A DNA stretch of 64,000 bases, taken from Serratia nematodiphila DZ0503SBS1 (GTDB lineage Bacteria > Pseudomonadota > Gammaproteobacteria > Enterobacterales > Enterobacteriaceae). This document shows, piece after piece, positions 1 through 64,000 of this stretch. Each line of letters starts with the position of its first letter. Position 1 is the stretch's first letter. The stretch spans positions 1,116,001 through 1,180,000 of the forward strand of contig NZ_JPUX01000001.1 of assembly GCF_000738675.1 (NCBI RefSeq). Direction: 5' to 3'. The position numbers and the translations under genes were made by a program. The notes under the pieces are model-generated. The model saw only the letters and a program-made list of their open reading frames with translations, was not told the DNA's origin and ran no database searches.

Positions 1-616
1 TGGTAAGCACCGGTACGTTATCACCTTCCAACATGCGGTTTTCCTGTTGGTGGAAGTCGGCTCCCCATTCCAGCTTGATGTAGGGCATTGGGGTCTGTTT
101 GTCACGATAAGCGGATGAGAACAGGCGTAATGAGAAATTGCTCAGCTGCTGGCTGGCCAATTCATCCATCTTCGGCGGTTCAGTGGTGATCAGTAAATCG
201 AGCTGCCTTTCATGCAGTTGTTTTACCAAAGAGTGCCTTAATGCCACCCTGGCTTCTAGCTGCAGCGCCTCGCGTTGTTGATAGAGTGCTTGCAACCAGG
301 GAGTCAGATAGGCCTCCCACAACGAAGCGGTAGCGCCGATCGATAACTCGGTGTGTTGCAGCGAACGCACGACTTCCTTCTTCGCCAACTGCCAGGTGTT
401 CATCAGGCTCTCGGCATAGGGCAGAAGCCGCTCGCCGGCAGGCGTCAGGCGGATGTTATTGCGATGACGGGTAAATAAATTTGCGCCCAACTGGTTTTCT
501 AGCTGACGGATGCGGAAACTGACCGCGGACTGCGTTAAGTACAAGGATTCTGCGGCTCTGCCAAAGTGACGCGTTCTACTGACCTCCAAAAAGGTTTTCA
601 GTAATTCGGTATCCAC
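1..616 (-). CDS. hdfR: LysR-family regulator HdfR, N-terminal 205 residues (cut by window edge)
   Basis: DNA-binding LysR-type regulator. In E. coli HdfR represses the flagellar master operon flhDC. Translating the minus strand from a GTG at 614-616 gives [20 protein letters not shown], almost identical to E. coli HdfR, which also uses GTG. The winged helix-turn-helix ([20 protein letters not shown]) lies at about residues 20-45. The effector-binding domain follows and runs off the left edge, so the C-terminus is not visible. It is divergent from maoP, as in E. coli. The 119-bp gap between them must hold both promoters and corresponds to the E. coli region containing the maoS site used by MaoP; I cannot point to that site here. 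Confidence 0.93.
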
Positions 617-735
617 ACCTATCTCCAAAAAAATTTGTCGTTAAGATTTAAATGTTTTGTTTTACACGCTGTCAAGCCTATCTAATACTCCGCGCCATAA
701 ACAGCACGGCCATAAGAGAATTAGGAGCGTGTCAG

Positions 736-1074
736 ATGGCGGATAGCTTCACCACGACCAATCGTTTTTTTGATAATAAACATTACCCTCGCGGGTTCTC
801 CCGTCACGGCGATTTCACCATTAAAGAGGCGCAATTGCTAGAGCGCTTCGGCTACGCGTTTAACGAGCTGGACTCGGGCAAACGCCAGCCGGTCACTGAA
901 GAAGAACAGCTGTTCGTCGCAGTGTGCCGCGGTGAGCGCGAAGCGGCTACCGAGCAGGAAAAAGTATGGGCTAAATATCTGGCGCGCACACGTCGCCCGA
1001 AGAAATTCCATACTCTGTCCGGCGGTAAACCGCAGGCTGACGCAGTAGAAGATTACAGCGACAGCGAAGACTAA
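736..1074 (+). CDS. maoP: MaoP macrodomain Ori organisation protein (YifE)
   Basis: A 112-residue protein that matches E. coli MaoP (112 aa) in length and sequence. MaoP acts with the cis site maoS to constrain long-range DNA mobility in the Ori macrodomain. I start it at the ATG at 736 ([14 protein letters not shown]), preceded by TAGGAGCG, rather than at the in-frame ATG at 652, which would add a 28-residue extension absent from the family. The protein is small, soluble and charged with an acidic C-terminal tail (DYSDSED). It sits between hdfR and yifB as in E. coli, consistent with a position near the replication origin. Confidence 0.93.
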
Positions 1075-1079
1075 AGACG

Positions 1080-1104
1080 ATGGGGCCTGCGGGCCCCATT
1101 TTCA
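1080..1104. terminator. Bidirectional terminator between maoP and yifB
   Basis: The sequence holds the stem GGGGCC-TGC-GGGCCCC followed by TTTTC, placed between the maoP stop (1074) and the yifB stop (1102). The two genes converge, so one hairpin can serve both. Confidence 0.75.
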
Positions 1105-2625
1105 TTCCAGACTGCGATGCAGTTGTAACAGCAGACGGTCCATACTGCGATAGCCCAGTGCTTCGCTGAGGTGGTGCCTGTCGAGTTCAGCATCTCCCGC
1201 CAAATCCGCCAGCGTGCGCGCCACTTTCAAGATGCGCTGCCAGGCGCGAACCGATAACCCCAGCGTGTTTAATGTTGCTTCCAAAAACTCGGCGTCAGCC
1301 GCCTGCAAAACGCAATCTCGTTCCACTTCGCGGTTGCTCAACAGCGCGTTGACTTTACCTGCGCGTTCGAGCTGCCGGGTGCGTGCCTGCTGCACCCTTT
1401 TCCGTACTTGTTCGCTGCTTTCTCCATGGGTTTTCCGATGACTGAGCGTACCCGGCGGCAACAACGGTACTTCGATAGACAGATCGAAACGGTCGAGAAA
1501 AGGCCCTGACAGCCGGGCCAGATAGCGCAACACCTGCTGCGGTGAGGCGCGATTGTGCAATCCCTGATAATGCCCTGTCGGGCTGGGGTTCATTGCCGCG
1601 ATCAGTTGCACCCTGGCGGGGAAACAGACCTTGGCGTTGGCACGTGAAATCACGATCTCGCCGGATTCCAACGGCTCACGCAGCGCATCCAGTACCTTAC
1701 GCTCGAATTCCGGCAGTTCATCCAGAAACAGCACGCCGTTATGCGCCATCGAGATCTCGCCCGGTCGCGGCAGTGAGCCGCCGCCGACCAATGCCGCCAT
1801 CGAGGCGCTGTGGTGCGGTGCGCGGAACGGCCTCTGACGCCATGGTAGAGCGGCGGGAATGTGATGCTGCAAGCTGGCGACTGCCAGGCTTTCCAACGCC
1901 TCAGCCTCCGTCAGCGGCGGCAGCAAGCCCGTGAGACGGCTGGCCAGCATGGTTTTACCGGTGCCCGGTGGTCCAATCAACAGCAGGTTATGCCCGCCGG
2001 CGGCGGCGATCTCTAATGCCCGCTTGGCCTGTTCCTGGCCGATGATGTCGCGCAGGTCGGCGTTTTCGCACGCGTTGTCCGCGTCGGGGGGCGTGGCCGC
2101 CACCGGCAGTTCGCCTTGGCCGAGCAGAAAAGCGCAGACTTCCAGCAGGTGTTGGGCGGTATGGGAGTGCGACTGCGCGATCAGGCCGACTTCGGCGGCG
2201 TTGTCCGTCGACAGGATCAATTGTCGCCTGGCGTCAGCCGCCGCCAGCGCCGCCGGGATGGCACCTCTGACCGCGCGCAGTGCGCCAGACAGCGCGAGCT
2301 CGCCAAGAAACTCGTAGCGTGCCAACGGTGCGAGGGGCAATTGCTCGGAGGCGGCGAGGATCGCCAGCGCTATCGGCAGATCGTAACGCCCGCCTTCTTT
2401 CGGCAGATCGGCGGGCGCCAAATTGACAGTGATGCGCCGGGCGGGAAAGGTGAAACCGCTGTTGATCAGGGCGCTGCGCACCCGATCGCGCGCCTCTTTT
2501 ACCGTGGTTTCCGGCAGGCCGACCAGCGTCAGGCCGGGCAGGCCATTGCTGATATGCACCTCCACCGTCACGGAAGGGGCCTGAACGCCGATGATGGCGC
2601 GGCTATAGATTAACGCCAGTGACAT
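1102..2625 (-). CDS. yifB: YifB/ComM-type Mg-chelatase-like AAA+ ATPase
   Basis: A 507-residue AAA+ protein of the YifB/ComM family. It has an N-terminal ChlI-like domain (about 1-170), a central AAA+ core with Walker A GPPGTGKTML near residue 218, a Walker B-like segment LFLDELPEF, and a C-terminal Mg-chelatase domain. ComM in Vibrio and Acinetobacter is a hexameric branch-migration helicase that helps integrate DNA during natural transformation. The role in enterobacteria is less clear. Full length, with AGGAGA upstream of the ATG at 2625. It is a single gene that converges on maoP; the ilv block lies beyond its start. Confidence 0.93.
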   Translation of the reverse strand: MSLALIYSRAIIGVQAPSVTVEVHISNGLPGLTLVGLPETTVKEARDRVRSALINSGFTFPARRITVNLAPADLPKEGGRYDLPIALAILAASEQLPLAPLARYEFLGELALSGALRAVRGAIPAALAAADARRQLILSTDNAAEVGLIAQSHSHTAQHLLEVCAFLLGQGELPVAATPPDADNACENADLRDIIGQEQAKRALEIAAAGGHNLLLIGPPGTGKTMLASRLTGLLPPLTEAEALESLAVASLQHHIPAALPWRQRPFRAPHHSASMAALVGGGSLPRPGEISMAHNGVLFLDELPEFERKVLDALREPLESGEIVISRANAKVCFPARVQLIAAMNPSPTGHYQGLHNRASPQQVLRYLARLSGPFLDRFDLSIEVPLLPPGTLSHRKTHGESSEQVRKRVQQARTRQLERAGKVNALLSNREVERDCVLQAADAEFLEATLNTLGLSVRAWQRILKVARTLADLAGDAELDRHHLSEALGYRSMDRLLLQLHRSLE

Positions 2626-2966
2626 ATCGCTCTCCTTGCTGAGGACGACATGATGCGTGATTCATTCTGGCATTGCGCGGCGTTATTAGTGGTTTTTCTA
2701 GGGGTTTCGCAGCGTAATTGCTCATTTTCATCGAAGTAAATGAGATTGTGCGAGCCGCCTCGCATCCTGCGGCAATACCCATTAACAATTCGCTGAAGGC
2801 TGCAACACATTAGCGGCCCATACACATTGCAATCATAGGGTTAACGGGTGTATTTAACAATTGATTAAAAGAAAAATCACTTCTTTAACAAGCCCCGACC
2901 GCCGCCGCATTCTGCCCGGCAGCCGCTAAACCTCCTGACTTCGTACTCTACGGTAGGGATAACACT
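2626..2966. other. Intergenic region between divergent yifB and the MFS gene
   Basis: About 340 bp, AT-richer than its flanks. It must carry the promoters for yifB (leftward) and the MFS gene (rightward). I see no convincing ORF, RNA gene or strong palindrome. Confidence 0.5.
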
Positions 2967-4199
2967 ATGTTTGGTTGGACCCCGCTGCAACGCAACGCGG
3001 CAATCGCCAGCTTTTCAAGCTGGACGCTCGACGCTTTCGATTTTTTCGTGCTGGTATTCTTACTCAGCGACATCGCGCAGTCCTTTCACGTCGGTCTGGA
3101 ACAAGTCACGTTGGCGATTCTGCTCACGCTGGCGGTGCGCCCGATTGGCGCGCTGATCTTCGGGCGTGCGGCGGAAAAATATGGCCGCAAGCCGATCCTG
3201 ATGTTGAATATCGTCTTTTTCTCGGTGTTTGAGCTGCTCTCTGCCGCCGCGCCCTCGCTGACGGTCTTCTTGCTGTTGCGGGTGTTGTACGGTGTTGCGA
3301 TGGGCGGCATTTGGGGCGTGGCGTCATCGTTGGCGATGGAAACCATACCGGACCGCTCACGCGGCCTGATGTCGGGTATTTTCCAGGCCGGCTATCCGTT
3401 TGGTTATCTGCTGGCGGCGGTGGTGTACGGCCTGCTGTTCGAAACGGTCGGCTGGCGCGGTATGTTCGTCATCGGCGCGGCGCCGATCCTGCTGCTGCCG
3501 TTTATTTATTATTGCGTGCAGGAGTCGCCGGTATGGCTGGCGGCGCGTGAACGCAAAGAGAGCACCGCCTTGCTGCCGGTGTTGAAGAGCCACTGGAAGC
3601 TGTGCTGCTATCTGGTGCTGCTGATGGCGGCGTTCAATTTCTTCTCCCACGGTACGCAGGATCTGTATCCGGTGTTTCTGAAAGTTCAGCACGGTTTCGA
3701 CCCTAAAACCGTCAGTATCATCGCCATTAGCTACAATATCGCGTCAATTATCGGTGGTGTTTTCTTCGGTTCGTTGTCAGAAAAGTTCGGCCGAAAAAAA
3801 GCGATCATCATTGCCGCGCTGTTGGCGCTGCCGGTGATCCCGCTGTGGGCGTTTTCCAGCGGTTCGCTGATGTTGGGGATCGGCGCTTTCCTGATGCAGT
3901 TCATGGTTCAGGGCGCCTGGGGCGTGGTGCCGACCTATCTGACCGAGTTGGTGCCGGCCAACACCCGCGCGGTGCTGCCGGGGTTCGTGTACCAGCTGGG
4001 TAACCTGATCGCCTCGGTCAACGCCACGCTGCAAGCCACCATCGCCGAGCATCATGGGCATAATTACGGTCTGGCGATGGCGATCGTCGCCGGTACGGTG
4101 GCGGTGGCGATCGCCCTGTTGGTGTTCTTCGGCAAGGATACGCGCGGCCAGGCGATCACCGACGCGGTAGAAAATCCGGGTATGCGCGCCAACGTGTGA
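2967..4199 (+). CDS. MFS permease, sialate/lactate-type SHS-like family
   Basis: A 410-residue integral membrane protein with about 12 hydrophobic segments. The conserved MFS motif between TM2 and TM3 (FGRAAEKYGRKP) and its repeat in the second half (FGSLSEKFGRKKA) are both present. The N-terminal pattern WTLDAFDFFVLVF resembles NanT/JEN1-like sialate:H+ and monocarboxylate:H+ symporters, so an organic acid or acidic sugar substrate is likely; the exact one cannot be read from sequence. The start ATG at 2967 follows GTAGGGATAAC. It lies between yifB and ilvL, which are adjacent in E. coli, so it is an insertion relative to that gene order. No regulator is adjacent. Confidence 0.8.
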   Translation: MFGWTPLQRNAAIASFSSWTLDAFDFFVLVFLLSDIAQSFHVGLEQVTLAILLTLAVRPIGALIFGRAAEKYGRKPILMLNIVFFSVFELLSAAAPSLTVFLLLRVLYGVAMGGIWGVASSLAMETIPDRSRGLMSGIFQAGYPFGYLLAAVVYGLLFETVGWRGMFVIGAAPILLLPFIYYCVQESPVWLAARERKESTALLPVLKSHWKLCCYLVLLMAAFNFFSHGTQDLYPVFLKVQHGFDPKTVSIIAISYNIASIIGGVFFGSLSEKFGRKKAIIIAALLALPVIPLWAFSSGSLMLGIGAFLMQFMVQGAWGVVPTYLTELVPANTRAVLPGFVYQLGNLIASVNATLQATIAEHHGHNYGLAMAIVAGTVAVAIALLVFFGKDTRGQAITDAVENPGMRANV

Positions 4200-4260
4200 A
4201 AGAGGGGCGATTCGCGTGAGGTATGACCAGATTGCGCCGAATAATAACGCAAAAAAAGTG

Positions 4261-4290
4261 TTGTCATGTCGCGCGCGGCTGTGGTACCTC
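4261..4290 (+). promoter_or_regulatory. Probable ilvL-ilvGMEDA promoter
   Basis: TTGTCA at 4261-4266 and TACCTC at 4285-4290, 18 bp apart, lie about 45 bp upstream of ilvL. The segment around the -10 (GGTACCTCTGTAAGCATT) resembles the E. coli ilv promoter region (GGTAACTCTTTAGGCATT as I remember it). The assignment is by similarity and is untested. Confidence 0.55.
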
Positions 4291-4332
4291 TGTAAGCATT
4301 AGTTCTGAATGAGCACAGTGAACAAACCCATT

Positions 4333-4431
4333 ATGAAAGCCTTTGCCCAAGTGATTAGCCTAGTCGTGATTAGCGTGGTGGTGATTATTATCCCACCGTG
4401 CGGGGCTGCACTTGGACGAAGAAAGGCTTAG
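4333..4431 (+). CDS. ilvL: ilvGMEDA leader peptide IlvL
   Basis: A 32-residue leader peptide, [18 protein letters not shown]..., nearly identical to E. coli IlvL. It is packed with Val, Ile and Leu codons: the core [14 protein letters not shown] is the regulatory stretch. Ribosome stalling on these codons when charged Ile, Val or Leu tRNA is scarce prevents the downstream terminator from forming and lets transcription enter ilvG. The ATG is at 4333 and the TAG at 4429-4431, with the attenuator 24 nt further on. Confidence 0.95.
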
Positions 4432-4454
4432 CAAACAAGCCGGAATCGCAAGAG

Positions 4455-4486
4455 AACCCCCGCACCGTCAGGTCCGGGGGTTTTTT
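4455..4486 (+). terminator. ilv operon attenuator
   Basis: ACCCCCGCACC-gtca-GGTCCGGGGG followed by six T residues, positioned after the leader peptide stop exactly as the E. coli ilv attenuator. It ends transcription before ilvG when branched-chain aminoacyl-tRNAs are plentiful. Confidence 0.92.
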
Positions 4487-4573
4487 ATTGGCAAGAGAAA
4501 AGTGGAGCAAGGGGCAGAGCATGAAAAGCAGAACAAAATCCTGCAGTTGTCGAAGAAAGGCGGGGAAATAACT

Positions 4574-6220
4574 ATGAATGGCGCTCAGTGGGTAGTTCAA
4601 GCGTTGCGTGCGCAGGGTGTGGATACCGTATTCGGCTATCCGGGCGGGGCAATCATGCCGGTGTACGATGCGTTGTATGACGGCGGCGTGGAACACCTGC
4701 TGTGCCGCCATGAACAGGGTGCCGCCATGGCCGCCATCGGCTACGCCCGCGCCACCGGCAAAGTCGGCGTTTGCATCGCCACTTCCGGCCCCGGCGCCAC
4801 CAACCTGATCACCGGCCTGGCTGATGCGCTGCTCGATTCCGTTCCTGTTGTCGCCATCACCGGCCAGGTGGGTTCTGCGCTGATCGGCACCGATGCCTTT
4901 CAGGAGATCGATGTTCTCGGCCTGTCTCTGGCCTGCACCAAGCACAGCTTCCTGGTGGAGTCGCTGGACGCCTTGCCGGGCATCATGGCGGAAGCGTTCG
5001 CCATCGCCGCAGGCGGCCGCCCCGGCCCGGTGCTGATCGATATCCCGAAAGACATCCAGCTGGCGCAGGGGGACTTGCACCCGCATCTGATGCCGGTTGA
5101 CGAAGCGCCGGCGTTCCCGGCGGCGGCGTTGGCCGAGGCGGCCGCGCTGCTGGCGCAGGCGCACAAACCGATGCTGTACGTCGGCGGCGGCGTGGGCATG
5201 GCGCAGGCGGTGCCGGCGCTGCGTGAATTTATCGCGGTGACCCGCATGCCGAACGTCGCCACCCTGAAGGGGCTGGGCGCGCCGGACGCGCAAGACCCGC
5301 TGTATCTCGGCATGTTGGGCATGCATGGCGCCAAGGCCGCCAACCTGGCGGTGCAGGAGTGCGATCTGCTGATCGCCGTCGGCGCGCGTTTCGATGATCG
5401 CGTGACCGGCAAACTGAACGCCTTCGCGCCGTACGCCAAAGTGATCCACATGGATATCGACCCGGCGGAAATGAGCAAGCTGCGCCAGGCGCATGTGGCC
5501 CTGCAGGGCGATCTGAAAGCATTGCTGCCGGCGTTGCAGCGCCCGCTGGACATCGCCGCCTGGCAGCAGCAGGTGACGGCGCTGAAAGCCGAGCACGCCT
5601 GCCGCTACGATCACCCCGGCCAGCCGATCTACGCGCCGCTGTTCTTGCGCCAGCTGTCTGACCGCAAGCCGGCCAACAGCGTAGTGACCACCGACGTCGG
5701 TCAGCACCAGATGTGGAGCGCGCAGCACATGACGTTCGAGCGTCCGGAGAATTTCATCACCTCCAGCGGCCTCGGCACCATGGGATTCGGCGTGCCGGCC
5801 GCGGTAGGCGCTCAGATTGCCCGCCCGCAAGATACGGTGATCTGCGTCTCGGGCGATGGCTCCTTCATGATGAACGTGCAGGAACTGGGCACCATCAAGC
5901 GCAAGCAGCTGCCGCTTAAGATCGTGCTGCTGGACAACCAGCGCCTCGGGATGGTGCGTCAATGGCAGCAGCTGTTCTTCGACGGCCGCTACAGCGAAAC
6001 CAACCTGTCCGATAACCCCGACTTCCTGATGTTGGCCGCCGCCTTCGGCATTCCCGGCCAGCGCATCAGCCGCAAGGATCAGGTGGAGGGCGCCCTCGAG
6101 GCGCTGTTCAACACCGAAGGCCCTTATCTGCTGCAGGTCTCTATCGACGAACTCGAAAACGTCTGGCCGCTGGTGCCGCCGGGCGCCGGCAACGAAACCA
6201 TGTTGGAGGAAATATCATGA
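4574..6220 (+). CDS. ilvG: Acetolactate synthase II, large catalytic subunit
   Basis: Thiamine diphosphate enzyme that condenses two pyruvates to 2-acetolactate (valine/leucine route), or pyruvate and 2-oxobutyrate to 2-aceto-2-hydroxybutyrate (isoleucine route). It is 548 residues starting [15 protein letters not shown] at 4574, the same length as intact E. coli IlvG. The catalytic Glu is E47 in [11 protein letters not shown], and the ThDP/Mg motif [14 protein letters not shown] is intact. The gene is open throughout, unlike the frameshifted ilvG of E. coli K-12, so isozyme II should be functional. The ORF could be extended upstream to 4412, but that would overlap the leader and attenuator and is rejected. 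It overlaps ilvM by 4 nt. Confidence 0.96.
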
Positions 6221-6474
6221 TGCAGCATCAACTCTCGATCCAGGCGCGTTTTCGCCCCGAAATGTTAGAGCGCGTATTGCGGGTCGTGCGTCATCGCGGC
6301 TTTCAGGTTTGTGCTATGAATATGGTTTCCCCGGCCAACGCCGACAGCATCAATATCGAATTGACCGTTGCCAGCCCGCGCCCGGTTGCCTTGTTGTCAT
6401 CTCAATTAAGTAAACTGATGGACGTCTCCTGCGTCGAGATCCAGCAGCCAACATCACAACAAATACGCGCCTGA
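6217..6474 (+). CDS. ilvM: Acetolactate synthase II, small regulatory subunit
   Basis: An 85-residue ACT-domain protein ([23 protein letters not shown]...) that matches E. coli IlvM. It binds IlvG and is needed for full activity; isozyme II is the valine-resistant form. The ATG at 6217 overlaps the ilvG TGA (ATGA), giving translational coupling and a matched subunit ratio. Confidence 0.94.
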
Positions 6475-6497
6475 GGCGCCGAGAAGGATAAATAACA

Positions 6498-7424
6498 ATG
6501 ACTAAGAAAGCCGATTACATTTGGTTCAATGGTGAGATGGTTCCTTGGGCCGAGGCCAAAGTGCACGTGATGTCGCACGCGTTGCATTACGGCACGTCGG
6601 TATTTGAAGGGGTGCGCTGCTACGACTCGCACTTGGGGCCGGTGGTGTTTCGCCATCGCGAGCATATGCAGCGCCTGCATGACTCGGCGAAAATCTACCG
6701 CATGCCGGTTTCGCAAAGCGTCGACGAACTGATGGAAGCCTGTCGCGCCACGCTGCGCAAGAACAATCTGGTCAGCGCCTACATTCGCCCGCTGGTGTTC
6801 GTCGGCGATGTCGGCATGGGCGTCAACCCGCCGGCCGGTTATAAAACGGACGTGATTATCGCGGCGTTTCCTTGGGGCGCTTACCTGGGTGAAGAGGCGC
6901 TGGAGCAAGGCATCGATGCGATGGTCTCCTCCTGGCACCGCGCCGCGCCGAACACCATCCCGACCGCGGCCAAAGCCGGCGGCAACTATCTTTCCTCTCT
7001 GCTGGTGGGCAGCGAAGCGCGCCGCCACGGCTATCAGGAAGGCATCGCGCTTGACGTGCACGGCTACATTTCCGAAGGGGCGGGCGAGAACCTGTTCCAG
7101 GTGAAAGACGGCGTGATTTACACCCCGCCGTTCACCTCGTCGGCGCTGCCGGGCATCACCCGCGACGCGATCATCAAGCTGGCGAAAGACATGGGCTTCG
7201 AAGTGCGTGAGCAGGTGCTGTCGCGCGAATCGCTGTACCTGGCCGATGAGGTGTTCATGTCCGGCACCGCGGCGGAGATCACGCCGGTGCGAAGCGTGGA
7301 CGGCATTCAGGTCGGTATCGGTAAACGTGGCCCGGTGACCAAACAGATCCAACAGGCGTTCTTCGGCCTGTTCACCGGCAAGACCGAAGACAAGTACGGT
7401 TGGCTGGATCCGGTAAACCCGTAA
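6498..7424 (+). CDS. ilvE: Branched-chain amino acid aminotransferase
   Basis: PLP-dependent fold-type IV transaminase that makes Ile, Val and Leu from their 2-oxo acids using glutamate. It is 308 residues, close to E. coli IlvE (309). The Schiff-base lysine is K159 in [10 protein letters not shown]. The family pattern [13 protein letters not shown], in which the Glu contacts the PLP pyridine nitrogen, follows at about residues 193-205. GAGAAGGATAA precedes the ATG. It is the third structural gene of the attenuated operon. Confidence 0.96.
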
Positions 7425-7481
7425 CGACAAGGCTCGCCGCGCAGCGTGGCGGACGACAAGACAGACAAGATAAGAAATATC

Positions 7482-7503
7482 CAGGCGGTTCGTTCGCCGC
7501 CTG
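7482..7503 (+). other. Intercistronic hairpin between ilvE and ilvD
   Basis: CAGGCGG-8 nt-CCGCCTG in the 107-nt ilvE-ilvD gap, with no T-run. It looks like an mRNA-processing or stabilising stem rather than a terminator. Confidence 0.45.
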
Positions 7504-7531
7504 CCATAAATACATTTGGAGTGAAAAGAGC

Positions 7532-9382
7532 ATGCCTAAGTACCGTTCCGCCACCACCACCCACGGCCGCAATATGGCGGGTGCCCGCGCATTGTGGCGC
7601 GCGACCGGGATGACCGACGCCGATTTCGGCAAGCCGATCATCGCCGTGGTCAACTCCTTTACCCAGTTCGTGCCTGGTCATGTGCATCTGCGCGATCTGG
7701 GCAAATTGGTCGCCGAACAGATCGAAGCCTCCGGCGGCGTGGCCAAAGAGTTCAACACCATCGCGGTGGATGACGGCATCGCCATGGGCCACGGCGGCAT
7801 GCTCTATTCCCTGCCGTCGCGCGAGCTGATCGCCGACTCGGTCGAATACATGGTGAACGCCCACTGCGCCGATGCGATGGTGTGCATCTCCAACTGCGAC
7901 AAGATCACCCCGGGCATGCTGATGGCGGCGTTGCGCCTGAACATTCCGGTGATCTTCGTCTCCGGCGGTCCGATGGAAGCCGGCAAGACCAAACTCTCCA
8001 ACCAGATCATCAAGCTGGATCTGGTGGACGCGATGATCCAGGGCGCGAACCCGAACGTCAGCGACGCCGACAGCGAGCAGATCGAACGTTCCGCCTGCCC
8101 GACCTGCGGCTCTTGCTCCGGCATGTTCACCGCCAACTCGATGAACTGCCTGACCGAAGCGCTGGGCCTGTCGCAGCCGGGCAACGGTTCGCTGCTGGCC
8201 ACCCACGCCGATCGCAAAGAGCTGTTCCTCAACGCCGGCAAGCGCATCGTCGAGCTGACCAAACGCTATTACGAGCAGGACGACGAGAGCGCGCTGCCGC
8301 GCAATATCGCCAACAAGGCGGCATTTGAAAACGCCATGACGCTGGACATCGCCATGGGCGGCTCGACCAATACCGTGCTGCACCTGCTGGCTTCGGCGCA
8401 GGAAGGCGAGGTGGACTTCACCATGGAGGACATCGATCGCCTGTCGCGCAAAGTGCCGCACCTGTGCAAGGTGGCGCCGAGCACGCAGAAATATCACATG
8501 GAAGACGTGCACCGCGCCGGTGGGGTGATCGGCATCCTCGGCGAGCTGGATCGCGCCGGCTTGCTGAACCGCGAGGTGAACAACGTGCTGGGGCTGACCC
8601 TGCCGCAGACGCTGGAAGCCTACGACGTGATGCTGACCCGCGACGAAAGCGTCAAGAAAATGTACTCCGCCGGACCGGCCGGTATCCGCACCACGCAGGC
8701 ATTCTCTCAGGACTGCCGTTGGGATTCGCTGGACACCGACCGCAAGGAAGGCTGCATCCGCACCCGCGAGCACGCCTACAGTCAGGACGGCGGATTGGCG
8801 GTGCTGTACGGCAACCTGGCGGAAAACGGCTGCATCGTCAAAACCGCCGGCGTGGATAAAGAAATCCTCACCTTCCGCGGCCCGGCCAAAGTCTATGAAA
8901 GCCAGGATGAGGCGGTAGACGCCATCCTCGGCGGCAAAGTGGTGGCGGGCGACGTGGTCGTTATCCGTTACGAAGGGCCGAAAGGCGGCCCGGGCATGCA
9001 GGAAATGCTTTATCCAACCACTTACCTGAAATCGATGGGGCTGGGCAAGGCGTGTGCGCTGATCACCGACGGGCGTTTCTCCGGCGGCACCTCCGGGTTG
9101 TCCATTGGCCACGCCTCGCCGGAGGCGGCCAGCGGCGGCCTGATCGCCCTGGTGCAGGACGGCGACATGATCGCAATCGACATTCCTCATCGCGGCATCC
9201 AGCTGGATGTCAGCGAGCAGGAGCTGGCGGCGCGGCATGAGGCGGAACTGGCGCGTGGCGACGCGGCCTGGACGCCGAAAAATCGTGAGCGTCAGGTGTC
9301 CTTCGCGCTGCGCGCCTACGCCTCGTTGGCCACCAGCGCCGATAAAGGCGCGGTGCGCGACAAGAGCAAACTGGGGGGATAA
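7532..9382 (+). CDS. ilvD: Dihydroxy-acid dehydratase
   Basis: Iron-sulfur enzyme that dehydrates 2,3-dihydroxy-3-methyl(butanoate/pentanoate) to the 2-oxo acids of Val/Leu and Ile. It is 616 residues starting [14 protein letters not shown] at 7532, identical in length to E. coli IlvD. The cluster-ligand cysteines are visible in [12 protein letters not shown] and [19 protein letters not shown], and the family segment [14 protein letters not shown] is present. An upstream in-frame extension to 7400 runs into ilvE and is not used; AGTGAAAAGAG precedes the chosen ATG. It is cotranscribed with ilvA, which follows 5 nt later. Confidence 0.96.
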
Positions 9383-9387
9383 GCAGC

Positions 9388-10932
9388 ATGGCGGTCTCTC
9401 AACCCCTACCCAGCGCCCCCTGCGGCGCGGAATATCTGCGAGCGGTACTGCGCTCGCCGGTTTACGAGGTGGCGCAAGTCACCCCGTTGCAGGCCATGAG
9501 CAAAATCTCTTCGCGCCTCGGCAACACCATTTTGGTGAAGCGCGAAGATCGCCAACCGGTGCACAGCTTCAAGCTGCGCGGGGCCTATGCGATGATCGCC
9601 GGGCTGGACGAAGAGCAGAAGGCGCGCGGCGTCGTGACGGCTTCGGCCGGCAACCACGCGCAGGGCGTCGCCTTCTCCGGTAAACGGCTGGGGATCAAAA
9701 CGCTGATCGTGATGCCGGTGTCCACTGCGGACATCAAGGTGGATGCGGTGCGCGGTTTCGGCGGCGAAGTGTTGCTGCACGGCGCCAATTTCGACGAGGC
9801 CAAGGCGAAGGCGATTGAACTTTCCCAACAGCAGGGCATGACCTTCGTGCCGCCGTTCGATCACCCGACGGTGATCGCCGGGCAGGGCACGCTGGCGATG
9901 GAGCTGCTGCAGCAAGACGCGCATCTGGATCGGGTTTTCGTGCCGGTCGGCGGCGGCGGCCTGGCCGCCGGGGTGGCGGTGCTGATCAAACAGCTGATGC
10001 CGCAGATCAAAGTGATCGGCGTCGAGGCGGAAGACTCCGCCTGTCTGCGCGCTGCGCTGGATGCCGGCCATCCGGTGGATCTGGCGCGCGTCGGGCTGTT
10101 CGCCGAAGGCGTGGCGGTGAAACGCATCGGCGACGAAACGTTCCGCCTGTGCCGTGAGTATCTGGACGACGTGATCACCGTGGACAGCGACGCCATCTGC
10201 GCGGCGGTCAAAGATCTGTTCGAGGACGTGCGTGCCATCGCCGAACCTTCCGGCGCGCTGGCGCTGGCGGGGCTGAAAAAGTACGTCCAGCAGCACAACA
10301 TTCAGGGCGAGCGTCTGGCGCACGTGCTGTCCGGCGCCAACCTCAACTTCCACGGGCTGCGTTACGTTTCCGAGCGCTGCGAACTGGGCGAACAGCGCGA
10401 AGCGCTGCTGGCGGTGACCATTCCGGAACAGCAGGGCAGCTTCCTCAAGTTCTGCCAGCTGCTGGGCGGGCGCTCGGTGACCGAATTCAACTACCGCTAC
10501 GCCGATGCCGACAACGCCTGCATTTTCGTCGGCGTGCGGCTGACGCGCGGCCACGCCGAACGGCGGGAGATCATCGACGAACTCAACGCCGACGGTTACC
10601 AGGTGGTGGATCTGTCGGACGACGAGATGGCTAAACTGCACGTGCGCTACATGGTGGGCGGGCGTCCGTCGAAGCCGCTGCGCGAGAGGCTGTACAGCTT
10701 TGAGTTTCCGGAGTCGCCGGGCGCGCTGCTGAAGTTCCTGCAAACGCTGGGCACACACTGGAACATCTCGCTGTTCCACTATCGCAGTCACGGCACCGAC
10801 TTCGGCCGGGTGCTGGCGGCCTTCGAACTGGCGCAAAGCGAGCCGGAATTCGAGCGGCACCTGCAGGCGCTGGGCTACGATTGCCACGACGAAACCGACA
10901 ACCCGGCGTTCCGCTTCTTTTTGCAGGGGTGA
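9388..10932 (+). CDS. ilvA: Threonine deaminase, biosynthetic, feedback-regulated
   Basis: PLP enzyme that converts L-threonine to 2-oxobutyrate and ammonia, the committed step to isoleucine. It is 514 residues, the same as E. coli IlvA. The catalytic domain (about 1-320) carries the PLP lysine K62 in HSFKLRGAYAMI and the phosphate-binding loop VGGGGLAAG. Two C-terminal ACT-like domains (about 330-514) are the allosteric sites for isoleucine inhibition and valine activation. It starts 5 nt after ilvD and is the last gene of the ilv operon. No clear intrinsic terminator follows, so read-through into 11045 is possible. Confidence 0.96.
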   Translation: MAVSQPLPSAPCGAEYLRAVLRSPVYEVAQVTPLQAMSKISSRLGNTILVKREDRQPVHSFKLRGAYAMIAGLDEEQKARGVVTASAGNHAQGVAFSGKRLGIKTLIVMPVSTADIKVDAVRGFGGEVLLHGANFDEAKAKAIELSQQQGMTFVPPFDHPTVIAGQGTLAMELLQQDAHLDRVFVPVGGGGLAAGVAVLIKQLMPQIKVIGVEAEDSACLRAALDAGHPVDLARVGLFAEGVAVKRIGDETFRLCREYLDDVITVDSDAICAAVKDLFEDVRAIAEPSGALALAGLKKYVQQHNIQGERLAHVLSGANLNFHGLRYVSERCELGEQREALLAVTIPEQQGSFLKFCQLLGGRSVTEFNYRYADADNACIFVGVRLTRGHAERREIIDELNADGYQVVDLSDDEMAKLHVRYMVGGRPSKPLRERLYSFEFPESPGALLKFLQTLGTHWNISLFHYRSHGTDFGRVLAAFELAQSEPEFERHLQALGYDCHDETDNPAFRFFLQG

Positions 10933-10983
10933 GCCGGATTGATAAGCAACCGTGACGCGTTAGTCAGTTTATAGGTTGCATGG

Positions 10984-11011
10984 TTGTGATTTTGTCGTGC
11001 ATTTTTATACT
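10984..11011 (+). promoter_or_regulatory. Candidate promoter for the 11045-13341 cluster
   Basis: TTGTGA at 10984-10989 and TATACT at 11006-11011, 16 bp apart. They would start transcription near 11018, inside the loop of the inverted repeat 10992-11045, so transcripts from this promoter would lack the left arm of that repeat. Confidence 0.4.
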
Positions 11012-11045
11012 GCCAAGACTTCTGACGTATAGGGATGCACGACAA
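10992..11045 (+). repeat. 11-bp inverted repeat ending on the start codon of the 11045 gene
   Basis: TTGTCGTGCAT at 10992-11002 and ATGCACGACAA at 11035-11045 are perfect reverse complements separated by 32 nt. The right arm lies between the Shine-Dalgarno-like TAGGG and the ATG and includes the first base of the ATG. In an RNA spanning both arms, the start region would be paired. Confidence 0.7.
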
Positions 11046-12028
11046 TGAAAACCGCTTTTTCTACGCCGTTCGGTTCTCCCGAAGACGATTTGACCAACGC
11101 CGAATTTGCCCGCTTGTTGGGCAATGCCGGGGTACAAGAGTTCTATCGCGATATTAATCTGCAAGCCTTGCAGGACTCGCTGGACTGTAGCCTCGCGTTT
11201 CATGGCGTGGGAATTATTTTTTCCGACGGGCAAAACTCATTTTTAGTCCGCCCGACGCAGCACACCGGTTATTCGAACGCTTCGCAGGTCACCCACGTGG
11301 TCATCAGCAAAACGGTGGCTCATACCTCGCGCGTTGCCGCGACCAATACGCTGTCGGAAGCGTTGAGCAAACCCAGCGTCAGCAAAGAGTTGGCCTCGGC
11401 CGCGCTGTCGTGCGGAACGCTGCTGGTATCGGTATTTTTACTGGCGTCGGGCAGCGTCGCCGTGCCGTTCACCGGCGGCACCAGCTCTGCGGTGGCTTAT
11501 CTGGGCTATGCCGGCATGGCCGCCAGCGCGCTGCAGTGCGGCAATGGGCTATACCGCGTCAACAAGCTTTATGACGGGAAAGGCGATGAATTGGCGCAGC
11601 TCGACTCTGAGCAGTGGTATATCGCCACCAGCACCGTACTCGATGTGATCTCGCTGGCCAGCGCGGGGGCCGCCCTGAAGGAAGCGACGATGACCTACCG
11701 CGCCATGCGCCGCATTTCGGCGCGCAAGGCGACGGAATGGCTGAAAAGCATGCCCCGCAGCGAAAGGAAGCGGCTGACCGAAAACATCATTCGGGCGGAA
11801 AACCCGGGGATTTCCAATAACGTCTTGAAAGAGATGGTGAAGAACGGCTTATACCCGAAGCGCTATCCGACGGAAGCGATCCAAAACGGGCTGCGTCAGC
11901 AACTGCATTCGGCGCTCAATAACTCATTGACGTTCGTGGGCAGCGGCATCAGCGGCACCCTGTCTGCGCCGGTGAATGTGAAAACCACCGGGCAGTATTT
12001 TGTGGGCATTATGCAGAAATTGCCGTAG
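11045..12028 (+). CDS. Unknown 327-residue protein with a Gly/Ala-rich hydrophobic core (toxin-like)
   Basis: I do not recognise a named family with certainty. Residues 1-105 are soluble. About 110-170 is a small-residue-rich hydrophobic stretch (LLVSVFLLASGSVAVPF, then TSSAVAYLGYAGMAASALQ), and 195-215 is another apolar segment (VLDVISLASAGAALKEA). A basic, hydrophilic C-terminal part follows (RAMRRISARKATEWLK onward). There is no signal peptide. A hydrophobic Ala/Gly/Ser hairpin inside an otherwise soluble protein is typical of pore-forming colicins and membrane-targeting type VI effectors. The next gene encodes a four-TM protein, as an inner-membrane immunity protein would. That role is inference. 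RBS TAGGG; the start lies in an inverted repeat. Confidence 0.6.
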   Translation: MKTAFSTPFGSPEDDLTNAEFARLLGNAGVQEFYRDINLQALQDSLDCSLAFHGVGIIFSDGQNSFLVRPTQHTGYSNASQVTHVVISKTVAHTSRVAATNTLSEALSKPSVSKELASAALSCGTLLVSVFLLASGSVAVPFTGGTSSAVAYLGYAGMAASALQCGNGLYRVNKLYDGKGDELAQLDSEQWYIATSTVLDVISLASAGAALKEATMTYRAMRRISARKATEWLKSMPRSERKRLTENIIRAENPGISNNVLKEMVKNGLYPKRYPTEAIQNGLRQQLHSALNNSLTFVGSGISGTLSAPVNVKTTGQYFVGIMQKLP

Positions 12029-12039
12029 ATGGTGAGGTA

Positions 12040-12618
12040 ATGGCGGACTGGATGATTAAACGCCTGATTGTGCAGGGCCGGGAGATGGAAAGCCAAATCG
12101 CGGCGCGCGATCGCGCGCTTTTCGCAGGCGTGGATGCGCAGCTTGAGCAGCATTTCCTGACGCCGGGCCAGCGGCTGTCACCGCCGGGCGTCGGCAATGT
12201 CATGTTGCTGATGGTATGCCTGACGCTGGGGCTGGCGGGCGTGATGGGCCTGGCCACGGACGTGGCGGCCGCCTGGAGCGGCAAGACTTCCGCCGCCGTT
12301 CTCATGGGCAGCGGCGCGATCGTGGCGGTGTGGATGACGCTGATCCTGTTCCAACTGGTGCAGGGGAAAAACAGCGGGGTGGTATTGCTGCAATATTACC
12401 TTGGCATGCTTGGTCTGTGTTGCCTTGGCGCCGCGGCGGCGTGGGCGGCGGGCATGACCGGCATCGCCACCGTCGCCATGTTGCTGGGGGGCGCGGTGGG
12501 TGGTGCGCTATTCAGCAATCGGGCGGCGTTCTACCTGTATGTCGCTTATTTCCGCACGCGTCGGCGCGTGTTTATCAAACGCCGTTGGCAGAGGGAAGAT
12601 CTGCGCAACACCCGATAA
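12040..12618 (+). CDS. Four-TM membrane protein, possible immunity partner
   Basis: A 192-residue protein with a basic soluble N-terminus (1-50) and four clear membrane segments at about 51-72 (VMLLMVCLTLGLAGVMGLA), 85-105, 116-135 and 139-158. The C-terminus is strongly basic (RTRRRVFIKRRWQREDL). No catalytic motif or known family is seen. It starts 11 nt after the upstream toxin-like gene, with GGTGAGGT as ribosome site, so the two are almost certainly cotranscribed. A multi-pass protein directly downstream of a hydrophobic, possibly pore-forming protein is the usual arrangement for immunity to inner-membrane toxins. A two-component transporter or envelope pair remains an alternative. Confidence 0.65.
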   Translation: MADWMIKRLIVQGREMESQIAARDRALFAGVDAQLEQHFLTPGQRLSPPGVGNVMLLMVCLTLGLAGVMGLATDVAAAWSGKTSAAVLMGSGAIVAVWMTLILFQLVQGKNSGVVLLQYYLGMLGLCCLGAAAAWAAGMTGIATVAMLLGGAVGGALFSNRAAFYLYVAYFRTRRRVFIKRRWQREDLRNTR

Positions 12619-12639
12619 ACCGTCAGAACGGAAAAACTT

Positions 12640-13341
12640 ATGACGCAACCTTTCTCCGGCTTTAGCCAGCAGGGCCTGAATTTCCTGCAGCAGGTGCGGA
12701 TCGAGAACGATAAGGCGTGGTTCGACGGCAACCGCGACATCTACGATCGCGAGCTGCTGGCGCCGTTTCGCGCGCTGGTGGAGCAGTTGGCTCCCGGCAT
12801 GCTGGCGATCGATCCGCAGTTTGAGACTCGCCCGGCGATCGGCAAAACGCTGTCGCGCATTCATCGCGATACGCGCTTTTCTCACGACAAGTCGCGCTAC
12901 CGCAGCCGCATGTGGCTGACGTTCAAGCGCCCGAGCAAAGACTGGAAAGATGCGCCGGTCTATTTTTTTGAACTGGGGCCGGACATGTTGCGCTATGGGC
13001 TCGGCTACTACAGCGCCAACAAGCCGACCATGGATCTGTTCCGCCATACGCTGAGGCAGCGGCCGCAGCCTTTCCTGGAGGTGGCGGCCTGCTGCCGGCC
13101 GCCGTTCGTGCTGGTGGGCGAAAGCTACAAGCGCCCGCTGGTGAAGGAGCAGGCGGCGGAGATCGCCACCTGGTACAACCGCAAGTCGTTTGCGGTGATG
13201 GTGACGGACAGCGAAGTGGAAAAGCTGTTCAACGCCGATCTGGCGCCGCTGCTGGCCGGGGCGTTTTTGCAGCTTGAGCCGCTCTACCACTGGCTGATGC
13301 AGGTAGAGACGATGAAGCAGATCGATCCGGCGGATCTGTAA
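12640..13341 (+). CDS. DUF2461/TIGR02453 family protein
   Basis: A 233-residue protein typical of the DUF2461 family: an N-terminal FSQQGLNFLQQVRIENDKAWFDGNR, a middle SRIHRDTRFSHDKSRYRSRMW and a PVYFFELGPD segment. The family is widespread in bacteria, soluble, and without an established function. It begins 21 nt after the membrane protein gene and is probably the third gene of the same transcript, so its presence may be accidental or may indicate a shared regulon. It converges with ilvY, with only 8 nt between the stops. Confidence 0.8.
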   Translation: MTQPFSGFSQQGLNFLQQVRIENDKAWFDGNRDIYDRELLAPFRALVEQLAPGMLAIDPQFETRPAIGKTLSRIHRDTRFSHDKSRYRSRMWLTFKRPSKDWKDAPVYFFELGPDMLRYGLGYYSANKPTMDLFRHTLRQRPQPFLEVAACCRPPFVLVGESYKRPLVKEQAAEIATWYNRKSFAVMVTDSEVEKLFNADLAPLLAGAFLQLEPLYHWLMQVETMKQIDPADL

Positions 13342-13349
13342 ACCTCGCG

Positions 13350-14240
13350 TCAGCGGGGATGCAGCAACCGCCAAAAGGCGTCGATCAGCGGATCGCTGAG
13401 GCGCTTTTTCTGGACGCAGACCCCTAGCTCGAAGGGTTCGACCATCGAGATGTTATCCAGCTGCGAGATGCGGTTGCGCACCGGCTCCGGGCTGTTGTCT
13501 ACCACCACGCTCGGGATCAGCGCGATGCCGCAGCCCAGAGCGACCATCGACACGATGGCCTCGTGGCCGCCGACGGTGGCGTAAATCAGCGGATTGCTGA
13601 TGCGGTGGCGGCGGAACCACAGCTCGATGCGTTTTCGCGAAGGGCCGTGCTCCGGCAGGATGAACGGGATCTCGGCCCAGTCGGGCTTGTCGGCAAACGC
13701 CTGGCTGCGTACCGCGCAGGGCAGCGCCGGTGCGATCAGCACCAGCGGGATTTCACCGATTTTGGTGAACGCCACGCTGGCGGGCAGCGTTTCCGGCCGG
13801 CCGGCGATGCCGAGATCGGCCTCGTTGGATTGCACCTTGTCGACCGCGTCGGCGGCGTCGCCGGTGGTCAGCTTAATTTCTACCAGCGGGTGCTGCGCGC
13901 GGAAGCGATCGAGGATCGGCGGCAGGTGGCTGTACGCCGCGGTCACCGAGCAGAACAGCCGCAGTTCGCCGCTCAGCGAAGGGCCGTGCTGGCCGAGCGA
14001 GTGCTTCAGCTGCTGATATTGCAGCAGCGTTTGCTGGGCGAATTCTTTCAGCTGTTCGCCGGCGTCGGTGAGCTGCACGGTGCGGTTATCGCGCAGGAAC
14101 AGCGGCTGCCCGAGGATCTCTTCCAGCCGCTGGATCTGGCGGGAGAGCGTCGACGGGCTGACGTGCATCGCCTTGGCGGTGCGCCCGAAGTGATGGCTTT
14201 CGGCCAGATGCAGGAACAGCTTTAAATCACGTAAATCCAT
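13350..14240 (-). CDS. ilvY: LysR-type activator of ilvC
   Basis: A 296-residue LysR regulator, nearly colinear with E. coli IlvY (297 aa). It activates the divergent ilvC when acetolactate or acetohydroxybutyrate, the IlvC substrates, are present, and represses its own gene. I start it at 14240 (MDLRDLKLFLHLAESHHFGR), matching the E. coli N-terminus, rather than at the longer frame start 14285, which would cover the operator. The HTH is at about 17-40 (RTAKAMHVSPSTLSRQIQRL). The effector domain includes SGELRLFCSVTAAYSHLPPI. Confidence 0.95.
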   Translation of the reverse strand: MDLRDLKLFLHLAESHHFGRTAKAMHVSPSTLSRQIQRLEEILGQPLFLRDNRTVQLTDAGEQLKEFAQQTLLQYQQLKHSLGQHGPSLSGELRLFCSVTAAYSHLPPILDRFRAQHPLVEIKLTTGDAADAVDKVQSNEADLGIAGRPETLPASVAFTKIGEIPLVLIAPALPCAVRSQAFADKPDWAEIPFILPEHGPSRKRIELWFRRHRISNPLIYATVGGHEAIVSMVALGCGIALIPSVVVDNSPEPVRNRISQLDNISMVEPFELGVCVQKKRLSDPLIDAFWRLLHPR

Positions 14241-14408
14241 ATCGATACGCTCGCAGTGAGAGTGTTGCAAAAATTGCAATATCACGTTCTCAATATATCA
14301 ATTTAAGCAACGCATTTCCTGTTATACATTGAGTTTAACGAATCTCCGCACAGACAGGGCGGGGAATGAAAATAACAATGCAAGACAACATCAAACCGGA
14401 GTACCACC
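14241..14408. promoter_or_regulatory. ilvY-ilvC divergent control region with IlvY operator
   Basis: The palindrome TTGCAA-AAA-TTGCAA at 14265-14279 lies just upstream of ilvY and matches the IlvY operator type known from E. coli. AT-rich sequence with a second, degenerate half-site (AAGCAACGCA) continues toward ilvC. The ilvC start is preceded by a good ribosome site. Confidence 0.75.
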
Positions 14409-15884
14409 ATGGCTAACTATTTCAACACATTGAACCTGCGTCAGCAGCTGGCGCAATTGGGTAAATGCCGCTTTATGGCGCGCGACGAATTTGCTGACGA
14501 AGCCGGCTACCTGAAAGGTAAAAAAGTGGTGATTGTCGGCTGTGGCGCCCAGGGCCTGAACCAGGGGCTGAACATGCGCGACTCCGGCCTGGATGTCGCC
14601 TATGCCCTGCGCAAAGAAGCGATCGACGAAAAGCGCGCTTCCTGGCGCAAGGCGACCGAAAACGGTTTTAAGGTCGGCACCTATGAAGATTTGATCCCGC
14701 AGGCGGATCTGGTGGTTAACCTGACCCCGGACAAGCAGCACTCTTCCGTGGTGCGTGCGGTGCAGCCGCTGATGAAAGACGGCGCGGCGCTGGGGTATTC
14801 CCACGGCTTCAACATCGTTGAAGTGGGCGAGCAGGTGCGCAAAGACATCACCGTGGTGATGGTCGCGCCGAAGTGCCCGGGCACCGAAGTGCGCGAAGAG
14901 TACAAGCGCGGCTTCGGCGTGCCGACCCTGATTGCGGTTCACCCGGAAAACGATCCGAAAGGCGAAGGCATGGCGATCGCCAAAGCCTGGGCGGCGGCGA
15001 CCGGCGGCCACCGCGCCGGCGTGCTGGAATCCTCCTTCGTCGCTGAAGTGAAATCTGACCTGATGGGTGAGCAGACCATTCTGTGCGGCATGCTGCAGGC
15101 GGGTTCGCTGCTGTGCTTCGACAAGCTGGTTGCTGAAGGCGCCGATCCGGCTTACGCCGAGAAACTGATTCAGTTCGGCTGGGAAACCATCACCGAAGCG
15201 CTGAAGCAGGGGGGCATCACCCTGATGATGGATCGCCTGTCCAACCCGGCCAAGCTGCGTGCCTATGCGCTGTCCGAACAGCTGAAAACCATCATGGCGC
15301 CGCTGTTCCAGAAGCACATGGACGACATCATTTCCGGCGCCTTCTCCAGCGGCATGATGGCCGACTGGGCGGAAGACGACGTGAAACTGCTGACCTGGCG
15401 CGAAGAGACCGGCAAAACCGCGTTCGAGAATGCGCCGCAGTTTGAAGGCAAGATCAGCGAGCAAGAGTACTTCGATCATGGCGTGCTGATGGTGGCGATG
15501 GTGAAAGCGGGCGTTGAGCTGGCGTTCGAAACCATGGTCGATGCCGGCATCATTGAAGAGTCGGCTTACTACGAGTCGCTGCACGAGCTGCCGTTGATCG
15601 CCAACACCATTGCGCGTAAGCGTCTGTATGAAATGAACGTGGTCATCTCCGATACCGCGGAGTACGGCAACTACCTGTTCGCCAACGCAGCGGTGCCGTT
15701 GCTGAAGGACTTCATGACCACCCTGCAGGCGGGCGATTTGGGCAAAGCCGTGGCGGGTACGGCGGTGGACAACGCGCAGCTGCGCGACGTGAACGAAGCG
15801 GTGCGCAGCCACCCAATCGAAACCGTCGGCCGCAAGCTGCGTGGCTACATGACCGACATGAAACGTATCGCCGTTGCGGGCTGA
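14409..15884 (+). CDS. ilvC: Ketol-acid reductoisomerase (class II, long form)
   Basis: NADPH- and Mg-dependent enzyme that isomerises and reduces 2-acetolactate and 2-aceto-2-hydroxybutyrate to the dihydroxy acids used by IlvD. It is 491 residues, the long class II form as in E. coli. The Rossmann motif [17 protein letters not shown] is near residues 45-61. Two knotted C-terminal domains follow, carrying the metal-ligand acidic residues. It is divergent from its activator ilvY and monocistronic, closed by the hairpin at 15905-15932. Confidence 0.97.
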
Positions 15885-15904
15885 TTTTCCGCAAGATAAA
15901 AAAC

Positions 15905-15932
15905 AAAAGCCGGCTGCAATGCCGGCTTTTTT
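15905..15932. terminator. Bidirectional terminator between ilvC and the luxR-type gene
   Basis: AGCCGGC-tgcaat-GCCGGCT followed by T6 on the plus strand and preceded by an A-rich run that gives T-rich sequence on the minus strand. The genes on either side converge. Confidence 0.85.
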
Positions 15933-16632
15933 ATGCCTGCGGCGGCGCGATCAGTTGCCGTTCAAGGCCGCGCCGGATCGCGTGTTTGGCGTTGGCGACC
16001 CCCAGCTTACGCACCGCATTGCCGATGTGAAACTTCACCGTGCCGGTTTTGATCCCCAGGATCAGCGCGATCTCATTATAGGTTTTGCCCTGGCTGGCCC
16101 AATAGAGAATTTCCCCTTCGCGCGGCGAGAGCCGATCCTTTCGGCCAGCCTCGGCGCTGGCCAACGCAAACGCGTGCTGGTGGGTATCGACCAAGACCAT
16201 CTGCAGGCTGGCCCTTTCTTCCTCCATTAGCTGCCGCAGTTCGGCGTCATCGGCCGCCGTCGCGCTGATCGACAAGATCGCCAGATTGTTGTCGTGATCG
16301 TGCAAAACAAAGCTGCAACCGTGCACGATGTCGTACTCCCGCGCCTGGCTGAAGATCTTCCGGTAATGCCGATCCTCGGTGGTGAGGGCGGTGTCGTGCC
16401 ACATAAAGGGCGCACAGCGGTTATGGGCGGCGCGCACGACGGGATCGATGCGCTGATAGCGATTGGCACTGTAGATGTCCAGCCATTCTTGCGGATAGCT
16501 CGATACCAGCAGATGGCGGTCGGGATGGTGTTTATTGAAGGTCAGGTAAGCGTATTTGAATTGGCTGAAGGCCTGTAGCCGGCCATCAAGATGCAGTCTT
16601 GCGGCGACGGCGTTGGCGAATGTGACGGCCAT
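15931..16632 (-). CDS. LuxR-type regulator with AHL-binding domain (LuxR solo)
   Basis: A 233-residue quorum-sensing-type regulator. I choose the start at 16632 (MAVTFANAVAARLHLD), preceded by AGGGAGG; the frame stays open to 16836 but without a ribosome site. The N-terminal autoinducer-binding domain (about 25-155) shows the conserved pattern WLDIYSANRYQRIDPV (Trp, Tyr, Asp-Pro that contact acyl-homoserine lactones) and a later FMW. The C-terminal GerE/LuxR HTH (about 165-228) reads LSPREGEILYWASQGKTYNE then GTVKFHIGNAVRKLGV. No luxI-type synthase lies in the window, so it is a solo here, comparable to SdiA. Its targets are unknown. Confidence 0.87.
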   Translation of the reverse strand: MAVTFANAVAARLHLDGRLQAFSQFKYAYLTFNKHHPDRHLLVSSYPQEWLDIYSANRYQRIDPVVRAAHNRCAPFMWHDTALTTEDRHYRKIFSQAREYDIVHGCSFVLHDHDNNLAILSISATAADDAELRQLMEEERASLQMVLVDTHQHAFALASAEAGRKDRLSPREGEILYWASQGKTYNEIALILGIKTGTVKFHIGNAVRKLGVANAKHAIRRGLERQLIAPPQA

Positions 16633-16875
16633 CGGTAACCTCCCTGTCGTTCGGCGGCTCAGCCCGACCTGCACCAAAGTCCAGCTAGTCAGTGCGGCGG
16701 ATTGAAATTTATACTCGGCTAATAAATTCAAAAAGACGGCAATGCCAAGACCCGAGCTTAGCAGCTCTGGGCGGAAATAAGCCAACGCCAGGGAAATTCT
16801 TTCAATCATCCTCTGATCAATGCTTCTGGGATCCATTGCGTGGGCGGCGGGGTGACTTCGCCGCCGCCTTATTGA

Positions 16876-17808
16876 TTATGCGGGCATCATTGCTGCGGGA
16901 ATGATGGCGCCGCGATGTTGGATCACCGTCGCAGCAAGCTGGTGGCCGCGCTGCGCCGCCTGCTGGGCACCGCCGCCGTTCAGGCGCACCGCCAGGTAGC
17001 CGGCGCTGAAAGAGTCGCCCGCCGCGGTGGTATCCACCACGCGCTCCGGCGGCAGCGCGATCGCCGGCACCTCAAGCCGCTCCCCCTCCACATTGAACAC
17101 TAGACAGGCATCCGCGCCGCGTTTGATAACGATCTCGCCGACGCCGAGCGCCTGCGTGCGCGTCACTATCTGTTCAACCGGCTGCGCTCCCCACAGCAAT
17201 TCTTCGTCATCCAGCGTCAAAAAGGCGATGTCGGTGCAGGCCAGCACCTCGCGGTAGGCCTGCTGCGTTTCCTCACGGCTTGGCCACAGGCGCGGGCGGT
17301 AGTTGTTGTCGAAGATCACCTTGCCGCCGTTGGCGCGACAGCGGCGCAGCAACGCCAGCAGCTTCGTGCGGTCGGCAGGCGCGAGGATCGCCAGGCTAAT
17401 GCCGCTGAGGTACAGGTAATCGAACTGCGCCAGCCGCGCGCACAGTGCGTCGGCCTGCGGTCCAGCAAGCCAATAGCGGGCGGCGGCGTCATTGCGCCAA
17501 TAGTAGAAAGTACGTTCGCCGGCGGCGTCGGTTTCGATCACGTACAGGCCCGGCAGCTTGTTGTCGAATTGCTGAATCAACCCGGTCTCGATCTTCTCCT
17601 GCCGCCAGGCTTGCAGCATCTCGCCGCTGAAGCTGTCGGTGCCGAGCGCAGTGACGTAATGCACCTGCAACGTCTGTTTCGGCATTTGGCGGGCGAGGTA
17701 GACGGCGGTGTTGAGGGTATCGCCGCCAAAGCCGCGCGTCAGCTGTGCGCCCTGCTGCGACAGCTCGATCATGCATTCGCCGATCACGGCGAGGTTTCGG
17801 ATAGTCAT
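16876..17808 (-). CDS. kdgK: 2-dehydro-3-deoxygluconokinase
   Basis: PfkB-family kinase that phosphorylates 2-keto-3-deoxygluconate to KDPG in hexuronate and pectin catabolism. It is 310 residues starting MTIRNLAVIGECMIELSQQG at 17808, colinear with E. coli KdgK (309 aa). The substrate-site segment RGFGGDTLNTAVYLARQM, the YYWRND segment and the catalytic PfkB signature VDTTAAGDSFSAGYL are all present. An upstream in-frame extension to 17955 lacks family similarity and crosses the operator. A KdgR-like operator lies 71 bp upstream. It is divergent from pdeH. Confidence 0.95.
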   Translation of the reverse strand: MTIRNLAVIGECMIELSQQGAQLTRGFGGDTLNTAVYLARQMPKQTLQVHYVTALGTDSFSGEMLQAWRQEKIETGLIQQFDNKLPGLYVIETDAAGERTFYYWRNDAAARYWLAGPQADALCARLAQFDYLYLSGISLAILAPADRTKLLALLRRCRANGGKVIFDNNYRPRLWPSREETQQAYREVLACTDIAFLTLDDEELLWGAQPVEQIVTRTQALGVGEIVIKRGADACLVFNVEGERLEVPAIALPPERVVDTTAAGDSFSAGYLAVRLNGGGAQQAAQRGHQLAATVIQHRGAIIPAAMMPA

Positions 17809-17878
17809 CGTCAATAAGCCCTGGCTAAAGAAGAAGCAACAGCCACCAGTCTCCACGCAAGGCGGTAAGAGAGTCAAT

Positions 17879-17901
17879 AAATTAAAACAGTGTTTTAATT
17901 T
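17879..17901. promoter_or_regulatory. KdgR-type operator between kdgK and pdeH
   Basis: A 21-bp perfect palindrome, arms AATTAAAACA (17880-17889) and TGTTTTAATT (17891-17900) about a central G, extended by one A/T pair on each side. It fits the KdgR operator pattern (AAA-TGAAACA/TGTTTCA-TTT type) from pectinolytic enterobacteria. Its position in front of kdgK suits KdgR repression that is relieved by KDG. Confidence 0.7.
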
Positions 17902-18046
17902 TTTATGATCGCGATCGGCCAACGCCAACAGGGTGAAGAGGAAAGCATGCGGCAATTCGTGCTTAAAGTTTTACGCGGCGTGGCCGATAAGTTGGGTAAA
18001 GAAACAGCGGCAGCGCTCTCACTTCCCCGCCACGGCGATAGTACCG

Positions 18047-18838
18047 ATGATAACCAATCTGATCTCGGGTCTGCTGGCGCCCTGTTTTGCCCTCTATGCC
18101 TGCGCCAAATCGCGGCGCTACTGGCGGCAATGCCGGCGCTTGTATACCTTCCAGCCGATTTATCGCACCAGCGGCGCGCTGTTGGCGGTGGAACTGCTGA
18201 CGGCGGTATATCACCCGAATGAGCCGGACAAGCGGCAATCCCCGGAACACTATTTTGCCTCGCTCGGCGTCGCCCAGCGTTTGCGGGTGGTTCAGGAACA
18301 GCTGGCGCTGTTGCAGCGCTGGCAGGCGTTGTTCACCCGCCATGCGGTGATGGTGTCGGTCAATATCGACGGCATCGCGCTGCAAGCATTACAGCGTCAT
18401 AGCGCCTTGCAACGGCAGATCGCCGAGATGCCCTATCTGCGCTTCGAGCTGGTGGAGCACGCCGCAACGGCATCAAGCCGCCCGCTGCAGCAGATTGTCG
18501 GCGGCGAGCGGCTGTGGCTGGACGATTTCGGCAGCGGGCTGGCCAACTTCTCCGCCGTCGGCGCCTGGCGCTATCAATACATCAAGGTGGCGCGCGAATT
18601 GTTCACCTTGCTCAAACAGTCGGAAGAGGGCGTCCAGCTGCTCGGCACCCTGATCAAAATGATGAACCAGCACAGCGACGGGGTGATCGTCGAAGGCGTG
18701 GAAACCGAGCAGGAGTGGCGGCTGGTGCAGCGCTCCGGCGCGTTGGCCGCCCAGGGCTACTACCTTTCCCGTCCGGCGTGCTTTGAAACGCTGCACAGCG
18801 TGCCGACGCTGTTCGCCGCGCCCGGCGCGCCGGCGTGA
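18047..18838 (+). CDS. pdeH: EAL-domain c-di-GMP phosphodiesterase PdeH (YhjH)
   Basis: Hydrolyses c-di-GMP; E. coli PdeH keeps global c-di-GMP low during flagellar motility. It is 263 residues from the ATG at 18047 (MITNLISGLLAPCF), which lines up with the E. coli start MIRQVIQRIS up to the shared YT-QPIY segment. The EAL signature appears as ELL (AVELLTAVYHP). Catalytic and metal residues are visible in VNIDG, RFELVEH, LWLDDFGSGLANF and VIVEGVET. An in-frame GTG at 17933 would add 38 residues but lacks homology. The synteny kdgK-pdeH-yhjG is as in E. coli. It shares its upstream region with kdgK. Confidence 0.9.
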   Translation: MITNLISGLLAPCFALYACAKSRRYWRQCRRLYTFQPIYRTSGALLAVELLTAVYHPNEPDKRQSPEHYFASLGVAQRLRVVQEQLALLQRWQALFTRHAVMVSVNIDGIALQALQRHSALQRQIAEMPYLRFELVEHAATASSRPLQQIVGGERLWLDDFGSGLANFSAVGAWRYQYIKVARELFTLLKQSEEGVQLLGTLIKMMNQHSDGVIVEGVETEQEWRLVQRSGALAAQGYYLSRPACFETLHSVPTLFAAPGAPA

Positions 18839-18929
18839 ACTCCGGCCTATCCTCAGCTAGGCTTAAACGGGGCTGCTAACTCCTTTTCCTTTCATTCGGC
18901 AGCCCGATTTATGCGCTGAGGGAGCCGCT

Positions 18930-20969
18930 ATGACAAGAACAGGAAAGGTTTTCCGCTGGCTGGGCGGCATTGTGCTGCTGCTGATCGTCGCGCTGGCGAT
19001 CTTCATCGCGACCTTCGACTGGAATCGACTCAAGCCCGCCATCAACGACAAAGTGTCGGCCGAACTGCGGCGACCGTTTGCCATTCGCGGCGATCTGGGC
19101 GTCGACTGGTCGCGCAATCCGGATGAGGGCGGTTGGCGCGCCTGGGTGCCCTGGCCGCATATTCACGCCGAAGACGTGTGGCTGGGTAATCCGAAAAACA
19201 TGCCCGGCGACAGCATGGTGACGCTGCAGCGCGTCGACGCCAGCATCGCGCCGCTGGCGCTGCTGGGTAAAGAGCTGCTGATCCCGCGCATCTGGCTCAA
19301 GCGGCCGAATGCGTCGTTGCAACGTCTGGCCAACGGCGATAACAACTGGACGTTTGACCTGGCCGCCGACCAGGATCCCAAGCAGCCGCCTTCCGACTGG
19401 TCGTTCACCGTTCACGACATCGTGTTCGACAAGGGGCAGATCGCCTTTAAAGACGCCACGCTGAAGGCGGATTTTCGCGCCGTCATCGATCCGCTCGGCA
19501 AACCGTTGCCGTTCAGTGAAGTGACCGGCAAACAGGGCGGCGACAAGGCCGCCACCCCCGATTACGTTTTCGGCTGGCAGGTGAAAGGCAAATATAACGG
19601 CGAGCCGTTGAGCGGCAGCGGCAAGATTGGCGGCATGCTGTCGCTGCAGAGCGCCGATTTGCCCTTCCCGCTGCAGGCCGACGTGCGCTCCGGCAGCACC
19701 CGGGTGGTGGTCGCGGGCACCTTGTCCGATCCGCTGAACCTCGGCGGCCTGGACGTGCAGTTGAAGTTTTCCGGTGAAAGCCTGAGCAACCTCTATGGCC
19801 TGACCGGCGTGTTGTTGCCGAATACCCCGCCGTATGCGACCGATGGCCATCTGACCGCCCGACTGCATCAGCCGGGCGGCGCGGTGTTTGAATACCAGAA
19901 ATTCGACGGAAAAATCGGCGATAGCGACATTCACGGCAGCTTGAAGTACGTTGCCGGTAAACCGCGGCCCACGCTGAGCGGCGCGGTGAACTCCCGGCAG
20001 CTGAGGTTGGCGGATCTGGCGCCGCTGATCGGCGCGGACTCCAACGCCGCCAAAGCCGGGCGCGGCGAAAAGAGCCGTCAGCCGGCGGATAAGGTGCTGC
20101 CGGTCGAACAGTTCGATACGCAAAGCTGGAGCAAGATGGATGCGGACGTGAAGTTTGCCGCCGCGCGCATTGAACGCGGCAGCGATTTGCCGCTGAGCGA
20201 TCTGGCCACGCACCTGAAGCTGAACAATGGCGAACTGCGCCTGGATCCGCTGCGCTTCGGCATGGCGGGCGGCAGCCTGAACGCTGTCGTGCGCCTCGAC
20301 GGCGGCAAAAAACCGATGCGCGGGCAGGTGGATATGCATGCACGCAAACTTCAGCTTAAACAGCTGTTGCCGAACGTGGAGGCGATGAAGCGCAGCCTCG
20401 GGCAGATGAATGGCGACGCCAGGCTGACGGGCAGCGGCAATTCGGTGGCCGAACTGCTGGCGACCAGCAATGGCGACCTGCGCCTGCTGATCAATAACGG
20501 GGTGATCAGCCGTAGCCTGATGGAGATCCTCGGTCTGAACGTCGGTAACTATCTGGTGGCGCAGCTGTTCGGTGACGACGTGGTGGGCATCAACTGCGCG
20601 GCGGCGGACGTCGGCATCCGCAGCGGCGTCGCCGCGCCGCGACTGTTTGTGTTCGACACCGAAAACGCGGTGATCAACATCACCGGCAACACCAACCTCG
20701 CCACCGAACGGCTGGATTTGTCCATCGATCCGGAAAGCAAGGGCATGCGCGTGCTGACCCTGCGATCGCCGCTGTACGTGAAAGGCACCTTCAAGCACCC
20801 GGACGCCGGGGTCAAAGCCGGGCCGCTGATCGCGCGCGGCGCGGCGGCGGTGGCGTTAGGGGCGGTGCTGACGCCGGCGGCGGCGCTGCTGGCACTGGTC
20901 TCGCCCAGTGAAGGCGGCGAGGAGAACCCGTGCGGGCAGATCCTGCGGGAGATGAAAGGCAAAAAATAA
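18930..20969 (+). CDS. yhjG: AsmA-family envelope protein YhjG
   Basis: A 679-residue AsmA-like protein with one N-terminal inner-membrane anchor (about 10-30, WLGGIVLLLIVALAIFIATF) and a long periplasmic part. Family segments include RPFAIRGDLGVDWS, the AsmA core around RIWLKRPNASLQRL, and the C-terminal AsmA_2 region (LTGSGNSVAELLATSNGDLR). AsmA-like proteins such as TamB, YhdP and YicH are bridge-like proteins implicated in phospholipid movement to the outer membrane; YhjG itself is little studied. It follows pdeH as in E. coli and abuts the convergent cdh. Confidence 0.92.
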   Translation: MTRTGKVFRWLGGIVLLLIVALAIFIATFDWNRLKPAINDKVSAELRRPFAIRGDLGVDWSRNPDEGGWRAWVPWPHIHAEDVWLGNPKNMPGDSMVTLQRVDASIAPLALLGKELLIPRIWLKRPNASLQRLANGDNNWTFDLAADQDPKQPPSDWSFTVHDIVFDKGQIAFKDATLKADFRAVIDPLGKPLPFSEVTGKQGGDKAATPDYVFGWQVKGKYNGEPLSGSGKIGGMLSLQSADLPFPLQADVRSGSTRVVVAGTLSDPLNLGGLDVQLKFSGESLSNLYGLTGVLLPNTPPYATDGHLTARLHQPGGAVFEYQKFDGKIGDSDIHGSLKYVAGKPRPTLSGAVNSRQLRLADLAPLIGADSNAAKAGRGEKSRQPADKVLPVEQFDTQSWSKMDADVKFAAARIERGSDLPLSDLATHLKLNNGELRLDPLRFGMAGGSLNAVVRLDGGKKPMRGQVDMHARKLQLKQLLPNVEAMKRSLGQMNGDARLTGSGNSVAELLATSNGDLRLLINNGVISRSLMEILGLNVGNYLVAQLFGDDVVGINCAAADVGIRSGVAAPRLFVFDTENAVINITGNTNLATERLDLSIDPESKGMRVLTLRSPLYVKGTFKHPDAGVKAGPLIARGAAAVALGAVLTPAAALLALVSPSEGGEENPCGQILREMKGKK

Positions 20970-21737
20970 TCAGGCGCGCGGCGGCGGCGTGAGCAGCCGG
21001 CAGTCGTGATCCTGGATCTCTTCCGCCGAGGCCAGGGTGAACGGCAGCAGGCTGCGCTCGGTTGCCAGCAGCAGGAAATCGCCGTCCGGCAGCGCGGTCA
21101 TCGCCAGGCCGAAGCTGCCCATGCGCCCGTCGGCGCGCGGCAGGCCGGAGGCCAGCAGGCGGAAGGCGCCCTGTTGTTCCAGTTCAGCGGCGGTCACCCG
21201 CCGCCCCAGATAGTCATGCCCCAACAGGCCGCCGGGCAGCGGTTGCCATTGCTTGATGAAATGGGGGCCGATTTGCGCCAGCCGCTGTTTTACCGCCGGC
21301 AGCAGGCAGGAGATATGAATGTGCAGCTGGTTTTGCGTGCGGCCATATTCCGAATTGATCGCCAGGGAAATATCGCCGTCGTCGATCGGTTTGCCATAGC
21401 GTTCCGCCATCACGTGGCGCGCGCGCCAGGCCTGGGCGAAGAAATTCGGCGTGGCGGCGTCCAGCACCGCCGGGCTTTCGATACCGGTGATTTTGGCGCT
21501 GGGCATCAGCAGGTATTGCAGCGGTCCGTTGCGATCTTTAAACACCACGAAACCGGCCTGCACATCCACCTGCGCGCAGGGCGCCGGGTTGTCGTGCGCC
21601 TGCTGATTGGGCAGACATTGCTGGCTGACGATGCGCCACAGCGCATCGGGATGGTCGGGTTTCAACCCGTAAAAGAGCGCGATGGCGATAGCCGCCAGCA
21701 GCGCCACGCAGACAAATACCCCACGACGCAGAGACAT
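20970..21737 (-). CDS. cdh: CDP-diacylglycerol pyrophosphatase
   Basis: Membrane-anchored HIT-like hydrolase that converts CDP-diacylglycerol to phosphatidic acid and CMP. It is 255 residues: an N-terminal signal anchor (about 7-24, VFVCVALLAAIAIALFYGL), then the family sequence LWRIVSQQCLPNQ, INSEYGRTQNQLHIHISCL (the catalytic His pair) and a C-terminal GSFGLAMTALPDGDFLLL. The stop codon directly abuts the yhjG stop on the opposite strand. In E. coli cdh lies elsewhere, next to tpiA, so its place among the yhj genes is a rearrangement. Confidence 0.93.
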   Translation of the reverse strand: MSLRRGVFVCVALLAAIAIALFYGLKPDHPDALWRIVSQQCLPNQQAHDNPAPCAQVDVQAGFVVFKDRNGPLQYLLMPSAKITGIESPAVLDAATPNFFAQAWRARHVMAERYGKPIDDGDISLAINSEYGRTQNQLHIHISCLLPAVKQRLAQIGPHFIKQWQPLPGGLLGHDYLGRRVTAAELEQQGAFRLLASGLPRADGRMGSFGLAMTALPDGDFLLLATERSLLPFTLASAEEIQDHDCRLLTPPPRA

Positions 21738-21807
21738 CGGCCGATCCTGTTACCGAGAGAAACATTCAGCATAGCCCGGTTTTATGACAGGAAACGAACA
21801 CCGCGTG

Positions 21808-21831
21808 CGGCCCCCCGCAGTGAGGGGGCCG
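21808..21831 (-). terminator. Hairpin after yhjE
   Basis: CGGCCCCC-8 nt-GGGGGCCG just beyond the yhjE stop, in the gap before cdh. There is no T-run, so termination would be imperfect. Confidence 0.5.
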
Positions 21832-21838
21832 TAGGGGA

Positions 21839-23161
21839 TCACAGCGACTGATGGCGGGTTTCTTTCATCAGCAGCAGGGCCAGCAGCGTCAGCCCGGCCA
21901 TCGCCGCCAGGTACATGCCGACGTAGAATAGCCCGTAGTGGGCCGCCAGCCAGGTGGCGATATAAGGCGCCACGGACGCGCCGAGGATCGACGCGACGTT
22001 GTAGGAGAACGAGGCGCCGGTATAGCGAACTTCGGTAGGGAACAGCTCCGGCAGCAGCGCGCCCATCGGGCCAAAGGTCAGCCCCATGATGCTCAGGCCG
22101 CACAGCAGGAAGCCCATAACCAGCGCCTGGTTGCCGGAACCCAGCAGGGTCGGGAACAGGAACGCGAAGCCGATCATCAGCAGGGTAATGGCGATCATGG
22201 TCTTGCGGCGGCCGAACGCGTCCGCCAGCAGACCGGCGATCGGCACCATCACGCCGAAACCGATCACCGCCACCATCAGCATCCACAGGAAGCTGTTGCG
22301 GGAGTAACCGAGCCCGAGCGGCTGCGGCGCGGTGCCGTAGGTCATCGAATATACCGTCATCAGATAAAACAGCGTGTAGGTCGCCAGCATGATGAAGGTG
22401 CCGAGGATGGTGGCTTTCAGATGCTTGCTCAGCAGCGTGCCGAGCGGCACTTTTACCTGTTTGCCGGCCTTGGCCACTTTGGCGAACACCGGCGTTTCAT
22501 GCAGTGATACCCGCACGTACAGGCCAATCAGCACCAATGCGGCGGAGAGGATGAACGGCACGCGCCAGCCCCATTCCATAAATTGCTGGTCGCTCAGCAG
22601 CCATGAGAGCAGCAGGAAGGTGCCGTTGGCGAAGAAGAAACCGATAGGCGCCCCCAACTGGGGGAAAGAGCCGTACAGCGCGCGCTTTTTGGCCGGCGCG
22701 TTCTCCGTCGCCAGCAAGGCGGCGCCGCCCCATTCGCCGCCCAGCCCCAGCCCCTGCCCAAAGCGCGCCAGCGCCAGCAGGATAGGGGCAAAGATGCCGA
22801 TGGTTTCATAGCTCGGCAGCAGGCCGATCAGCACGGTGGAAATCCCCATGGTCAGCAGCGAGGCGACCAGCGTCACCTTGCGCCCGACGCGATCGCCGAA
22901 GTGGCCGAACAGCGCAGAGCCGATAGGGCGCGCGACAAAGGCGACGGCGAAGGTGGCCAGCGACTGCAGCGTCGCGGTGGTCGGGTCGCCCTGCGGGAAG
23001 AAGATGTGCGGGAACACGATCACCGCGGCGGTGGCGTAGATGTAAAAGTCGAAGAACTCGATGGCGGTGCCGACCAGCGAGGCGACGATGACTTTCCCGC
23101 GAGAATTCACCGGTGTGGACGCGTCGTCGGCGTCGAGTGGGGGTGCGATGGTGGCTTGCAT
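21839..23161 (-). CDS. yhjE: MFS metabolite:H+ symporter YhjE
   Basis: A 440-residue inner-membrane permease of the metabolite:H+ symporter (MHS) branch, very similar to E. coli YhjE from end to end (for example VGTAIEFFDFYIYATAAVIV near the start and a C-terminal KETRHQSL). About 12 TM segments. The MFS signature FGHFGDRVGRK is in the first half and LLADAFGRRK in the second. Relatives carry proline/betaine, shikimate or 2-oxoglutarate; the substrate of YhjE is not established. It is monocistronic, with yhjD upstream on the same strand 327 bp away. Confidence 0.93.
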   Translation of the reverse strand: MQATIAPPLDADDASTPVNSRGKVIVASLVGTAIEFFDFYIYATAAVIVFPHIFFPQGDPTTATLQSLATFAVAFVARPIGSALFGHFGDRVGRKVTLVASLLTMGISTVLIGLLPSYETIGIFAPILLALARFGQGLGLGGEWGGAALLATENAPAKKRALYGSFPQLGAPIGFFFANGTFLLLSWLLSDQQFMEWGWRVPFILSAALVLIGLYVRVSLHETPVFAKVAKAGKQVKVPLGTLLSKHLKATILGTFIMLATYTLFYLMTVYSMTYGTAPQPLGLGYSRNSFLWMLMVAVIGFGVMVPIAGLLADAFGRRKTMIAITLLMIGFAFLFPTLLGSGNQALVMGFLLCGLSIMGLTFGPMGALLPELFPTEVRYTGASFSYNVASILGASVAPYIATWLAAHYGLFYVGMYLAAMAGLTLLALLLMKETRHQSL

Positions 23162-23488
23162 ATCTATTTCTTATTGTTGGGGGGTAAAAATCCATCTTAG
23201 TGACAGCATTCCGCCTTTTCAACGCGGGAACTCTGGGCAGCGCCGCCGCTAACCGGTTAAAAAGACTAATGTTTTACCTGGCTTCTTTTCTGTAGCGTTA
23301 AACGTTGAGAAATGGGGTTCATGCAGAGGGAATGGCTGTAAAAACGGGAAAGAAAAGTGATTGGGTAGTTTGTTATGCTGGTTTTTCGAATACCATGCCG
23401 CATGATTTAGAGGGATTGACTGGTTTTATGTTTATTAACCAGAGGAAAGTGCCGGCGCGTGCGATAACACCGGCACGATTGCATGGCT
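23162..23488. other. yhjD-yhjE intergenic region
   Basis: About 330 bp with a hairpin at 23449-23476 (GTGCCGG, 14-nt loop, CCGGCAC) just beyond the yhjD stop, followed on the minus strand by TTTCC; this is a likely weak yhjD terminator. The rest should contain the yhjE promoter. A plus-strand ORF crosses it but overlaps yhjD and looks spurious. Confidence 0.5.
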
Positions 23489-24508
23489 TCAGCGTGTCGG
23501 CGGCTCGCGTTCAGGCAAGGCTTTGTCGCCTTGGTAGTCGGCCGTTGCGATCCAGGCGGCGCAAAACAGCGTCAGGCGGGCGAAGAAGTAGAAGAACGCC
23601 ATCAGCCCGATCACCGAGCCGAAGGCCGCGCCGGAAGGCGATTTCGCCACCTGCGGCAGCGTCATCGTCATCACGAACTTGATCACCTCAAAGCCGATAG
23701 CCGCAAGCAAGGTGCCGCGCAGCAGCGCTTTTTTCTTCGGTTTGTGGCGCGGCAGCATCCAGAAAATCCACAGGAACAGCAGATAGTTGGCGAAAATCGA
23801 GATCGACAGTGCGATCGTCGTCAGCGCCGGCCGCAGCCATTCGATGCCGTCCAGCCCCAGCGCGTTGACGATCGCCGCCTGCGCCGACCCGGCGACCGAG
23901 GTCAGCGACAGCGTGATAATCAGCGCGACCACCAGGCCGGTCAGCGAGATGAAATCGCGGGTGTACTTGAAATAGATTTTCTCCTGATCCTGCGGATTGC
24001 GCTCCCAGACGTCACGTGACTGCGCGCGGATCGCTTCGCGCAGGTTGCCCATCCAACTGATGCCGGAATAGAGCGCCAGCGCCAGGCCGGTCAACCCCAC
24101 GGTGGTGCGCTGCTGAATGGCGGTATTGACGGTGTTCTTCAGCGTGCTGGCCAGCGTCGGATCGCTGATGCTGCCGACGATCCGGTTGATCAAGCGGGCC
24201 AGCAGATCCGGGTTGGAAGCCAGCACGAAACCGGCGGCGGCGAACGACACCATCAGGATCGGGATCAGCGAGAGGAATGAAAAGTAGGTGATGGCGGCGC
24301 CGAACTGGCTGCCCAGCCGATCGTTAAAACGTTCGGCGGCGCGCAGCAGGTGCGCCACGCTCGGCCAGGCTTTGATGCGTTCAATCAGACGTGAAAAACC
24401 GCTGATGCGGCGGTCGAGCGTCTCATGGCCGGTCTTGATGGCGATAAGCGGCTTCGGTGGCGTGTCTTGTGCGGGCTCGCGGCGTTCCTGGTCTGGTCCT
24501 GTAGGCAT
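23489..24508 (-). CDS. yhjD: YihY/UPF0761 membrane protein YhjD
   Basis: A 339-residue inner-membrane protein with a hydrophilic N-terminus (1-70) and about six TM segments, colinear with E. coli YhjD (337 aa): RFNDRLGSQFGAAITYFSFL and LREAIRAQSRDVWERNPQDQ are near-identical. YhjD was implicated in lipid A precursor (lipid IVA) export because certain yhjD mutations suppress the lethality of Kdo loss. The biochemical role is not settled. It is next to yhjE as in E. coli. Confidence 0.93.
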   Translation of the reverse strand: MPTGPDQERREPAQDTPPKPLIAIKTGHETLDRRISGFSRLIERIKAWPSVAHLLRAAERFNDRLGSQFGAAITYFSFLSLIPILMVSFAAAGFVLASNPDLLARLINRIVGSISDPTLASTLKNTVNTAIQQRTTVGLTGLALALYSGISWMGNLREAIRAQSRDVWERNPQDQEKIYFKYTRDFISLTGLVVALIITLSLTSVAGSAQAAIVNALGLDGIEWLRPALTTIALSISIFANYLLFLWIFWMLPRHKPKKKALLRGTLLAAIGFEVIKFVMTMTLPQVAKSPSGAAFGSVIGLMAFFYFFARLTLFCAAWIATADYQGDKALPEREPPTR

Positions 24509-24849
24509 TACTTCACGATTTCCTTAACGTTAAACGGCATGTATCAGCGTTGATTATAGCCAAAGCCCTGCGGCGTTTTGAGCGCCGGGGCGGCAAACGG
24601 TCAATTTCCGAGCTTAACGCGTTAGCGCCCTGCATGAAATGCCGGGGATGGCGCGATAGGTAAAATTCCTATGGAAACCCCGTGGCGCCTCGGTTTTTTT
24701 CACTTCTCTACCTCCAATTTTTATCTGTTTCGTCGGCGAGAAAGCGTTTACTCATGATGTGGCGTCGCGCTTTACCGCTCGCCGCTCCGCTGCAGCCGTA
24801 GGGGCTGGAACGGTCTTATCCGTCATCAACAGAAAAACTGGAAGGTCTT
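24509..24849. other. Upstream region of rpfF (divergent from yhjD)
   Basis: About 340 bp between divergent yhjD and rpfF. It must hold both promoters. I see no strong palindrome and no ORF. Confidence 0.45.
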
Positions 24850-25716
24850 ATGAAATTGCTTAATCACCCCACCTGTCGTCCGTTTACCGAAGCGGGCAAT
24901 CTGTCGCAGATCTCCGCCTACTATGAAGAGGGGCGGCACATCATGTGGATGCTGCTGCGCGCTGCGCCACGCCCCTGCTTCAACCAGGCGTTGATTGAAG
25001 ACATCATGACGCTGGCGCAGGCGGCGAAGGAGTCTTCGCTGCGGTTCGACTTCTGGGTCACCGGCTCGCTGGTGCCGAACATGTTCAACGTCGGTGGCGA
25101 TCTGCAGTTCTTCGCCGAAGCGATCAAAAACCGCAAGCGCGAGGCGATGATGGCCTACGCGCGCGCCTGCATCGACTGCGTGCATGCGGCGGCGCGCGGT
25201 TTCGACACCGGCGCGGTCAGCATTGCGATGGTTGAAGGCAGCGCGCTGGGCGGCGGTTTTGAAGCGGCGCTGGCGCACCATTTCGTATTGGCGCAAAACA
25301 ATGCGCGCATGGGGTTCCCGGAGATTGCGTTCAACCTGTTTCCCGGCATGGGGGGTTACTCGCTGGTGGCGCGCAAGGCGGGCATGCGCTTGGCCGAGGA
25401 GCTGATTTGGGGCGGCGAGTCGCACACCGCAGAGTGGTTCGAGAGTCGCGGGCTGGTAGACCAGCTGTTTCAGCCCGGCGATGCTTACCTGGCGACGCGC
25501 ACCTTCATCGATACCATCCGGCCGAAGCTCAACGGCATGCGCGCCATGCTGCGGGCGCGTCAGCGCGTGTTGCAGCTGACGCGTTCCGAGCTGATGGACA
25601 TTACCGAAGATTGGGTGCACTCGGCCTTTACCATTGAGGAAAAAGACCGTGCCTACATCGAGCGGCTGGTGATGTTGCAGGATCGCCATACCCTGAACCT
25701 GCGTCGTGCCGGCTAA
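24850..25716 (+). CDS. rpfF: RpfF-type DSF synthase (crotonase fold)
   Basis: Crotonase-superfamily enzyme of the RpfF family, which makes cis-2-unsaturated fatty acid signals (diffusible signal factor) from acyl-ACP by combined dehydratase and thioesterase activity. It is 288 residues. Diagnostic segments are NVGGDLQFFAEAIK, EGSALGGGFEAALAHH and GFPEIAFNLFPGMGGYSL. The two catalytic glutamates are E138 (GGGFE) and E158 (GFPE), matching E141 and E161 of Xanthomonas RpfF. Ordinary enoyl-CoA hydratases lack the NxGGDL...FNLFPGMG combination. It is convergent with an rpfR-like receptor gene 16 nt away, the arrangement I recall from Burkholderia and Cronobacter. The ATG at 24850 follows GGAAGGTC. 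Confidence 0.88.
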   Translation: MKLLNHPTCRPFTEAGNLSQISAYYEEGRHIMWMLLRAAPRPCFNQALIEDIMTLAQAAKESSLRFDFWVTGSLVPNMFNVGGDLQFFAEAIKNRKREAMMAYARACIDCVHAAARGFDTGAVSIAMVEGSALGGGFEAALAHHFVLAQNNARMGFPEIAFNLFPGMGGYSLVARKAGMRLAEELIWGGESHTAEWFESRGLVDQLFQPGDAYLATRTFIDTIRPKLNGMRAMLRARQRVLQLTRSELMDITEDWVHSAFTIEEKDRAYIERLVMLQDRHTLNLRRAG

Positions 25717-25732
25717 CGTTAACGCGCCCGCC

Positions 25733-27727
25733 TCATGCGGAGGGTGAGCGCGGGCGATAGGACTGCAGCCAATGCTCCAGCTGTTCCGGGAGCATTGGCC
25801 GCGCGAACAGAAAGCCCTGTTTTTCGTCCACGCCGACTTCGTCGAGGAAGTGGTTTTCGCTCTCGGTCTCCACTCCTTCGGCGATCACGCGGAAGGCCAA
25901 CGCCTCCGCCGCCGCGACGATCGCGCGTACCAGCGATTGCGATACCGGATTGAAATTCACCCCGCGCACGAAGCTTTTATCCAGCTTGATGGCGTCCAGA
26001 GGAATACGTGCCAGCTGCGCCAGCGACGAATAGCCGGTGCCAAAGTCGTCGAGATGCACCTGCGCGCCCAGTTCGCGCAGCCGGGTGATCAGCGCGCGCG
26101 CGCGATTCTCGTCTTCAATCAGGCTGCTTTCGGTCAACTCGAAGTCCAGCAGACAGGGGGCCATGCGGTGACGGTGCAGCACCCCGAGCAGGTCGTTGAC
26201 GATGCTGTCATCGGCCAGCTGACGGGCAGAGAGGTTGACCGCCACCCGCAGATTCAATCCCTGCTCTTGCCACTGCGCCGCCTGCCCGGCGGCGGTTTGC
26301 AGCACCCATTGGCCCAGCGGGCCGATCAGGCCGGACTCCTCGGCGTAGGAGATGAACTGCAGCGGTGGGATCAGGCCGCGCTCCGGCGAATCCCAGCGCA
26401 CCAGCGCTTCCACGCTGTGCACTTCACCGCTGTGCGCGTCGATTTTAGGCTGGTAATACAGCACCAGCTGATTTTGCTCCAACCCTTTGCGCAGATTGGT
26501 GTCCAGCCACATGTACTCGGCGACGCGTTTGTTCATCTCCGGCGAGAAGACGGTATAGGTGCGTTTTCCGTGCTCCTTGGCGACGTACATGGCGGTATCG
26601 GCGCTGCGGATCAGGCTGTCGAGATCGTTGCCGTGCTCCGGGCACAGCGCGATGCCGATCGAACAGCCGGTATACACCTCAATCAGGCCGATGCGAAAAG
26701 GGGTCTTCAGCCTGTCGATAATGCGCTGCGCCAGCGTTTGCAGGCGCTCGCGATCGCTTTGTGGCGCCAGCACCAAGAATTCGTCGCCGCCGAGGCGGGC
26801 GAGCACTTGATCCGGGCTCAGGCAGCCGAGGATCGCCAGCGCGACCTCGACCAGCAGCCGATCGCCGAACATATGGCCGTAGGCGTCGTTGACCTTTTTG
26901 AAGTTGTCGAGATCGAGGTACACCAGGCCGAAACTCTCTTCGCCGCGCGTGGCGATGGCGTGATTGATCTTGTCTTGTATGGCGTTACGGTTCGGCAGGC
27001 CGGTGATGAGATCGGTGTTGGCCAGCACCCGTAGCCGCTCTTGCGCGCGGCGTTCTTCGGTGATGTCGGTACCGGAGCAGATCAGAAAGACTTCGTTTTT
27101 TCCGCTGCCGCTGTGCACGAATTTGTTGCGAAACAGGAACAGCCGTTCACCCTTGACCGTCTTTACCCAGCGTTCCACCTCATAGGACGAACCGTTGCGG
27201 AAGAAGCCGGCGATGTTGCGCCGCGAAGCGGCGGCTTCTTCCGGGCTCATAAACAGTTGGAAAACGTTTTTGCCGATCACCTCGTGTTCGTGCAGCCCGG
27301 TGTACTCCTCGCTCAGCCGGTTGAAGCGCTGGATGCGGCCGTGCTGATCGACGATCACGATCACCGAGTTGGCTTCGGACACCACCTGCTCGGCGAAGGA
27401 GAGGCCATGCACCAGGTCGCGCGCCACGGATTGGGTGTCGCTGAAGGCGGAAGCGGTGCCCGCCCATTCGAGGTTGTTGACGCGGCGCCCGACCAGATGC
27501 AGATGCAGCGGTTCACCGGCTAGCGTAATGGTCAGCTCAAGGCTGGCGGTCACGCCGGTCAGACGGCGGATTTTCGCCGCTTCCATGGCGCTGAGCGCCA
27601 CCGCGACATGAGCTTTGCCCTTAATAGCGGACAGCTCCAGGGCATTGCTGTCAAACGCCAGCCGCCAGTGGGGGCTTTGGGTGCCGAAGTGAGCGCTAAG
27701 AAGCTCAGGGCCTTGGTCTGCGGGCAT
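25733..27727 (-). CDS. rpfR: RpfR-type DSF receptor: FI-PAS-GGDEF-EAL
   Basis: A 664-residue cytoplasmic c-di-GMP turnover protein. Domain order: N-terminal FI-like domain (about 1-95; in the family it contacts RpfF), PAS sensor (about 105-225), GGDEF with intact motif GGDEF at 313-317 (ARLGGDEFLVL), and EAL with motif EAL at 440-442 (SVEALVRW). Catalytic-site segments VNLSARQLA, FELTESSLIED, LDDFGTGYSSL and EGVETE are present, so phosphodiesterase activity is expected. In B. cenocepacia, BDSF binding to the PAS domain stimulates c-di-GMP hydrolysis. E. coli PdeR (YciR) is a relative but has no rpfF partner. The adjacent convergent rpfF supports the DSF receptor role. Confidence 0.87.
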   Translation of the reverse strand: MPADQGPELLSAHFGTQSPHWRLAFDSNALELSAIKGKAHVAVALSAMEAAKIRRLTGVTASLELTITLAGEPLHLHLVGRRVNNLEWAGTASAFSDTQSVARDLVHGLSFAEQVVSEANSVIVIVDQHGRIQRFNRLSEEYTGLHEHEVIGKNVFQLFMSPEEAAASRRNIAGFFRNGSSYEVERWVKTVKGERLFLFRNKFVHSGSGKNEVFLICSGTDITEERRAQERLRVLANTDLITGLPNRNAIQDKINHAIATRGEESFGLVYLDLDNFKKVNDAYGHMFGDRLLVEVALAILGCLSPDQVLARLGGDEFLVLAPQSDRERLQTLAQRIIDRLKTPFRIGLIEVYTGCSIGIALCPEHGNDLDSLIRSADTAMYVAKEHGKRTYTVFSPEMNKRVAEYMWLDTNLRKGLEQNQLVLYYQPKIDAHSGEVHSVEALVRWDSPERGLIPPLQFISYAEESGLIGPLGQWVLQTAAGQAAQWQEQGLNLRVAVNLSARQLADDSIVNDLLGVLHRHRMAPCLLDFELTESSLIEDENRARALITRLRELGAQVHLDDFGTGYSSLAQLARIPLDAIKLDKSFVRGVNFNPVSQSLVRAIVAAAEALAFRVIAEGVETESENHFLDEVGVDEKQGFLFARPMLPEQLEHWLQSYRPRSPSA

Positions 27728-28259
27728 GACGATTCCTCAAAAGAGCACGGGCGGGCGGGCGGCACAGCGCCGGGCAGCCTGTTGGCCCGAAAGCGATCGC
27801 CGTACGCATCTGTGCATCATATAACAGGTTTTCACAGGCGGGGCGGGTGATGGAAACTATTATATAAGCAATGATTAGTTTTGCGGTGTAAACGTCGCCC
27901 GGCGGCCGCTTGCCTTAAAGTGTAGGAGAACATCGGATCGTGTGATGCTTAGTGATTTCCCCTGCTATCGGAAAACGGTTGATACAAGGTTGCCGTGCAG
28001 GTGAGTAAATTATAGCGGTGAGGGGAAAGCGGAAAAATAACTCCACCGGGGGGATTTTTGCCGAGAAATTGAAATTTCCATCAAATAAACGCCATCTTCA
28101 TAGTTTTCTCATAATTGGTGAATAAATCCGATCCGGGTTTTAAAAAGTTTACACACCCTCGCATTACTTGAAATTTATCAGCCTATTATTATCTCCGACA
28201 ACGAATGAGCCTGTTAACGTACAGCGCTCCTGATGAAGAAAATTTTTAAGGAAATGATT
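27728..28259. promoter_or_regulatory. Long region between divergent rpfR and spy
   Basis: About 530 bp, AT-rich toward spy, without an ORF. It holds the rpfR promoter at the left and the spy promoter at the right. spy is controlled by CpxR and BaeR in E. coli. Several TTTAC/GTAAA-like elements occur (for example GTTTACAC near 28146), but none has the spacing needed to call a CpxR box. Confidence 0.4.
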
Positions 28260-28751
28260 ATGCGTAAATTGACGGCTTTATTTATTGCTTCCACGCTGGC
28301 CCTGGGTTCTGCTTCCGCGGCGTTCGCCGCCGATACGGCGACGGCCCCGGCGGCGGATGCGGCGCCGATGAAAATGATGCATCACAAGGGTGAAGGCAAA
28401 GGCGGCCCGTTCGCCGGGCTGAACCTGACCGAGCAGCAGCGCCAGCAGATGCGCGATATCATGAAAGAGTCGCACCAGAAGCGCGGGCCGGGCATGAAAG
28501 AGGAGCGCCAGGCGTTGCACAATCTGGTCGCTTCCGACAGCTTTGACGAAGCGAAGGCGAAGGCGCAAATTGACGCGATCGGCAAAGCGCAATCCGAACG
28601 CATGCTGGCACGCGCCAAAGCGGAAAATAAAATGTATAACCTGCTGACGCCTGAGCAGAAAAAACAATACAATGAGAATTATCAGAAACGCGAGCAAAAG
28701 ATGATGGACCACATGAATAAAATGAAGGAGCAGATGCCCGCCGGTCAGTAA
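28260..28751 (+). CDS. spy: Periplasmic chaperone Spy
   Basis: ATP-independent periplasmic chaperone induced by envelope stress. It is 163 residues from the ATG at 28260 (MRKLTALFIASTLALGSASA), preceded by AAGGAA; an in-frame ATG at 28233 lacks signal-peptide logic. The signal peptide is cleaved after about residue 28 (AFA-AD). The mature part is highly charged and helical with the two family LTxxQ motifs, LTEQQRQQMRDIM and LTPEQKKQYNENY. Closely similar to E. coli Spy (161 aa). It ends in a strong terminator. Confidence 0.94.
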   Translation: MRKLTALFIASTLALGSASAAFAADTATAPAADAAPMKMMHHKGEGKGGPFAGLNLTEQQRQQMRDIMKESHQKRGPGMKEERQALHNLVASDSFDEAKAKAQIDAIGKAQSERMLARAKAENKMYNLLTPEQKKQYNENYQKREQKMMDHMNKMKEQMPAGQ

Positions 28752-28772
28752 TATCCGCTCGCGGTGAATAAT

Positions 28773-28806
28773 AAAGGGCCAGGCTATTTGTCTGGCCCTT
28801 TTTATT
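28773..28806 (+). terminator. spy terminator
   Basis: AAAGGGCCAG-9 nt-CTGGCCCTTT followed by TTATTG, 21 nt after the spy stop. Confidence 0.88.
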
Positions 28807-28817
28807 GTAAGCCTTAA

Positions 28818-28838
28818 ACCACCTCCTAAGGAGGTGGT
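28818..28838. repeat. Left-end subterminal palindrome of the IS
   Basis: A 9-bp stem, ACCACCTCC/GGAGGTGGT, with a 3-nt loop, matched by the right-end copy. Confidence 0.8.
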
Positions 28839-28925
28839 GATTGAACCTGTGAGGCTCTAGCCTGAAGGAAACCCATGCCGGAATATTCCAGCTTACTCAC
28901 CACAAGTAAGAAGGAAATCACCAAC

Positions 28926-29363
28926 ATGGGTTTATACAGGAGTTCATCACATGTGTTCTGGCGTTGCAAATACCACCTGGTTTGGACGCCAAAGTATCGA
29001 TTTAAAATCCTCCGCGACAAGGTGGGCAAAGAGCTCTACCGAACAATTTATATCCTCTGCAACATGAAGGACTGTGAAGTTCTTGAGCTAAATATTCAGC
29101 CAGATCATGTGCATCTGGTCGTGATAGTCCCCCCGAAGCTATCGATTTCGACGTTGATGGGCGTCCTGAAAGGACGCAGTGCAATCCGGCTTTACAATCG
29201 TTTCCCACATATACGAAAGAAGTTGTGGGGCAATCATTTTTGGGCAAGGGGATACTTTGTCGATACGGTAGGGGTAAACGAAGAAATTATCAGGCGATAC
29301 GTGAAGTATCAGGATAAGAAGGACCAAGAGATCGAACAGCAGATGGAGCTGTTGCAGGATTAA
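28926..29363 (+). CDS. tnpA: IS200-type Y1 HUH transposase TnpA
   Basis: A 145-residue single-strand transposase. The HUH metal-binding motif is DHVHLVV, and the catalytic Tyr region lies in the C-terminal helix EEIIRRYVKYQDKKD. The N-terminal SSHVFWRCKYHLVWTPKYR is typical of the IS200 branch. The ATG at 28926 gives a full-length protein, so the gene is intact. Upstream, CTTACT...AGTAAG just before AAGGAAATCACC could form a small hairpin near the ribosome site, as in IS200, where translation is kept low. No tnpB/IscB-type accessory gene is present. Confidence 0.9.
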   Translation: MGLYRSSSHVFWRCKYHLVWTPKYRFKILRDKVGKELYRTIYILCNMKDCEVLELNIQPDHVHLVVIVPPKLSISTLMGVLKGRSAIRLYNRFPHIRKKLWGNHFWARGYFVDTVGVNEEIIRRYVKYQDKKDQEIEQQMELLQD

Positions 29364-29401
29364 CTCGAAAATGGCCCCCTTTTAGGGGGCGTCGTGTAAA
29401 G

Positions 29402-29420
29402 CCACCTCCTCAGGAGGTGG
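29402..29420. repeat. Right-end subterminal palindrome of the IS
   Basis: An 8-bp stem, CCACCTCC/GGAGGTGG, with a 3-nt loop, followed by TCTTTTACTT where the right cleavage site would lie. Confidence 0.8.
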
Positions 29421-29466
29421 TCTTTTACTTGGCGTTATCACCGGCAGGTTCTGCAGTGAGTGATAA

Positions 29467-30684
29467 TCATTCCCCGCCGACAATGCGCCGGAACTGTTCG
29501 GCAACGGCCTGTGCAAAGCGCGGGTCGTTAATATGATAAGGCGTTTTTATCAGCCGGCGTTTGTCGGTGGCGTATACCGTTTCTTCCAGCGCTTGCGTAA
29601 AGGCGGCCAGCGCCGCCGGATCCCAGAACGGTTGGCCGGGCGCATCCAAAGCCGATACGCCGCCCGCCGGGATAACGAAACGCACTTCGCCCGCGCAGGC
29701 GTTGATTTTTTCGCCCATCCAGCGCCCCATTAACGCATTCTCCCGAGCGCTGGTGCGCACCAGCGTCACTTGCGGGTTGTGATGGTGACGCAGACGGTTG
29801 GCATAGCGAGCCGGCACCGTATTCGGCGCGCCGAAGTTGATCATGTCTATCGCGCCGCAGGAGAGCACGCACGGGATGCCGGTACGCGCGATGGCACCGA
29901 AACGATCCGTATTGCAGGGCAGCACACCGCCAAACAGGTAATCGGCCACTTCGGTAGTGGTTAAATCGATGGCGCCGTGCAGTTGGCGATTATCGATCAG
30001 TTTTTCCAACGATCTGCCGCCGCTGCCGGTCGCATGAAACGTCAGACAATCCCATTGTGTTCCCAGTTCGGCAATCAACGCCTGAACGCAGGGCGTGGTG
30101 ACGCCAAACGTCGTCAGGCCGATCGCGGGTTTGTTGTCGTGATAGTCGACGGCGGCGAAGTGCACTGCGCCGGCTATCTGGCGCGCTGCGTTGCTCAGCA
30201 CCCGTCGCGAGATGCGGTTCAGGCCGGCGAGATCGGTGACCGAATACAGCATGTTGATATCGCTGGCGCCAACATAGGCGGAAACGTCTCCCGCCGCCAT
30301 GCTCGAGACCATCACTTTCGGCAGGCCGATCGGCAGCTGCTGCATGGCCGGCGTGATGATGGCGGTGCCGCCGGAGCCGCCCAGGCCAAGCAAGGCGGCG
30401 ATATCGCGGCGCGTCAGGATAAAACGTTCGAAAGCGGTCGCCATGGCGGCGATCGCCTGGCCGCGACTGGCGCAGAAGACCGCGTCGGCGCCCGCCGGAT
30501 GGTGGCGTGCGACGTCCTCTGGACCGATATCGGCCGGGGAGTCAAACGGCAAGCGACGAGTGGAAAGATCGACGGTTCGCGTGGGTAAATTCAGGGCAGC
30601 GATCAGCCGCCGTACATACTCCAGCTCTTGTCCTTTCGTATCTGCTGTGGTAGCAATATAGACAAAATTTGAAGTGTCTTTCAT
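29467..30684 (-). CDS. UPF0261/Tm-1-like ATP-binding domain protein
   Basis: A 405-residue soluble protein of the UPF0261 (Tm-1-like) family. It starts [20 protein letters not shown] and includes [55 protein letters not shown] and a C-terminal [20 protein letters not shown]. The family shares its ATP-binding domain with the plant Tm-1 resistance protein. In bacteria and fungi it is usually next to a TIM-barrel (PEP-mutase/TIM-like) partner, which is absent here. AGGAAG precedes the ATG. It is divergent from a TetR gene, with two TetR-like operators between them. The metabolic role is unknown. Confidence 0.85.
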
Positions 30685-30790
30685 GTATCTTCCTGGGGTT
30701 TTTCTAATTTTTATTTATAAATCATTTTGTTATGTTTTTTAGGGTGCCCTGGTGTTGGCGTTTAAATTAAATTGATTAATGTATTTATAT

Positions 30791-30810
30791 AATGAGACGG
30801 CAGTATCATT
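30791..30810. promoter_or_regulatory. TetR-type operator, site 1
   Basis: AATGAGAC-ggca-GTATCATT: an 8-4-8 palindrome with one mismatch, sharing the half-site AATGAGAC with site 2. It lies in the UPF0261/tetR divergent region. Confidence 0.65.
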
Positions 30811-30831
30811 TTTGCAAGGGCAGCTCAGTGC

Positions 30832-30855
30832 AAAATGGGACTCCTGTCTCATTTT
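30832..30855. promoter_or_regulatory. TetR-type operator, site 2
   Basis: AAAATGGGAC-tcct-GTCTCATTTT: a 10-4-10 palindrome with one mismatch. Its core AATGGGAC-N4-GTCTCATT matches site 1. The two centres are 43 bp apart, about four helical turns. Confidence 0.7.
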
Positions 30856-30933
30856 TGAGCTTTTCAACGTGGCCGGCGTTTTGCCGGCAGCCAGTCGACA
30901 GAGGCGCATCCTCTGTTGCGCAAGCGTGTGCAG

Positions 30934-31587
30934 ATGCATGAGGTTTATGTGCCGATAGATGCCTTTCCCACCCCGTTTGATCCTTCACTGACTTCCACCC
31001 GGGCAAAAACCTACCGTTTGTTGCTGGCCAGCGCGATGACGCTGTATGACGAAGGGGCGTTTCCTTCGATCACCGAACTGGCGGCGCATGCGCAGGTATC
31101 GCGTGCGACGGCCTACCGCTATTTTCCGACCCAGAGTGCGCTGATTAGCGCCGTGGTGGCGGAAAGCCTGGGGCCTATTCTGGAATGGCGCCCGCAAGAC
31201 GATGACGCCCTGAAACGCATCCAGCAGTTGCTGACTTTCGCCTATCCTCAGATGGAGCGGCACGAGGGAGCATTGCGCGCGGCGCTGCAGCTCTCTTTGC
31301 AACAGTGGGCGCACGCGACGCCGGGCGAGAAATTCGTGCGCGGCAACCGCAAGCGTCTGTTGGCGCTGGCGGTGGAACCGCTGCAGGGCAAACTGCCGCC
31401 GGACTCTCTGCAGAGAGTGATTCATGCTTTCTCGCTGATTTACGGCTCGGAGGTGTTTCTGGTGCTGAAAGATATCTGGGGGCTGGAGCTTGAGAGCATT
31501 CAGGACGTCACGCAATGGATGGCCAAAGCCATTCTGCGTCAGGCGGAAGAGGACGCGACGAACTGCAAAAAAACATCAGCAGGATAA
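30934..31587 (+). CDS. TetR-family regulator
   Basis: A 217-residue TetR-type repressor from the ATG at 30934 (MHEVYVPIDAFPTPFDP); the frame also allows a TTG start at 30916. The N-terminal HTH is at about 40-63 (SITELAAHAQVSRATAYRYF), and the C-terminal helical part is a ligand-binding and dimerisation domain. It is divergent from the UPF0261 gene, so that gene is the likely target; two related palindromes lie between the starts. The ligand is unknown. Confidence 0.87.
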   Translation: MHEVYVPIDAFPTPFDPSLTSTRAKTYRLLLASAMTLYDEGAFPSITELAAHAQVSRATAYRYFPTQSALISAVVAESLGPILEWRPQDDDALKRIQQLLTFAYPQMERHEGALRAALQLSLQQWAHATPGEKFVRGNRKRLLALAVEPLQGKLPPDSLQRVIHAFSLIYGSEVFLVLKDIWGLELESIQDVTQWMAKAILRQAEEDATNCKKTSAG

Positions 31588-31977
31588 TCCAATTTTTGCC
31601 GATGGCCGAGTGAAAAACCAGCATAATTCACTGAGTGAATATTGGCAAAATTTATAATTAAAAGTGATAAAAGACGCCTGTTAAGCACTTTTCAGGCGAT
31701 CTCCCCTTCGATTTTGTCTGATTTATATCTTTATTTATCAATTTGTTAAATTTGACTCTCTCGCTTGCAAACGCCGCTTAGACATCGTGCAATATCATTG
31801 TCCTTTCTTATCGCTTCTCGCCTGATTCACCCCTGAAACATTCTCTCCTCCCGTTGAACTGCCGGATGACACATTAAGCGCACTTGAGATTGTTGTGCTT
31901 TATTTATTTGGTGTTACCAAACTGTTACACAAAAAATCTTATAAAACATTTGCAAACAACAACGGACGGTATCTGGG
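31588..31977. promoter_or_regulatory. Upstream region of the first serine protease gene
   Basis: About 390 bp of AT-rich sequence, in contrast to the GC-rich gene that follows. It contains the short palindrome ATTCACT-G-AGTGAAT at 31626-31640, nested in a longer weak inverted repeat (TTTTTGCC near 31592 and GGCAAAAT near 31644) that could be the tetR transcript end. The protease promoter should lie toward 31900. I see no ORF. Confidence 0.45.
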
Positions 31978-34900
31978 ATGGAGAAGAAACGTAGAGGAGT
32001 CAAATCCGCTCGGGCGGCCTTCGGCTGGCCTGAAATCGGAGTTCATCGCGCACAATGGAGCGCGATGCTGATCTGCCTGACGGCGATTGGCGGGGCGCAG
32101 GCCTCCAGCTATATAGAGAACGGCCAGGCGGGCGATCCGGCCAGCTGGCGCAGCAGTGAGTTCAATGCGGAATGGGGGCTGGGGGCGATCCACGCCGACC
32201 AGGCCTACGCCGCCGGTTATACCGGAAAAGGCATCAAACTTGGCATTTTCGATCAGCCGGTTTACGCCAAGCACCCGGAGTTCGCCGGTGAGAATAAGGT
32301 GATCAATCTGGTTACCGAAGGCATCCGTGAATACACCGATCCCTATATTCCGGTGAAAAAAGGCGACGCTTTCCGCTATGACGGCACGCCGAGCGTGGAT
32401 TCCGATGGCACGCTCGGTTCGCACGGCACCCACGTGGGCGGCATCGCCGCCGGCAGCCGAGACGGCGGCGCCATGCACGGCGTGGCGTTCAACGCGCAGA
32501 TCATCAGCGCGGAGAACGGCGATCCCGGCCCGGAGGACGGCATCATCCTCGGCAACGACGGCGCGGTGTATAAGGCTGGTTGGGATGCGCTGGTGGCCAG
32601 CGGCGCGCGCATCATCAACAACAGCTGGGGCATCGGCATTACAGATAAATTCGCCAAGGGCGGTAAGAACCCGGCTTATCCGCATTTCACCGTTGACGAT
32701 GCGCAAAAGCAGTTCGATCAGATTAAACAGATCCTCGGCACCAACCCCGGGGGCGCCTATCAGGGCGCGATCGACGCGGCCCGCAGCGGCGTGGTCACCA
32801 TCTTCGCCGCCGGTAACGATTACAACCTGAACAATCCGGACGCCATGGCCGGCCTGGCCTATTTTGTGCCGGAGATTGCGCCGAACTGGCTGTCGGTCGC
32901 CAGCTTGCAGGATCCGACCAATACCGGCGATTACAGCATCAGCACCTTCTCTTCTCGCTGCGGTTATACCGCCAGCTTCTGCGTCTCGGCGCCGGGCACC
33001 CGGGTATACAGCTCGGTAATCGAAGGCACCAGCCTAGAGAATCTGACAACCGGCTACGCCAAATACAGCGGCACCTCGATGGCGGCGCCGCACGTGGCCG
33101 GCAGCGTCGCGGTGCTGATGGAGCGTTTCCCGTATCTGAGTGGCGCGCAGGTGGCGGAAGTGCTGAAAACCACTGCCACCGATATGGGCGCGCCGGGCAT
33201 CGACGCGCTCTACGGTTGGGGGATGATCAACCTGGGCAAGGCCATCAACGGCCCGGGCATGTTGGTGACTGCCGAAGATATTCCTGCGGAGTTCCGTATT
33301 CCGGATCCGACGGGCGTGGCCTACGGCCCGACCCAGTTTGTGGTGGATCTGCCGGGCGTCGGCGCGGTGCTGGACAAGGGTAAACCGACCGAGCGCGTCT
33401 GCAGCGATGTGCTGTGCGGCCTGGATTTCTGGAGCAACGACATCTCCGGCCATGGCGGCCTGACCAAACAGGGCATCGGCACGTTGGTACTGACCGGTAA
33501 CAACACCTATGCCGGCCCGACGCTGGTTAATCAGGGGCGGCTGGCGATCAACGGCTCGGTCACGTCGGATGTCAGCGTGCAGAACGGCGGCATCGTCGGC
33601 GGCAGCGGCACGGTCGGTTCGCTGACCGCCCGCCGTGGCGGCACCGTGGCGCCGGGCAACTCGATCGGTACCCTGAACGTGGCCGGCAACGTCAGCTTCG
33701 AGCCGGGTTCGCGCTATGCGGTGGAAGTGGGGCCGAACGGCCAGAGCGATCGGATCCAGAGCAGCGGAGCGGCGACGATTGGCGGCGGCGAGGTGGCGGT
33801 CACGCTGGAGAACAGCAGCAACCTGCTGACGCAAAGCGAGGTGCGCAGCCTGCTGGGCCAGCAGTACACCATCCTGAGCGCGCAGCAGGGGGTGAGCGGG
33901 CAGTTTGACGCGGTGGCACCGAACTACCTGTTCCTCGGCACCGGGCTGAGCTACCAGCCGAATGGGGTAACGCTGAGCGTCGGGCGCAACGGCACAAGCT
34001 TCGCCAGCGTGGCGCAGACGGCGAACGAGCGGGCGGTGGCGGCGGCGGCGGATGCGCTGGCGGCGGGCAACCCGGTGTACGAGAGCCTGCTCAGCAGCGG
34101 CTCGGCGGGCGAGGCGCGGCAGGCGTTCCGCCAGCTGTCGGGGCAAATCCATGCGGACATCGCGTCGGCGCTGGTGAACGACAGCCGCTACCTGCGTGAG
34201 GCGCTGAACGGGCGTCTGCGTCAGGCGGAAGGGCTGGCGAGCTCGTCGGCCATCAAGGCGGACGAGGACGGCGCCTGGGCGCAACTGCTGGGGGCGTGGG
34301 ACCATGCATCGGGCGACGCCAACGCCACCGGCTATCAGGCCTCGACCTACGGGGTGCTGGTGGGGCTGGACTCGGCGGCGGCGGCCGACTGGCGGCTGGG
34401 GGTGGCGACCGGCTACACCCGCACCTCGCTGCACGGCGGGTACGGGTCGAAGGCGGACAGCGACAACTACCACCTGGCGGCGTACGGCGACAAGCAGTTT
34501 GGCGCGCTGGCGCTGCGCGGCGGGGCGGGCTACACCTGGCACCGCATCGACACCAAACGGTCGGTGAACTACGGGATGCAGTCGGACCGCGACACGGCGA
34601 AGTACAGCGCGCGCACCGAGCAGCTGTTCGCGGAAGCGGGTTACAGCGTGAAGGGTGAGTGGCTGAACCTGGAGCCGTTCGTCAACCTGGCGTACGTGAA
34701 CTTTGAAAACAACGGCATCGCGGAAAGCGGCGGCGCAGCGGCGCTGCGCGGCGACAAGCAGCATACCGACGCGACGGTGTCGACGCTGGGAGTGCGTGCG
34801 GACACTGAGTGGCAGGTGAGCCCAGGCACGACGGTGGCGCTGCGCAGCGAGCTGGGGTGGCAACACCAGTACGGCGGGCTGGAGCGTGGCACCGGGCTGC

Positions 34901-35088
34901 GGTTCAACGGCGGCAACGCGCCGTTCGTGGTGGACAGCGTGCCGGTGTCGCGCGACGGGATGGTGCTGAAGGCGGGGGCGGAAGTGGCGGTGAACGAGAA
35001 CGCCACGCTGTCGCTGGGCTACGGCGGGCTGCTGTCGCAGAACCACCAGGACAACAGCGTCAACGCCGGCTTCACCTGGCGCTTCTAA
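31978..35088 (+). CDS. Subtilisin-type serine protease autotransporter (SSP homologue 1)
   Basis: A 1036-residue type Va secreted protease. The N-terminus is long and basic with a hydrophobic core (SAMLICLTAIGGAQA); cleavage is expected after about A42. The S8 subtilase domain runs to about residue 415 with triad D92 (LGIFDQPV), H149 (SHGTHVGG) and S367 (GTSMAAPHVAGS). A linker and a passenger-associated beta-helix repeat follow (about 495-590, GGLTKQGIGTLVLTGNNTYA). The C-terminal autotransporter beta-barrel (about 765-1036) ends in Phe (GFTWRF). It closely resembles the S. marcescens SSP homologue pair (Ssp-h1/h2). From 33160 onward it is almost identical to the next gene. Confidence 0.92.
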   Translation: MEKKRRGVKSARAAFGWPEIGVHRAQWSAMLICLTAIGGAQASSYIENGQAGDPASWRSSEFNAEWGLGAIHADQAYAAGYTGKGIKLGIFDQPVYAKHPEFAGENKVINLVTEGIREYTDPYIPVKKGDAFRYDGTPSVDSDGTLGSHGTHVGGIAAGSRDGGAMHGVAFNAQIISAENGDPGPEDGIILGNDGAVYKAGWDALVASGARIINNSWGIGITDKFAKGGKNPAYPHFTVDDAQKQFDQIKQILGTNPGGAYQGAIDAARSGVVTIFAAGNDYNLNNPDAMAGLAYFVPEIAPNWLSVASLQDPTNTGDYSISTFSSRCGYTASFCVSAPGTRVYSSVIEGTSLENLTTGYAKYSGTSMAAPHVAGSVAVLMERFPYLSGAQVAEVLKTTATDMGAPGIDALYGWGMINLGKAINGPGMLVTAEDIPAEFRIPDPTGVAYGPTQFVVDLPGVGAVLDKGKPTERVCSDVLCGLDFWSNDISGHGGLTKQGIGTLVLTGNNTYAGPTLVNQGRLAINGSVTSDVSVQNGGIVGGSGTVGSLTARRGGTVAPGNSIGTLNVAGNVSFEPGSRYAVEVGPNGQSDRIQSSGAATIGGGEVAVTLENSSNLLTQSEVRSLLGQQYTILSAQQGVSGQFDAVAPNYLFLGTGLSYQPNGVTLSVGRNGTSFASVAQTANERAVAAAADALAAGNPVYESLLSSGSAGEARQAFRQLSGQIHADIASALVNDSRYLREALNGRLRQAEGLASSSAIKADEDGAWAQLLGAWDHASGDANATGYQASTYGVLVGLDSAAAADWRLGVATGYTRTSLHGGYGSKADSDNYHLAAYGDKQFGALALRGGAGYTWHRIDTKRSVNYGMQSDRDTAKYSARTEQLFAEAGYSVKGEWLNLEPFVNLAYVNFENNGIAESGGAAALRGDKQHTDATVSTLGVRADTEWQVSPGTTVALRSELGWQHQYGGLERGTGLRFNGGNAPFVVDSVPVSRDGMVLKAGAEVAVNENATLSLGYGGLLSQNHQDNSVNAGFTWRF
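33160..35085 (+). repeat. Direct repeat, copy 1 (3' halves of the two protease genes)
   Basis: A segment of about 1.93 kb that aligns without gaps to 36383-38308 at a constant offset of 3223 bp. The encoded stretch of about 640 residues differs at only 8 positions, whereas the catalytic halves upstream are clearly diverged. Confidence 0.93.
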
Positions 35089-35111
35089 GCAACATCGACT
35101 CAATCCTTGTA

Positions 35112-35141
35112 CGGGAACCGTCTGCGGGCGGTTCCTTTTTC
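35112..35141 (+). terminator. Terminator between the two protease genes
   Basis: GGAACCG-8 nt-CGGTTCC followed by T5, 25 nt after the first stop. The second gene therefore probably has its own promoter or depends on read-through. Confidence 0.8.
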
Positions 35142-35206
35142 ACATCCTGCTAATGAGAACCCGGCGCACCTGGGGCGTCGGCCAATAACAAGCAAAAGGT
35201 AAGGAA

Positions 35207-38200
35207 ATGACAACAACAATGGGTTTTGATAGCAAAGGAAACGCTCGTCGCTCGCCATGGCGGCTGAACGCGCTGGTCTGCTGCATGGCGCTGGCGGGGT
35301 ATGCGCAGGCGGCGCCGCACGAGGTGAATGGCCAAGCCGGCGATCCGGCCAGCTGGCGCAGCGCCGAATTCAACGCCAACTGGGGGCTGGGGGCGATCCA
35401 CGCCGATGAGGCCTACGCCGCCGGCTACACCGGCAAAGGGCAAAAGGTGGGCATTTTCGATACCCCGGTCAACCGCCATCCCGAGTTCGCCGGCGACGGC
35501 AAACTGATCAACGTCGTTACCGAAGGCTACCGCGCCTATACCGATCCGCACCGGCCGGGGATTAACGCCGGCGATCGCTTTTACTTCGACGGCACCTTCC
35601 ACTTCTACAGCGGCTCGCAGGGCATGCTGAGCAATCACGGGGTGCACGTCGCGGGCATCAGCGCGGCGAACCGCGACGGCGTCGGCATGCACGGCGTGGC
35701 CTTCGATTCGCAGGTGATCAGCGTCGATAACGACAACGACGGCCCGGCCTACGGCGAATTCCTTGGCCTGGACGGCGCCGTCACCAATGCCGGCTGGCAG
35801 GCGATGATCAAGAGCGGCGTGCGGGTGATCAACAACAGCTGGGGCGTCAGTATTCCCGATTTCCTGTCCGACGGCGGCCGCGATCCCAACGCGCTGCACT
35901 TTGAGCTGAAGGATGCGCAGGAACAGTTCGATCAGGTCAAACCGCTGCTCGGCAGCCTGGCTGGCGCAGGTTATCAGGGCGCTATCGACGCCGCGCGCAA
36001 GAATATTCTGGTGTTGTTCGCCGCGGGTAACGACGGCAACTACAACCAGCCGGATGTGATCAGCGGGCTGGCCTATTTCGTGCCGGACATCGCGCCGAAC
36101 TGGCTGTCGGTCGCCAGCGTGGCGCAGGATGCGACATCGACCAACAGCGTGCCTTACACCATCAGCAGCTTCTCTTCCCGTTGCGGCTATACCGCCAGCT
36201 TCTGCGTCTCGTCGCCGGGCAGCAAAATCTACAGCACCGTGGCCAACGGTTCCGATCCGGCCAACCTGGTGTCGGACTACGGCAATAAAAACGGCACCTC
36301 GATGGCGACACCGCACGTCACCGGCGCGGTGGCGGTGTTGCTGCAGCGCTTCCCGTACATGAGCTCGGCGCAGATTGCCGACGTGCTGAAAACCACTGCC
36401 ACCGATATGGGCGCGCCGGGCATCGACGCGCTCTACGGTTGGGGGATGATCAACCTGGGCAAGGCCATCAACGGCCCGGGCATGTTGGTGACTGCCGAAG
36501 ATATTCCTGCGGAGTTCCGTATTCCGGATCCGACGGGCGTGGCCTACGGCCCGACCCAGTTTGTGGTGGATCTGCCGGGCGTCGGCGCGGTGCTGGACAA
36601 GGGTAAACCGACCGAGCGCGTCTGCAGCGATGTGCTGTGCGGCCTGGATTTCTGGAGCAACGACATCTCCGGCCATGGCGGCCTGACCAAACAGGGCATC
36701 GGCACGTTGGTACTGACCGGTAACAACACCTATGCCGGCCCGACGCTGGTCAATCAGGGGCGGCTGGCGATCAACGGCTCGGTCACCTCGGATGTCAGCG
36801 TGCAGAACGGCGGCATCGTCGGCGGCAGCGGTACGGTCGGTTCGCTGACCGCCCGCCGTGGCGGCACCGTGGCGCCGGGCAACTCGATCGGCACCCTGAA
36901 CGTGGCCGGCAACGTCAGCTTCGAGCCGGGTTCGCGCTACACGGTGGAAGTGGGGCCGAACGGCCAGAGCGATCGGATCCAGAGCGGCGGAGCGGCGACG
37001 ATCGGCGGCGGCGAGGTGGCGGTGACGCTGGAGAACAGCGCCAACCTGCTGACGCAAAGCGAGGTGCGCAGCCTGCTGGGCCAGCAGTACACCATCCTGA
37101 GCGCGCAGCAGGGGGTCAGCGGGCAGTTTGACGCGGTGGCGCCGAACTACCTGTTCCTCGGCACCGGGCTGAGCTACCAGCCGACCGGGGTAACGCTGAG
37201 CGTCGGGCGCAACGGCACGAGCTTCGCCAGCGTGGCGCAGACGCCGAACGAGCGGGCGGTGGCGGCGGCGGCGGATGCGCTGGCGGCGGGCAACCCGGTG
37301 TACGAGAGCCTGCTCAACAGCGGCACGGCGGGCGAGGCGCGGCAGGCGTTCCGTCAGCTGTCGGGGCAAATCCATGCGGACATCGCGTCGGCGCTGGTGA
37401 ACGACAGCCGCTACCTGCGTGAGGCGCTGAACGGGCGTCTGCGTCAGGCGGAAGGGCTGGCGAGCTCGTCGGCCATCAAGGCGGACGAGGACGGCGCCTG
37501 GGCGCAGCTGCTGGGAGCGTGGGACCATGCGTCGGGCGACGCCAACGCCACCGGCTATCAGGCCTCGACCTACGGGGTGCTGGTGGGGCTGGACTCGGCG
37601 GCGGCGGCCGACTGGCGGCTGGGGGTGGCGACCGGCTACACCCGCACCTCGCTGCACGGCGGGTACGGGTCGAAGGCGGACAGCGACAACTACCACCTGG
37701 CGGCGTACGGCGACAAGCAGTTTGGCGCGCTGGCGCTGCGGGGCGGGGCGGGCTACACCTGGCACCGCATCGACACCAAGCGGTCGGTGAACTACGGGAT
37801 GCAGTCGGACCGCGACACGGCGAAGTACAGCGCGCGCACCGAGCAGCTGTTCGCGGAAGCGGGCTACAGCGTGAAGGGCGAGTGGCTGAACCTGGAGCCG
37901 TTCGTCAACCTGGCGTACGTGAACTTTGAAAACAACGGCATTGCGGAAAGCGGCGGCGCAGCGGCGCTGCGCGGCGACAAGCAGCACACCGACGCGACGG
38001 TGTCGACGCTGGGAGTGCGCGCGGACACTGAGTGGCAGGTGAGCCCGGGCACGACGGTGGCGCTGCGCAGCGAGCTGGGGTGGCAACACCAGTACGGCGG
38101 GCTGGAGCGTGGCACCGGGCTGCGGTTCAACGGCGGCAACGCGCCGTTCGTGGTGGACAGCGTGCCGGTGTCGCGCGACGGCATGGTGCTGAAGGCGGGG

Positions 38201-38311
38201 GCGGAAGTGGCGGTGAACGAGAACGCCTCGCTGTCGCTGGGCTACGGCGGGCTGCTGTCGCAGAACCATCAGGACAACAGCGTCAACGCCGGTTTCACCT
38301 GGCGCTTCTAA
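35207..38311 (+). CDS. Subtilisin-type serine protease autotransporter (SSP homologue 2)
   Basis: A 1034-residue paralogue of the upstream gene. The signal peptide has core ALVCCMALAGYAQA, cleaved after about A35. The S8 subtilase triad is D85 (VGIFDTPV), H144 (NHGVHVAG, with Val in place of the more usual Thr) and S365 (GTSMATPHVTGA). Passenger repeat and beta-barrel are as in the first copy, ending GFTWRF. The protease domain is clearly different in sequence from copy 1, so substrate or activity may differ, while the secretion half is nearly identical. AAGGAA lies just before the ATG. Confidence 0.92.
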   Translation: MTTTMGFDSKGNARRSPWRLNALVCCMALAGYAQAAPHEVNGQAGDPASWRSAEFNANWGLGAIHADEAYAAGYTGKGQKVGIFDTPVNRHPEFAGDGKLINVVTEGYRAYTDPHRPGINAGDRFYFDGTFHFYSGSQGMLSNHGVHVAGISAANRDGVGMHGVAFDSQVISVDNDNDGPAYGEFLGLDGAVTNAGWQAMIKSGVRVINNSWGVSIPDFLSDGGRDPNALHFELKDAQEQFDQVKPLLGSLAGAGYQGAIDAARKNILVLFAAGNDGNYNQPDVISGLAYFVPDIAPNWLSVASVAQDATSTNSVPYTISSFSSRCGYTASFCVSSPGSKIYSTVANGSDPANLVSDYGNKNGTSMATPHVTGAVAVLLQRFPYMSSAQIADVLKTTATDMGAPGIDALYGWGMINLGKAINGPGMLVTAEDIPAEFRIPDPTGVAYGPTQFVVDLPGVGAVLDKGKPTERVCSDVLCGLDFWSNDISGHGGLTKQGIGTLVLTGNNTYAGPTLVNQGRLAINGSVTSDVSVQNGGIVGGSGTVGSLTARRGGTVAPGNSIGTLNVAGNVSFEPGSRYTVEVGPNGQSDRIQSGGAATIGGGEVAVTLENSANLLTQSEVRSLLGQQYTILSAQQGVSGQFDAVAPNYLFLGTGLSYQPTGVTLSVGRNGTSFASVAQTPNERAVAAAADALAAGNPVYESLLNSGTAGEARQAFRQLSGQIHADIASALVNDSRYLREALNGRLRQAEGLASSSAIKADEDGAWAQLLGAWDHASGDANATGYQASTYGVLVGLDSAAAADWRLGVATGYTRTSLHGGYGSKADSDNYHLAAYGDKQFGALALRGGAGYTWHRIDTKRSVNYGMQSDRDTAKYSARTEQLFAEAGYSVKGEWLNLEPFVNLAYVNFENNGIAESGGAAALRGDKQHTDATVSTLGVRADTEWQVSPGTTVALRSELGWQHQYGGLERGTGLRFNGGNAPFVVDSVPVSRDGMVLKAGAEVAVNENASLSLGYGGLLSQNHQDNSVNAGFTWRF
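36383..38308 (+). repeat. Direct repeat, copy 2 (3' halves of the two protease genes)
   Basis: Partner of 33160-35085, same length, no indels. Most differences are isolated single-base changes. Confidence 0.93.
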
Positions 38312-38333
38312 GCCAAGCGGTCATTACAGGGTC

Positions 38334-38363
38334 AACGGAGCCGGCATGCCGGCTCCGTTTTTA
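38334..38363 (+). terminator. Terminator after the second protease gene
   Basis: A perfect 24-bp palindrome with arms ACGGAGCCGGCA and TGCCGGCTCCGT, followed by TTTTTATTT. Strong intrinsic terminator. Confidence 0.92.
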
Positions 38364-38410
38364 TTTGCGGCTGCGGGGTGAGTCCGTATGATGGCGCGGC
38401 GCCAGGGCAA

Positions 38411-38442
38411 TAAAAAACCGGGACCCTGACGGATCCCGGCTT
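38411..38442 (-). terminator. Minus-strand terminator without an obvious gene
   Basis: On the minus strand GCCGGGATCC-gtca-GGGTCCCGG is followed by T6 and ATTG. Its orientation shows that something is transcribed leftward from the region 38445-38765, where I find no convincing gene. A small RNA or very short ORF is possible. Confidence 0.6.
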
Positions 38443-38765
38443 AAAAGTGGGTAAAACAGATTAGCGCTAAAGGCTCAAGCCCCGTTTTGCTTATGCAGTC
38501 CAAGCGATGTGAGCATCGTCTCAGTAGCGGCAACGGAACAAATTTTCCCTGGTGTTACTATGGTTATTATTAAAAATCGTGCTGGTGTTATTTTTTATAG
38601 TGTATTGCTGTATGTCTCTTTTGATACCATGTTTGACGATACAACATGGTATGTCAAGCAACGTTTTTAACGCATAATTGCATGGGATGCTAGTTTTAGG
38701 TGTGGCTTTTTCAGCAGAAATAATCAAAACGACTGATAAATCAGTAAAAAAAATCGAAGGAACAA
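38443..38765. other. AT-rich region upstream of the HTH-receiver gene
   Basis: About 320 bp, strikingly AT-rich from 38530 on. It contains a 13-codon minus-strand ORF (MLTSLGLHKQNGA, stop at about 38478) just before the minus-strand terminator; it is not supported by similarity. A longer minus-strand frame (38521-38796) overlaps the next gene and looks spurious. The promoter of the 38766 gene must be here. Confidence 0.4.
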
Positions 38766-39617
38766 ATGGATAACAATCATCAAAAATTCGATTCACAGTC
38801 GATTGCCAATCGGGTCAGGGAGCTGTTTTTACATTACGGGATTGGAAAACGTCAGCATGCCCGCGAACTCAGCCGCATCTTGGATCTGAGTTTTTCACAT
38901 GCGCACCGCAAATTGAAAGGGCAAAGCCCCTGGACGCTGGAACAGATCAACAGCGTCGCGGCCGCGTTGGGAGAAACGCCGGCGGCGATCGCCGATTTGA
39001 GCGCCGAACACGAGACGACCGAGCCAAACATGGCGCGTGATGCCATCTTTTTCGTGGCGGGAGTGGCGATCCCTTGCGTCGGGCACATTGGCGACGAACT
39101 TTCTGCCGGGCGGCCGGCGGAATTTGTGGCGCTGCGTGTGGAGGGGCAATGGCATATCTATCGCGCCGATGAGGCGCCGGCAGGTCTGCGTTACGGCGTC
39201 GAACTGATAGAAATCCGGCCCGGCTACGGCGATGACGAGCGGTTGAGCATCGCGGTATTGGACGATTCGCATCAGGCGGCCGATGAGCTGGCCAAGTACC
39301 TCGGCGGCTGCGGTTTCAACGCAGTGGCGTTTTACGATGTCGACAGCTTCTGCCAAGCGTTGCAGCAAAGCCTGTTCGACGGTTACGTGGTGGACTGGCT
39401 GATCGGTGAGGAAACGGCGGATCGCTGTATCGCCACCATCCGCGCCTCCGACAACCCGGACGCGCCGGTACTGGTGCTGACCGGCGAACTGGGCACCGAC
39501 CGACGCGAGTCGGAGATCGCTCAGGCGATGCGCGAGTACGATGTGCTCGGCCCTTATGAAAAACCGGTGCGGCTCCATGTGATCGAAGCCGCACTGCAAC
39601 GCTGTTTTAATCTTTAG
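38766..39617 (+). CDS. HTH plus receiver-domain response regulator (unusual order)
   Basis: A 283-residue regulator with an N-terminal helix-turn-helix (about 10-75; BetR-like, RQHARELSRILDLSFSHAHRKL), a middle segment (90-155) and a C-terminal receiver domain (about 158-283). Receiver residues: acidic pair in IAVLDDSHQ, phospho-acceptor Asp in DGYVVDWLIG, Thr in VLVLTGELG, Lys in YEKPVR. Most response regulators have the receiver first; here the DNA-binding part comes first. It is convergent with a hybrid kinase gene and overlaps it by 11 bp, so the kinase is its likely partner. Confidence 0.82.
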   Translation: MDNNHQKFDSQSIANRVRELFLHYGIGKRQHARELSRILDLSFSHAHRKLKGQSPWTLEQINSVAAALGETPAAIADLSAEHETTEPNMARDAIFFVAGVAIPCVGHIGDELSAGRPAEFVALRVEGQWHIYRADEAPAGLRYGVELIEIRPGYGDDERLSIAVLDDSHQAADELAKYLGGCGFNAVAFYDVDSFCQALQQSLFDGYVVDWLIGEETADRCIATIRASDNPDAPVLVLTGELGTDRRESEIAQAMREYDVLGPYEKPVRLHVIEAALQRCFNL

Positions 39618-41391
39618 CGGGGAACACCTCGGCCAGTGCGCTCGACAGCGCATCCAGCCGAACCGGTTTCATCAGGTAGTTATCGAACAGGGCGCGCTGA
39701 TCCGCCGTCAGCTGCTCCGGCGTATAGGCGCTGATGCCGATGATTGGCACATGGCGGTTGGGGCCGCGACGATTGCGCAGCTGCCTGGCCAGGGCGGCGC
39801 CGTCGATGCCCGGCATCTGCAGATCCAGCAACAGCGCGTCGTAAGGGCGTCTGAGCAGCTTCTGCAACGCGCGCTCCGGCGAGTCGCACAGTTCGTGCTG
39901 GTAGCCCAGTTTGTCCAGCAACGCCGCAAAGGCGTCACCCACCGACTTGTTGTCATCCACCACCAGCACCTGCTGCGGCTTTTGCTGCAGGGGGGCATTG
40001 GCGGCGGCGGGCTCGTCGGCGCGCTCTTCTTCACTGATCTGCACCGGAATGCTGACGATAAAGGTGCTGCCTTTCTTGATTTCGCTGTACACCGTGATGG
40101 TGCCGTTGAGCAGCGTCACCAGGCCGTGCACGATCGCCAGCCCCATCCCCACGCCGGCATACTGTTTGGTATGCGACTGATCCAACTGGGTAAAGGGTTT
40201 GAAGATCTGATCGAGCTGGTCTTTTTCGATACCGATGCCGGTGTCGGTCACTTCGATGATCAACGAATTGCCGCCCGGCTGGCGGCGCAGGCAGCTGTGC
40301 AGCGTAATGCTGCCGCTTTCGGTGTATTTGTAGGCGTTGGTCAGCAGGTTAACGATAATCTGCCGGATGCGCAGCGGATCGGAGTGCACCAACAGGTGGC
40401 TGCACTCCACTTCGCAGCTCAGTTTGACCTGCTCTTTGCGGGTCAGGGTGGCGATTTCGTTGGCGGTTTCCGCGATCAGCTTCTGCGCGTCGAACGGCAC
40501 GATGCGCAATTCCATCATGCCGCTGTCGAGGTGCGCGTAGTCGGTCAGATCCTTCATCTGGCTTTCGATTTGCTGCGCGGCGGTCTCCAGCCGCTGGAAA
40601 GTGTCCGCATGCTCCGTCGACACCCGGGTGTTCACCAGCACGTCGATGGCCGACATTACGCTCTGCAATGAGGTGCGCAGCTCGTGGCCGATGGCGCCGA
40701 GGAAGGCGTTTTTGGTGCGTGTCGCTTTCTCCGCCTCAATGGCCTTGGCCTGCTGGCGAATGGTCAGCCGCTGCTGACGGAACACGATCAGGGTGATGGC
40801 GATCAGCGCGATCACCGAGAACATGACAATCACCAGCCCATAGAAAATGATGTGCCGTTTCTCGATGTAGTCCTCATAGGCGGCGGTGCGCTGCTTCACC
40901 TCGGCGTGGTCGGTCAGGTTGGCCATTTCGATGGCGTAAGGCTTGATGGCCTTCATGGCCGCAAAAACCTGGCTGAAGTCGATTTTCGGGTTATCCAGCA
41001 GTTTATCGATGCGATCCATCTGCAGGCGCATCTGCTTGACCACTTCCGGGTAGCCCGGCTCGGCGTACAGCGGTTGCGTGGATTCGGAGACGGTTTCCAG
41101 CACGTAAAAGCGCGAATAGAGGATTTCGAATCGCAGCCGCAGGTTGTCGCTGTCCACCTGCGGCGCATGGCTCTGCTGCTCGACGAACGTGTCGAACTCC
41201 GCCAGCTTGATGGAGAACTTGGCGATCGACCAGGAGTAATTCTCCTGCGTGCCGGCGATGGCATACAGCCCTTTCTTCGACAGGGTGGCGCTGTAGTAAT
41301 AGAGCGTGACGGTCGAAGCCACTAAAAACAGCGCGGCAAAGATGGCCGGGATCGCCAGCCTGCTGCCGTTCTTAAAGGTCGTCAGCTTCAT
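39607..41391 (-). CDS. Hybrid sensor histidine kinase
   Basis: A 594-residue inner-membrane kinase: TM1 at about 12-33, a periplasmic domain (about 34-180, helical), TM2 at about 181-204, HisKA with phospho-acceptor H236 in AIGHELRTSLQS, HATPase_c with the N box NLLTNAYKY and G boxes DTGIGIEKD and GVGMGLAIVHG, then a C-terminal receiver (about 470-590; VLVVDDNKSVG, phospho-Asp in LLLDLQMPG, Lys in LMKPVR). There is no Hpt domain, so an external phosphotransfer step or direct transfer to the neighbour's receiver is required. Its ATG overlaps the stop of the upstream periplasmic protein gene (ATGA), so the two are coupled. Confidence 0.88.
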   Translation of the reverse strand: MKLTTFKNGSRLAIPAIFAALFLVASTVTLYYYSATLSKKGLYAIAGTQENYSWSIAKFSIKLAEFDTFVEQQSHAPQVDSDNLRLRFEILYSRFYVLETVSESTQPLYAEPGYPEVVKQMRLQMDRIDKLLDNPKIDFSQVFAAMKAIKPYAIEMANLTDHAEVKQRTAAYEDYIEKRHIIFYGLVIVMFSVIALIAITLIVFRQQRLTIRQQAKAIEAEKATRTKNAFLGAIGHELRTSLQSVMSAIDVLVNTRVSTEHADTFQRLETAAQQIESQMKDLTDYAHLDSGMMELRIVPFDAQKLIAETANEIATLTRKEQVKLSCEVECSHLLVHSDPLRIRQIIVNLLTNAYKYTESGSITLHSCLRRQPGGNSLIIEVTDTGIGIEKDQLDQIFKPFTQLDQSHTKQYAGVGMGLAIVHGLVTLLNGTITVYSEIKKGSTFIVSIPVQISEEERADEPAAANAPLQQKPQQVLVVDDNKSVGDAFAALLDKLGYQHELCDSPERALQKLLRRPYDALLLDLQMPGIDGAALARQLRNRRGPNRHVPIIGISAYTPEQLTADQRALFDNYLMKPVRLDALSSALAEVFPAKD

Positions 41392-41882
41392 TTGATCACG
41401 ATCCTGTCGACTTGCCAGATAAAGCGTGAATTGTACAACGGCGAGTTCAGTTCAGGCCCGGCGGCGTCGCGCGGGTAAACCAGGAACAGCGGGCCGAAGT
41501 TTCTGAGCTTCAGCATTTCCCCGTCCATCTTGTAGGCCAGGATCATGTTGTATTTCTTGACGTCGGACAGCGGCACGTCGATGTAATAATCGTTCAGCGC
41601 ATAGAAAGTCAGCGTCTCGCCCTTAGCGCCGACGCGCTCCAGGATATCGGCCACCGAAATCCCTTCAAATTTTCTCTGCGGCGTCCAGGAGGTGGAGGTG
41701 GTGATGCTGCGCACCGGCATCGCCAACAGCTGCTTATCGGTGAACAGATAGCTTTTTTTGACCGGGTCGGTCACGTTGTCGATCTTGCCCGCCACTTCCA
41801 GGGTAAAGCTGAGCGCGCTGCTCTGGGCGATAATCAGGGCCACGCAGGCCATCGCAAGGGTTTTGCATAGTTTGAACAGCAT
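41388..41882 (-). CDS. Periplasmic Moco-oxidoreductase-fold protein without metal cysteine
   Basis: A 164-residue secreted protein from the ATG at 41882 (MLFKLCKTLAMACVALIIAQ, signal peptide cleaved near SSALS). The mature part fits the oxidoreductase molybdopterin-binding fold: LEVAGKI, FTDKQLLAMP, FEGISVADILERVG, YYIDVPLSDV, ILAYKMDGE and GPLFLVYP. The mature protein has no cysteine, and the position where family enzymes carry the Mo-ligating Cys reads TSTSW. It is therefore unlikely to be a working molybdoenzyme and may be a ligand-binding accessory. It is cotranscribed with the downstream sensor kinase (4-bp overlap). Confidence 0.75.
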   Translation of the reverse strand: MLFKLCKTLAMACVALIIAQSSALSFTLEVAGKIDNVTDPVKKSYLFTDKQLLAMPVRSITTSTSWTPQRKFEGISVADILERVGAKGETLTFYALNDYYIDVPLSDVKKYNMILAYKMDGEMLKLRNFGPLFLVYPRDAAGPELNSPLYNSRFIWQVDRIVIK

Positions 41883-42044
41883 CGGCGTTCTCCAGAGGCG
41901 CGGGGAGGTTTGTATCAGTCCCGCTAATTTATCAGGCAGAATAATGGCAGAAAAAGCAGGCGGGTGCGAAGGGAATAGTAAACCGCACAAAAAGAACAGT
42001 CCTGGGCCGGTCGGCCTGTACGCGTAACCTTTCTCTTCCGTTTG

Positions 42045-43394
42045 TCAGCCGTTTCGATGCGCTTTCAACAGCTGCGCCAGCTGCGTCAGGCCTGCCGTTA
42101 GCTCGTCCGGCGAGGGGGAACCCAGGCACAGGCGAATGCCCGTCGCACGTTCGTCGCGGTCTACCATCACGGTGTCCGGCGGCGTCACCTTTACGTTGGC
42201 CAATGCGGCGGCGGCGGCCACAGACTCGGCGGTTTCGCGCGGCATCGGCAGCCAGACATGATAAGCGTCGGGATGCGATACGCATTCGTCGGCATCAAAT
42301 ATCGAGGTGGCCAGATGCACTCTTTGCTGAGCCTCATGACGCAACGCTTGCGGTATCGTCTCGATCGCGCCGCTGGCCAGCCACTCCTCCACCACAGCGC
42401 AAGACAGTGGCGAAGGCGCGAAAGGAAGATCTTGCAAGGCTTCTTCCGCCGCAGTTTGCATGCCGGGCGGCAGAGTCAGCATGCCGATCCGCAATCCCGG
42501 GCCGAGCGTTTTCGACAGGCCATTGACATGGAACACCCGCTCGGGCGCCAGAGCCGCGAGCGCAGGCGCCGCTGAATGCCCCAGCGCATACACGCCATCC
42601 TCGATGATCCAGACATTCGCCCGCCGGCATATCTCGACGATAGCCTGCCTGCGCTCGGCGCTCATGGTGGCGGTTGTCGGATTATGCAGCGTCGGCGTCA
42701 GATAGACCGCGGTATGGCCGGAGGAGACACGCTCGAGCGCACTCGCCAGCGCCTGCGGCACTATGCCTTGCGCATCGATCTCCACGCCGATCAGGCGATG
42801 GCCTTTACGTCGGGCCAGCGCGATCGCGCCGGGGTAGGTGAGTCTCTCCGTCAGTATCGTGCCGCGTGGCCCGCAGGCCAGGTCAAACGCCAGCGAAATC
42901 GCCTGACGGGCATTGCTGGTCAGCGCCAGGTGCGACGGATCGATCGTGACGCCGGCGTTTTCCAGCCAGCGGGTCAACAAACGCCGGTGCTCCAGATGCC
43001 CGGTCGGAGGGGAATAGAAGTTCAGATGGTCCGCATCCATTTTCCGCGCAATGCCGGCCAGCGTGCGCGCCAGCAAACGATCGGTAAGCATCGCCGGCGG
43101 CGCATTGGACGAGAGATCGATTTCGCGTTTTTCACGGGCGCGGCGAATCGCCACGAACATCCCGCGGCCTTTCACGCTGCGCACCAACCCACGCCGCTCC
43201 AGGATGGCATAGGCTTTGGTCACCGTGCCCAGACCGATCGCCAATTGCCAGGCGAGCGTACGGTGGGCCGGCAAACGATCGCCCCCTTGCAGTTTGCCCT
43301 CGATAATGTCGTCAGCCAACGCCAACACCAGCCGTTCGACGGTAGTGGCTTCCACATTGGCCAGGCGGGGCTGCCAGGGGGATTGAAGCCGCAT
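42045..43394 (-). CDS. MocR-type regulator (GntR HTH fused to aminotransferase)
   Basis: A 449-residue MocR-family protein from the ATG at 43394 (MRLQSPWQPRL), preceded by GGAGAG. An N-terminal GntR winged HTH (about 15-85; GDRLPAHRTLAWQLAIGLGT) is fused to a fold-type I aminotransferase-like domain (about 110-449) that retains the PLP lysine in VNGLSKTLGPGLRIG. MocR proteins use PLP-bound effectors to control genes of amino-acid, vitamin B6 or amine metabolism. It is divergent from a LysE exporter, with a 20-bp palindrome between them, so it probably controls lysE and itself. Confidence 0.9.
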   Translation of the reverse strand: MRLQSPWQPRLANVEATTVERLVLALADDIIEGKLQGGDRLPAHRTLAWQLAIGLGTVTKAYAILERRGLVRSVKGRGMFVAIRRAREKREIDLSSNAPPAMLTDRLLARTLAGIARKMDADHLNFYSPPTGHLEHRRLLTRWLENAGVTIDPSHLALTSNARQAISLAFDLACGPRGTILTERLTYPGAIALARRKGHRLIGVEIDAQGIVPQALASALERVSSGHTAVYLTPTLHNPTTATMSAERRQAIVEICRRANVWIIEDGVYALGHSAAPALAALAPERVFHVNGLSKTLGPGLRIGMLTLPPGMQTAAEEALQDLPFAPSPLSCAVVEEWLASGAIETIPQALRHEAQQRVHLATSIFDADECVSHPDAYHVWLPMPRETAESVAAAAALANVKVTPPDTVMVDRDERATGIRLCLGSPSPDELTAGLTQLAQLLKAHRNG

Positions 43395-43416
43395 ATTCGC
43401 TCTCCGGAGAAAGAAT

Positions 43417-43436
43417 ATAGTGTCACGTGACACTAT
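43417..43436. promoter_or_regulatory. 20-bp palindromic operator between MocR and LysE genes
   Basis: Perfect palindrome with arms ATAGTGTCAC and GTGACACTAT, 23 bp from the mocR-type start and about 100 bp from the lysE start. Confidence 0.75.
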
Positions 43437-43533
43437 TTAAATAGGCGAAAAGTGTAACACATACTATGTTGGTGAGGAGTCCCGGCGTTTTCAACTACGG
43501 CTCGGCCGTAAGGCGGGTCAGCGGAGTTTTTCC

Positions 43534-44163
43534 ATGATGGTCAGTCAGCTTGCGTTGGTTTACGGCGCCTATCTCCTCGCAACTGCCAGCCCCGGCCCCA
43601 GCAACATGGCGATCATGGGCGTGGCGATGCGTGACGGCCGCAGGCCCGCATTGGTGCTGGCCGCCGGGGTGGTGACCGGATCGCTGTGCTGGGCGATGTT
43701 GGCCGCGACCGGCCTTTCCGCCGTGCTGGCCACGTATGCACAGGCGCTGTGGGCCATCAAAATCGTCGGCGGCGTGTATATGCTGTATCTGGCGCTGCGC
43801 GCCGGCCGATCCGCATTACGGGCGTCTCCCATCTCGACAGGCATAGCGGCAGGGGATAGCGCGCGATCTTATCAGAGGTTGTATCGGCAGGGCGTGCTGA
43901 TGCATCTCGGCAATCCCAAGGCCATCATGTCCTGGATGGCGATCATGTCGCTGGGATTGCGGCAAGGCGCGCCTGAGCAGGTTTTACCGGCAATTATTGG
44001 CGGTTGCGCGCTGCTCGGCGTGACGATTTTCGGGGGGTATGCCCTGCTGTTCTCAACGTCGCCGATGATCGCGTTTTACACCCGGGTGAGGCGCTGGATT
44101 GAAGGAACGCTTGCGCTGCTGTTCGCTTTGGCGGGCCTGGAGCTGTTGATATCGCGGGGGTAA
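43534..44163 (+). CDS. LysE/RhtB-family amino acid exporter
   Basis: A 209-residue inner-membrane protein with about six TM segments. The N-terminal signature ATASPGPSNMAIMGVAMRDG (compare the LysE pattern with Pro-Gly-Pro) and the mid-protein GNPKAIMSWMAIM are diagnostic. The family exports basic or neutral amino acids, homoserine lactone and analogues; the substrate is not resolvable. It is divergent from the MocR gene and followed 33 bp later by the PhzF-like gene, with which it may form a transcript. Confidence 0.9.
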   Translation: MMVSQLALVYGAYLLATASPGPSNMAIMGVAMRDGRRPALVLAAGVVTGSLCWAMLAATGLSAVLATYAQALWAIKIVGGVYMLYLALRAGRSALRASPISTGIAAGDSARSYQRLYRQGVLMHLGNPKAIMSWMAIMSLGLRQGAPEQVLPAIIGGCALLGVTIFGGYALLFSTSPMIAFYTRVRRWIEGTLALLFALAGLELLISRG

Positions 44164-44196
44164 TGAACGCCCGGCGTTAACCTGAGGAGAGAAGCG

Positions 44197-45048
44197 ATGG
44201 TTTTTGGCATGCAGATGGTGGATGTCTTTGGAGCCGGGCCGCTCGCCGGCAATCCGTTGGCGGTGATTACGGGCGCCGGAGCGTTGTCTACGGAGGATAT
44301 GCAGCGCTTGACACGTTGGTTCAACCTGTCGGAAACGGCCTTTTTGCTGCCGCCGACGCACCCCCAGGCGGATTACCGGGTGCGAATATTCACGCTGGAT
44401 CGTGAAATGCCGTTTGCCGGGCACCCGACGCTCGGCAGTTGTCATGCCTGGCTCACTGCGGGCGGTACGCCGCGTAATGATGCGGAGATCATCCAGGAGT
44501 GCGGGGCGGGCTTGGTGAGCATTCGCCGCGAGGCCGGACGGCTGTGTTTTGCCGCGCCGCCGTTGATTCGCTCCGGGGCGCCGTCAGAAGCGGCGTTGGC
44601 CGACGCGCTGCGGTTTTTGGGGATCGCGCCTGAGGAGGCGCTCGATGCCGCCTGGATCGATAACGGTCCGGGGTGGCTGGGGATCCGGCTGGCCAGCGCC
44701 GAGCGGGTGCTTTCCCTGACGCCGGCGAGAAGCTGGCCGCGCAGAGTGGACATTGGCGTCGTCGGCCCACATGCCGATGGTGACGCAGCCTTCGAGGTGC
44801 GCGCTTTTTTGAGCGATCACCTTGGCGCTATCGTCGAAGATCCGGTCACCGGCAGCCTCAATGCCTCCCTGGCTCAGTGGCTGTTTGCAAGCGGCGTGGT
44901 CAGCGGCGGCTATATCGCCGCTCAGGGGCGCTGCCGTGGGCGCAACGGGCGCGTGCATGTCACCCGCGACGAGAGCGGCCGGATTTGGGTGGGCGGCAAC
45001 ACGCGCACTCAGGTTGAAGGTCGGCTGCATGGGATTGGCACGGCGTAG
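44197..45048 (+). CDS. PhzF-family isomerase/epimerase-like protein
   Basis: A 283-residue protein with the diaminopimelate-epimerase fold of the PhzF family. Signature segments are DVFGAGPLAGNPLAVI, NLSETAFLL (catalytic Glu), REMPFAGHPTLGSCHAW and EDPVTGSLNASLAQWL. PhzF itself isomerises trans-2,3-dihydro-3-hydroxyanthranilate in phenazine synthesis, but no other phz gene is here, so this is a family member of unknown substrate. GAGGAGAG precedes the ATG. It follows lysE on the same strand. Confidence 0.88.
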   Translation: MVFGMQMVDVFGAGPLAGNPLAVITGAGALSTEDMQRLTRWFNLSETAFLLPPTHPQADYRVRIFTLDREMPFAGHPTLGSCHAWLTAGGTPRNDAEIIQECGAGLVSIRREAGRLCFAAPPLIRSGAPSEAALADALRFLGIAPEEALDAAWIDNGPGWLGIRLASAERVLSLTPARSWPRRVDIGVVGPHADGDAAFEVRAFLSDHLGAIVEDPVTGSLNASLAQWLFASGVVSGGYIAAQGRCRGRNGRVHVTRDESGRIWVGGNTRTQVEGRLHGIGTA

Positions 45049-45115
45049 CACGCGCCGCCGCACCCGCGTGCGGCTGAACGGAATATCGATTTTCATCCGA
45101 TAAGGAGTGAACAGT

Positions 45116-45633
45116 ATGTCTGCAACGGCCATCGATACCTTGAAAATGCTGGTGCGTTACAAAGCGTGGGCGAACGCCTTGACCTTTGACTGCGTGGCGG
45201 CCTTGCCGGAGGGCGAAGCGCTGCGGCCGCGCCCGACCCGTTTCGGCAATATGGTGCATACCTTGAATCACGTGTACGTGGTGGACGATATCTTCAGGCA
45301 CCATCTGCAAGGCCGCAAGCATGGTTACCTCGCGCGCAACACCGAGCAAACGCCTGCGCTTGACTCTCTGCGGTGTGCGGTGGAGGAAATGGACCGCTGG
45401 TATATCGAACAGGTGGACAACTGGTCGCCCGAGGCGCTGGCGCAGGTGGTGCATTTCGAGTTCGTCGGCGGGGGGAAGGCCGCATGACGCGCCAGGAAAT
45501 CGTGCTGCATGTCGTCAACCACGCGACCTATCATCGCGGTTTTGTCGGCGATATGCTCTATCAGGTGCCCTTTGCTGCACCGGCGAACGATTTGCCGGTG
45601 TTTCTGCGCGATCATTACCGCCGGGCGCCGTGA
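45116..45633 (+). pseudogene. DinB-family protein gene interrupted by a frameshift
   Basis: The first part (45116-45487) encodes 123 residues beginning MSATAIDTLKMLVRYKAWAN and ending at TGA after FVGGGKAA. The other part of a DinB protein continues in the next frame (EGRMTRQEIVLHVVNHATYH... to 45633), including the second conserved His motif. The switch falls in a run of six G at 45470-45475; one more G would restore a single ORF of about 172 residues reading FVGGGEGRM. DinB-like four-helix proteins bind a metal through three His; the 5' fragment alone lacks the C-terminal ones. Real mutation, slippage or sequencing error cannot be separated here. Confidence 0.82.
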
Positions 45634-45647
45634 GGCGAGCGAGATAA

Positions 45648-45677
45648 ATAAAAAAGCCAGACGCTTTCGCGCCTGGC
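45648..45677 (-). terminator. gor terminator
   Basis: On the minus strand GCCAGGCGC-gaaa-GCGTCTGGC followed by T6, about 35 bp past the gor stop; it may also serve the DinB gene from the other side. Confidence 0.85.
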
Positions 45678-45710
45678 CTGTTACGCGCCGGAATCCGGCG
45701 AGGTTGCGCC

Positions 45711-47063
45711 TCAGCGCATGGTGACGAACTCTTCCGCCGCGGTCGGGTGGATCGCCACGGTGTTGTCGAAGTCCTTCTTGGTGGCGCCCATCTTCACCGC
45801 CACCGCGAAGCCCTGCAGGATTTCATCCATGCCGAAGCCGATGCCGTGCAGGCCGACGATTTTCTCTTCTTTACCCGCGCACACCAGCTTCATGCGGCAC
45901 GGCTGGCGGTGCTGCGTCACGGCGCTGTACATGGCGGTGAAGGAGGATTTGTACACCTTCACGTTGTCCGCGCCGAACTTCTCGATGGCTTCCGGCTCGG
46001 TCAGGCCGACGGTGCCGATCGGCGGGTGGCTGAACACCACGGTGGCGATGTTGCTGTAGTCCAGGTGTTCGTCCGGCTTGTTGTTGAACAGGCGCTCGGA
46101 CAGGCGGCGGCCGGCGGCCACGGCGACCGGGGTCAGCTCTACCGCGCCGGTGTTGTCACCCACCGCGTAGATGCCTTTGACGTTGGTGTTCTGGAACTTA
46201 TCGACGTCGATGTAGCCTTTCTCATTGGTTTTCACCCCGGTAACGCCGAGGTTCAGGTTGTCGGTCGCCGGTTCGCGGCCGATGGCCCAGATCAGGCAGT
46301 CGACGGTGAATGCTTTGCCGTTTTCCAGCTGCAGCGTCAGGCTGCCGTCGGCGTTCTTGACGATCGCTTTCGGCACCGATTCGGTGTGCAGGCTCGGCCC
46401 TTCGGTGTTCATTACTTCCACCAGGGTTTCGACGATCATCGGATCGAAGCTGCGCAGCGGCGCGTGCTTGCGCACGAACAGGTGCGTTTCGGCGCCCAGC
46501 GCGTTCAGCACGCCGGCGATTTCCACGGCGATATAGCCGGCGCCCACCACGGCGACGCGTTTCGGCATGGCGTCCAGCTCAAAGAAGCCGTCGGAGTCGA
46601 TGCCGTATTCCGCACCCGGAATAGCCGGATGGCTCGGGCGGCCGCCGGTGGCGATCAGGATGTGGTCGGCGGTGATGGTCTCGCCGTTCACTTCCACGGT
46701 GTGCGCATCCACGAAGCGCGCGAAGCCTTTGATCACGTCGACCTTGTTCTTGCCCAGCACGTTATCGTAGGAGTTGTGGATGCGATCGATATAGGCGGTG
46801 CGGTTGGCGACCAGCTTTTTCCAGTCGAAGGCGTTGACGGTGGTGTCGAAGCCGTAATCCGGGCCGTACTGATGGATGGCCTCGGCGATCTGCGCCGCGT
46901 GCCACATGACTTTTTTCGGTACACAACCCACGTTTACACAGGTGCCGCCCAGCTCTTTGGCTTCAATCAGCGCACACTTTTGGCCGTACATGGCTGCCCG
47001 GTTGATCGATGCGATACCGCCGCTGCCGCCGCCAATTGCTAGATAATCGTAATGTTTCGTCAT
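45711..47063 (-). CDS. gor: Glutathione reductase
   Basis: FAD enzyme that reduces GSSG with NADPH. It is 450 residues, the same as E. coli Gor. The FAD motif GGGSGGIAS is at 11-19. The redox-active disulfide is C42/C47 in [13 protein letters not shown]. The NADPH domain has [14 protein letters not shown], and the dimer-interface motif with the active-site His is [13 protein letters not shown] at the C-terminus. Next to rlmJ as in E. coli. Confidence 0.97.
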
Positions 47064-47163
47064 CTGGGATTTCCATGAGTTGTGAATTTGAAGAGGGTAA
47101 GAGTTTAACGCCTGACCGGGGTTTGTCGCAAAGATTGCGTCGATGGCTGCGATAGGTGGACGC

Positions 47164-47185
47164 AGGGCGCGGCAAACCGCGCCCT
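47164..47185 (-). terminator. Hairpin after rlmJ
   Basis: AGGGCGCGG-caaa-CCGCGCCCT, 9 nt beyond the rlmJ stop, with no T-run on either side. It could act as an mRNA 3'-end stabiliser. Confidence 0.5.
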
Positions 47186-47193
47186 GATGGGGT

Positions 47194-48036
47194 TTATTCC
47201 GGTACCACCCAGTTCACCAGATGGTGACCGATGCCCGACGGCACCAGCACCTTGTGCAGCCACGGCAGCACGTTCTTCATCTGCTGTTCCAGCTTCCACG
47301 GCGGGTTGATGACGATCATGCCGGAGGCGGTCATGCCGCGCTGATCGCTGTCGGGTTTCACCGCCAGTTCGATCTGCAGAATGCGGCGAATGCCGGTGGC
47401 TTCCAGATCGCGCAGCATGCGTTTGATCTGCTGGCGCATCACCACCGGGTACCACAGCGCGTAAGTGCCGGTGGCGAAACGCTTGTAGCCTTCCTGAATG
47501 CCTTTGACCACGTCCTGGTAATCGGTCTTCATTTCATACGGCGGGTCCATCAGGATCAGACCACGGCGCGACAGGGGCGGCAGCTGGGATTTCAGCTGCT
47601 GATAACCGTCGGCACGCTGCACTTTGGCGCGTTCGTCTTTCTGGAACTCGCTGCGCAGCAGCGGGTAGTCGCTCGGGTGCAGCTCGGTCAGGTGGATTTT
47701 GTCCTGCGGGCGCAGCAGCTGGCGGGCGATCAGCGGCGAGCCGGGATAATAGCGCAGCGTGCCGGAACGGTTGAAGTTGTGCACCACGCTCATGTAGGCC
47801 GCCAGCTCTTCCGGCAGATCGTCGCGTTGCCACAGCAAACCGATGCCTTCCAGGTATTCGCCGGTGCGCTCGGCGTGTTCGCCGCTGAGCTGATAACGGC
47901 CCGCGCCCGAGTGGGTATCCAGATACAGGAACGGCTTCTCTTTTTCCTTCAGCGACTCGATGATCAGGCTCTGAACGGTGTGCTTGAGCACGTCGGCGTG
48001 GTTGCCGGCGTGGAAACTGTGGCGATAACTTAACAT
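47194..48036 (-). CDS. rlmJ: 23S rRNA m6A2030 methyltransferase
   Basis: SAM-dependent methyltransferase that modifies A2030 of 23S rRNA. It is 280 residues from 48036 ([19 protein letters not shown]), the same length as E. coli RlmJ. The catalytic motif is LILMDPPYE. The SAM-binding segment [13 protein letters not shown] and the C-terminal GMIVINPPW are present. The longer in-frame start at 48102 is not supported. Confidence 0.95.
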
Positions 48037-48171
48037 GACGGGTGGCGGTTCCTTGTGCTCCGCAGACGGAGCATTCAATGCAATAAGGCTTATAATCTGC
48101 ACAGTATAAACTGTCTGGCCGGGAAAAACCGGACTCCGTTGCCGCAGACGTTAACAGAAAGGGACAGGACG

Positions 48172-48576
48172 ATGAGCAAACAGGCGATTTTGGCGAATTA
48201 CCCCGACGCGGCGCGCTGGGCGTTCGGCGACGGCCCCGCGTTAGCCGACGAACTGCTGGGATTGGTGCTGAGCGGGGATAAAACCGCCACCTGCAGTTCC
48301 TATGCGAGCTATCGTCGGGAACAAACCCCGCGGATCGGCGATTACAGCATCGTTCTTGATGGCCGCGGCGAACCGGCCTGCGTGATCAGAACCCTGGCGC
48401 TGCGCCTGGTGCGCTACGATCGGGTGACCGCCGAGATGGCTGCCAAAGAGGGCGAAGGCGACAAAAGCCTGGCGTTTTGGCGCGAGGGGCATCAGGCGTT
48501 CTTTACCCGCGAGGGGAGCTTTGCGCCGGACATGTGGCTGGTGTTCGAAGAGTTCGAACGGGTTGAAACGCTGTGA
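48172..48576 (+). CDS. ASCH-domain protein
   Basis: A 134-residue soluble protein from the ATG at 48172 (GGGACAGGACG upstream). It has the ASCH fold: a lysine/threonine loop LSGDKTATCSSYASYRRE, GDYSIVLDGRGEPACVIRTL and a C-terminal EGSFAPDMWLVFEEFE. ASCH proteins are thought to bind RNA or to act on modified nucleosides, and one E. coli member is an N4-acetylcytidine amidohydrolase. The function here is undetermined. It is divergent from rlmJ and followed by a HIT gene 16 nt on. Confidence 0.83.
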   Translation: MSKQAILANYPDAARWAFGDGPALADELLGLVLSGDKTATCSSYASYRREQTPRIGDYSIVLDGRGEPACVIRTLALRLVRYDRVTAEMAAKEGEGDKSLAFWREGHQAFFTREGSFAPDMWLVFEEFERVETL

Positions 48577-48592
48577 ATCACAAGGAGAAAGG

Positions 48593-49054
48593 ATGAGCTG
48601 CATTTTTTGCGACATCGTGGCGGGCAAGGCGCCATGCCATAAAATCTGGGAAGACGACGACCATCTGGCGTTCCTGTCCATCTTTCCCAACACCGACGGT
48701 TTCAGCGTGGTGATCCCCAAGGCGCACCACCCGAGCTACGCCTTTGACCTGCCGGACGAGGTGCTGAGCGCGTTGATGCTGGCGACCAAGCGGGTGGCGA
48801 AGCAGCTGGATCGCGCGTTCGACGACGTCGGCCGCTGCGGCATGGTGTTCGAGGGCTACGGCGTCGACCATGTGCATGCCAAACTGATCCCGCTGCACGG
48901 CACCGCATCGCTGGAACAGTGGCGGCCGATCGAATCGACCTCGCCGAAGTTTTTCGAACGTTATGAGGGCTATATCTCCTCCCACGATGCGGCGCGCGCC
49001 GACGACCAACAGCTGGCGGCGCTGGCCGCCCGCATCCGCCAAAGCGCCATTTAA
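48593..49054 (+). CDS. HIT-family hydrolase
   Basis: A 153-residue histidine-triad protein. It starts MSCIFCDIVAGKAPCHKIWE, with the zinc-type C-x2-C of many HIT proteins, and has the catalytic triad HVHAKLIPLH. HIT enzymes hydrolyse nucleoside phosphoramidates or dinucleotides. AAGGAGAAAGG precedes the ATG. Probably cotranscribed with the ASCH gene. Confidence 0.9.
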   Translation: MSCIFCDIVAGKAPCHKIWEDDDHLAFLSIFPNTDGFSVVIPKAHHPSYAFDLPDEVLSALMLATKRVAKQLDRAFDDVGRCGMVFEGYGVDHVHAKLIPLHGTASLEQWRPIESTSPKFFERYEGYISSHDAARADDQQLAALAARIRQSAI

Positions 49055-49171
49055 GGCACGAACGATCAACGCCGGGCATTGATTTTCCTGCTGTCTGGCT
49101 CCATGTTAGAGATTCATACGCATTTTAAGGCTCGCCCGTGCGGCGGGCCCAACGCTAATCAGGACTGCCCT

Positions 49172-51214
49172 ATGACAAATCCGTTGCTGACCCCGTTTTC
49201 CCTGCCGCCTTTCTCGGCGATCCGCCCTGAAGATATCGTGCCAGCGGTGCAATCCGCGCTGGCGGACTGCCGCGCCGCGGTAGAGCGCGTGGTCGCGCAG
49301 CCGGGGCCGTTCACCTGGGACAATCTGTGTCAGCCGCTGGCGGAGTCGGACGATCGCCTGTCGCGCATCTGGTCGCCGATCGGGCACCTGAACTCGGTGA
49401 AAAACAGCCCGGAGCTGCGCACCGCCTATGAGCAGGCGTTGCCGCTGCTGTCCGAGTACGGCACCTGGGTCGGCCAGCACGAAGGGCTGTACCAGGCCTA
49501 CCGCAGCCTGAAAGAGGGCGCGGCGTTCGAGGCGCTGAGCGTGCCGCAGCGCAAGGCGGTGGACAACGCGCTGCGCGATTTCGAACTGTCGGGCATCGGC
49601 CTGTCGGCGGATAAACAGCAGCGCTACGGCGAGATCGTCGCGCGCCTGTCCGAACTGGGTTCCACCTACAGCAATAACGTGCTCGACGCCACCATGGGCT
49701 GGAGCAAACTGATTACCGACGAAGCGGAACTGAGCGGCCTGCCGGAAAGCGCCCTGGCACAGGCGCAGGCGATGGCGCAGGCCAAAGAGCAGGACGGCTG
49801 GTTGCTGACGCTGGACATGCCGAGCTACCTGCCGGTGCTGACCTACGCCGACAACCGCGCGCTGCGCGAAGAGATGTACCGCGCCTTCGCCACCCGCGCC
49901 TCCGATCAGGGGCCGAACGCCGGCAAATGGGACAATAGCGAAGTGATGGCGGAAACGCTGGCGCTGCGTCATGAGCTTGCTCAGCTGCTGGGCTTCGATA
50001 CCTACGCCGACAAGTCGCTGGCGACCAAGATGGCGGAAAGCCCGGAGCAGGTGATCGGCTTCCTGAGCGATCTGGCCAAGCGCGCCCGCCCGCAGGCCGA
50101 GCAGGAGCTGGCGCAGCTGCGCGCCTTCGCCAAACAGCACTATGGCGTGGACGAGCTCGAAGCCTGGGACATCACCTATTACGGCGAAAAACAGAAACAG
50201 CATCTGTTCTCCATCAGCGACGAGCAGCTGCGCCCGTACTTCCCGGAGCAGCGGGTGGTGGAAGGGCTGTTCGAAGTGGTGAAACGCATCTACGGCATCA
50301 CAGCCAAAGAGCGTAAAGACGTCGAGACCTGGCATCCGGACGTGCGCTTCTTCGATCTGTTCGACGCCGACGGCGAGCTGCGCGGCAGTTTCTACCTCGA
50401 TCTGTACGCCCGCGAAAACAAACGCGGCGGCGCCTGGATGGACGACTGTGTCGGCAGCCTGCGCAAGGCCGACGGCACGTTGCAAAAACCGGTCGCTTAC
50501 CTGACCTGCAACTTCAACCGCCCGCTGGGCGATCAGCCGGCGCTGTTCACCCATAACGAAGTGACCACGCTGTTCCACGAATTCGGCCACGGTCTGCATC
50601 ACATGCTGACGCAGATCGATACCGCCGGCGTCTCCGGCATCAACGGGGTGCCGTGGGATGCAGTCGAGCTGCCGAGCCAGTTTATGGAAAACTGGTGCTG
50701 GGAGCCGGAAGCGCTGGCGTTTATCTCCGGCCACTATCAGAGCGGCGAGCCGCTGCCGAAGGAAATGCTCGACAAGCTGCTGGCGGCCAAGAATTACCAG
50801 GCGGCGCTGTTTATCCTGCGCCAGCTGGAGTTCGGCCTGTTCGATTTCCGCATGCACTTCGAATACAGCCCGGAGAAAGGGGCGCAGATCCTGCCGACGC
50901 TGGCGGAAGTGAAGAAAATGGTGGCGGTGGTGCCTTCGCCGAGCTGGGGCCGTTTCCCGCACGCCTTCAGCCACATCTTCGCCGGCGGCTACGCGGCAGG
51001 TTACTACAGCTACCTGTGGGCGGAAGTGCTGTCGGCCGACGCCTACTCGCGCTTCGAAGAAGAGGGGATTTTCAACGCCGAGACCGGCAAATCCTTCCTC
51101 GACAACATCCTGTCGCGCGGCGGTTCGGAAGAGCCGATGGCGCTGTTCAAACGCTTCCGTGGCCGCGAGCCGCAGCTGGATGCTATGCTGCGCCATTACG
51201 GCATTAAAGGATAA
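49172..51214 (+). CDS. prlC: Oligopeptidase A
   Basis: Cytosolic M3 zinc metallopeptidase that degrades signal peptides and other short peptides. It is 680 residues from the ATG at 49172 ([16 protein letters not shown]), as in E. coli PrlC. The zinc motif HEFGH begins at H469 ([12 protein letters not shown]), with the third ligand in [10 protein letters not shown]. An in-frame extension to 49079 is unsupported. It is followed 8 nt later by rsmJ, as in E. coli, where the pair is a heat-shock operon. Confidence 0.95.
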
Positions 51215-51222
51215 CCCGACAC

Positions 51223-51969
51223 GTGAGCGTGTGTTTATTGTGTGAAGCAGGCGCCGATCCCGGCGCCTTGTCTGTTTTGGCGCAGCGCTGGCGGCTGGCG
51301 TCTGACGACGACGCGCCGATGGCGCTGGTATTGACTCCGCAGCGGCTGGAGCTGCGCAAGCGCGACGAGCCGAAGCTGGGCGGGATCTACGTCGATTTCG
51401 TCTCCGGCGCCATGGCGCACCGGCGCCGCTTTGGCGGCGGCCGCGGCGAGGCGGTGGCCAAGGCGGTCGGCATCAAGGGCAGTTACCTGCCGGACGTGGT
51501 GGACGCCACCGCCGGGCTGGGGCGAGACGCCTTTGTGCTGGCGGCGTTGGGCTGCCGGGTGCGGATGCTGGAACGCAATCCGGTGGTGGCGGCGTTGCTG
51601 GACGACGGCCTGCAGCGCGGCTATCAGGATGCGGAAATCGGCCCGTGGCTGCGCGAGCGCCTGACGCTGCTGCACGCCTCCAGCCTGACGGCGCTGGCGG
51701 ATCTCAGCCCGCGTCCTGAGGTGGTGTATCTCGATCCGATGTTCCCGCACAAGCAGAAAAGCGCGCTGGTGAAGAAAGAGATGCGGGTGTTTCAATCGCT
51801 GGTGGGCAGCGATGATGACGCCGACGGCCTGCTGGAACCGGCGCGCCGTTTGGCCACCAAGCGCGTGGTGGTGAAACGCCCGGACTACGCGCCGCCGCTG
51901 GCCGACGTGCCGGCGCACGCCGCCACGCTGACCAAAAGCCACCGTTTCGATATCTACATGCCGCTGTAA
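51223..51969 (+). CDS. rsmJ: 16S rRNA m2G1516 methyltransferase
   Basis: SAM-dependent N2-guanine methyltransferase for G1516 of 16S rRNA. It is 248 residues with a GTG start (51223). Highly conserved core [33 protein letters not shown] (SAM), and [20 protein letters not shown]. The C-terminus ends [11 protein letters not shown]. Its start lies 8 nt after the prlC stop, so it is probably translationally linked to prlC. Confidence 0.95.
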
Positions 51970-51977
51970 TGTCTGCC

Positions 51978-51997
51978 GGGCCCGCCGTGTCGGGCCC
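51978..51997 (+). terminator. Hairpin between rsmJ and the SIS gene
   Basis: GGGCCC-8 nt-GGGCCC (self-complementary arms), then TCAATTTTCC. It can serve the convergent transcripts on both sides; the T-run is weak. Confidence 0.6.
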
Positions 51998-52597
51998 TCA
52001 ATTTTCCTCTCGCAAACTTTTCCCCACGCCGCCGCCCGGATGCACCGCCAGCAAGGCGCTCTTGTCGTAACCGCTGCGCGCCATCAGGCAGGCGCAGGCG
52101 GCGTCGAAGATCGCCAACACCAGCACAATTGAGGTGGTGGCCAGCATGTTCAGCGGATCTATCTCCTTCTGCACCCCGGTAGCGATCGTCAGCTGCGCCG
52201 CCTGCGCGATGGTGGAATGCGGGTTTTCCGTCACCGCGATCAGCGTCACCCCCTTGGCCTGCAGCGTCGGCAGCAGGCGGGTCAGCTCGTCGGAATTGCC
52301 GCCGCGCGAGATCAGGATCAGCAGATCGTCGGCGCGCAGGAAGCCCAGATCGCCGTGCGCCGCGCCGGTGGCGTCGAGATAGACCGCCGGCCGCTCCACG
52401 CAGGCCAGCATGTGGGCTATCTTGCGCGCCGCAATCCCCGAGGTGCCGACGCCGGTGACGGCGATTTTACCGCGGCAGTCGGCCAGCAGCGCCAGCAGCC
52501 GCTGCCAGGTGTGCGCGTCGAGGCGTTCGCCCAGCTGCGCCAGCTCCTGGCTGTAGGTTTGCCAGCCCTGTACGGCCTGCCGCCACTCCTGCTGCAT
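51998..52597 (-). CDS. SIS-domain sugar-phosphate isomerase-like protein
   Basis: A 199-residue single SIS domain resembling the isomerase half of KdsD/GutQ (KpsF type): GKIAVTGVGTSGIAARKIAH, FLRADDLLILISRGGNSDEL, LIAVTENPHSTIAQ and a C-terminal AVHPGGGVGKSL. The CBS pair of KdsD/GutQ is missing. I start it at the ATG at 52597, which overlaps the kinase stop (TGATG) and has AGGAGG upstream. KpsF-type enzymes interconvert D-ribulose-5-P and D-arabinose-5-P, so with the adjacent pentulose kinase a pentose-phosphate isomerase role is reasonable inference. Confidence 0.82.
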   Translation of the reverse strand: MQQEWRQAVQGWQTYSQELAQLGERLDAHTWQRLLALLADCRGKIAVTGVGTSGIAARKIAHMLACVERPAVYLDATGAAHGDLGFLRADDLLILISRGGNSDELTRLLPTLQAKGVTLIAVTENPHSTIAQAAQLTIATGVQKEIDPLNMLATTSIVLVLAIFDAACACLMARSGYDKSALLAVHPGGGVGKSLREEN

Positions 52598-54234
52598 CAC
52601 GCCTCCTCCTGCATCAACCGGCGGTATTTCATGTGGTCGTTGTACAGCTCGTGGAACACCCGGTATTTACGGTCGTAATAGCTTTTTATCTGGTTGGTCT
52701 GCGGCGTCACCGTCTTGCCGATGCGGCTCATGGCGCTCATCGCCTCCGGCAAGGTGTCGAACACGCCGGCCGCCACGGTGCCCATCATCGCGCCGCCCAG
52801 CAGCATCGCCTCGCTCTCCTCCGGCAGCAGCATGGCGCAGCCGGTGGCGTTGGCGTGTTCCTGCACGAAGATCGGGTTCTTGGTGCCGCCGCCGCTGGCC
52901 ATGATGGTGTCGATGCTGTAGCCGCTGTGGTTCATGGTTTCGATGATGTGGCGAGTGCCGAGCGCGATGGCCTGAATGGTGGCCAGGTAGTGCAGCGCCA
53001 TGTCTTCCGGCGTGCGCGACAGCTTCAGCCCGGTCAGGATACCGGTCAGCGTCGGGTTGGCACGCGGCGAGCGGTTGCCGTGGAAGTACGGCAGCATGTG
53101 AATGTCCTGCGTCAGGAAGGCGATGTTCTCCGGCTCGCCGGCCATGCGGCGCAGAATGGCGTTCAGCACCTCATAGATGGTCTGGCCCTGGGTTTTCGCC
53201 TGCGCCAGCAGCTCCTGATAGCACGGATGCGACTGGATGACGTGGTCGATCAGCGCGCCGGTGGCGGACTGGCCGCCCTCGTTCAGCCAGTATTCCGGCA
53301 GGATCGCCGAGTAATACGGCCCCCAGACGCCGCCGATAAAGCGCGCGGTACGCGACATCGCCATATGGCCGGTGGAGGTGCCGCCGATCAGCGCGACGCG
53401 GCGATTGAAGTCGGCCACCTCGCCGGAGACGCCGGTGGCGCCCAGCGTGCCGAGGGTGCCGGCGTGGGCGTCGATGATTGACACGCTCACCGCCGTGCCG
53501 GCGATCAGTCCCATCTCGCTGGCGGCGCGCTGAGTCAGGCCGTGGCCCAGCGGCTCACCCATCATTTTGACGTCGCTGCCGATCTTGGCCGCGTCATGTT
53601 CCAGCACGTCTTCCAGCCCGATCTGCTGGAAGTAGCTCTTGTCCCAACGCTGCTCGTGGCCGAGATAGGTCCACTTGCACACCGTCGAGCACAGCGAACG
53701 GGTGGCGTCCTGGGTGGCGCGCCAGGTGAGAAAGTCCGGCAGATCGAACAGGTAGCCGGCGTTGGCCCAGGTGGTGGGCATGTGTTGCTTCAGCCACAGC
53801 AGTTTCGGCGTCTGCATCTCCGGCGAAATGATGCCGCCGACGAAGTCCAGCACCCGGTGTTTGGTGGCGTTGATGCGCTCGGCCTGGGCGATCGCCCGGT
53901 GATCCATCCACACGATGATGTTCTGTTCGGTACGGCCGGAGGGGCTGACGGTCAGCGGCTTGCCCTCTTTATCCAGCACCACCAGCGAACAGGTGGCGTC
54001 GAAGCCCAACCCCTTGACCTGGATCGGGTTGATGTCGGCCTGGTTGACCGCGTCGCGCACCGCATTGCACACCGCCTGCCAGATGTTATCCGACGACTGC
54101 TCGACGAAATCTGCCTTCGGCCGGTACAGATCGATGGCCCGGCTGGCCTGGCCGACCATGCGCCCATTGAGATCGAATACGCCTGCGCGCGCGCTTCCGG
54201 TGCCCACATCTACGCCAATAAAATAGCTCGCCAT
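52597..54234 (-). CDS. FGGY-family pentulose kinase (ribulokinase-like)
   Basis: A 545-residue sugar kinase with the actin-like FGGY fold: VDVGTGSARAGVFDL (phosphate 1), GLGFDATCSLVVLD, IIVWMDHRAIAQAERIN, IDAHAGTLGTLG (with the catalytic Asp) and the C-terminal TIMASGGGTKNPIFVQEHAN. Members with this pattern phosphorylate D-ribulose or related pentuloses. Operon position between the permease and SIS genes indicates catabolism of the imported sugar. Confidence 0.88.
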   Translation of the reverse strand: MASYFIGVDVGTGSARAGVFDLNGRMVGQASRAIDLYRPKADFVEQSSDNIWQAVCNAVRDAVNQADINPIQVKGLGFDATCSLVVLDKEGKPLTVSPSGRTEQNIIVWMDHRAIAQAERINATKHRVLDFVGGIISPEMQTPKLLWLKQHMPTTWANAGYLFDLPDFLTWRATQDATRSLCSTVCKWTYLGHEQRWDKSYFQQIGLEDVLEHDAAKIGSDVKMMGEPLGHGLTQRAASEMGLIAGTAVSVSIIDAHAGTLGTLGATGVSGEVADFNRRVALIGGTSTGHMAMSRTARFIGGVWGPYYSAILPEYWLNEGGQSATGALIDHVIQSHPCYQELLAQAKTQGQTIYEVLNAILRRMAGEPENIAFLTQDIHMLPYFHGNRSPRANPTLTGILTGLKLSRTPEDMALHYLATIQAIALGTRHIIETMNHSGYSIDTIMASGGGTKNPIFVQEHANATGCAMLLPEESEAMLLGGAMMGTVAAGVFDTLPEAMSAMSRIGKTVTPQTNQIKSYYDRKYRVFHELYNDHMKYRRLMQEEA

Positions 54235-54247
54235 TATCTGTTTTCTC

Positions 54248-55201
54248 CTAAGCTTTTCGATTCTGTAACGCGATAAACAGGATCAGCACGCCGCCCCACA
54301 GGGCCATGGTCAGGTAGCTGCTGACCCCCAGCAAATTGAGGCCGCTTTCCAACATTTGCAGCACGATCAGCGCCAGCACCAGCCCCAGAATGCGGCCGAA
54401 ACCGCCGTCCGGGTTGATGCCGCCCAGCACCGAGGCCAGAATGGTCACCAGCAGATAAGATTCGCCGTAGCCGGCCTTGGCCGAGTTGAACTTGGCCATC
54501 ATCAGCAGCGCGGCGCCCCAGCCGAGCAGCGCCGACAGGATGTACACCGCGATCTGCACCCGCGCGGTGTTCACGCCGCTAAAGCGGGTGGCCTGCTCGT
54601 TGGAGCCGATCAGGTACAGGCTGCGGCCCAGCGTGGTGTGCTCCAGCAGCAGCCACAGACCGATCGCCACCAGCAGGAACAGGATCAGCGCCACCGGCAC
54701 GCCGAGCACTGCGCCGTTGCCGAGAAATTGAATCGCCGCCGGGAAGCCGGAGATCACCGCGCCGTTGGACAGCAGGATGTTCAGGCCGGTGATCAGCGTC
54801 ATGGTGCCGAGCGAGGCGAGGATCGGCGAAACGCCGATCCAGGCTACCAGCGCGCCGTTCAGCGCGCCGATCGCCACCGCCACCAACAGGCCGGCCAACA
54901 GCGCCAGCGCCAGGAACAGCGGCTGGTCGGGATGGCTGACGATGATCGCCGCCATCACCAGCGAACAGGCGTTGGCGCCGGCGATGATCGACAGGTTGAT
55001 GCCGCCGGTCAGCATGGTGATGCCCATGCCGAGCGCCAGCAGGCCGAGGATCGGCAGCTGCGAGGCGATCGACTGGAAGTTGCCGAGGCTGAAGAAGCGC
55101 GATCCGAGCAGCCCGGCGAACAGCAGCGCCACCGCGATGATGATCGCGCCCTGCAGGCGAATGAGCCGATCGTTTGGGATCAACCGAGTTAACTGCGTCA
55201 T
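54248..55201 (-). CDS. Sugar ABC transporter permease (RbsC-like) 1
   Basis: A 317-residue inner-membrane protein with about 8-10 TM segments of the ribose-type (BPD_transp_2) family: LLALGMGITMLTGGINLSII, then IGSNEQATRFSGVNTARVQI and VTILASVLGGINPDGGFG. It follows the second permease gene with a 1-nt gap; the two probably form a heterodimeric channel, as in autoinducer-2 and rhamnose transporters. Confidence 0.9.
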   Translation of the reverse strand: MTQLTRLIPNDRLIRLQGAIIIAVALLFAGLLGSRFFSLGNFQSIASQLPILGLLALGMGITMLTGGINLSIIAGANACSLVMAAIIVSHPDQPLFLALALLAGLLVAVAIGALNGALVAWIGVSPILASLGTMTLITGLNILLSNGAVISGFPAAIQFLGNGAVLGVPVALILFLLVAIGLWLLLEHTTLGRSLYLIGSNEQATRFSGVNTARVQIAVYILSALLGWGAALLMMAKFNSAKAGYGESYLLVTILASVLGGINPDGGFGRILGLVLALIVLQMLESGLNLLGVSSYLTMALWGGVLILFIALQNRKA

Positions 55202-55202
55202 G

Positions 55203-56192
55203 TCAGATCTCCTTGAGCAGCTTGCGTTTTTCGTTCCAGGCGGTGGTGCTGATGCTGATCAAAATGATCGCGCCGCTGAATACCTGGTGCCAATAGGCCG
55301 AGACGCTGAGCAGCGTCAGCCCGTTTTGCAGGAAGGCCAGCAGCACCACGCCGAGCAGGGTGCCGGTCAACGATCCGCGGCCGCCGCTCATGCTGGTGCC
55401 GCCCAGCACCACCGCCGCCAACACCGTCAGCTCGAAACCGAGCAGCGAGTTGGGCGCCACCGACTGGGTGATTTGCGCCTGCACCACCGCCGCGACGCCG
55501 GCCAGAATGCCCATATAGCCGTAGACGCAAAAATGCAGCCGCAGCAGATTCAGCCCCAGGCGCGACGCCGCGTCGCGATTGCCGCCCATGGCGTAGATCT
55601 GGCGCCCCAGCCGGGTGCGGTTCATCAGCACGCCGGTGACGACGATGGTCGCCAGCAGGCACAGCAGCGGCAGCGTCAGGCCGTAGTCGTAGCCGTCGGC
55701 GCCCTGGAACGAGAACCAGTTGATGCCGTTCATGAACCAGTCAGGGAAGCCGTACAGCCAGGTGCCGTTGGTGGCGTATACCAGCAGGCCGTAGAACAGG
55801 TTAAGGGTGGCGATGGTGATGATGATCGCTGGCACCTTGAGCCAATACACCAGGAAACCGTTCACCAGCCCGAGCAGCAGGCCGACGCCGATCGCCAGGG
55901 CGAACGCCAACGGGAAGCTGCCGCCGTGCTGGATCACCCAACTGGCCATCACGTATTGGGCGATGGCGGTGATCGCCGGGAACGAAATGTCGATGCCGCC
56001 GGCGATCAGCACCACGAACAGCCCGCAGGCCAGAATGCCGAGAATGGCGTAGCTGGTGGCGACGTCGGTCAGGTTACCGAGCGTCAGAAACTCATCGGTG
56101 CCGGCGCTCAGGCCGATCGCCAGCAGCAGCACCAGCAGGCCGAGATAAAACTCGTGCCGCCCGGCCAGGCGGGCCAATAATGACTTATCCAT
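55203..56192 (-). CDS. Sugar ABC transporter permease (RbsC-like) 2
   Basis: A 329-residue RbsC-type permease: YAILGILACGLFVVLIAGGI, DISFPAITAIAQYV, MGGNRDAASRLGLNLLRLHF and VLGGTSMSGGRGSLTGTLLG. It overlaps the ATPase gene by 8 nt, so translation is coupled. Confidence 0.9.
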   Translation of the reverse strand: MDKSLLARLAGRHEFYLGLLVLLLAIGLSAGTDEFLTLGNLTDVATSYAILGILACGLFVVLIAGGIDISFPAITAIAQYVMASWVIQHGGSFPLAFALAIGVGLLLGLVNGFLVYWLKVPAIIITIATLNLFYGLLVYATNGTWLYGFPDWFMNGINWFSFQGADGYDYGLTLPLLCLLATIVVTGVLMNRTRLGRQIYAMGGNRDAASRLGLNLLRLHFCVYGYMGILAGVAAVVQAQITQSVAPNSLLGFELTVLAAVVLGGTSMSGGRGSLTGTLLGVVLLAFLQNGLTLLSVSAYWHQVFSGAIILISISTTAWNEKRKLLKEI

Positions 56193-57684
56193 TCACCACC
56201 TCGGCGATCTGTTGTTCGGTACTCTGGTGCGGCGCGAATTCGGCGATCAGCTCGCCCTTGCGCATCACCATCACCCGATGGCTGTTGTAATAGGCTTCCG
56301 GGATCTCGTCGCAGATCATCAGCACCGCCATGCCCAGCTGCGCCAGATCGCGGGCGATCTGGTAGATCCCCTCTTTGTTGGCGATGTCCACGCCGACGGT
56401 AGGCGAGTCGAGGATCAGGATCTTCGGCTGAGTCGCTACCCATTTGGCGATGGCGATGCGCTGGGCGTTGCCGCCGGACAGGGTCTTCACCGGCAATGCG
56501 CTGTCGGACACCTTGATGTTCAAATCGCGGATCAGCCGGTTGACCAGCTCGGTCGCCTTGGCGTGATCCAACAATCCAAGCGAGGTATGCAGCCGATCGA
56601 AGACGGTGACGATGGTGTTGTCGTAGATCGATTGCTCCATGATCAATCCCTGCGTCAGACGATCCTCCGACACATAGCCGATGCCGTGGCGCACCGCTTC
56701 GCGGTTGTTGTGCAGCTGCACCGCTTGGCCCTCGATGCGGATCTCGCCGCTGTCCGGCCGCGTCATGCCGAACAGGCTGAGGCACAGTTCGGTGCGGCCG
56801 GCGCCGAGCAGGCCGACGATCGAGACGATCTCGCCGCCGCGCAGCGCCAGATTGACGTTGCGGTATTTCTCGCCGCGGCTGAGGTTGCGCACCTCGAGCA
56901 GCGGCGCCTGTTCGGCCGGCGGCAGCGGCGGTAGCGGGCTGTAGTGGAAGCGTTGGCCGGTCATCAGGAACGCCAGTTCATGGCTGTCCAGTTCGCTGGC
57001 CGGCCAGGTGCCCACCAGCTTGCCGTCGCGCATCACGCTGATGCGATCGGCGACTTCCATCACTTCATCCAATCGGTGGCTGACGAACACCACGCAGATG
57101 CCGGCTGCTTTCAATTCGTTGACCACCCGCAGCAGGCCGTCGACCTCCTGGCGGGTCAGCGAGGCGGTCGGTTCGTCCATGATAACCAACCGCGCTTCGG
57201 CGGCGATGGCGCGGCAAATCGCCACCAGCTGCCGATCGGCGATCGACAGTTTTTCCACCTTTTTATCGGGATCGATGCGCACGCCGACCCGCGCCATGGC
57301 GTCCAGCGCCGTCTGGCGCATCAATCGCTTGCGCACCCAGAAGCGGCCGCCGGGCAGGTAACGGTGGATGGCGATGTTTTCCGCCACCGTCAGGTTAGGG
57401 AACAGCGACAGGTCCTGGTAGATCACCTGTATGCCGTAATAACCGGACAGCTGCGGCGTCAGGGCGTGGAAGAGTTTGCCTTCCAGCGAAATGTTGGCGC
57501 CTTTTTCCGGCTGATAGACGCCGGAGATGATTTTAATAATGGTGCTTTTGCCGCAGCCGTTTTGCCCGGCCAGGCAGTGCACTTCGCCAATATTGAGCGT
57601 CAGGTTGATCTGGTCTAATGCCAGCACGCCTGGGAATCGCTTGCTGATATTCTCCAGGGTGATAAATGCGGGGGAGGCTGTCAT
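56185..57684 (-). CDS. Sugar ABC transporter ATP-binding protein (two ABC domains)
   Basis: A 499-residue ATPase with duplicated cassettes of the RbsA/CUT2 type. Domain 1 has Walker A GQNGCGKSTIIKI, a degenerate signature region KLSIADRQLVAICRAI and Walker B LVIMDEPTASL. Domain 2 has VGLLGAGRTELCL, TLSGGNAQRIAIAKW and ILILDSPTVGVD. In both domains the changes (for example GAGRTE for GKS/T) are usual for this class. Confidence 0.92.
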   Translation of the reverse strand: MTASPAFITLENISKRFPGVLALDQINLTLNIGEVHCLAGQNGCGKSTIIKIISGVYQPEKGANISLEGKLFHALTPQLSGYYGIQVIYQDLSLFPNLTVAENIAIHRYLPGGRFWVRKRLMRQTALDAMARVGVRIDPDKKVEKLSIADRQLVAICRAIAAEARLVIMDEPTASLTRQEVDGLLRVVNELKAAGICVVFVSHRLDEVMEVADRISVMRDGKLVGTWPASELDSHELAFLMTGQRFHYSPLPPLPPAEQAPLLEVRNLSRGEKYRNVNLALRGGEIVSIVGLLGAGRTELCLSLFGMTRPDSGEIRIEGQAVQLHNNREAVRHGIGYVSEDRLTQGLIMEQSIYDNTIVTVFDRLHTSLGLLDHAKATELVNRLIRDLNIKVSDSALPVKTLSGGNAQRIAIAKWVATQPKILILDSPTVGVDIANKEGIYQIARDLAQLGMAVLMICDEIPEAYYNSHRVMVMRKGELIAEFAPHQSTEQQIAEVVNG

Positions 57685-57720
57685 AACGTTAACCTGTGCT
57701 TGCGTAGCGGCCGAAGCCCT

Positions 57721-57740
57721 GGGCGCAGCAGGCTGCGCCC
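57721..57740 (-). other. Intercistronic hairpin between SBP and ATPase genes
   Basis: GGGCGCAGC-AG-GCTGCGCCC, a 9-bp perfect stem without a T-run, between the binding-protein stop and the ATPase start. Such stems protect the upstream mRNA and allow more binding protein than channel subunits. Confidence 0.65.
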
Positions 57741-57788
57741 CTACGAGGGTTTAACTACTTTCCCGGTGTAGCGAAATTACGCGAAAAA

Positions 57789-58775
57789 TCAGAATCCGAG
57801 CGATTTGGCGTTGTCTTTGGTCACTTCCAGAATCTTATTAAACCGAATCACTTTGTGTTCCATATCGACGTCGGCCTTGCCGAGGCCCTCGATCGACAGG
57901 TCTTTGTTCACGTCCTTGCCCTGCAGCAGCTGATCGGCCACCGTCACCAGCGCATAACCGGCGTCTTTCGGATCCCACAGCAGCGCTTTCTTGATGTCGC
58001 CGCGCATCAGGTAAGGGGCGGCCTGCGCCGGCATGGCGATGCCCACCACCGCAATTTTGTCCTTGGCGCGCTTCTTGGCCACCGCCTGGCCGGCGCCGAT
58101 CGGGCCGAGCGAGCCGAAGCCGATGATGCCTTTCATCTGCGGATAGGTTTTCATCAGATCCAGCGTGGTGGCGTAGGATTTGTCGATGCTTTCCGCCACC
58201 GGCAAGCGCGAGGTGACTTCAAACATGTCCGGGTATTTTTCTTTCTGATACTTGATGGCGGAATCGGCCCAGGCGTTGTGCAGCGGCACGGTCAGCGAGC
58301 CGACGTAGATCGCGTAGCCGCCTTTGCCGCCCATGTCTTTCGCCAGCTCATCGACGTTGGCCTGCGCGTATTTCTCGCTGTCGATGGTCTCGATGTCCCA
58401 TTGGCCGATCTGCTGGTCCGGGGATTCATGGGTCAGCACCACGATGCCTTTGTCACGCGCTTTTTTCAGCACCGGCTCCAGCACTTTGGCGTCGTTCGGC
58501 ACCACGATGATGGCGTTGACGTTCTTGGCGATCAGATCCTCAATCACCTTGACCTGTGCGGCCGGATCCGGCGTAGAAGGGCCGGTCTGGTAGGCGTTGA
58601 CGTCGAGTTTTTTCGCCGCTTCGTTGACGCCCACTTCCATGCGGTTGAACCACGGAATGCCGGTCACTTTGGCGACCACGGCAATCTCATATTTATCAGC
58701 GGCGAACACAGGTGTTGTCGATAACATGCACGCAGAAACCACACATGCATTTAATAATGCGAGGTTAAATTTCAT
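57789..58775 (-). CDS. Periplasmic sugar-binding protein (LsrB/RhaS-like)
   Basis: A 328-residue secreted type I binding protein; signal peptide about 1-25 (CMLSTTPVFA-AD). The core YEIAVVAKVTGIPWFNRMEV, AIIVVPNDAKVLEPVLKKAR, GIVVLTHESPDQQ and IIGFGSLGPIGAGQAV is LsrB/RhaS-like. Autoinducer-2 contacts of E. coli LsrB are not kept: the Asp-Gln pair of VTDQNQW aligns with LH in TVPLHNAW, and the Pro/Ala region reads GSLGPIG. A sugar or deoxysugar ligand is therefore more likely than AI-2. First gene of the six-gene operon. Confidence 0.88.
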   Translation of the reverse strand: MKFNLALLNACVVSACMLSTTPVFAADKYEIAVVAKVTGIPWFNRMEVGVNEAAKKLDVNAYQTGPSTPDPAAQVKVIEDLIAKNVNAIIVVPNDAKVLEPVLKKARDKGIVVLTHESPDQQIGQWDIETIDSEKYAQANVDELAKDMGGKGGYAIYVGSLTVPLHNAWADSAIKYQKEKYPDMFEVTSRLPVAESIDKSYATTLDLMKTYPQMKGIIGFGSLGPIGAGQAVAKKRAKDKIAVVGIAMPAQAAPYLMRGDIKKALLWDPKDAGYALVTVADQLLQGKDVNKDLSIEGLGKADVDMEHKVIRFNKILEVTKDNAKSLGF

Positions 58776-59031
58776 TAGCTGTACCTTTTTTTATCTGTAG
58801 GGGTGGCGGTTTTTCCACCGCTGCAGATTACAAAGGAATGGAAGAGGGGGCGTAGCCGAAGTTAACGAAATGTGATCTGCGCATATTTAAGTAAAATATT
58901 AGCGGTTTTAGTGTTAAATAAATGTTTAATTATTTGTCGGTGGTAAATTTACTACCAACTAATAGGTTGTAAATAACTTTTTATTAACTTTTAATTAACT
59001 TTTGTGCATCATTTTGATGGCTTGGACGCGG

Positions 59032-59060
59032 AAAAAAATGCCGGCGCAGAGGCCGGCATT
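59032..59060 (-). terminator. gdhA terminator
   Basis: ATGCCGGC-6 nt-GCCGGCAT followed on the minus strand by TTTTTTTCC, about 45 nt beyond the gdhA stop. Confidence 0.88.
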
Positions 59061-59077
59061 GAAGCATTTAATCGATG

Positions 59078-59093
59078 TGTGAACAAGATCACC
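59078..59093. promoter_or_regulatory. CRP-like site
   Basis: TGTGA-N6-TCACC, 9 of 10 core bases of the CRP consensus. It lies inside the gdhA 3' region, about 300 bp upstream of the binding-protein gene, which is far for activation, so the role is uncertain. Confidence 0.3.
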
Positions 59094-59104
59094 TTTGCGC
59101 CCGA

Positions 59105-60448
59105 TTACAGCACGCCCTGCGCCAGCATCGCCTCCGCAACCTTGACGAAACCGGCGATATTCGCGCCGTGTACATAGTGGGTTTGCTTGCCCTCGCCGCC
59201 GTATTCCACGCAGGCATGGTGAATATCCGCCATGATATGTTGTAAACGTACATCCACTTTTTCCGCCCGCCAGCCGATGCGCGCGGCGTTTTGCGCCATC
59301 TCCAGCCCCGAGGTGGCCACGCCGCCGGCGTTGGCCGCCTTGCCGGGCGCGAACAGCACCCCGGCGTCGAGGAAGGCGTCGGTGGCCTGGATGGTGGTCG
59401 GCATGTTGGCGCCTTCCGCCACCGCTTTCACCCCGTTGCGGATCAGCGTCTGCGCCGCCTCGAGATCCAGCTCGTTCTGGGTGGCGCACGGCAGGGCGAT
59501 ATCCACCGGCACGCTCCACGGCTGCTGGCCCGCCAGATACGTCAGACCGCGCTCACGGGCATAGTCCGCCACCCGGCCGTAACGCTGGTTCTTGATCTCC
59601 GCCAGGTGCGCCAGCTTCTCGGTGGTGAAACCGTCTTCGTCCACCAGGGTGCCGCCGGAATCCGATACGGTGATCACGCGCGCGTCCAGCTCCAGCGCTT
59701 TCTCGATGGTGTACTGCGCCACGTTGCCGGAGCCGGATACCGCCACCCGCATGCCCTCAAAGCCCAGGCCGTGGCGCTGCAGCATGGCGTCGGTAAAGTA
59801 CACCAGGCCGTAGCCGGTCGCCTCGGGGCGGATCAGGCTGCCGCCGAAGGAGAGGCCCTTGCCGGTAAACACGCAGGCGGTGTTGTTGGACAGTTTTTTC
59901 ATCATGCCGGCCATAAAGCCGACTTCACGGCCGCCGACGCCGATGTCGCCGGCCGGCACGTCGGTGTCCGGGCCCAAGTGGCGATACAGCTCGGTCATCA
60001 ACGCCTGGCAGAAACGCATGATCTCGCCCTGGCTTTTGCCCTTCGGATCGAAATCGGAGCCGCCTTTGCCGCCGCCCATCGGCAGGGTGGTCAGCGCATT
60101 CTTGAAGGTCTGCTCAAAGCCGAGGAACTTCAGGATCGACAGGTTTACCGACGGGTGGAAGCGCATGCCGCCCTTATAGGGGCCGATGGCCGAGTTGAAC
60201 TGCACGCGGAAGGCGCGGTTGACCTGCACCTGGCCGCGATCGTCCACCCAGCTGACGCGGAACTGAATAATACGCTCGGGCTCCACCAGGCGCTCCAGCA
60301 GCGCCTGTTCGCGATAGCGCGGGTTGCGCTCGATAAATGGCCACAGCGAGGTGAACACTTCGCGCACCGCCTGCAGATATTCCGGCTGGTGAGGGTTATG
60401 GCGTTGTAACGAGGACAGGAAAGACTCTACCGATACGGCATATTCCAT
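59105..60448 (-). CDS. gdhA: NADP-specific glutamate dehydrogenase
   Basis: Hexameric enzyme that makes glutamate from 2-oxoglutarate and ammonia with NADPH. It is 447 residues, as in E. coli. Conserved PYKGGMRFHPSVN and LPMGGGKGGSDFDPKGKS (substrate and catalytic Lys regions), DVPAGDIGVGGREVGFM, and the NADP Rossmann motif VSGSGNVAQYTIEKAL are visible. Monocistronic, with AAGGAG upstream of the ATG. Confidence 0.97.
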   Translation of the reverse strand: MEYAVSVESFLSSLQRHNPHQPEYLQAVREVFTSLWPFIERNPRYREQALLERLVEPERIIQFRVSWVDDRGQVQVNRAFRVQFNSAIGPYKGGMRFHPSVNLSILKFLGFEQTFKNALTTLPMGGGKGGSDFDPKGKSQGEIMRFCQALMTELYRHLGPDTDVPAGDIGVGGREVGFMAGMMKKLSNNTACVFTGKGLSFGGSLIRPEATGYGLVYFTDAMLQRHGLGFEGMRVAVSGSGNVAQYTIEKALELDARVITVSDSGGTLVDEDGFTTEKLAHLAEIKNQRYGRVADYARERGLTYLAGQQPWSVPVDIALPCATQNELDLEAAQTLIRNGVKAVAEGANMPTTIQATDAFLDAGVLFAPGKAANAGGVATSGLEMAQNAARIGWRAEKVDVRLQHIMADIHHACVEYGGEGKQTHYVHGANIAGFVKVAEAMLAQGVL

Positions 60449-60593
60449 GGATAACTCCTTTTCGCATTAAATTTCCCCCGCTATTTCTTATAAATATGGG
60501 TATAGGCGATGCTCGGGGGAGGATGTTGTGTCTTTAGCGACTATATCATCGGAGGGCGGTTGATTATCAAGCGATTAATCGGCGTGGCGGCAT

Positions 60594-60620
60594 GAAAAAC
60601 GCCCGCAGGGCGCGGGCGTT
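60594..60620 (-). terminator. uspA terminator
   Basis: AACGCCCGC-5 nt-GCGGGCGTT followed on the minus strand by TTT and CATGCC; about 28 nt past the uspA stop. Confidence 0.8.
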
Positions 60621-60647
60621 GGTCAGTTAAGTTAGCAAACGCTTACT

Positions 60648-61085
60648 TTATTCGTCTTCTTCATCGCGCAGCGGCACGATCAGCATATCGATGTGCACGG
60701 TATTGATCAGCTGGCGCGCGGAAGACATCAGCTTGCTCCAGAAGTCCTGATGGTGGCCGCACAGCACCAGGTCCATATCGTATTTCTTGATGGCGTCCAC
60801 CAGCACCTGCGCCAGATCGCCGCTGCCGCTCAGGGTCTCGGTGATCGGGTAGCCGGCGTTTTGCGACAGCTCGGTCAGCGCCTGATGGGTTTCTTCAGAG
60901 ATGCGTTTTTGCATGTCGCCGAGATTGACGTCGATAAGGCCGGTATAGAGGTCGGAATAGTTGACATCGACGTGGATCAGAGAAACTTTGGCGTTATACG
61001 GCCGCGCCATAGAGACGGCTTTTTCTACCAGGATCTTGCTTTCCGGGGATAGGTCTACCGCGATCAATATGTGTTTGTAAGCCAT
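60648..61085 (-). CDS. uspA: Universal stress protein A
   Basis: A 145-residue cytoplasmic dimeric Usp protein ([20 protein letters not shown]), nearly identical to E. coli UspA (144 aa). It is phosphorylated and induced on growth arrest. Translation starts at 61085, with GGAAGGAG upstream. The in-frame extension to 61331 has no support. The 267 bp upstream should carry the stress-responsive promoter. Confidence 0.95.
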
Positions 61086-61352
61086 AAGAATACTCCTTCC
61101 ATAAACATGCCGATTAAAAAGGGTTAGCAGGCGTTCCGTGTACCCGCCTGGCGCTGTTGGTTCCATAGTATCATTCGGATAACGCAATGATATGTTGGGG
61201 CGATCACACTGCGCCGCATCGAAAATCTCTGCGCACGATACCTTTCGTTGTACACCCGCGCGGCGTAAAAGCCTATGGGTTATGCGGGTTTTAACGGTCT
61301 GACCGCTTGAATTATAAGCGTTATTAAACAAAGTATAGCGCTAAATGTGCAA

Positions 61353-62261
61353 TCAGCGCTCCAGATGCGGCTGCAGCAGGCTTTCAAACCACTCATGAAA
61401 CACCGCCAGGCGCCTTGAGCGCTGGCGGCGATGGGGATAGATCAGGGCGATCGGCATGGAGGTGGCGCGGTAACCGGGCAGGACTTCCACCAGTTCACCG
61501 GCGTCGAGCAGGTGTTGTACGTCGTAGCGCGGGATTTGCATCAGCCCCAGCCCGGCGCGGCAGCAGGCGATATAGCTTTCGGCGTTGTTGACCACCACCC
61601 GGCTGGGCAGTTCGAGCCGTTGCGTATGGCCGTCGCCGGTCAGGTATTCCCAGGGGGATTCGCGGCCGGTTCTGGGCGAGGCGTAGCCGATGCTCCAGTG
61701 CCCCTCGGCAAGATCGCCGGGGTGGAGCGGATGACCGAATTCGCTCAGGTAGGCGGGGCTGGCGCAGTTGATCAGCGCGATATGGCCGAGCGGCCGCATC
61801 ACCAGGCTGCTGTCGTGCAGATCGCCGACGCGCACCGCGCAGTCGACCCCCTCCTGCACCAGATCGATGGCGCGATCGGCGGAGCCGAGCATCAGCTGCA
61901 GGTGAGGATGGCGCCGCAGCAAGCCGGGCAGCGCCGGAGCGATCAGCCGGCGGGCGATGCGGCTCGGCACGTCGACGCTGAGCCGCCCGGAGGCCTGCCG
62001 TTGGCTGGCCTGAAATGACTGATCGATGTCTTCCACTTCGGCCAGCAGCGGGCGCAGCCGCTCGAGCAGCTGTTCGCCGTCGGCGGTCAGCCGCACCTGC
62101 CGCGTGGTGCGGTGCAACAGGCGCACGCCTAGTTGCGTTTCCAATTGCTGTACGGCGGCGGAGACCGAGGCGCGCGGCACCTCCAGCGCATGGGCCGCCC
62201 GGATAAAGCTGCCCATTTCCGCCACCTGTACGAATACGCGGTATTGATTGAATCTGTCCAT
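61353..62261 (-). CDS. LysR-family regulator
   Basis: A 302-residue LysR-type regulator of the DsdC/CrgA-like group: N-terminal HTH (MGSFIRAAHALEVPRASVSA, VQQLETQLGVRLLHRTTRQV), then a PBP-like effector domain. It lies downstream of an SDR gene on the same strand with a 102-bp gap containing a hairpin. The usual arrangement for a LysR regulating an SDR is divergent, so control of the SDR is only possible. Confidence 0.87.
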   Translation of the reverse strand: MDRFNQYRVFVQVAEMGSFIRAAHALEVPRASVSAAVQQLETQLGVRLLHRTTRQVRLTADGEQLLERLRPLLAEVEDIDQSFQASQRQASGRLSVDVPSRIARRLIAPALPGLLRRHPHLQLMLGSADRAIDLVQEGVDCAVRVGDLHDSSLVMRPLGHIALINCASPAYLSEFGHPLHPGDLAEGHWSIGYASPRTGRESPWEYLTGDGHTQRLELPSRVVVNNAESYIACCRAGLGLMQIPRYDVQHLLDAGELVEVLPGYRATSMPIALIYPHRRQRSRRLAVFHEWFESLLQPHLER

Positions 62262-62338
62262 CTCGTTGACCTGCTGTTCCTTGGCGCCGTTCCCGACAGA
62301 AAGTGTAGCCGCATGGCGCGGTTGCGCGCGAGCAGGTG

Positions 62339-62358
62339 CGGGGGCCTCTCCGCCCCCG
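62339..62358 (-). terminator. Hairpin after the SDR gene
   Basis: CGGGGGC-6 nt-GCCCCCG 6 nt beyond the SDR stop. No T-run; partial terminator at best, so LysR may be reached by read-through. Confidence 0.45.
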
Positions 62359-62363
62359 TCGAA

Positions 62364-63137
62364 CTATTTGGTGGTGTAGCCGCCGTTGATCAGGATGGTT
62401 TGGCCGGTTACCCACCAGCCGTCGCTGACCAGATGGCGGATGAACGGCACCACGTCTTCGATATCGGTCAGGCCGGTTTTGCTGAACGGCGACAGCGCCG
62501 CCGCCGTTTTGTGGTAGGCCACGGCGTCCGCACCCTCTGCCGGGTAGAAGAACGGGGTGTCCATCGGGCCGGGGCCGACTGCCGTCACGGAGATGCCGCG
62601 TTCGCCGAACTCCTTGGCGGCGGCGCGGGTGAAGTGCTCCACCGGCGCCTTGGTGCCGGCGTAAGCGGCGTAGAACGGCGTGAAGGCGCCGAGCAGCGAG
62701 GTGACCAGCGTGCAGATTTTACCGTTGTCGTTAAGGTGCTTGCCCGCCTCTTTCAGGAAGAAGAACGCGGTTTTGGCGTTGACCGCCGTCATCTCGTCGT
62801 ACTCGGCTTCGCTGATGTCGATCATCGGCTTTTTCAACACCTTGCCGACGGTATTGATGGCGATATCCGGCTTGCCGACGGCGGCTACCGCATCGGCGAA
62901 CAGCTTCTCGACCGCGCCCGCGGTGGTGAGATCGGCCTGCAGCGCGACACCTTGCGCGCCGGTGGCCTGAATGGCGGCGACGGTTTTTTCCGCTTCGGTT
63001 TTGGAGGCGGCGCTGTTGTAGTGGATCACCACCGCTTTGGCGCCTTGTTCAGCCAAATCGCGTGCGATCAGCCCGCCGAGGTTTTTGGCGCCGCCGGCGA
63101 TGAGGACGGTTTTTCCCTTGATTGAATGGTTTGCCAT
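62364..63137 (-). CDS. Short-chain dehydrogenase/reductase
   Basis: A 257-residue classical SDR. The nucleotide-binding motif reads AGGAKNLGGLIARDL (variant of TGxxxGxG), followed by the NNAG-region equivalent INTVGKV, the catalytic Ser in CTLVTSLLGAF and YxxxK in YAAYAGTK, and the C-terminal VTGQTILINGGYTT. NADP is suggested by the HYNSAASK region after beta-2. The substrate is unknown. Confidence 0.88.
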   Translation of the reverse strand: MANHSIKGKTVLIAGGAKNLGGLIARDLAEQGAKAVVIHYNSAASKTEAEKTVAAIQATGAQGVALQADLTTAGAVEKLFADAVAAVGKPDIAINTVGKVLKKPMIDISEAEYDEMTAVNAKTAFFFLKEAGKHLNDNGKICTLVTSLLGAFTPFYAAYAGTKAPVEHFTRAAAKEFGERGISVTAVGPGPMDTPFFYPAEGADAVAYHKTAAALSPFSKTGLTDIEDVVPFIRHLVSDGWWVTGQTILINGGYTTK

Positions 63138-63569
63138 AACAGTTTCCTTGGATGAGCGTAACGGAAACCTGAGTCTAGCCAGCGTGGGGGGAAAGATCAG
63201 CGGCGTGGCGCGGGATAGACTATCCAGAAAAGCGACATAATCGAAACGGACGGTTATCGCTTATAACGCCCCAGCAGGTGACTTTTCGCTACAGGGCGAT
63301 AAATTTTATCCACTGCTCAGGCCAGTTTGCGTTCCATTAACCTACAATGATGGATATGGGTCTCACCATTTCTCCTCTGAGTAGAACCATGCCGTGCAAA
63401 TCTCTCTGTGCGGCGCGGCAACGTCTTTGGAGGCGGTGGGTTATGGGCGTGGCCCGTGCAGGCAAAAAAGGGGATGAGAGCGGTAAGCTCCAGCAGAGTA
63501 TCGGGTAATGAGGTAGGGCGGTTGGACCCGGCGGATGGCCGCGGATAACAACGCCTTGAGGGGGTAATC
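63138..63569. other. SDR-uspB intergenic region
   Basis: About 430 bp between divergent genes, with the uspB promoter region (RpoS-dependent in E. coli) at the right. A minus-strand frame of 102 codons overlaps the uspB start and has no family features. I see no RNA gene or strong operator. Confidence 0.45.
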
Positions 63570-63905
63570 ATGATCAGTACCGTCGCGCTGTTTTGGGCCT
63601 TATGTGTGGTGTGTGTGGTAAACATGGTGCGGTATTACTCTTCTCTGCGCGCGTTGCTGGTGGTATTGCGCGGCTGTGACCCGTTGCTGTACCAATACGT
63701 CGACGGCGGCGGCTTCTTCACCGCCCACGGCCAACCCAGCAAGCAACTGAGGCTGGTGCGCTATATCTTCGCGCAGCGCTATGTCGAACACCACGATCCG
63801 GAGTTTATTCGCCGCTGTGAGCGGGTGCGCGGGCAGTTTATGCTGACCTCGGCCCTGTGCGGCCTGGTGGTCATCTGCCTGATAGCGATGATGATTTGGT
63901 ATTAA
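63570..63905 (+). CDS. uspB: Universal stress protein B
   Basis: A 111-residue inner-membrane protein ([20 protein letters not shown]) with TM helices at both ends (about 2-20 and 90-110). Closely matches E. coli UspB, which is RpoS-dependent and needed for ethanol resistance in stationary phase. In E. coli it lies directly between uspA and pitA; here LysR and SDR genes separate it from uspA. Confidence 0.95.
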
Positions 63906-63930
63906 TGCCTTGCTGTTTCCCTTGATGCAG

Positions 63931-63960
63931 GCAAAAAAAAGGCGGCCCTGCGGCCGCCTT
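63931..63960. terminator. Terminator between uspB and the convergent pit gene
   Basis: AAGGCGGCC-ctgc-GGCCGCCTT with eight A residues on the left, giving a T8 tract on the minus strand. It therefore mainly ends the leftward (pit) transcript. Confidence 0.85.
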
Positions 63961-63978
63961 CCTCATGATGCTTATCGC

Positions 63979-64000
63979 TTAGATCAGCTTCAACGCAATC
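63979..64000 (-). CDS. C-terminal codons of a probable pit phosphate transporter gene
   Basis: The last six codons, reading IALKLI-stop, enter from the right edge on the minus strand and are closed by the terminator at 63931-63960. In E. coli the gene convergent with uspB is pitA, whose protein ends in a hydrophobic segment of similar type. Identity rests on synteny only. Confidence 0.5.

Follow-up and report, generated by a model that had tools for sequence, protein, structure and literature searches.

A predicted RpfF/RpfR signalling module in Serratia nematodiphila and the RpfR receptors of genomes without the synthase

Does Serratia nematodiphila DZ0503SBS1 make and sense a signal of the diffusible signal factor (DSF) type, and how does its receptor relate to those of relatives in which no synthase is found? 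The question is raised by two convergent genes in a 64,000-nucleotide stretch of contig NZ_JPUX01000001.1 (positions 1,116,001 to 1,180,000), termed the window, within which all coordinates are given. The host genome comprises 5.22 Mb in two contigs. We consider it very likely that the locus is an RpfF/RpfR module of the Burkholderia-Cronobacter type, predicted to make and sense a cis-2 fatty acid. What deserves to be followed up is the outcome of the comparison for receptors that lack a synthase.

The gene pair and its surroundings

Both genes are intact and lie tail to tail, with a gap of 16 bp as read from the open reading frames (Table 1). One encodes the 288-residue crotonase that a preliminary description of the window had delimited; its reading frame is exact and the two glutamates are found at residues 138 and 158. 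Residues 1-285 align with the solved RpfF structures PDB 6dgn (464.9 bits) and 5fus (461.7 bits). The best NCBI model is a loosely named crotonase, PRK08788 (413.6 bits, cut-off 177). On the NCBI model that carries the name RpfF (NF053515), which we take to represent the Xanthomonas-type protein, the score is 180.6 bits and thus below the cut-off of 550. In the best 12 named loci, such as those of S. ureilytica and S. marcescens, RpfF is 97-99% identical.

Table 1. Features of the rpfF/rpfR locus and selected neighbours (window coordinates).
Feature	Position	Strand	Assignment and evidence
rpfF	24850..25716	+	Predicted DSF (cis-2-enoic acid) synthase, crotonase fold, 288 aa; PDB 6dgn/5fus, PRK08788, tree
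RpfF E138 codon	25261..25263	+	Predicted catalytic glutamate; conserved in RpfF rows, also in 5/7 other crotonases of the genome
RpfF E158 codon	25321..25323	+	Predicted catalytic glutamate; conserved as E138
rpfR	25733..27727	-	Predicted DSF receptor, FI-PAS-GGDEF-EAL, 664 aa; NF007474, Pfam, PDB
RpfR FI domain, residues 5-95	27443..27715	-	Predicted RpfF binder; contains G15, P19, D26, S27, A29; 6dga match
RpfR PAS domain, residues 114-223	27059..27388	-	Contacts S168, N171, Y182, R186, N201; 6dgg match
RpfR GGDEF domain, residues 236-389	26561..27022	-	Pfam PF00990; RLGGDEF intact
RpfR EAL domain, residues 411-644	25796..26497	-	Pfam PF00563; EALVRW and DDFGTGY intact
yhjD	23489-24508		Model match, 410.7 bits (cut-off 213.65)
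PdeH-type phosphodiesterase	17933-18838		NF008617, 377.8 bits (cut-off 190)
LuxR protein with autoinducer-binding domain	15931-16836	-	

The preliminary description had relied on this glutamate pair and on two segments that it called RpfF-specific. The glutamates are present but weak as an argument, since five of the seven other crotonases of the same genome share both of them; we therefore rejected the pair as proof of an RpfF. The segments, FNVGGDL and FNLFPGMG, are present in RpfF and absent from all seven (0/7). However, similar segments occur in RpfF-like crotonases of other Gammaproteobacteria, and thus they mark a class of crotonases and not DSF synthesis alone. Better evidence than the glutamates comes from the coupling of RpfF with RpfR and from a phylogenetic tree in which RpfF was set beside the seven other crotonases found in its genome and beside seven RpfF-like proteins from elsewhere in the Gammaproteobacteria (X_L314 and L304 were left out). 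In this tree a split with 100/100 support separates RpfF, grouped with the RpfF-type proteins, from the seven crotonases of its own genome, as the reading of the gene as an RpfF had called for. One of the RpfF-like proteins, which is over the cut-off of NF053515 (579.2 bits), sits on the RpfF side as well.

The convergent neighbour is indeed a full FI-PAS-GGDEF-EAL protein of 664 codons with all three motifs of its c-di-GMP domains intact (Table 1). Its FI and PAS domains match PDB 6dga (E 6e-18) and 6dgg (E 2.2e-59), and its GGDEF and EAL domains are recognized by Pfam (E 8.6e-45 and 1.5e-70). With 1161.7 bits on the PdeR/RpfR model NF007474 (cut-off 782), it is the sole protein of the host genome over that cut-off. 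The second contig (773 kb by subtraction) also has GGDEF or EAL matches. In the structure of the Cronobacter RpfR PAS domain, as presented in a passage of PMC6361424, the signal BDSF is contacted by S169, N172, Y183, R187 and N202; all five residues are kept in Serratia RpfR.

On one side the pair is flanked by yhjD, a metabolite/H+ symporter, a CDP-diacylglycerol pyrophosphatase, an AsmA-like protein (a weak match, 32.6 bits against a cut-off of 412), a PdeH-type phosphodiesterase, kdgK and the LuxR protein; on the other side lies a gene for a Spy-type chaperone. The phosphodiesterase, over the cut-off of NF008617, which we take to be the PdeH model, is the nearby PdeH of the preliminary description. 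One other genome, G025, has the same gene order all the way between kdgK and the Spy-type gene, and G032 and G078 share this order with one gene unmatched in each; yhjD adjoins the pair in these three genomes and in G172. This adjacency lends no support to a plasmid origin of the locus, which we considered, and none of the plasmid records reaches 80% coverage of it. Between the Spy-type gene and a UPF0261 gene lies an IS200/IS605-type transposase gene (28875-29363, plus strand; 155.7 bits, cut-off 55), which has no match in the G025, G032 and G078 loci, though both of its neighbours are there. Further along the plus strand are two tandem autotransporter serine proteases (31978-35088 and 35207-38311), whose best model is EprS, with 801.6 and 785.9 bits under its cut-off of 1700.

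The gap between the two genes (25716-25733) was inspected for regulatory elements. A hairpin was rejected, as folding was no better than that of shuffled sequences (z -0.43 and -0.09 for the two strands). Two terminator-like sites were found in 24400-28300, neither of them inside the gap. Since the gap is this short and free of such sites, and the tight tail-to-tail order is widely kept, the rpfF and rpfR transcripts may overlap.

The nearby LuxR protein had been described as an AHL-type solo, and this holds: an autoinducer-binding domain is present, and no LuxI-type synthase was matched in the host genome. On the SdiA model the protein scores 85.1 bits, far under the cut-off of 350. Among 30 genomes of the genus, its own included, the LuxI model matched 14 and RpfF was found in 27; the three without RpfF are 1.5 to 2.5 Mb in size. 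In Serratia, the predicted DSF-type quorum sensing thus looks more constant than quorum sensing based on lactones.

Conservation and position of the pair across genomes

We surveyed two samples of the family. In the first, 149 genomes from 148 genera, RpfF was over its cut-off in 30 and RpfR in 43 (44 at E 1e-200). In the second, a draw of 392 genomes, RpfF was present in 99 and RpfR in 140 (139 over the cut-off). All 99 genomes with RpfF also have RpfR. The two genes are convergent at 99 of the 100 places at which RpfF was found, and 91 of the 100 lie within 250 bp of RpfR, with the gap measured between model matches. The sole exception to convergence is found in G290, which has an additional RpfF copy about 280 kb away from its pair. 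When one genome per species was scanned, 241 loci matched, of which 80 named ones were kept; this set overlaps with the genome samples. In 80/80 the 3-kb flank contains RpfR on the other strand, and its longest frame is partial in four of these. Individual genomes deviate in detail. In six (G019, G065, G193, G343, G399 and G277) the genes are convergent yet 1.5 to 6.3 kb apart. The RpfF frames of G349 and G411, which were counted as RpfF-bearing, are shortened, and the signal contacts of the receptor are intact in both. The RpfR matches of G252 and G198 each contain one stop codon.

We then related the pair to rnb, the neighbour of pdeR in E. coli. Among the 44 RpfR genomes of the first sample, RpfR lies within 5 kb of rnb in 20 of the 30 with RpfF and in 13 of the 14 without it; in the fourteenth, rnb and RpfR are on different contigs. 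The E. coli record reads yciW, rnb, pdeR, ymiD, yciZ, yciT, osmB, yciH, pyrF, and the order in G041 is yciW, rnb, rpfR, rpfF, yciZ, yciT, osmB, yciH, pyrF. Thus, pdeR and rpfR share one locus, without and with the synthase gene, respectively. The Serratia pair lies away from this locus, beside yhjD. Its receptor is not an orphan PdeR of the E. coli type, as rpfF is adjacent and rnb is about 2.2 Mb off in contig coordinates.

Receptors with and without a synthase

To compare the two kinds of receptor we used 98 RpfR sequences from RpfF-bearing genomes (the 99 less G252, whose frame is interrupted) and 40 orphans, namely 39 of the 41 from genomes without RpfF (G028 and G228, in which RpfR is partial, were left out) and E. 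coli PdeR. The five signal contacts read SNYRN in all 98 readable receptors that go with an RpfF; those of B. cenocepacia read SNFRN, a single Y-to-F change. Among the 40 orphans the contacts are intact in 17 and altered in 23. S is replaced by A in eight of them, R by L in three, including E. coli, and Y by W in one. N171 has become Y in eight and K, H and D once each; the receptor with D also has Y to F. N201 is unchanged in 40/40.

The FI domain, in which 15 positions are invariant across the 98 paired receptors, differs more widely. Five of its residues (G15, P19, D26, S27 and A29), invariant in 99/99 RpfR rows with RpfF, are changed in 38 of the 40 orphans and all intact in only two. These five were chosen because they are changed in orphans, and a fair check therefore needs receptors that played no part in the choice. 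In 16 such receptors, from Burkholderiales with RpfF, the five are kept in 16/16 cases, and the signal contacts in 79 of 80 cells. At the positions that are invariant in the 98, orphans are changed in 16.8% of the cells in FI, 4.4% in PAS, 0.9% in GGDEF and 0.8% in EAL; the corresponding values for the Burkholderiales are 5.8, 9.5, 6.7 and 1.9%. Receptor decay is thus strongest at the input side, and in FI above all. Across the entire PAS domain the orphans show no more change than the distant Burkholderiales do, but they do so at its five contacts (24/200 against 1/80 cells), and within PAS these contacts are changed more often than the 54 other invariant positions (Mann-Whitney p 0.012). Other PAS positions that are often changed in orphans are V122, V184 and N120. 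Since these vary while N201 never does, lipid binding may be partly retained in receptors without RpfF.

Shared ancestry has to be considered in such counts. In a quick RpfR tree of 138 rows (G061 and G252 left out), RpfF presence undergoes 10 state changes, and so does the state of the contacts. A strict test restricted to independent pairs on well-supported branches yielded six pairs, with a mean of 3.7 for a link between RpfF and intact contacts, 0 against it and 2.3 showing no difference; it is not significant (median p 0.125), and its result is suggestive only. The residue counts themselves are compatible with either loss or gain of rpfF. Five genera (g41, g72, g81, g140 and g144, some of whose genomes are drafts) contain species with and species without RpfF, a pattern that suggests recent events. 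G266, which alone among the orphans keeps both signatures, belongs to one of these genera.

We think it likely that PdeR of E. coli and its enterobacterial counterparts are RpfRs that once had a synthase gene next to them at this locus, and that this gene disappeared independently in several lineages. The receptors would then have shed FI residues from among the five, which are predicted to dock RpfF, and in many lineages also the residues that hold the carboxylate of the signal, while both c-di-GMP domains were kept. If this is true, DSF signalling would be of long standing around the E. coli lineage and would have vanished repeatedly, and a sequence test in two parts would separate live DSF receptors from retired ones. 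The comparison offers a simple account of E. coli PdeR and of the enterobacteria that are still expected to hear DSF.

The FI domain is also the one whose divergence follows that of RpfF. With the other domains regressed out, the partial correlation with RpfF distances across the 98 rows is 0.567 for FI, compared with 0.273 for EAL, 0.239 for PAS and -0.077 for GGDEF. FI of the Serratia group is 59% identical to that of B. cenocepacia and 46% to FI of those enterobacteria whose RpfF lies beside rnb, whereas PAS shows the reverse trend (64% and 83%). Moreover, B. cenocepacia is placed near Serratia and Yersinia-like rows in RpfF trees. We considered horizontal transfer between Burkholderiales and Serratia-like bacteria and make no such claim, because a topology in which the RpfFs of enterobacteria form one group is not rejected (p-AU 0.358). 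The likeness would be explained equally well if FI and RpfF had changed faster, and in a linked way, on a single branch. A mismatch is also seen among closer lineages. The PAS domain of Serratia is closer to Pantoea and Enterobacter (86 and 85%) than to Yersinia (77%), and for FI the opposite is true (47 and 46% against 58%). Recombination could account for this, as could unequal rates of change.

Predicted function and relation to known systems

How would the module work? We infer each biochemical step, and the identity of the acid, from work on Burkholderia and Cronobacter, where the mechanism is described in passages of PMC6361424. RpfF would dehydrate a 3-hydroxyacyl-ACP to the cis-2-enoyl-ACP and then hydrolyse it, so that a free cis-2-unsaturated fatty acid such as BDSF would be released. 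The FI domain of RpfR would bind to RpfF and keep its activity in check. With rising amounts of the acid, the PAS domain of RpfR would be occupied by it; this would raise the phosphodiesterase activity of EAL and thereby lower the level of c-di-GMP. In Serratia, binding and restraint of RpfF by FI are predicted from the conservation of FI in company with RpfF and from the correlated distances. The genes, domains and ligand residues are intact, the pairing is conserved, and the conservation of FI and of the PAS contacts goes with the presence of rpfF. The earlier proposal that the organism makes and senses a cis-2 acid stands as a prediction from sequence, backed by the tree, the complete RpfR, the 99/99 pairing and the 80 named loci.

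Two other readings have to be weighed. RpfF might be mainly a broad acyl-ACP thioesterase that tunes the intracellular flow of fatty acids, with RpfR sensing a general fatty acid such as C12:0 and not a secreted signal. Passages of PMC6361424 indeed report that RpfF cleaves a broad range of acyl-ACPs and that the Cronobacter PAS domain co-purified with C12:0. The constancy among orphans of N201, which touches the double-bond carbon in Cronobacter, adds that some lipid binding may not need a synthase. However, Burkholderia RpfR binds BDSF (Kd 877 nM) far more tightly than C12:0 (800 uM), as cited in the same source, and the carboxylate contacts decay in receptors without a synthase, which fits the synthase product as the ligand. 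We hold this reading to be improbable.

We give just as little credence to the idea that Serratia RpfR is chiefly a PdeR-like trigger phosphodiesterase, which works by partner contact and for which the signal is of little weight. Its score on the PdeR/RpfR model, where it stands alone in the genome, would suit such a role, and sections of PMC9684580 call YciR a trigger enzyme and report that Burkholderia RpfR also acts through contact with the regulator BerB. But Serratia keeps the synthase, the FI residues and the contacts, whereas E. coli PdeR is left with no synthase and has lost one of the contacts (R to L) as well as FI residues. Moreover, the trigger mode and the signal mode of RpfR can coexist. 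We therefore retain the RpfF/RpfR module of the Burkholderia-Cronobacter type as the best explanation.

The module itself is known, in a genus already named as a holder; the reading of the locus is correct, and DSF production by Serratia is a prediction. Serratia is named in PMC4504480 and PMC4698668 as carrying RpfF/RpfR or one of these proteins, and the genus is listed for RpfR in a part of PMC6361424 and for RpfF in a part of PMC12838280. PMC6361424 also describes E. coli as lacking a synthase and as having a conserved homologue of rpfR (gmr), and reports that E. coli K-12 produces BDSF once supplied with the Burkholderia synthase gene; YciR is compared with RpfR in a section of PMC9684580. 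Among the literature matches listed, we found no paper devoted to DSF in Serratia. Nor was it stated among these matches, in a set mostly outside subscription journals and for PMC6361424 in its main text, that PdeR occupies the RpfF-RpfR locus minus the synthase, or that signal contacts are lost from a receptor when no synthase accompanies it.

The closest known systems are those of B. cenocepacia and C. turicensis (PMC6361424, PMC4698668), which share with Serratia both proteins, the domains, the convergent order, the PAS contacts and the FI residues; the adjacent convergent arrangement is reported in a passage of the former. Compared with the B. cenocepacia record, Serratia RpfF is 70% and RpfR 60% identical. 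Unlike in the Burkholderia and Cronobacter systems, the pair in Serratia lies beside yhjD and its function is predicted. RpfF proteins of the NF053515 type belong to the same crotonase class as Serratia RpfF, which remains below the cut-off of their model. The Xanthomonas-type DSF system is read by the sensor kinase RpfC, according to a passage of PMC4504480. Finally, E. coli PdeR (YciR, Gmr) is 63% identical to Serratia RpfR, has the four domains in common with it and occupies the same locus as the rpfR-rpfF pair of other enterobacteria, but it differs in having no adjacent rpfF, one altered contact and changed FI residues.
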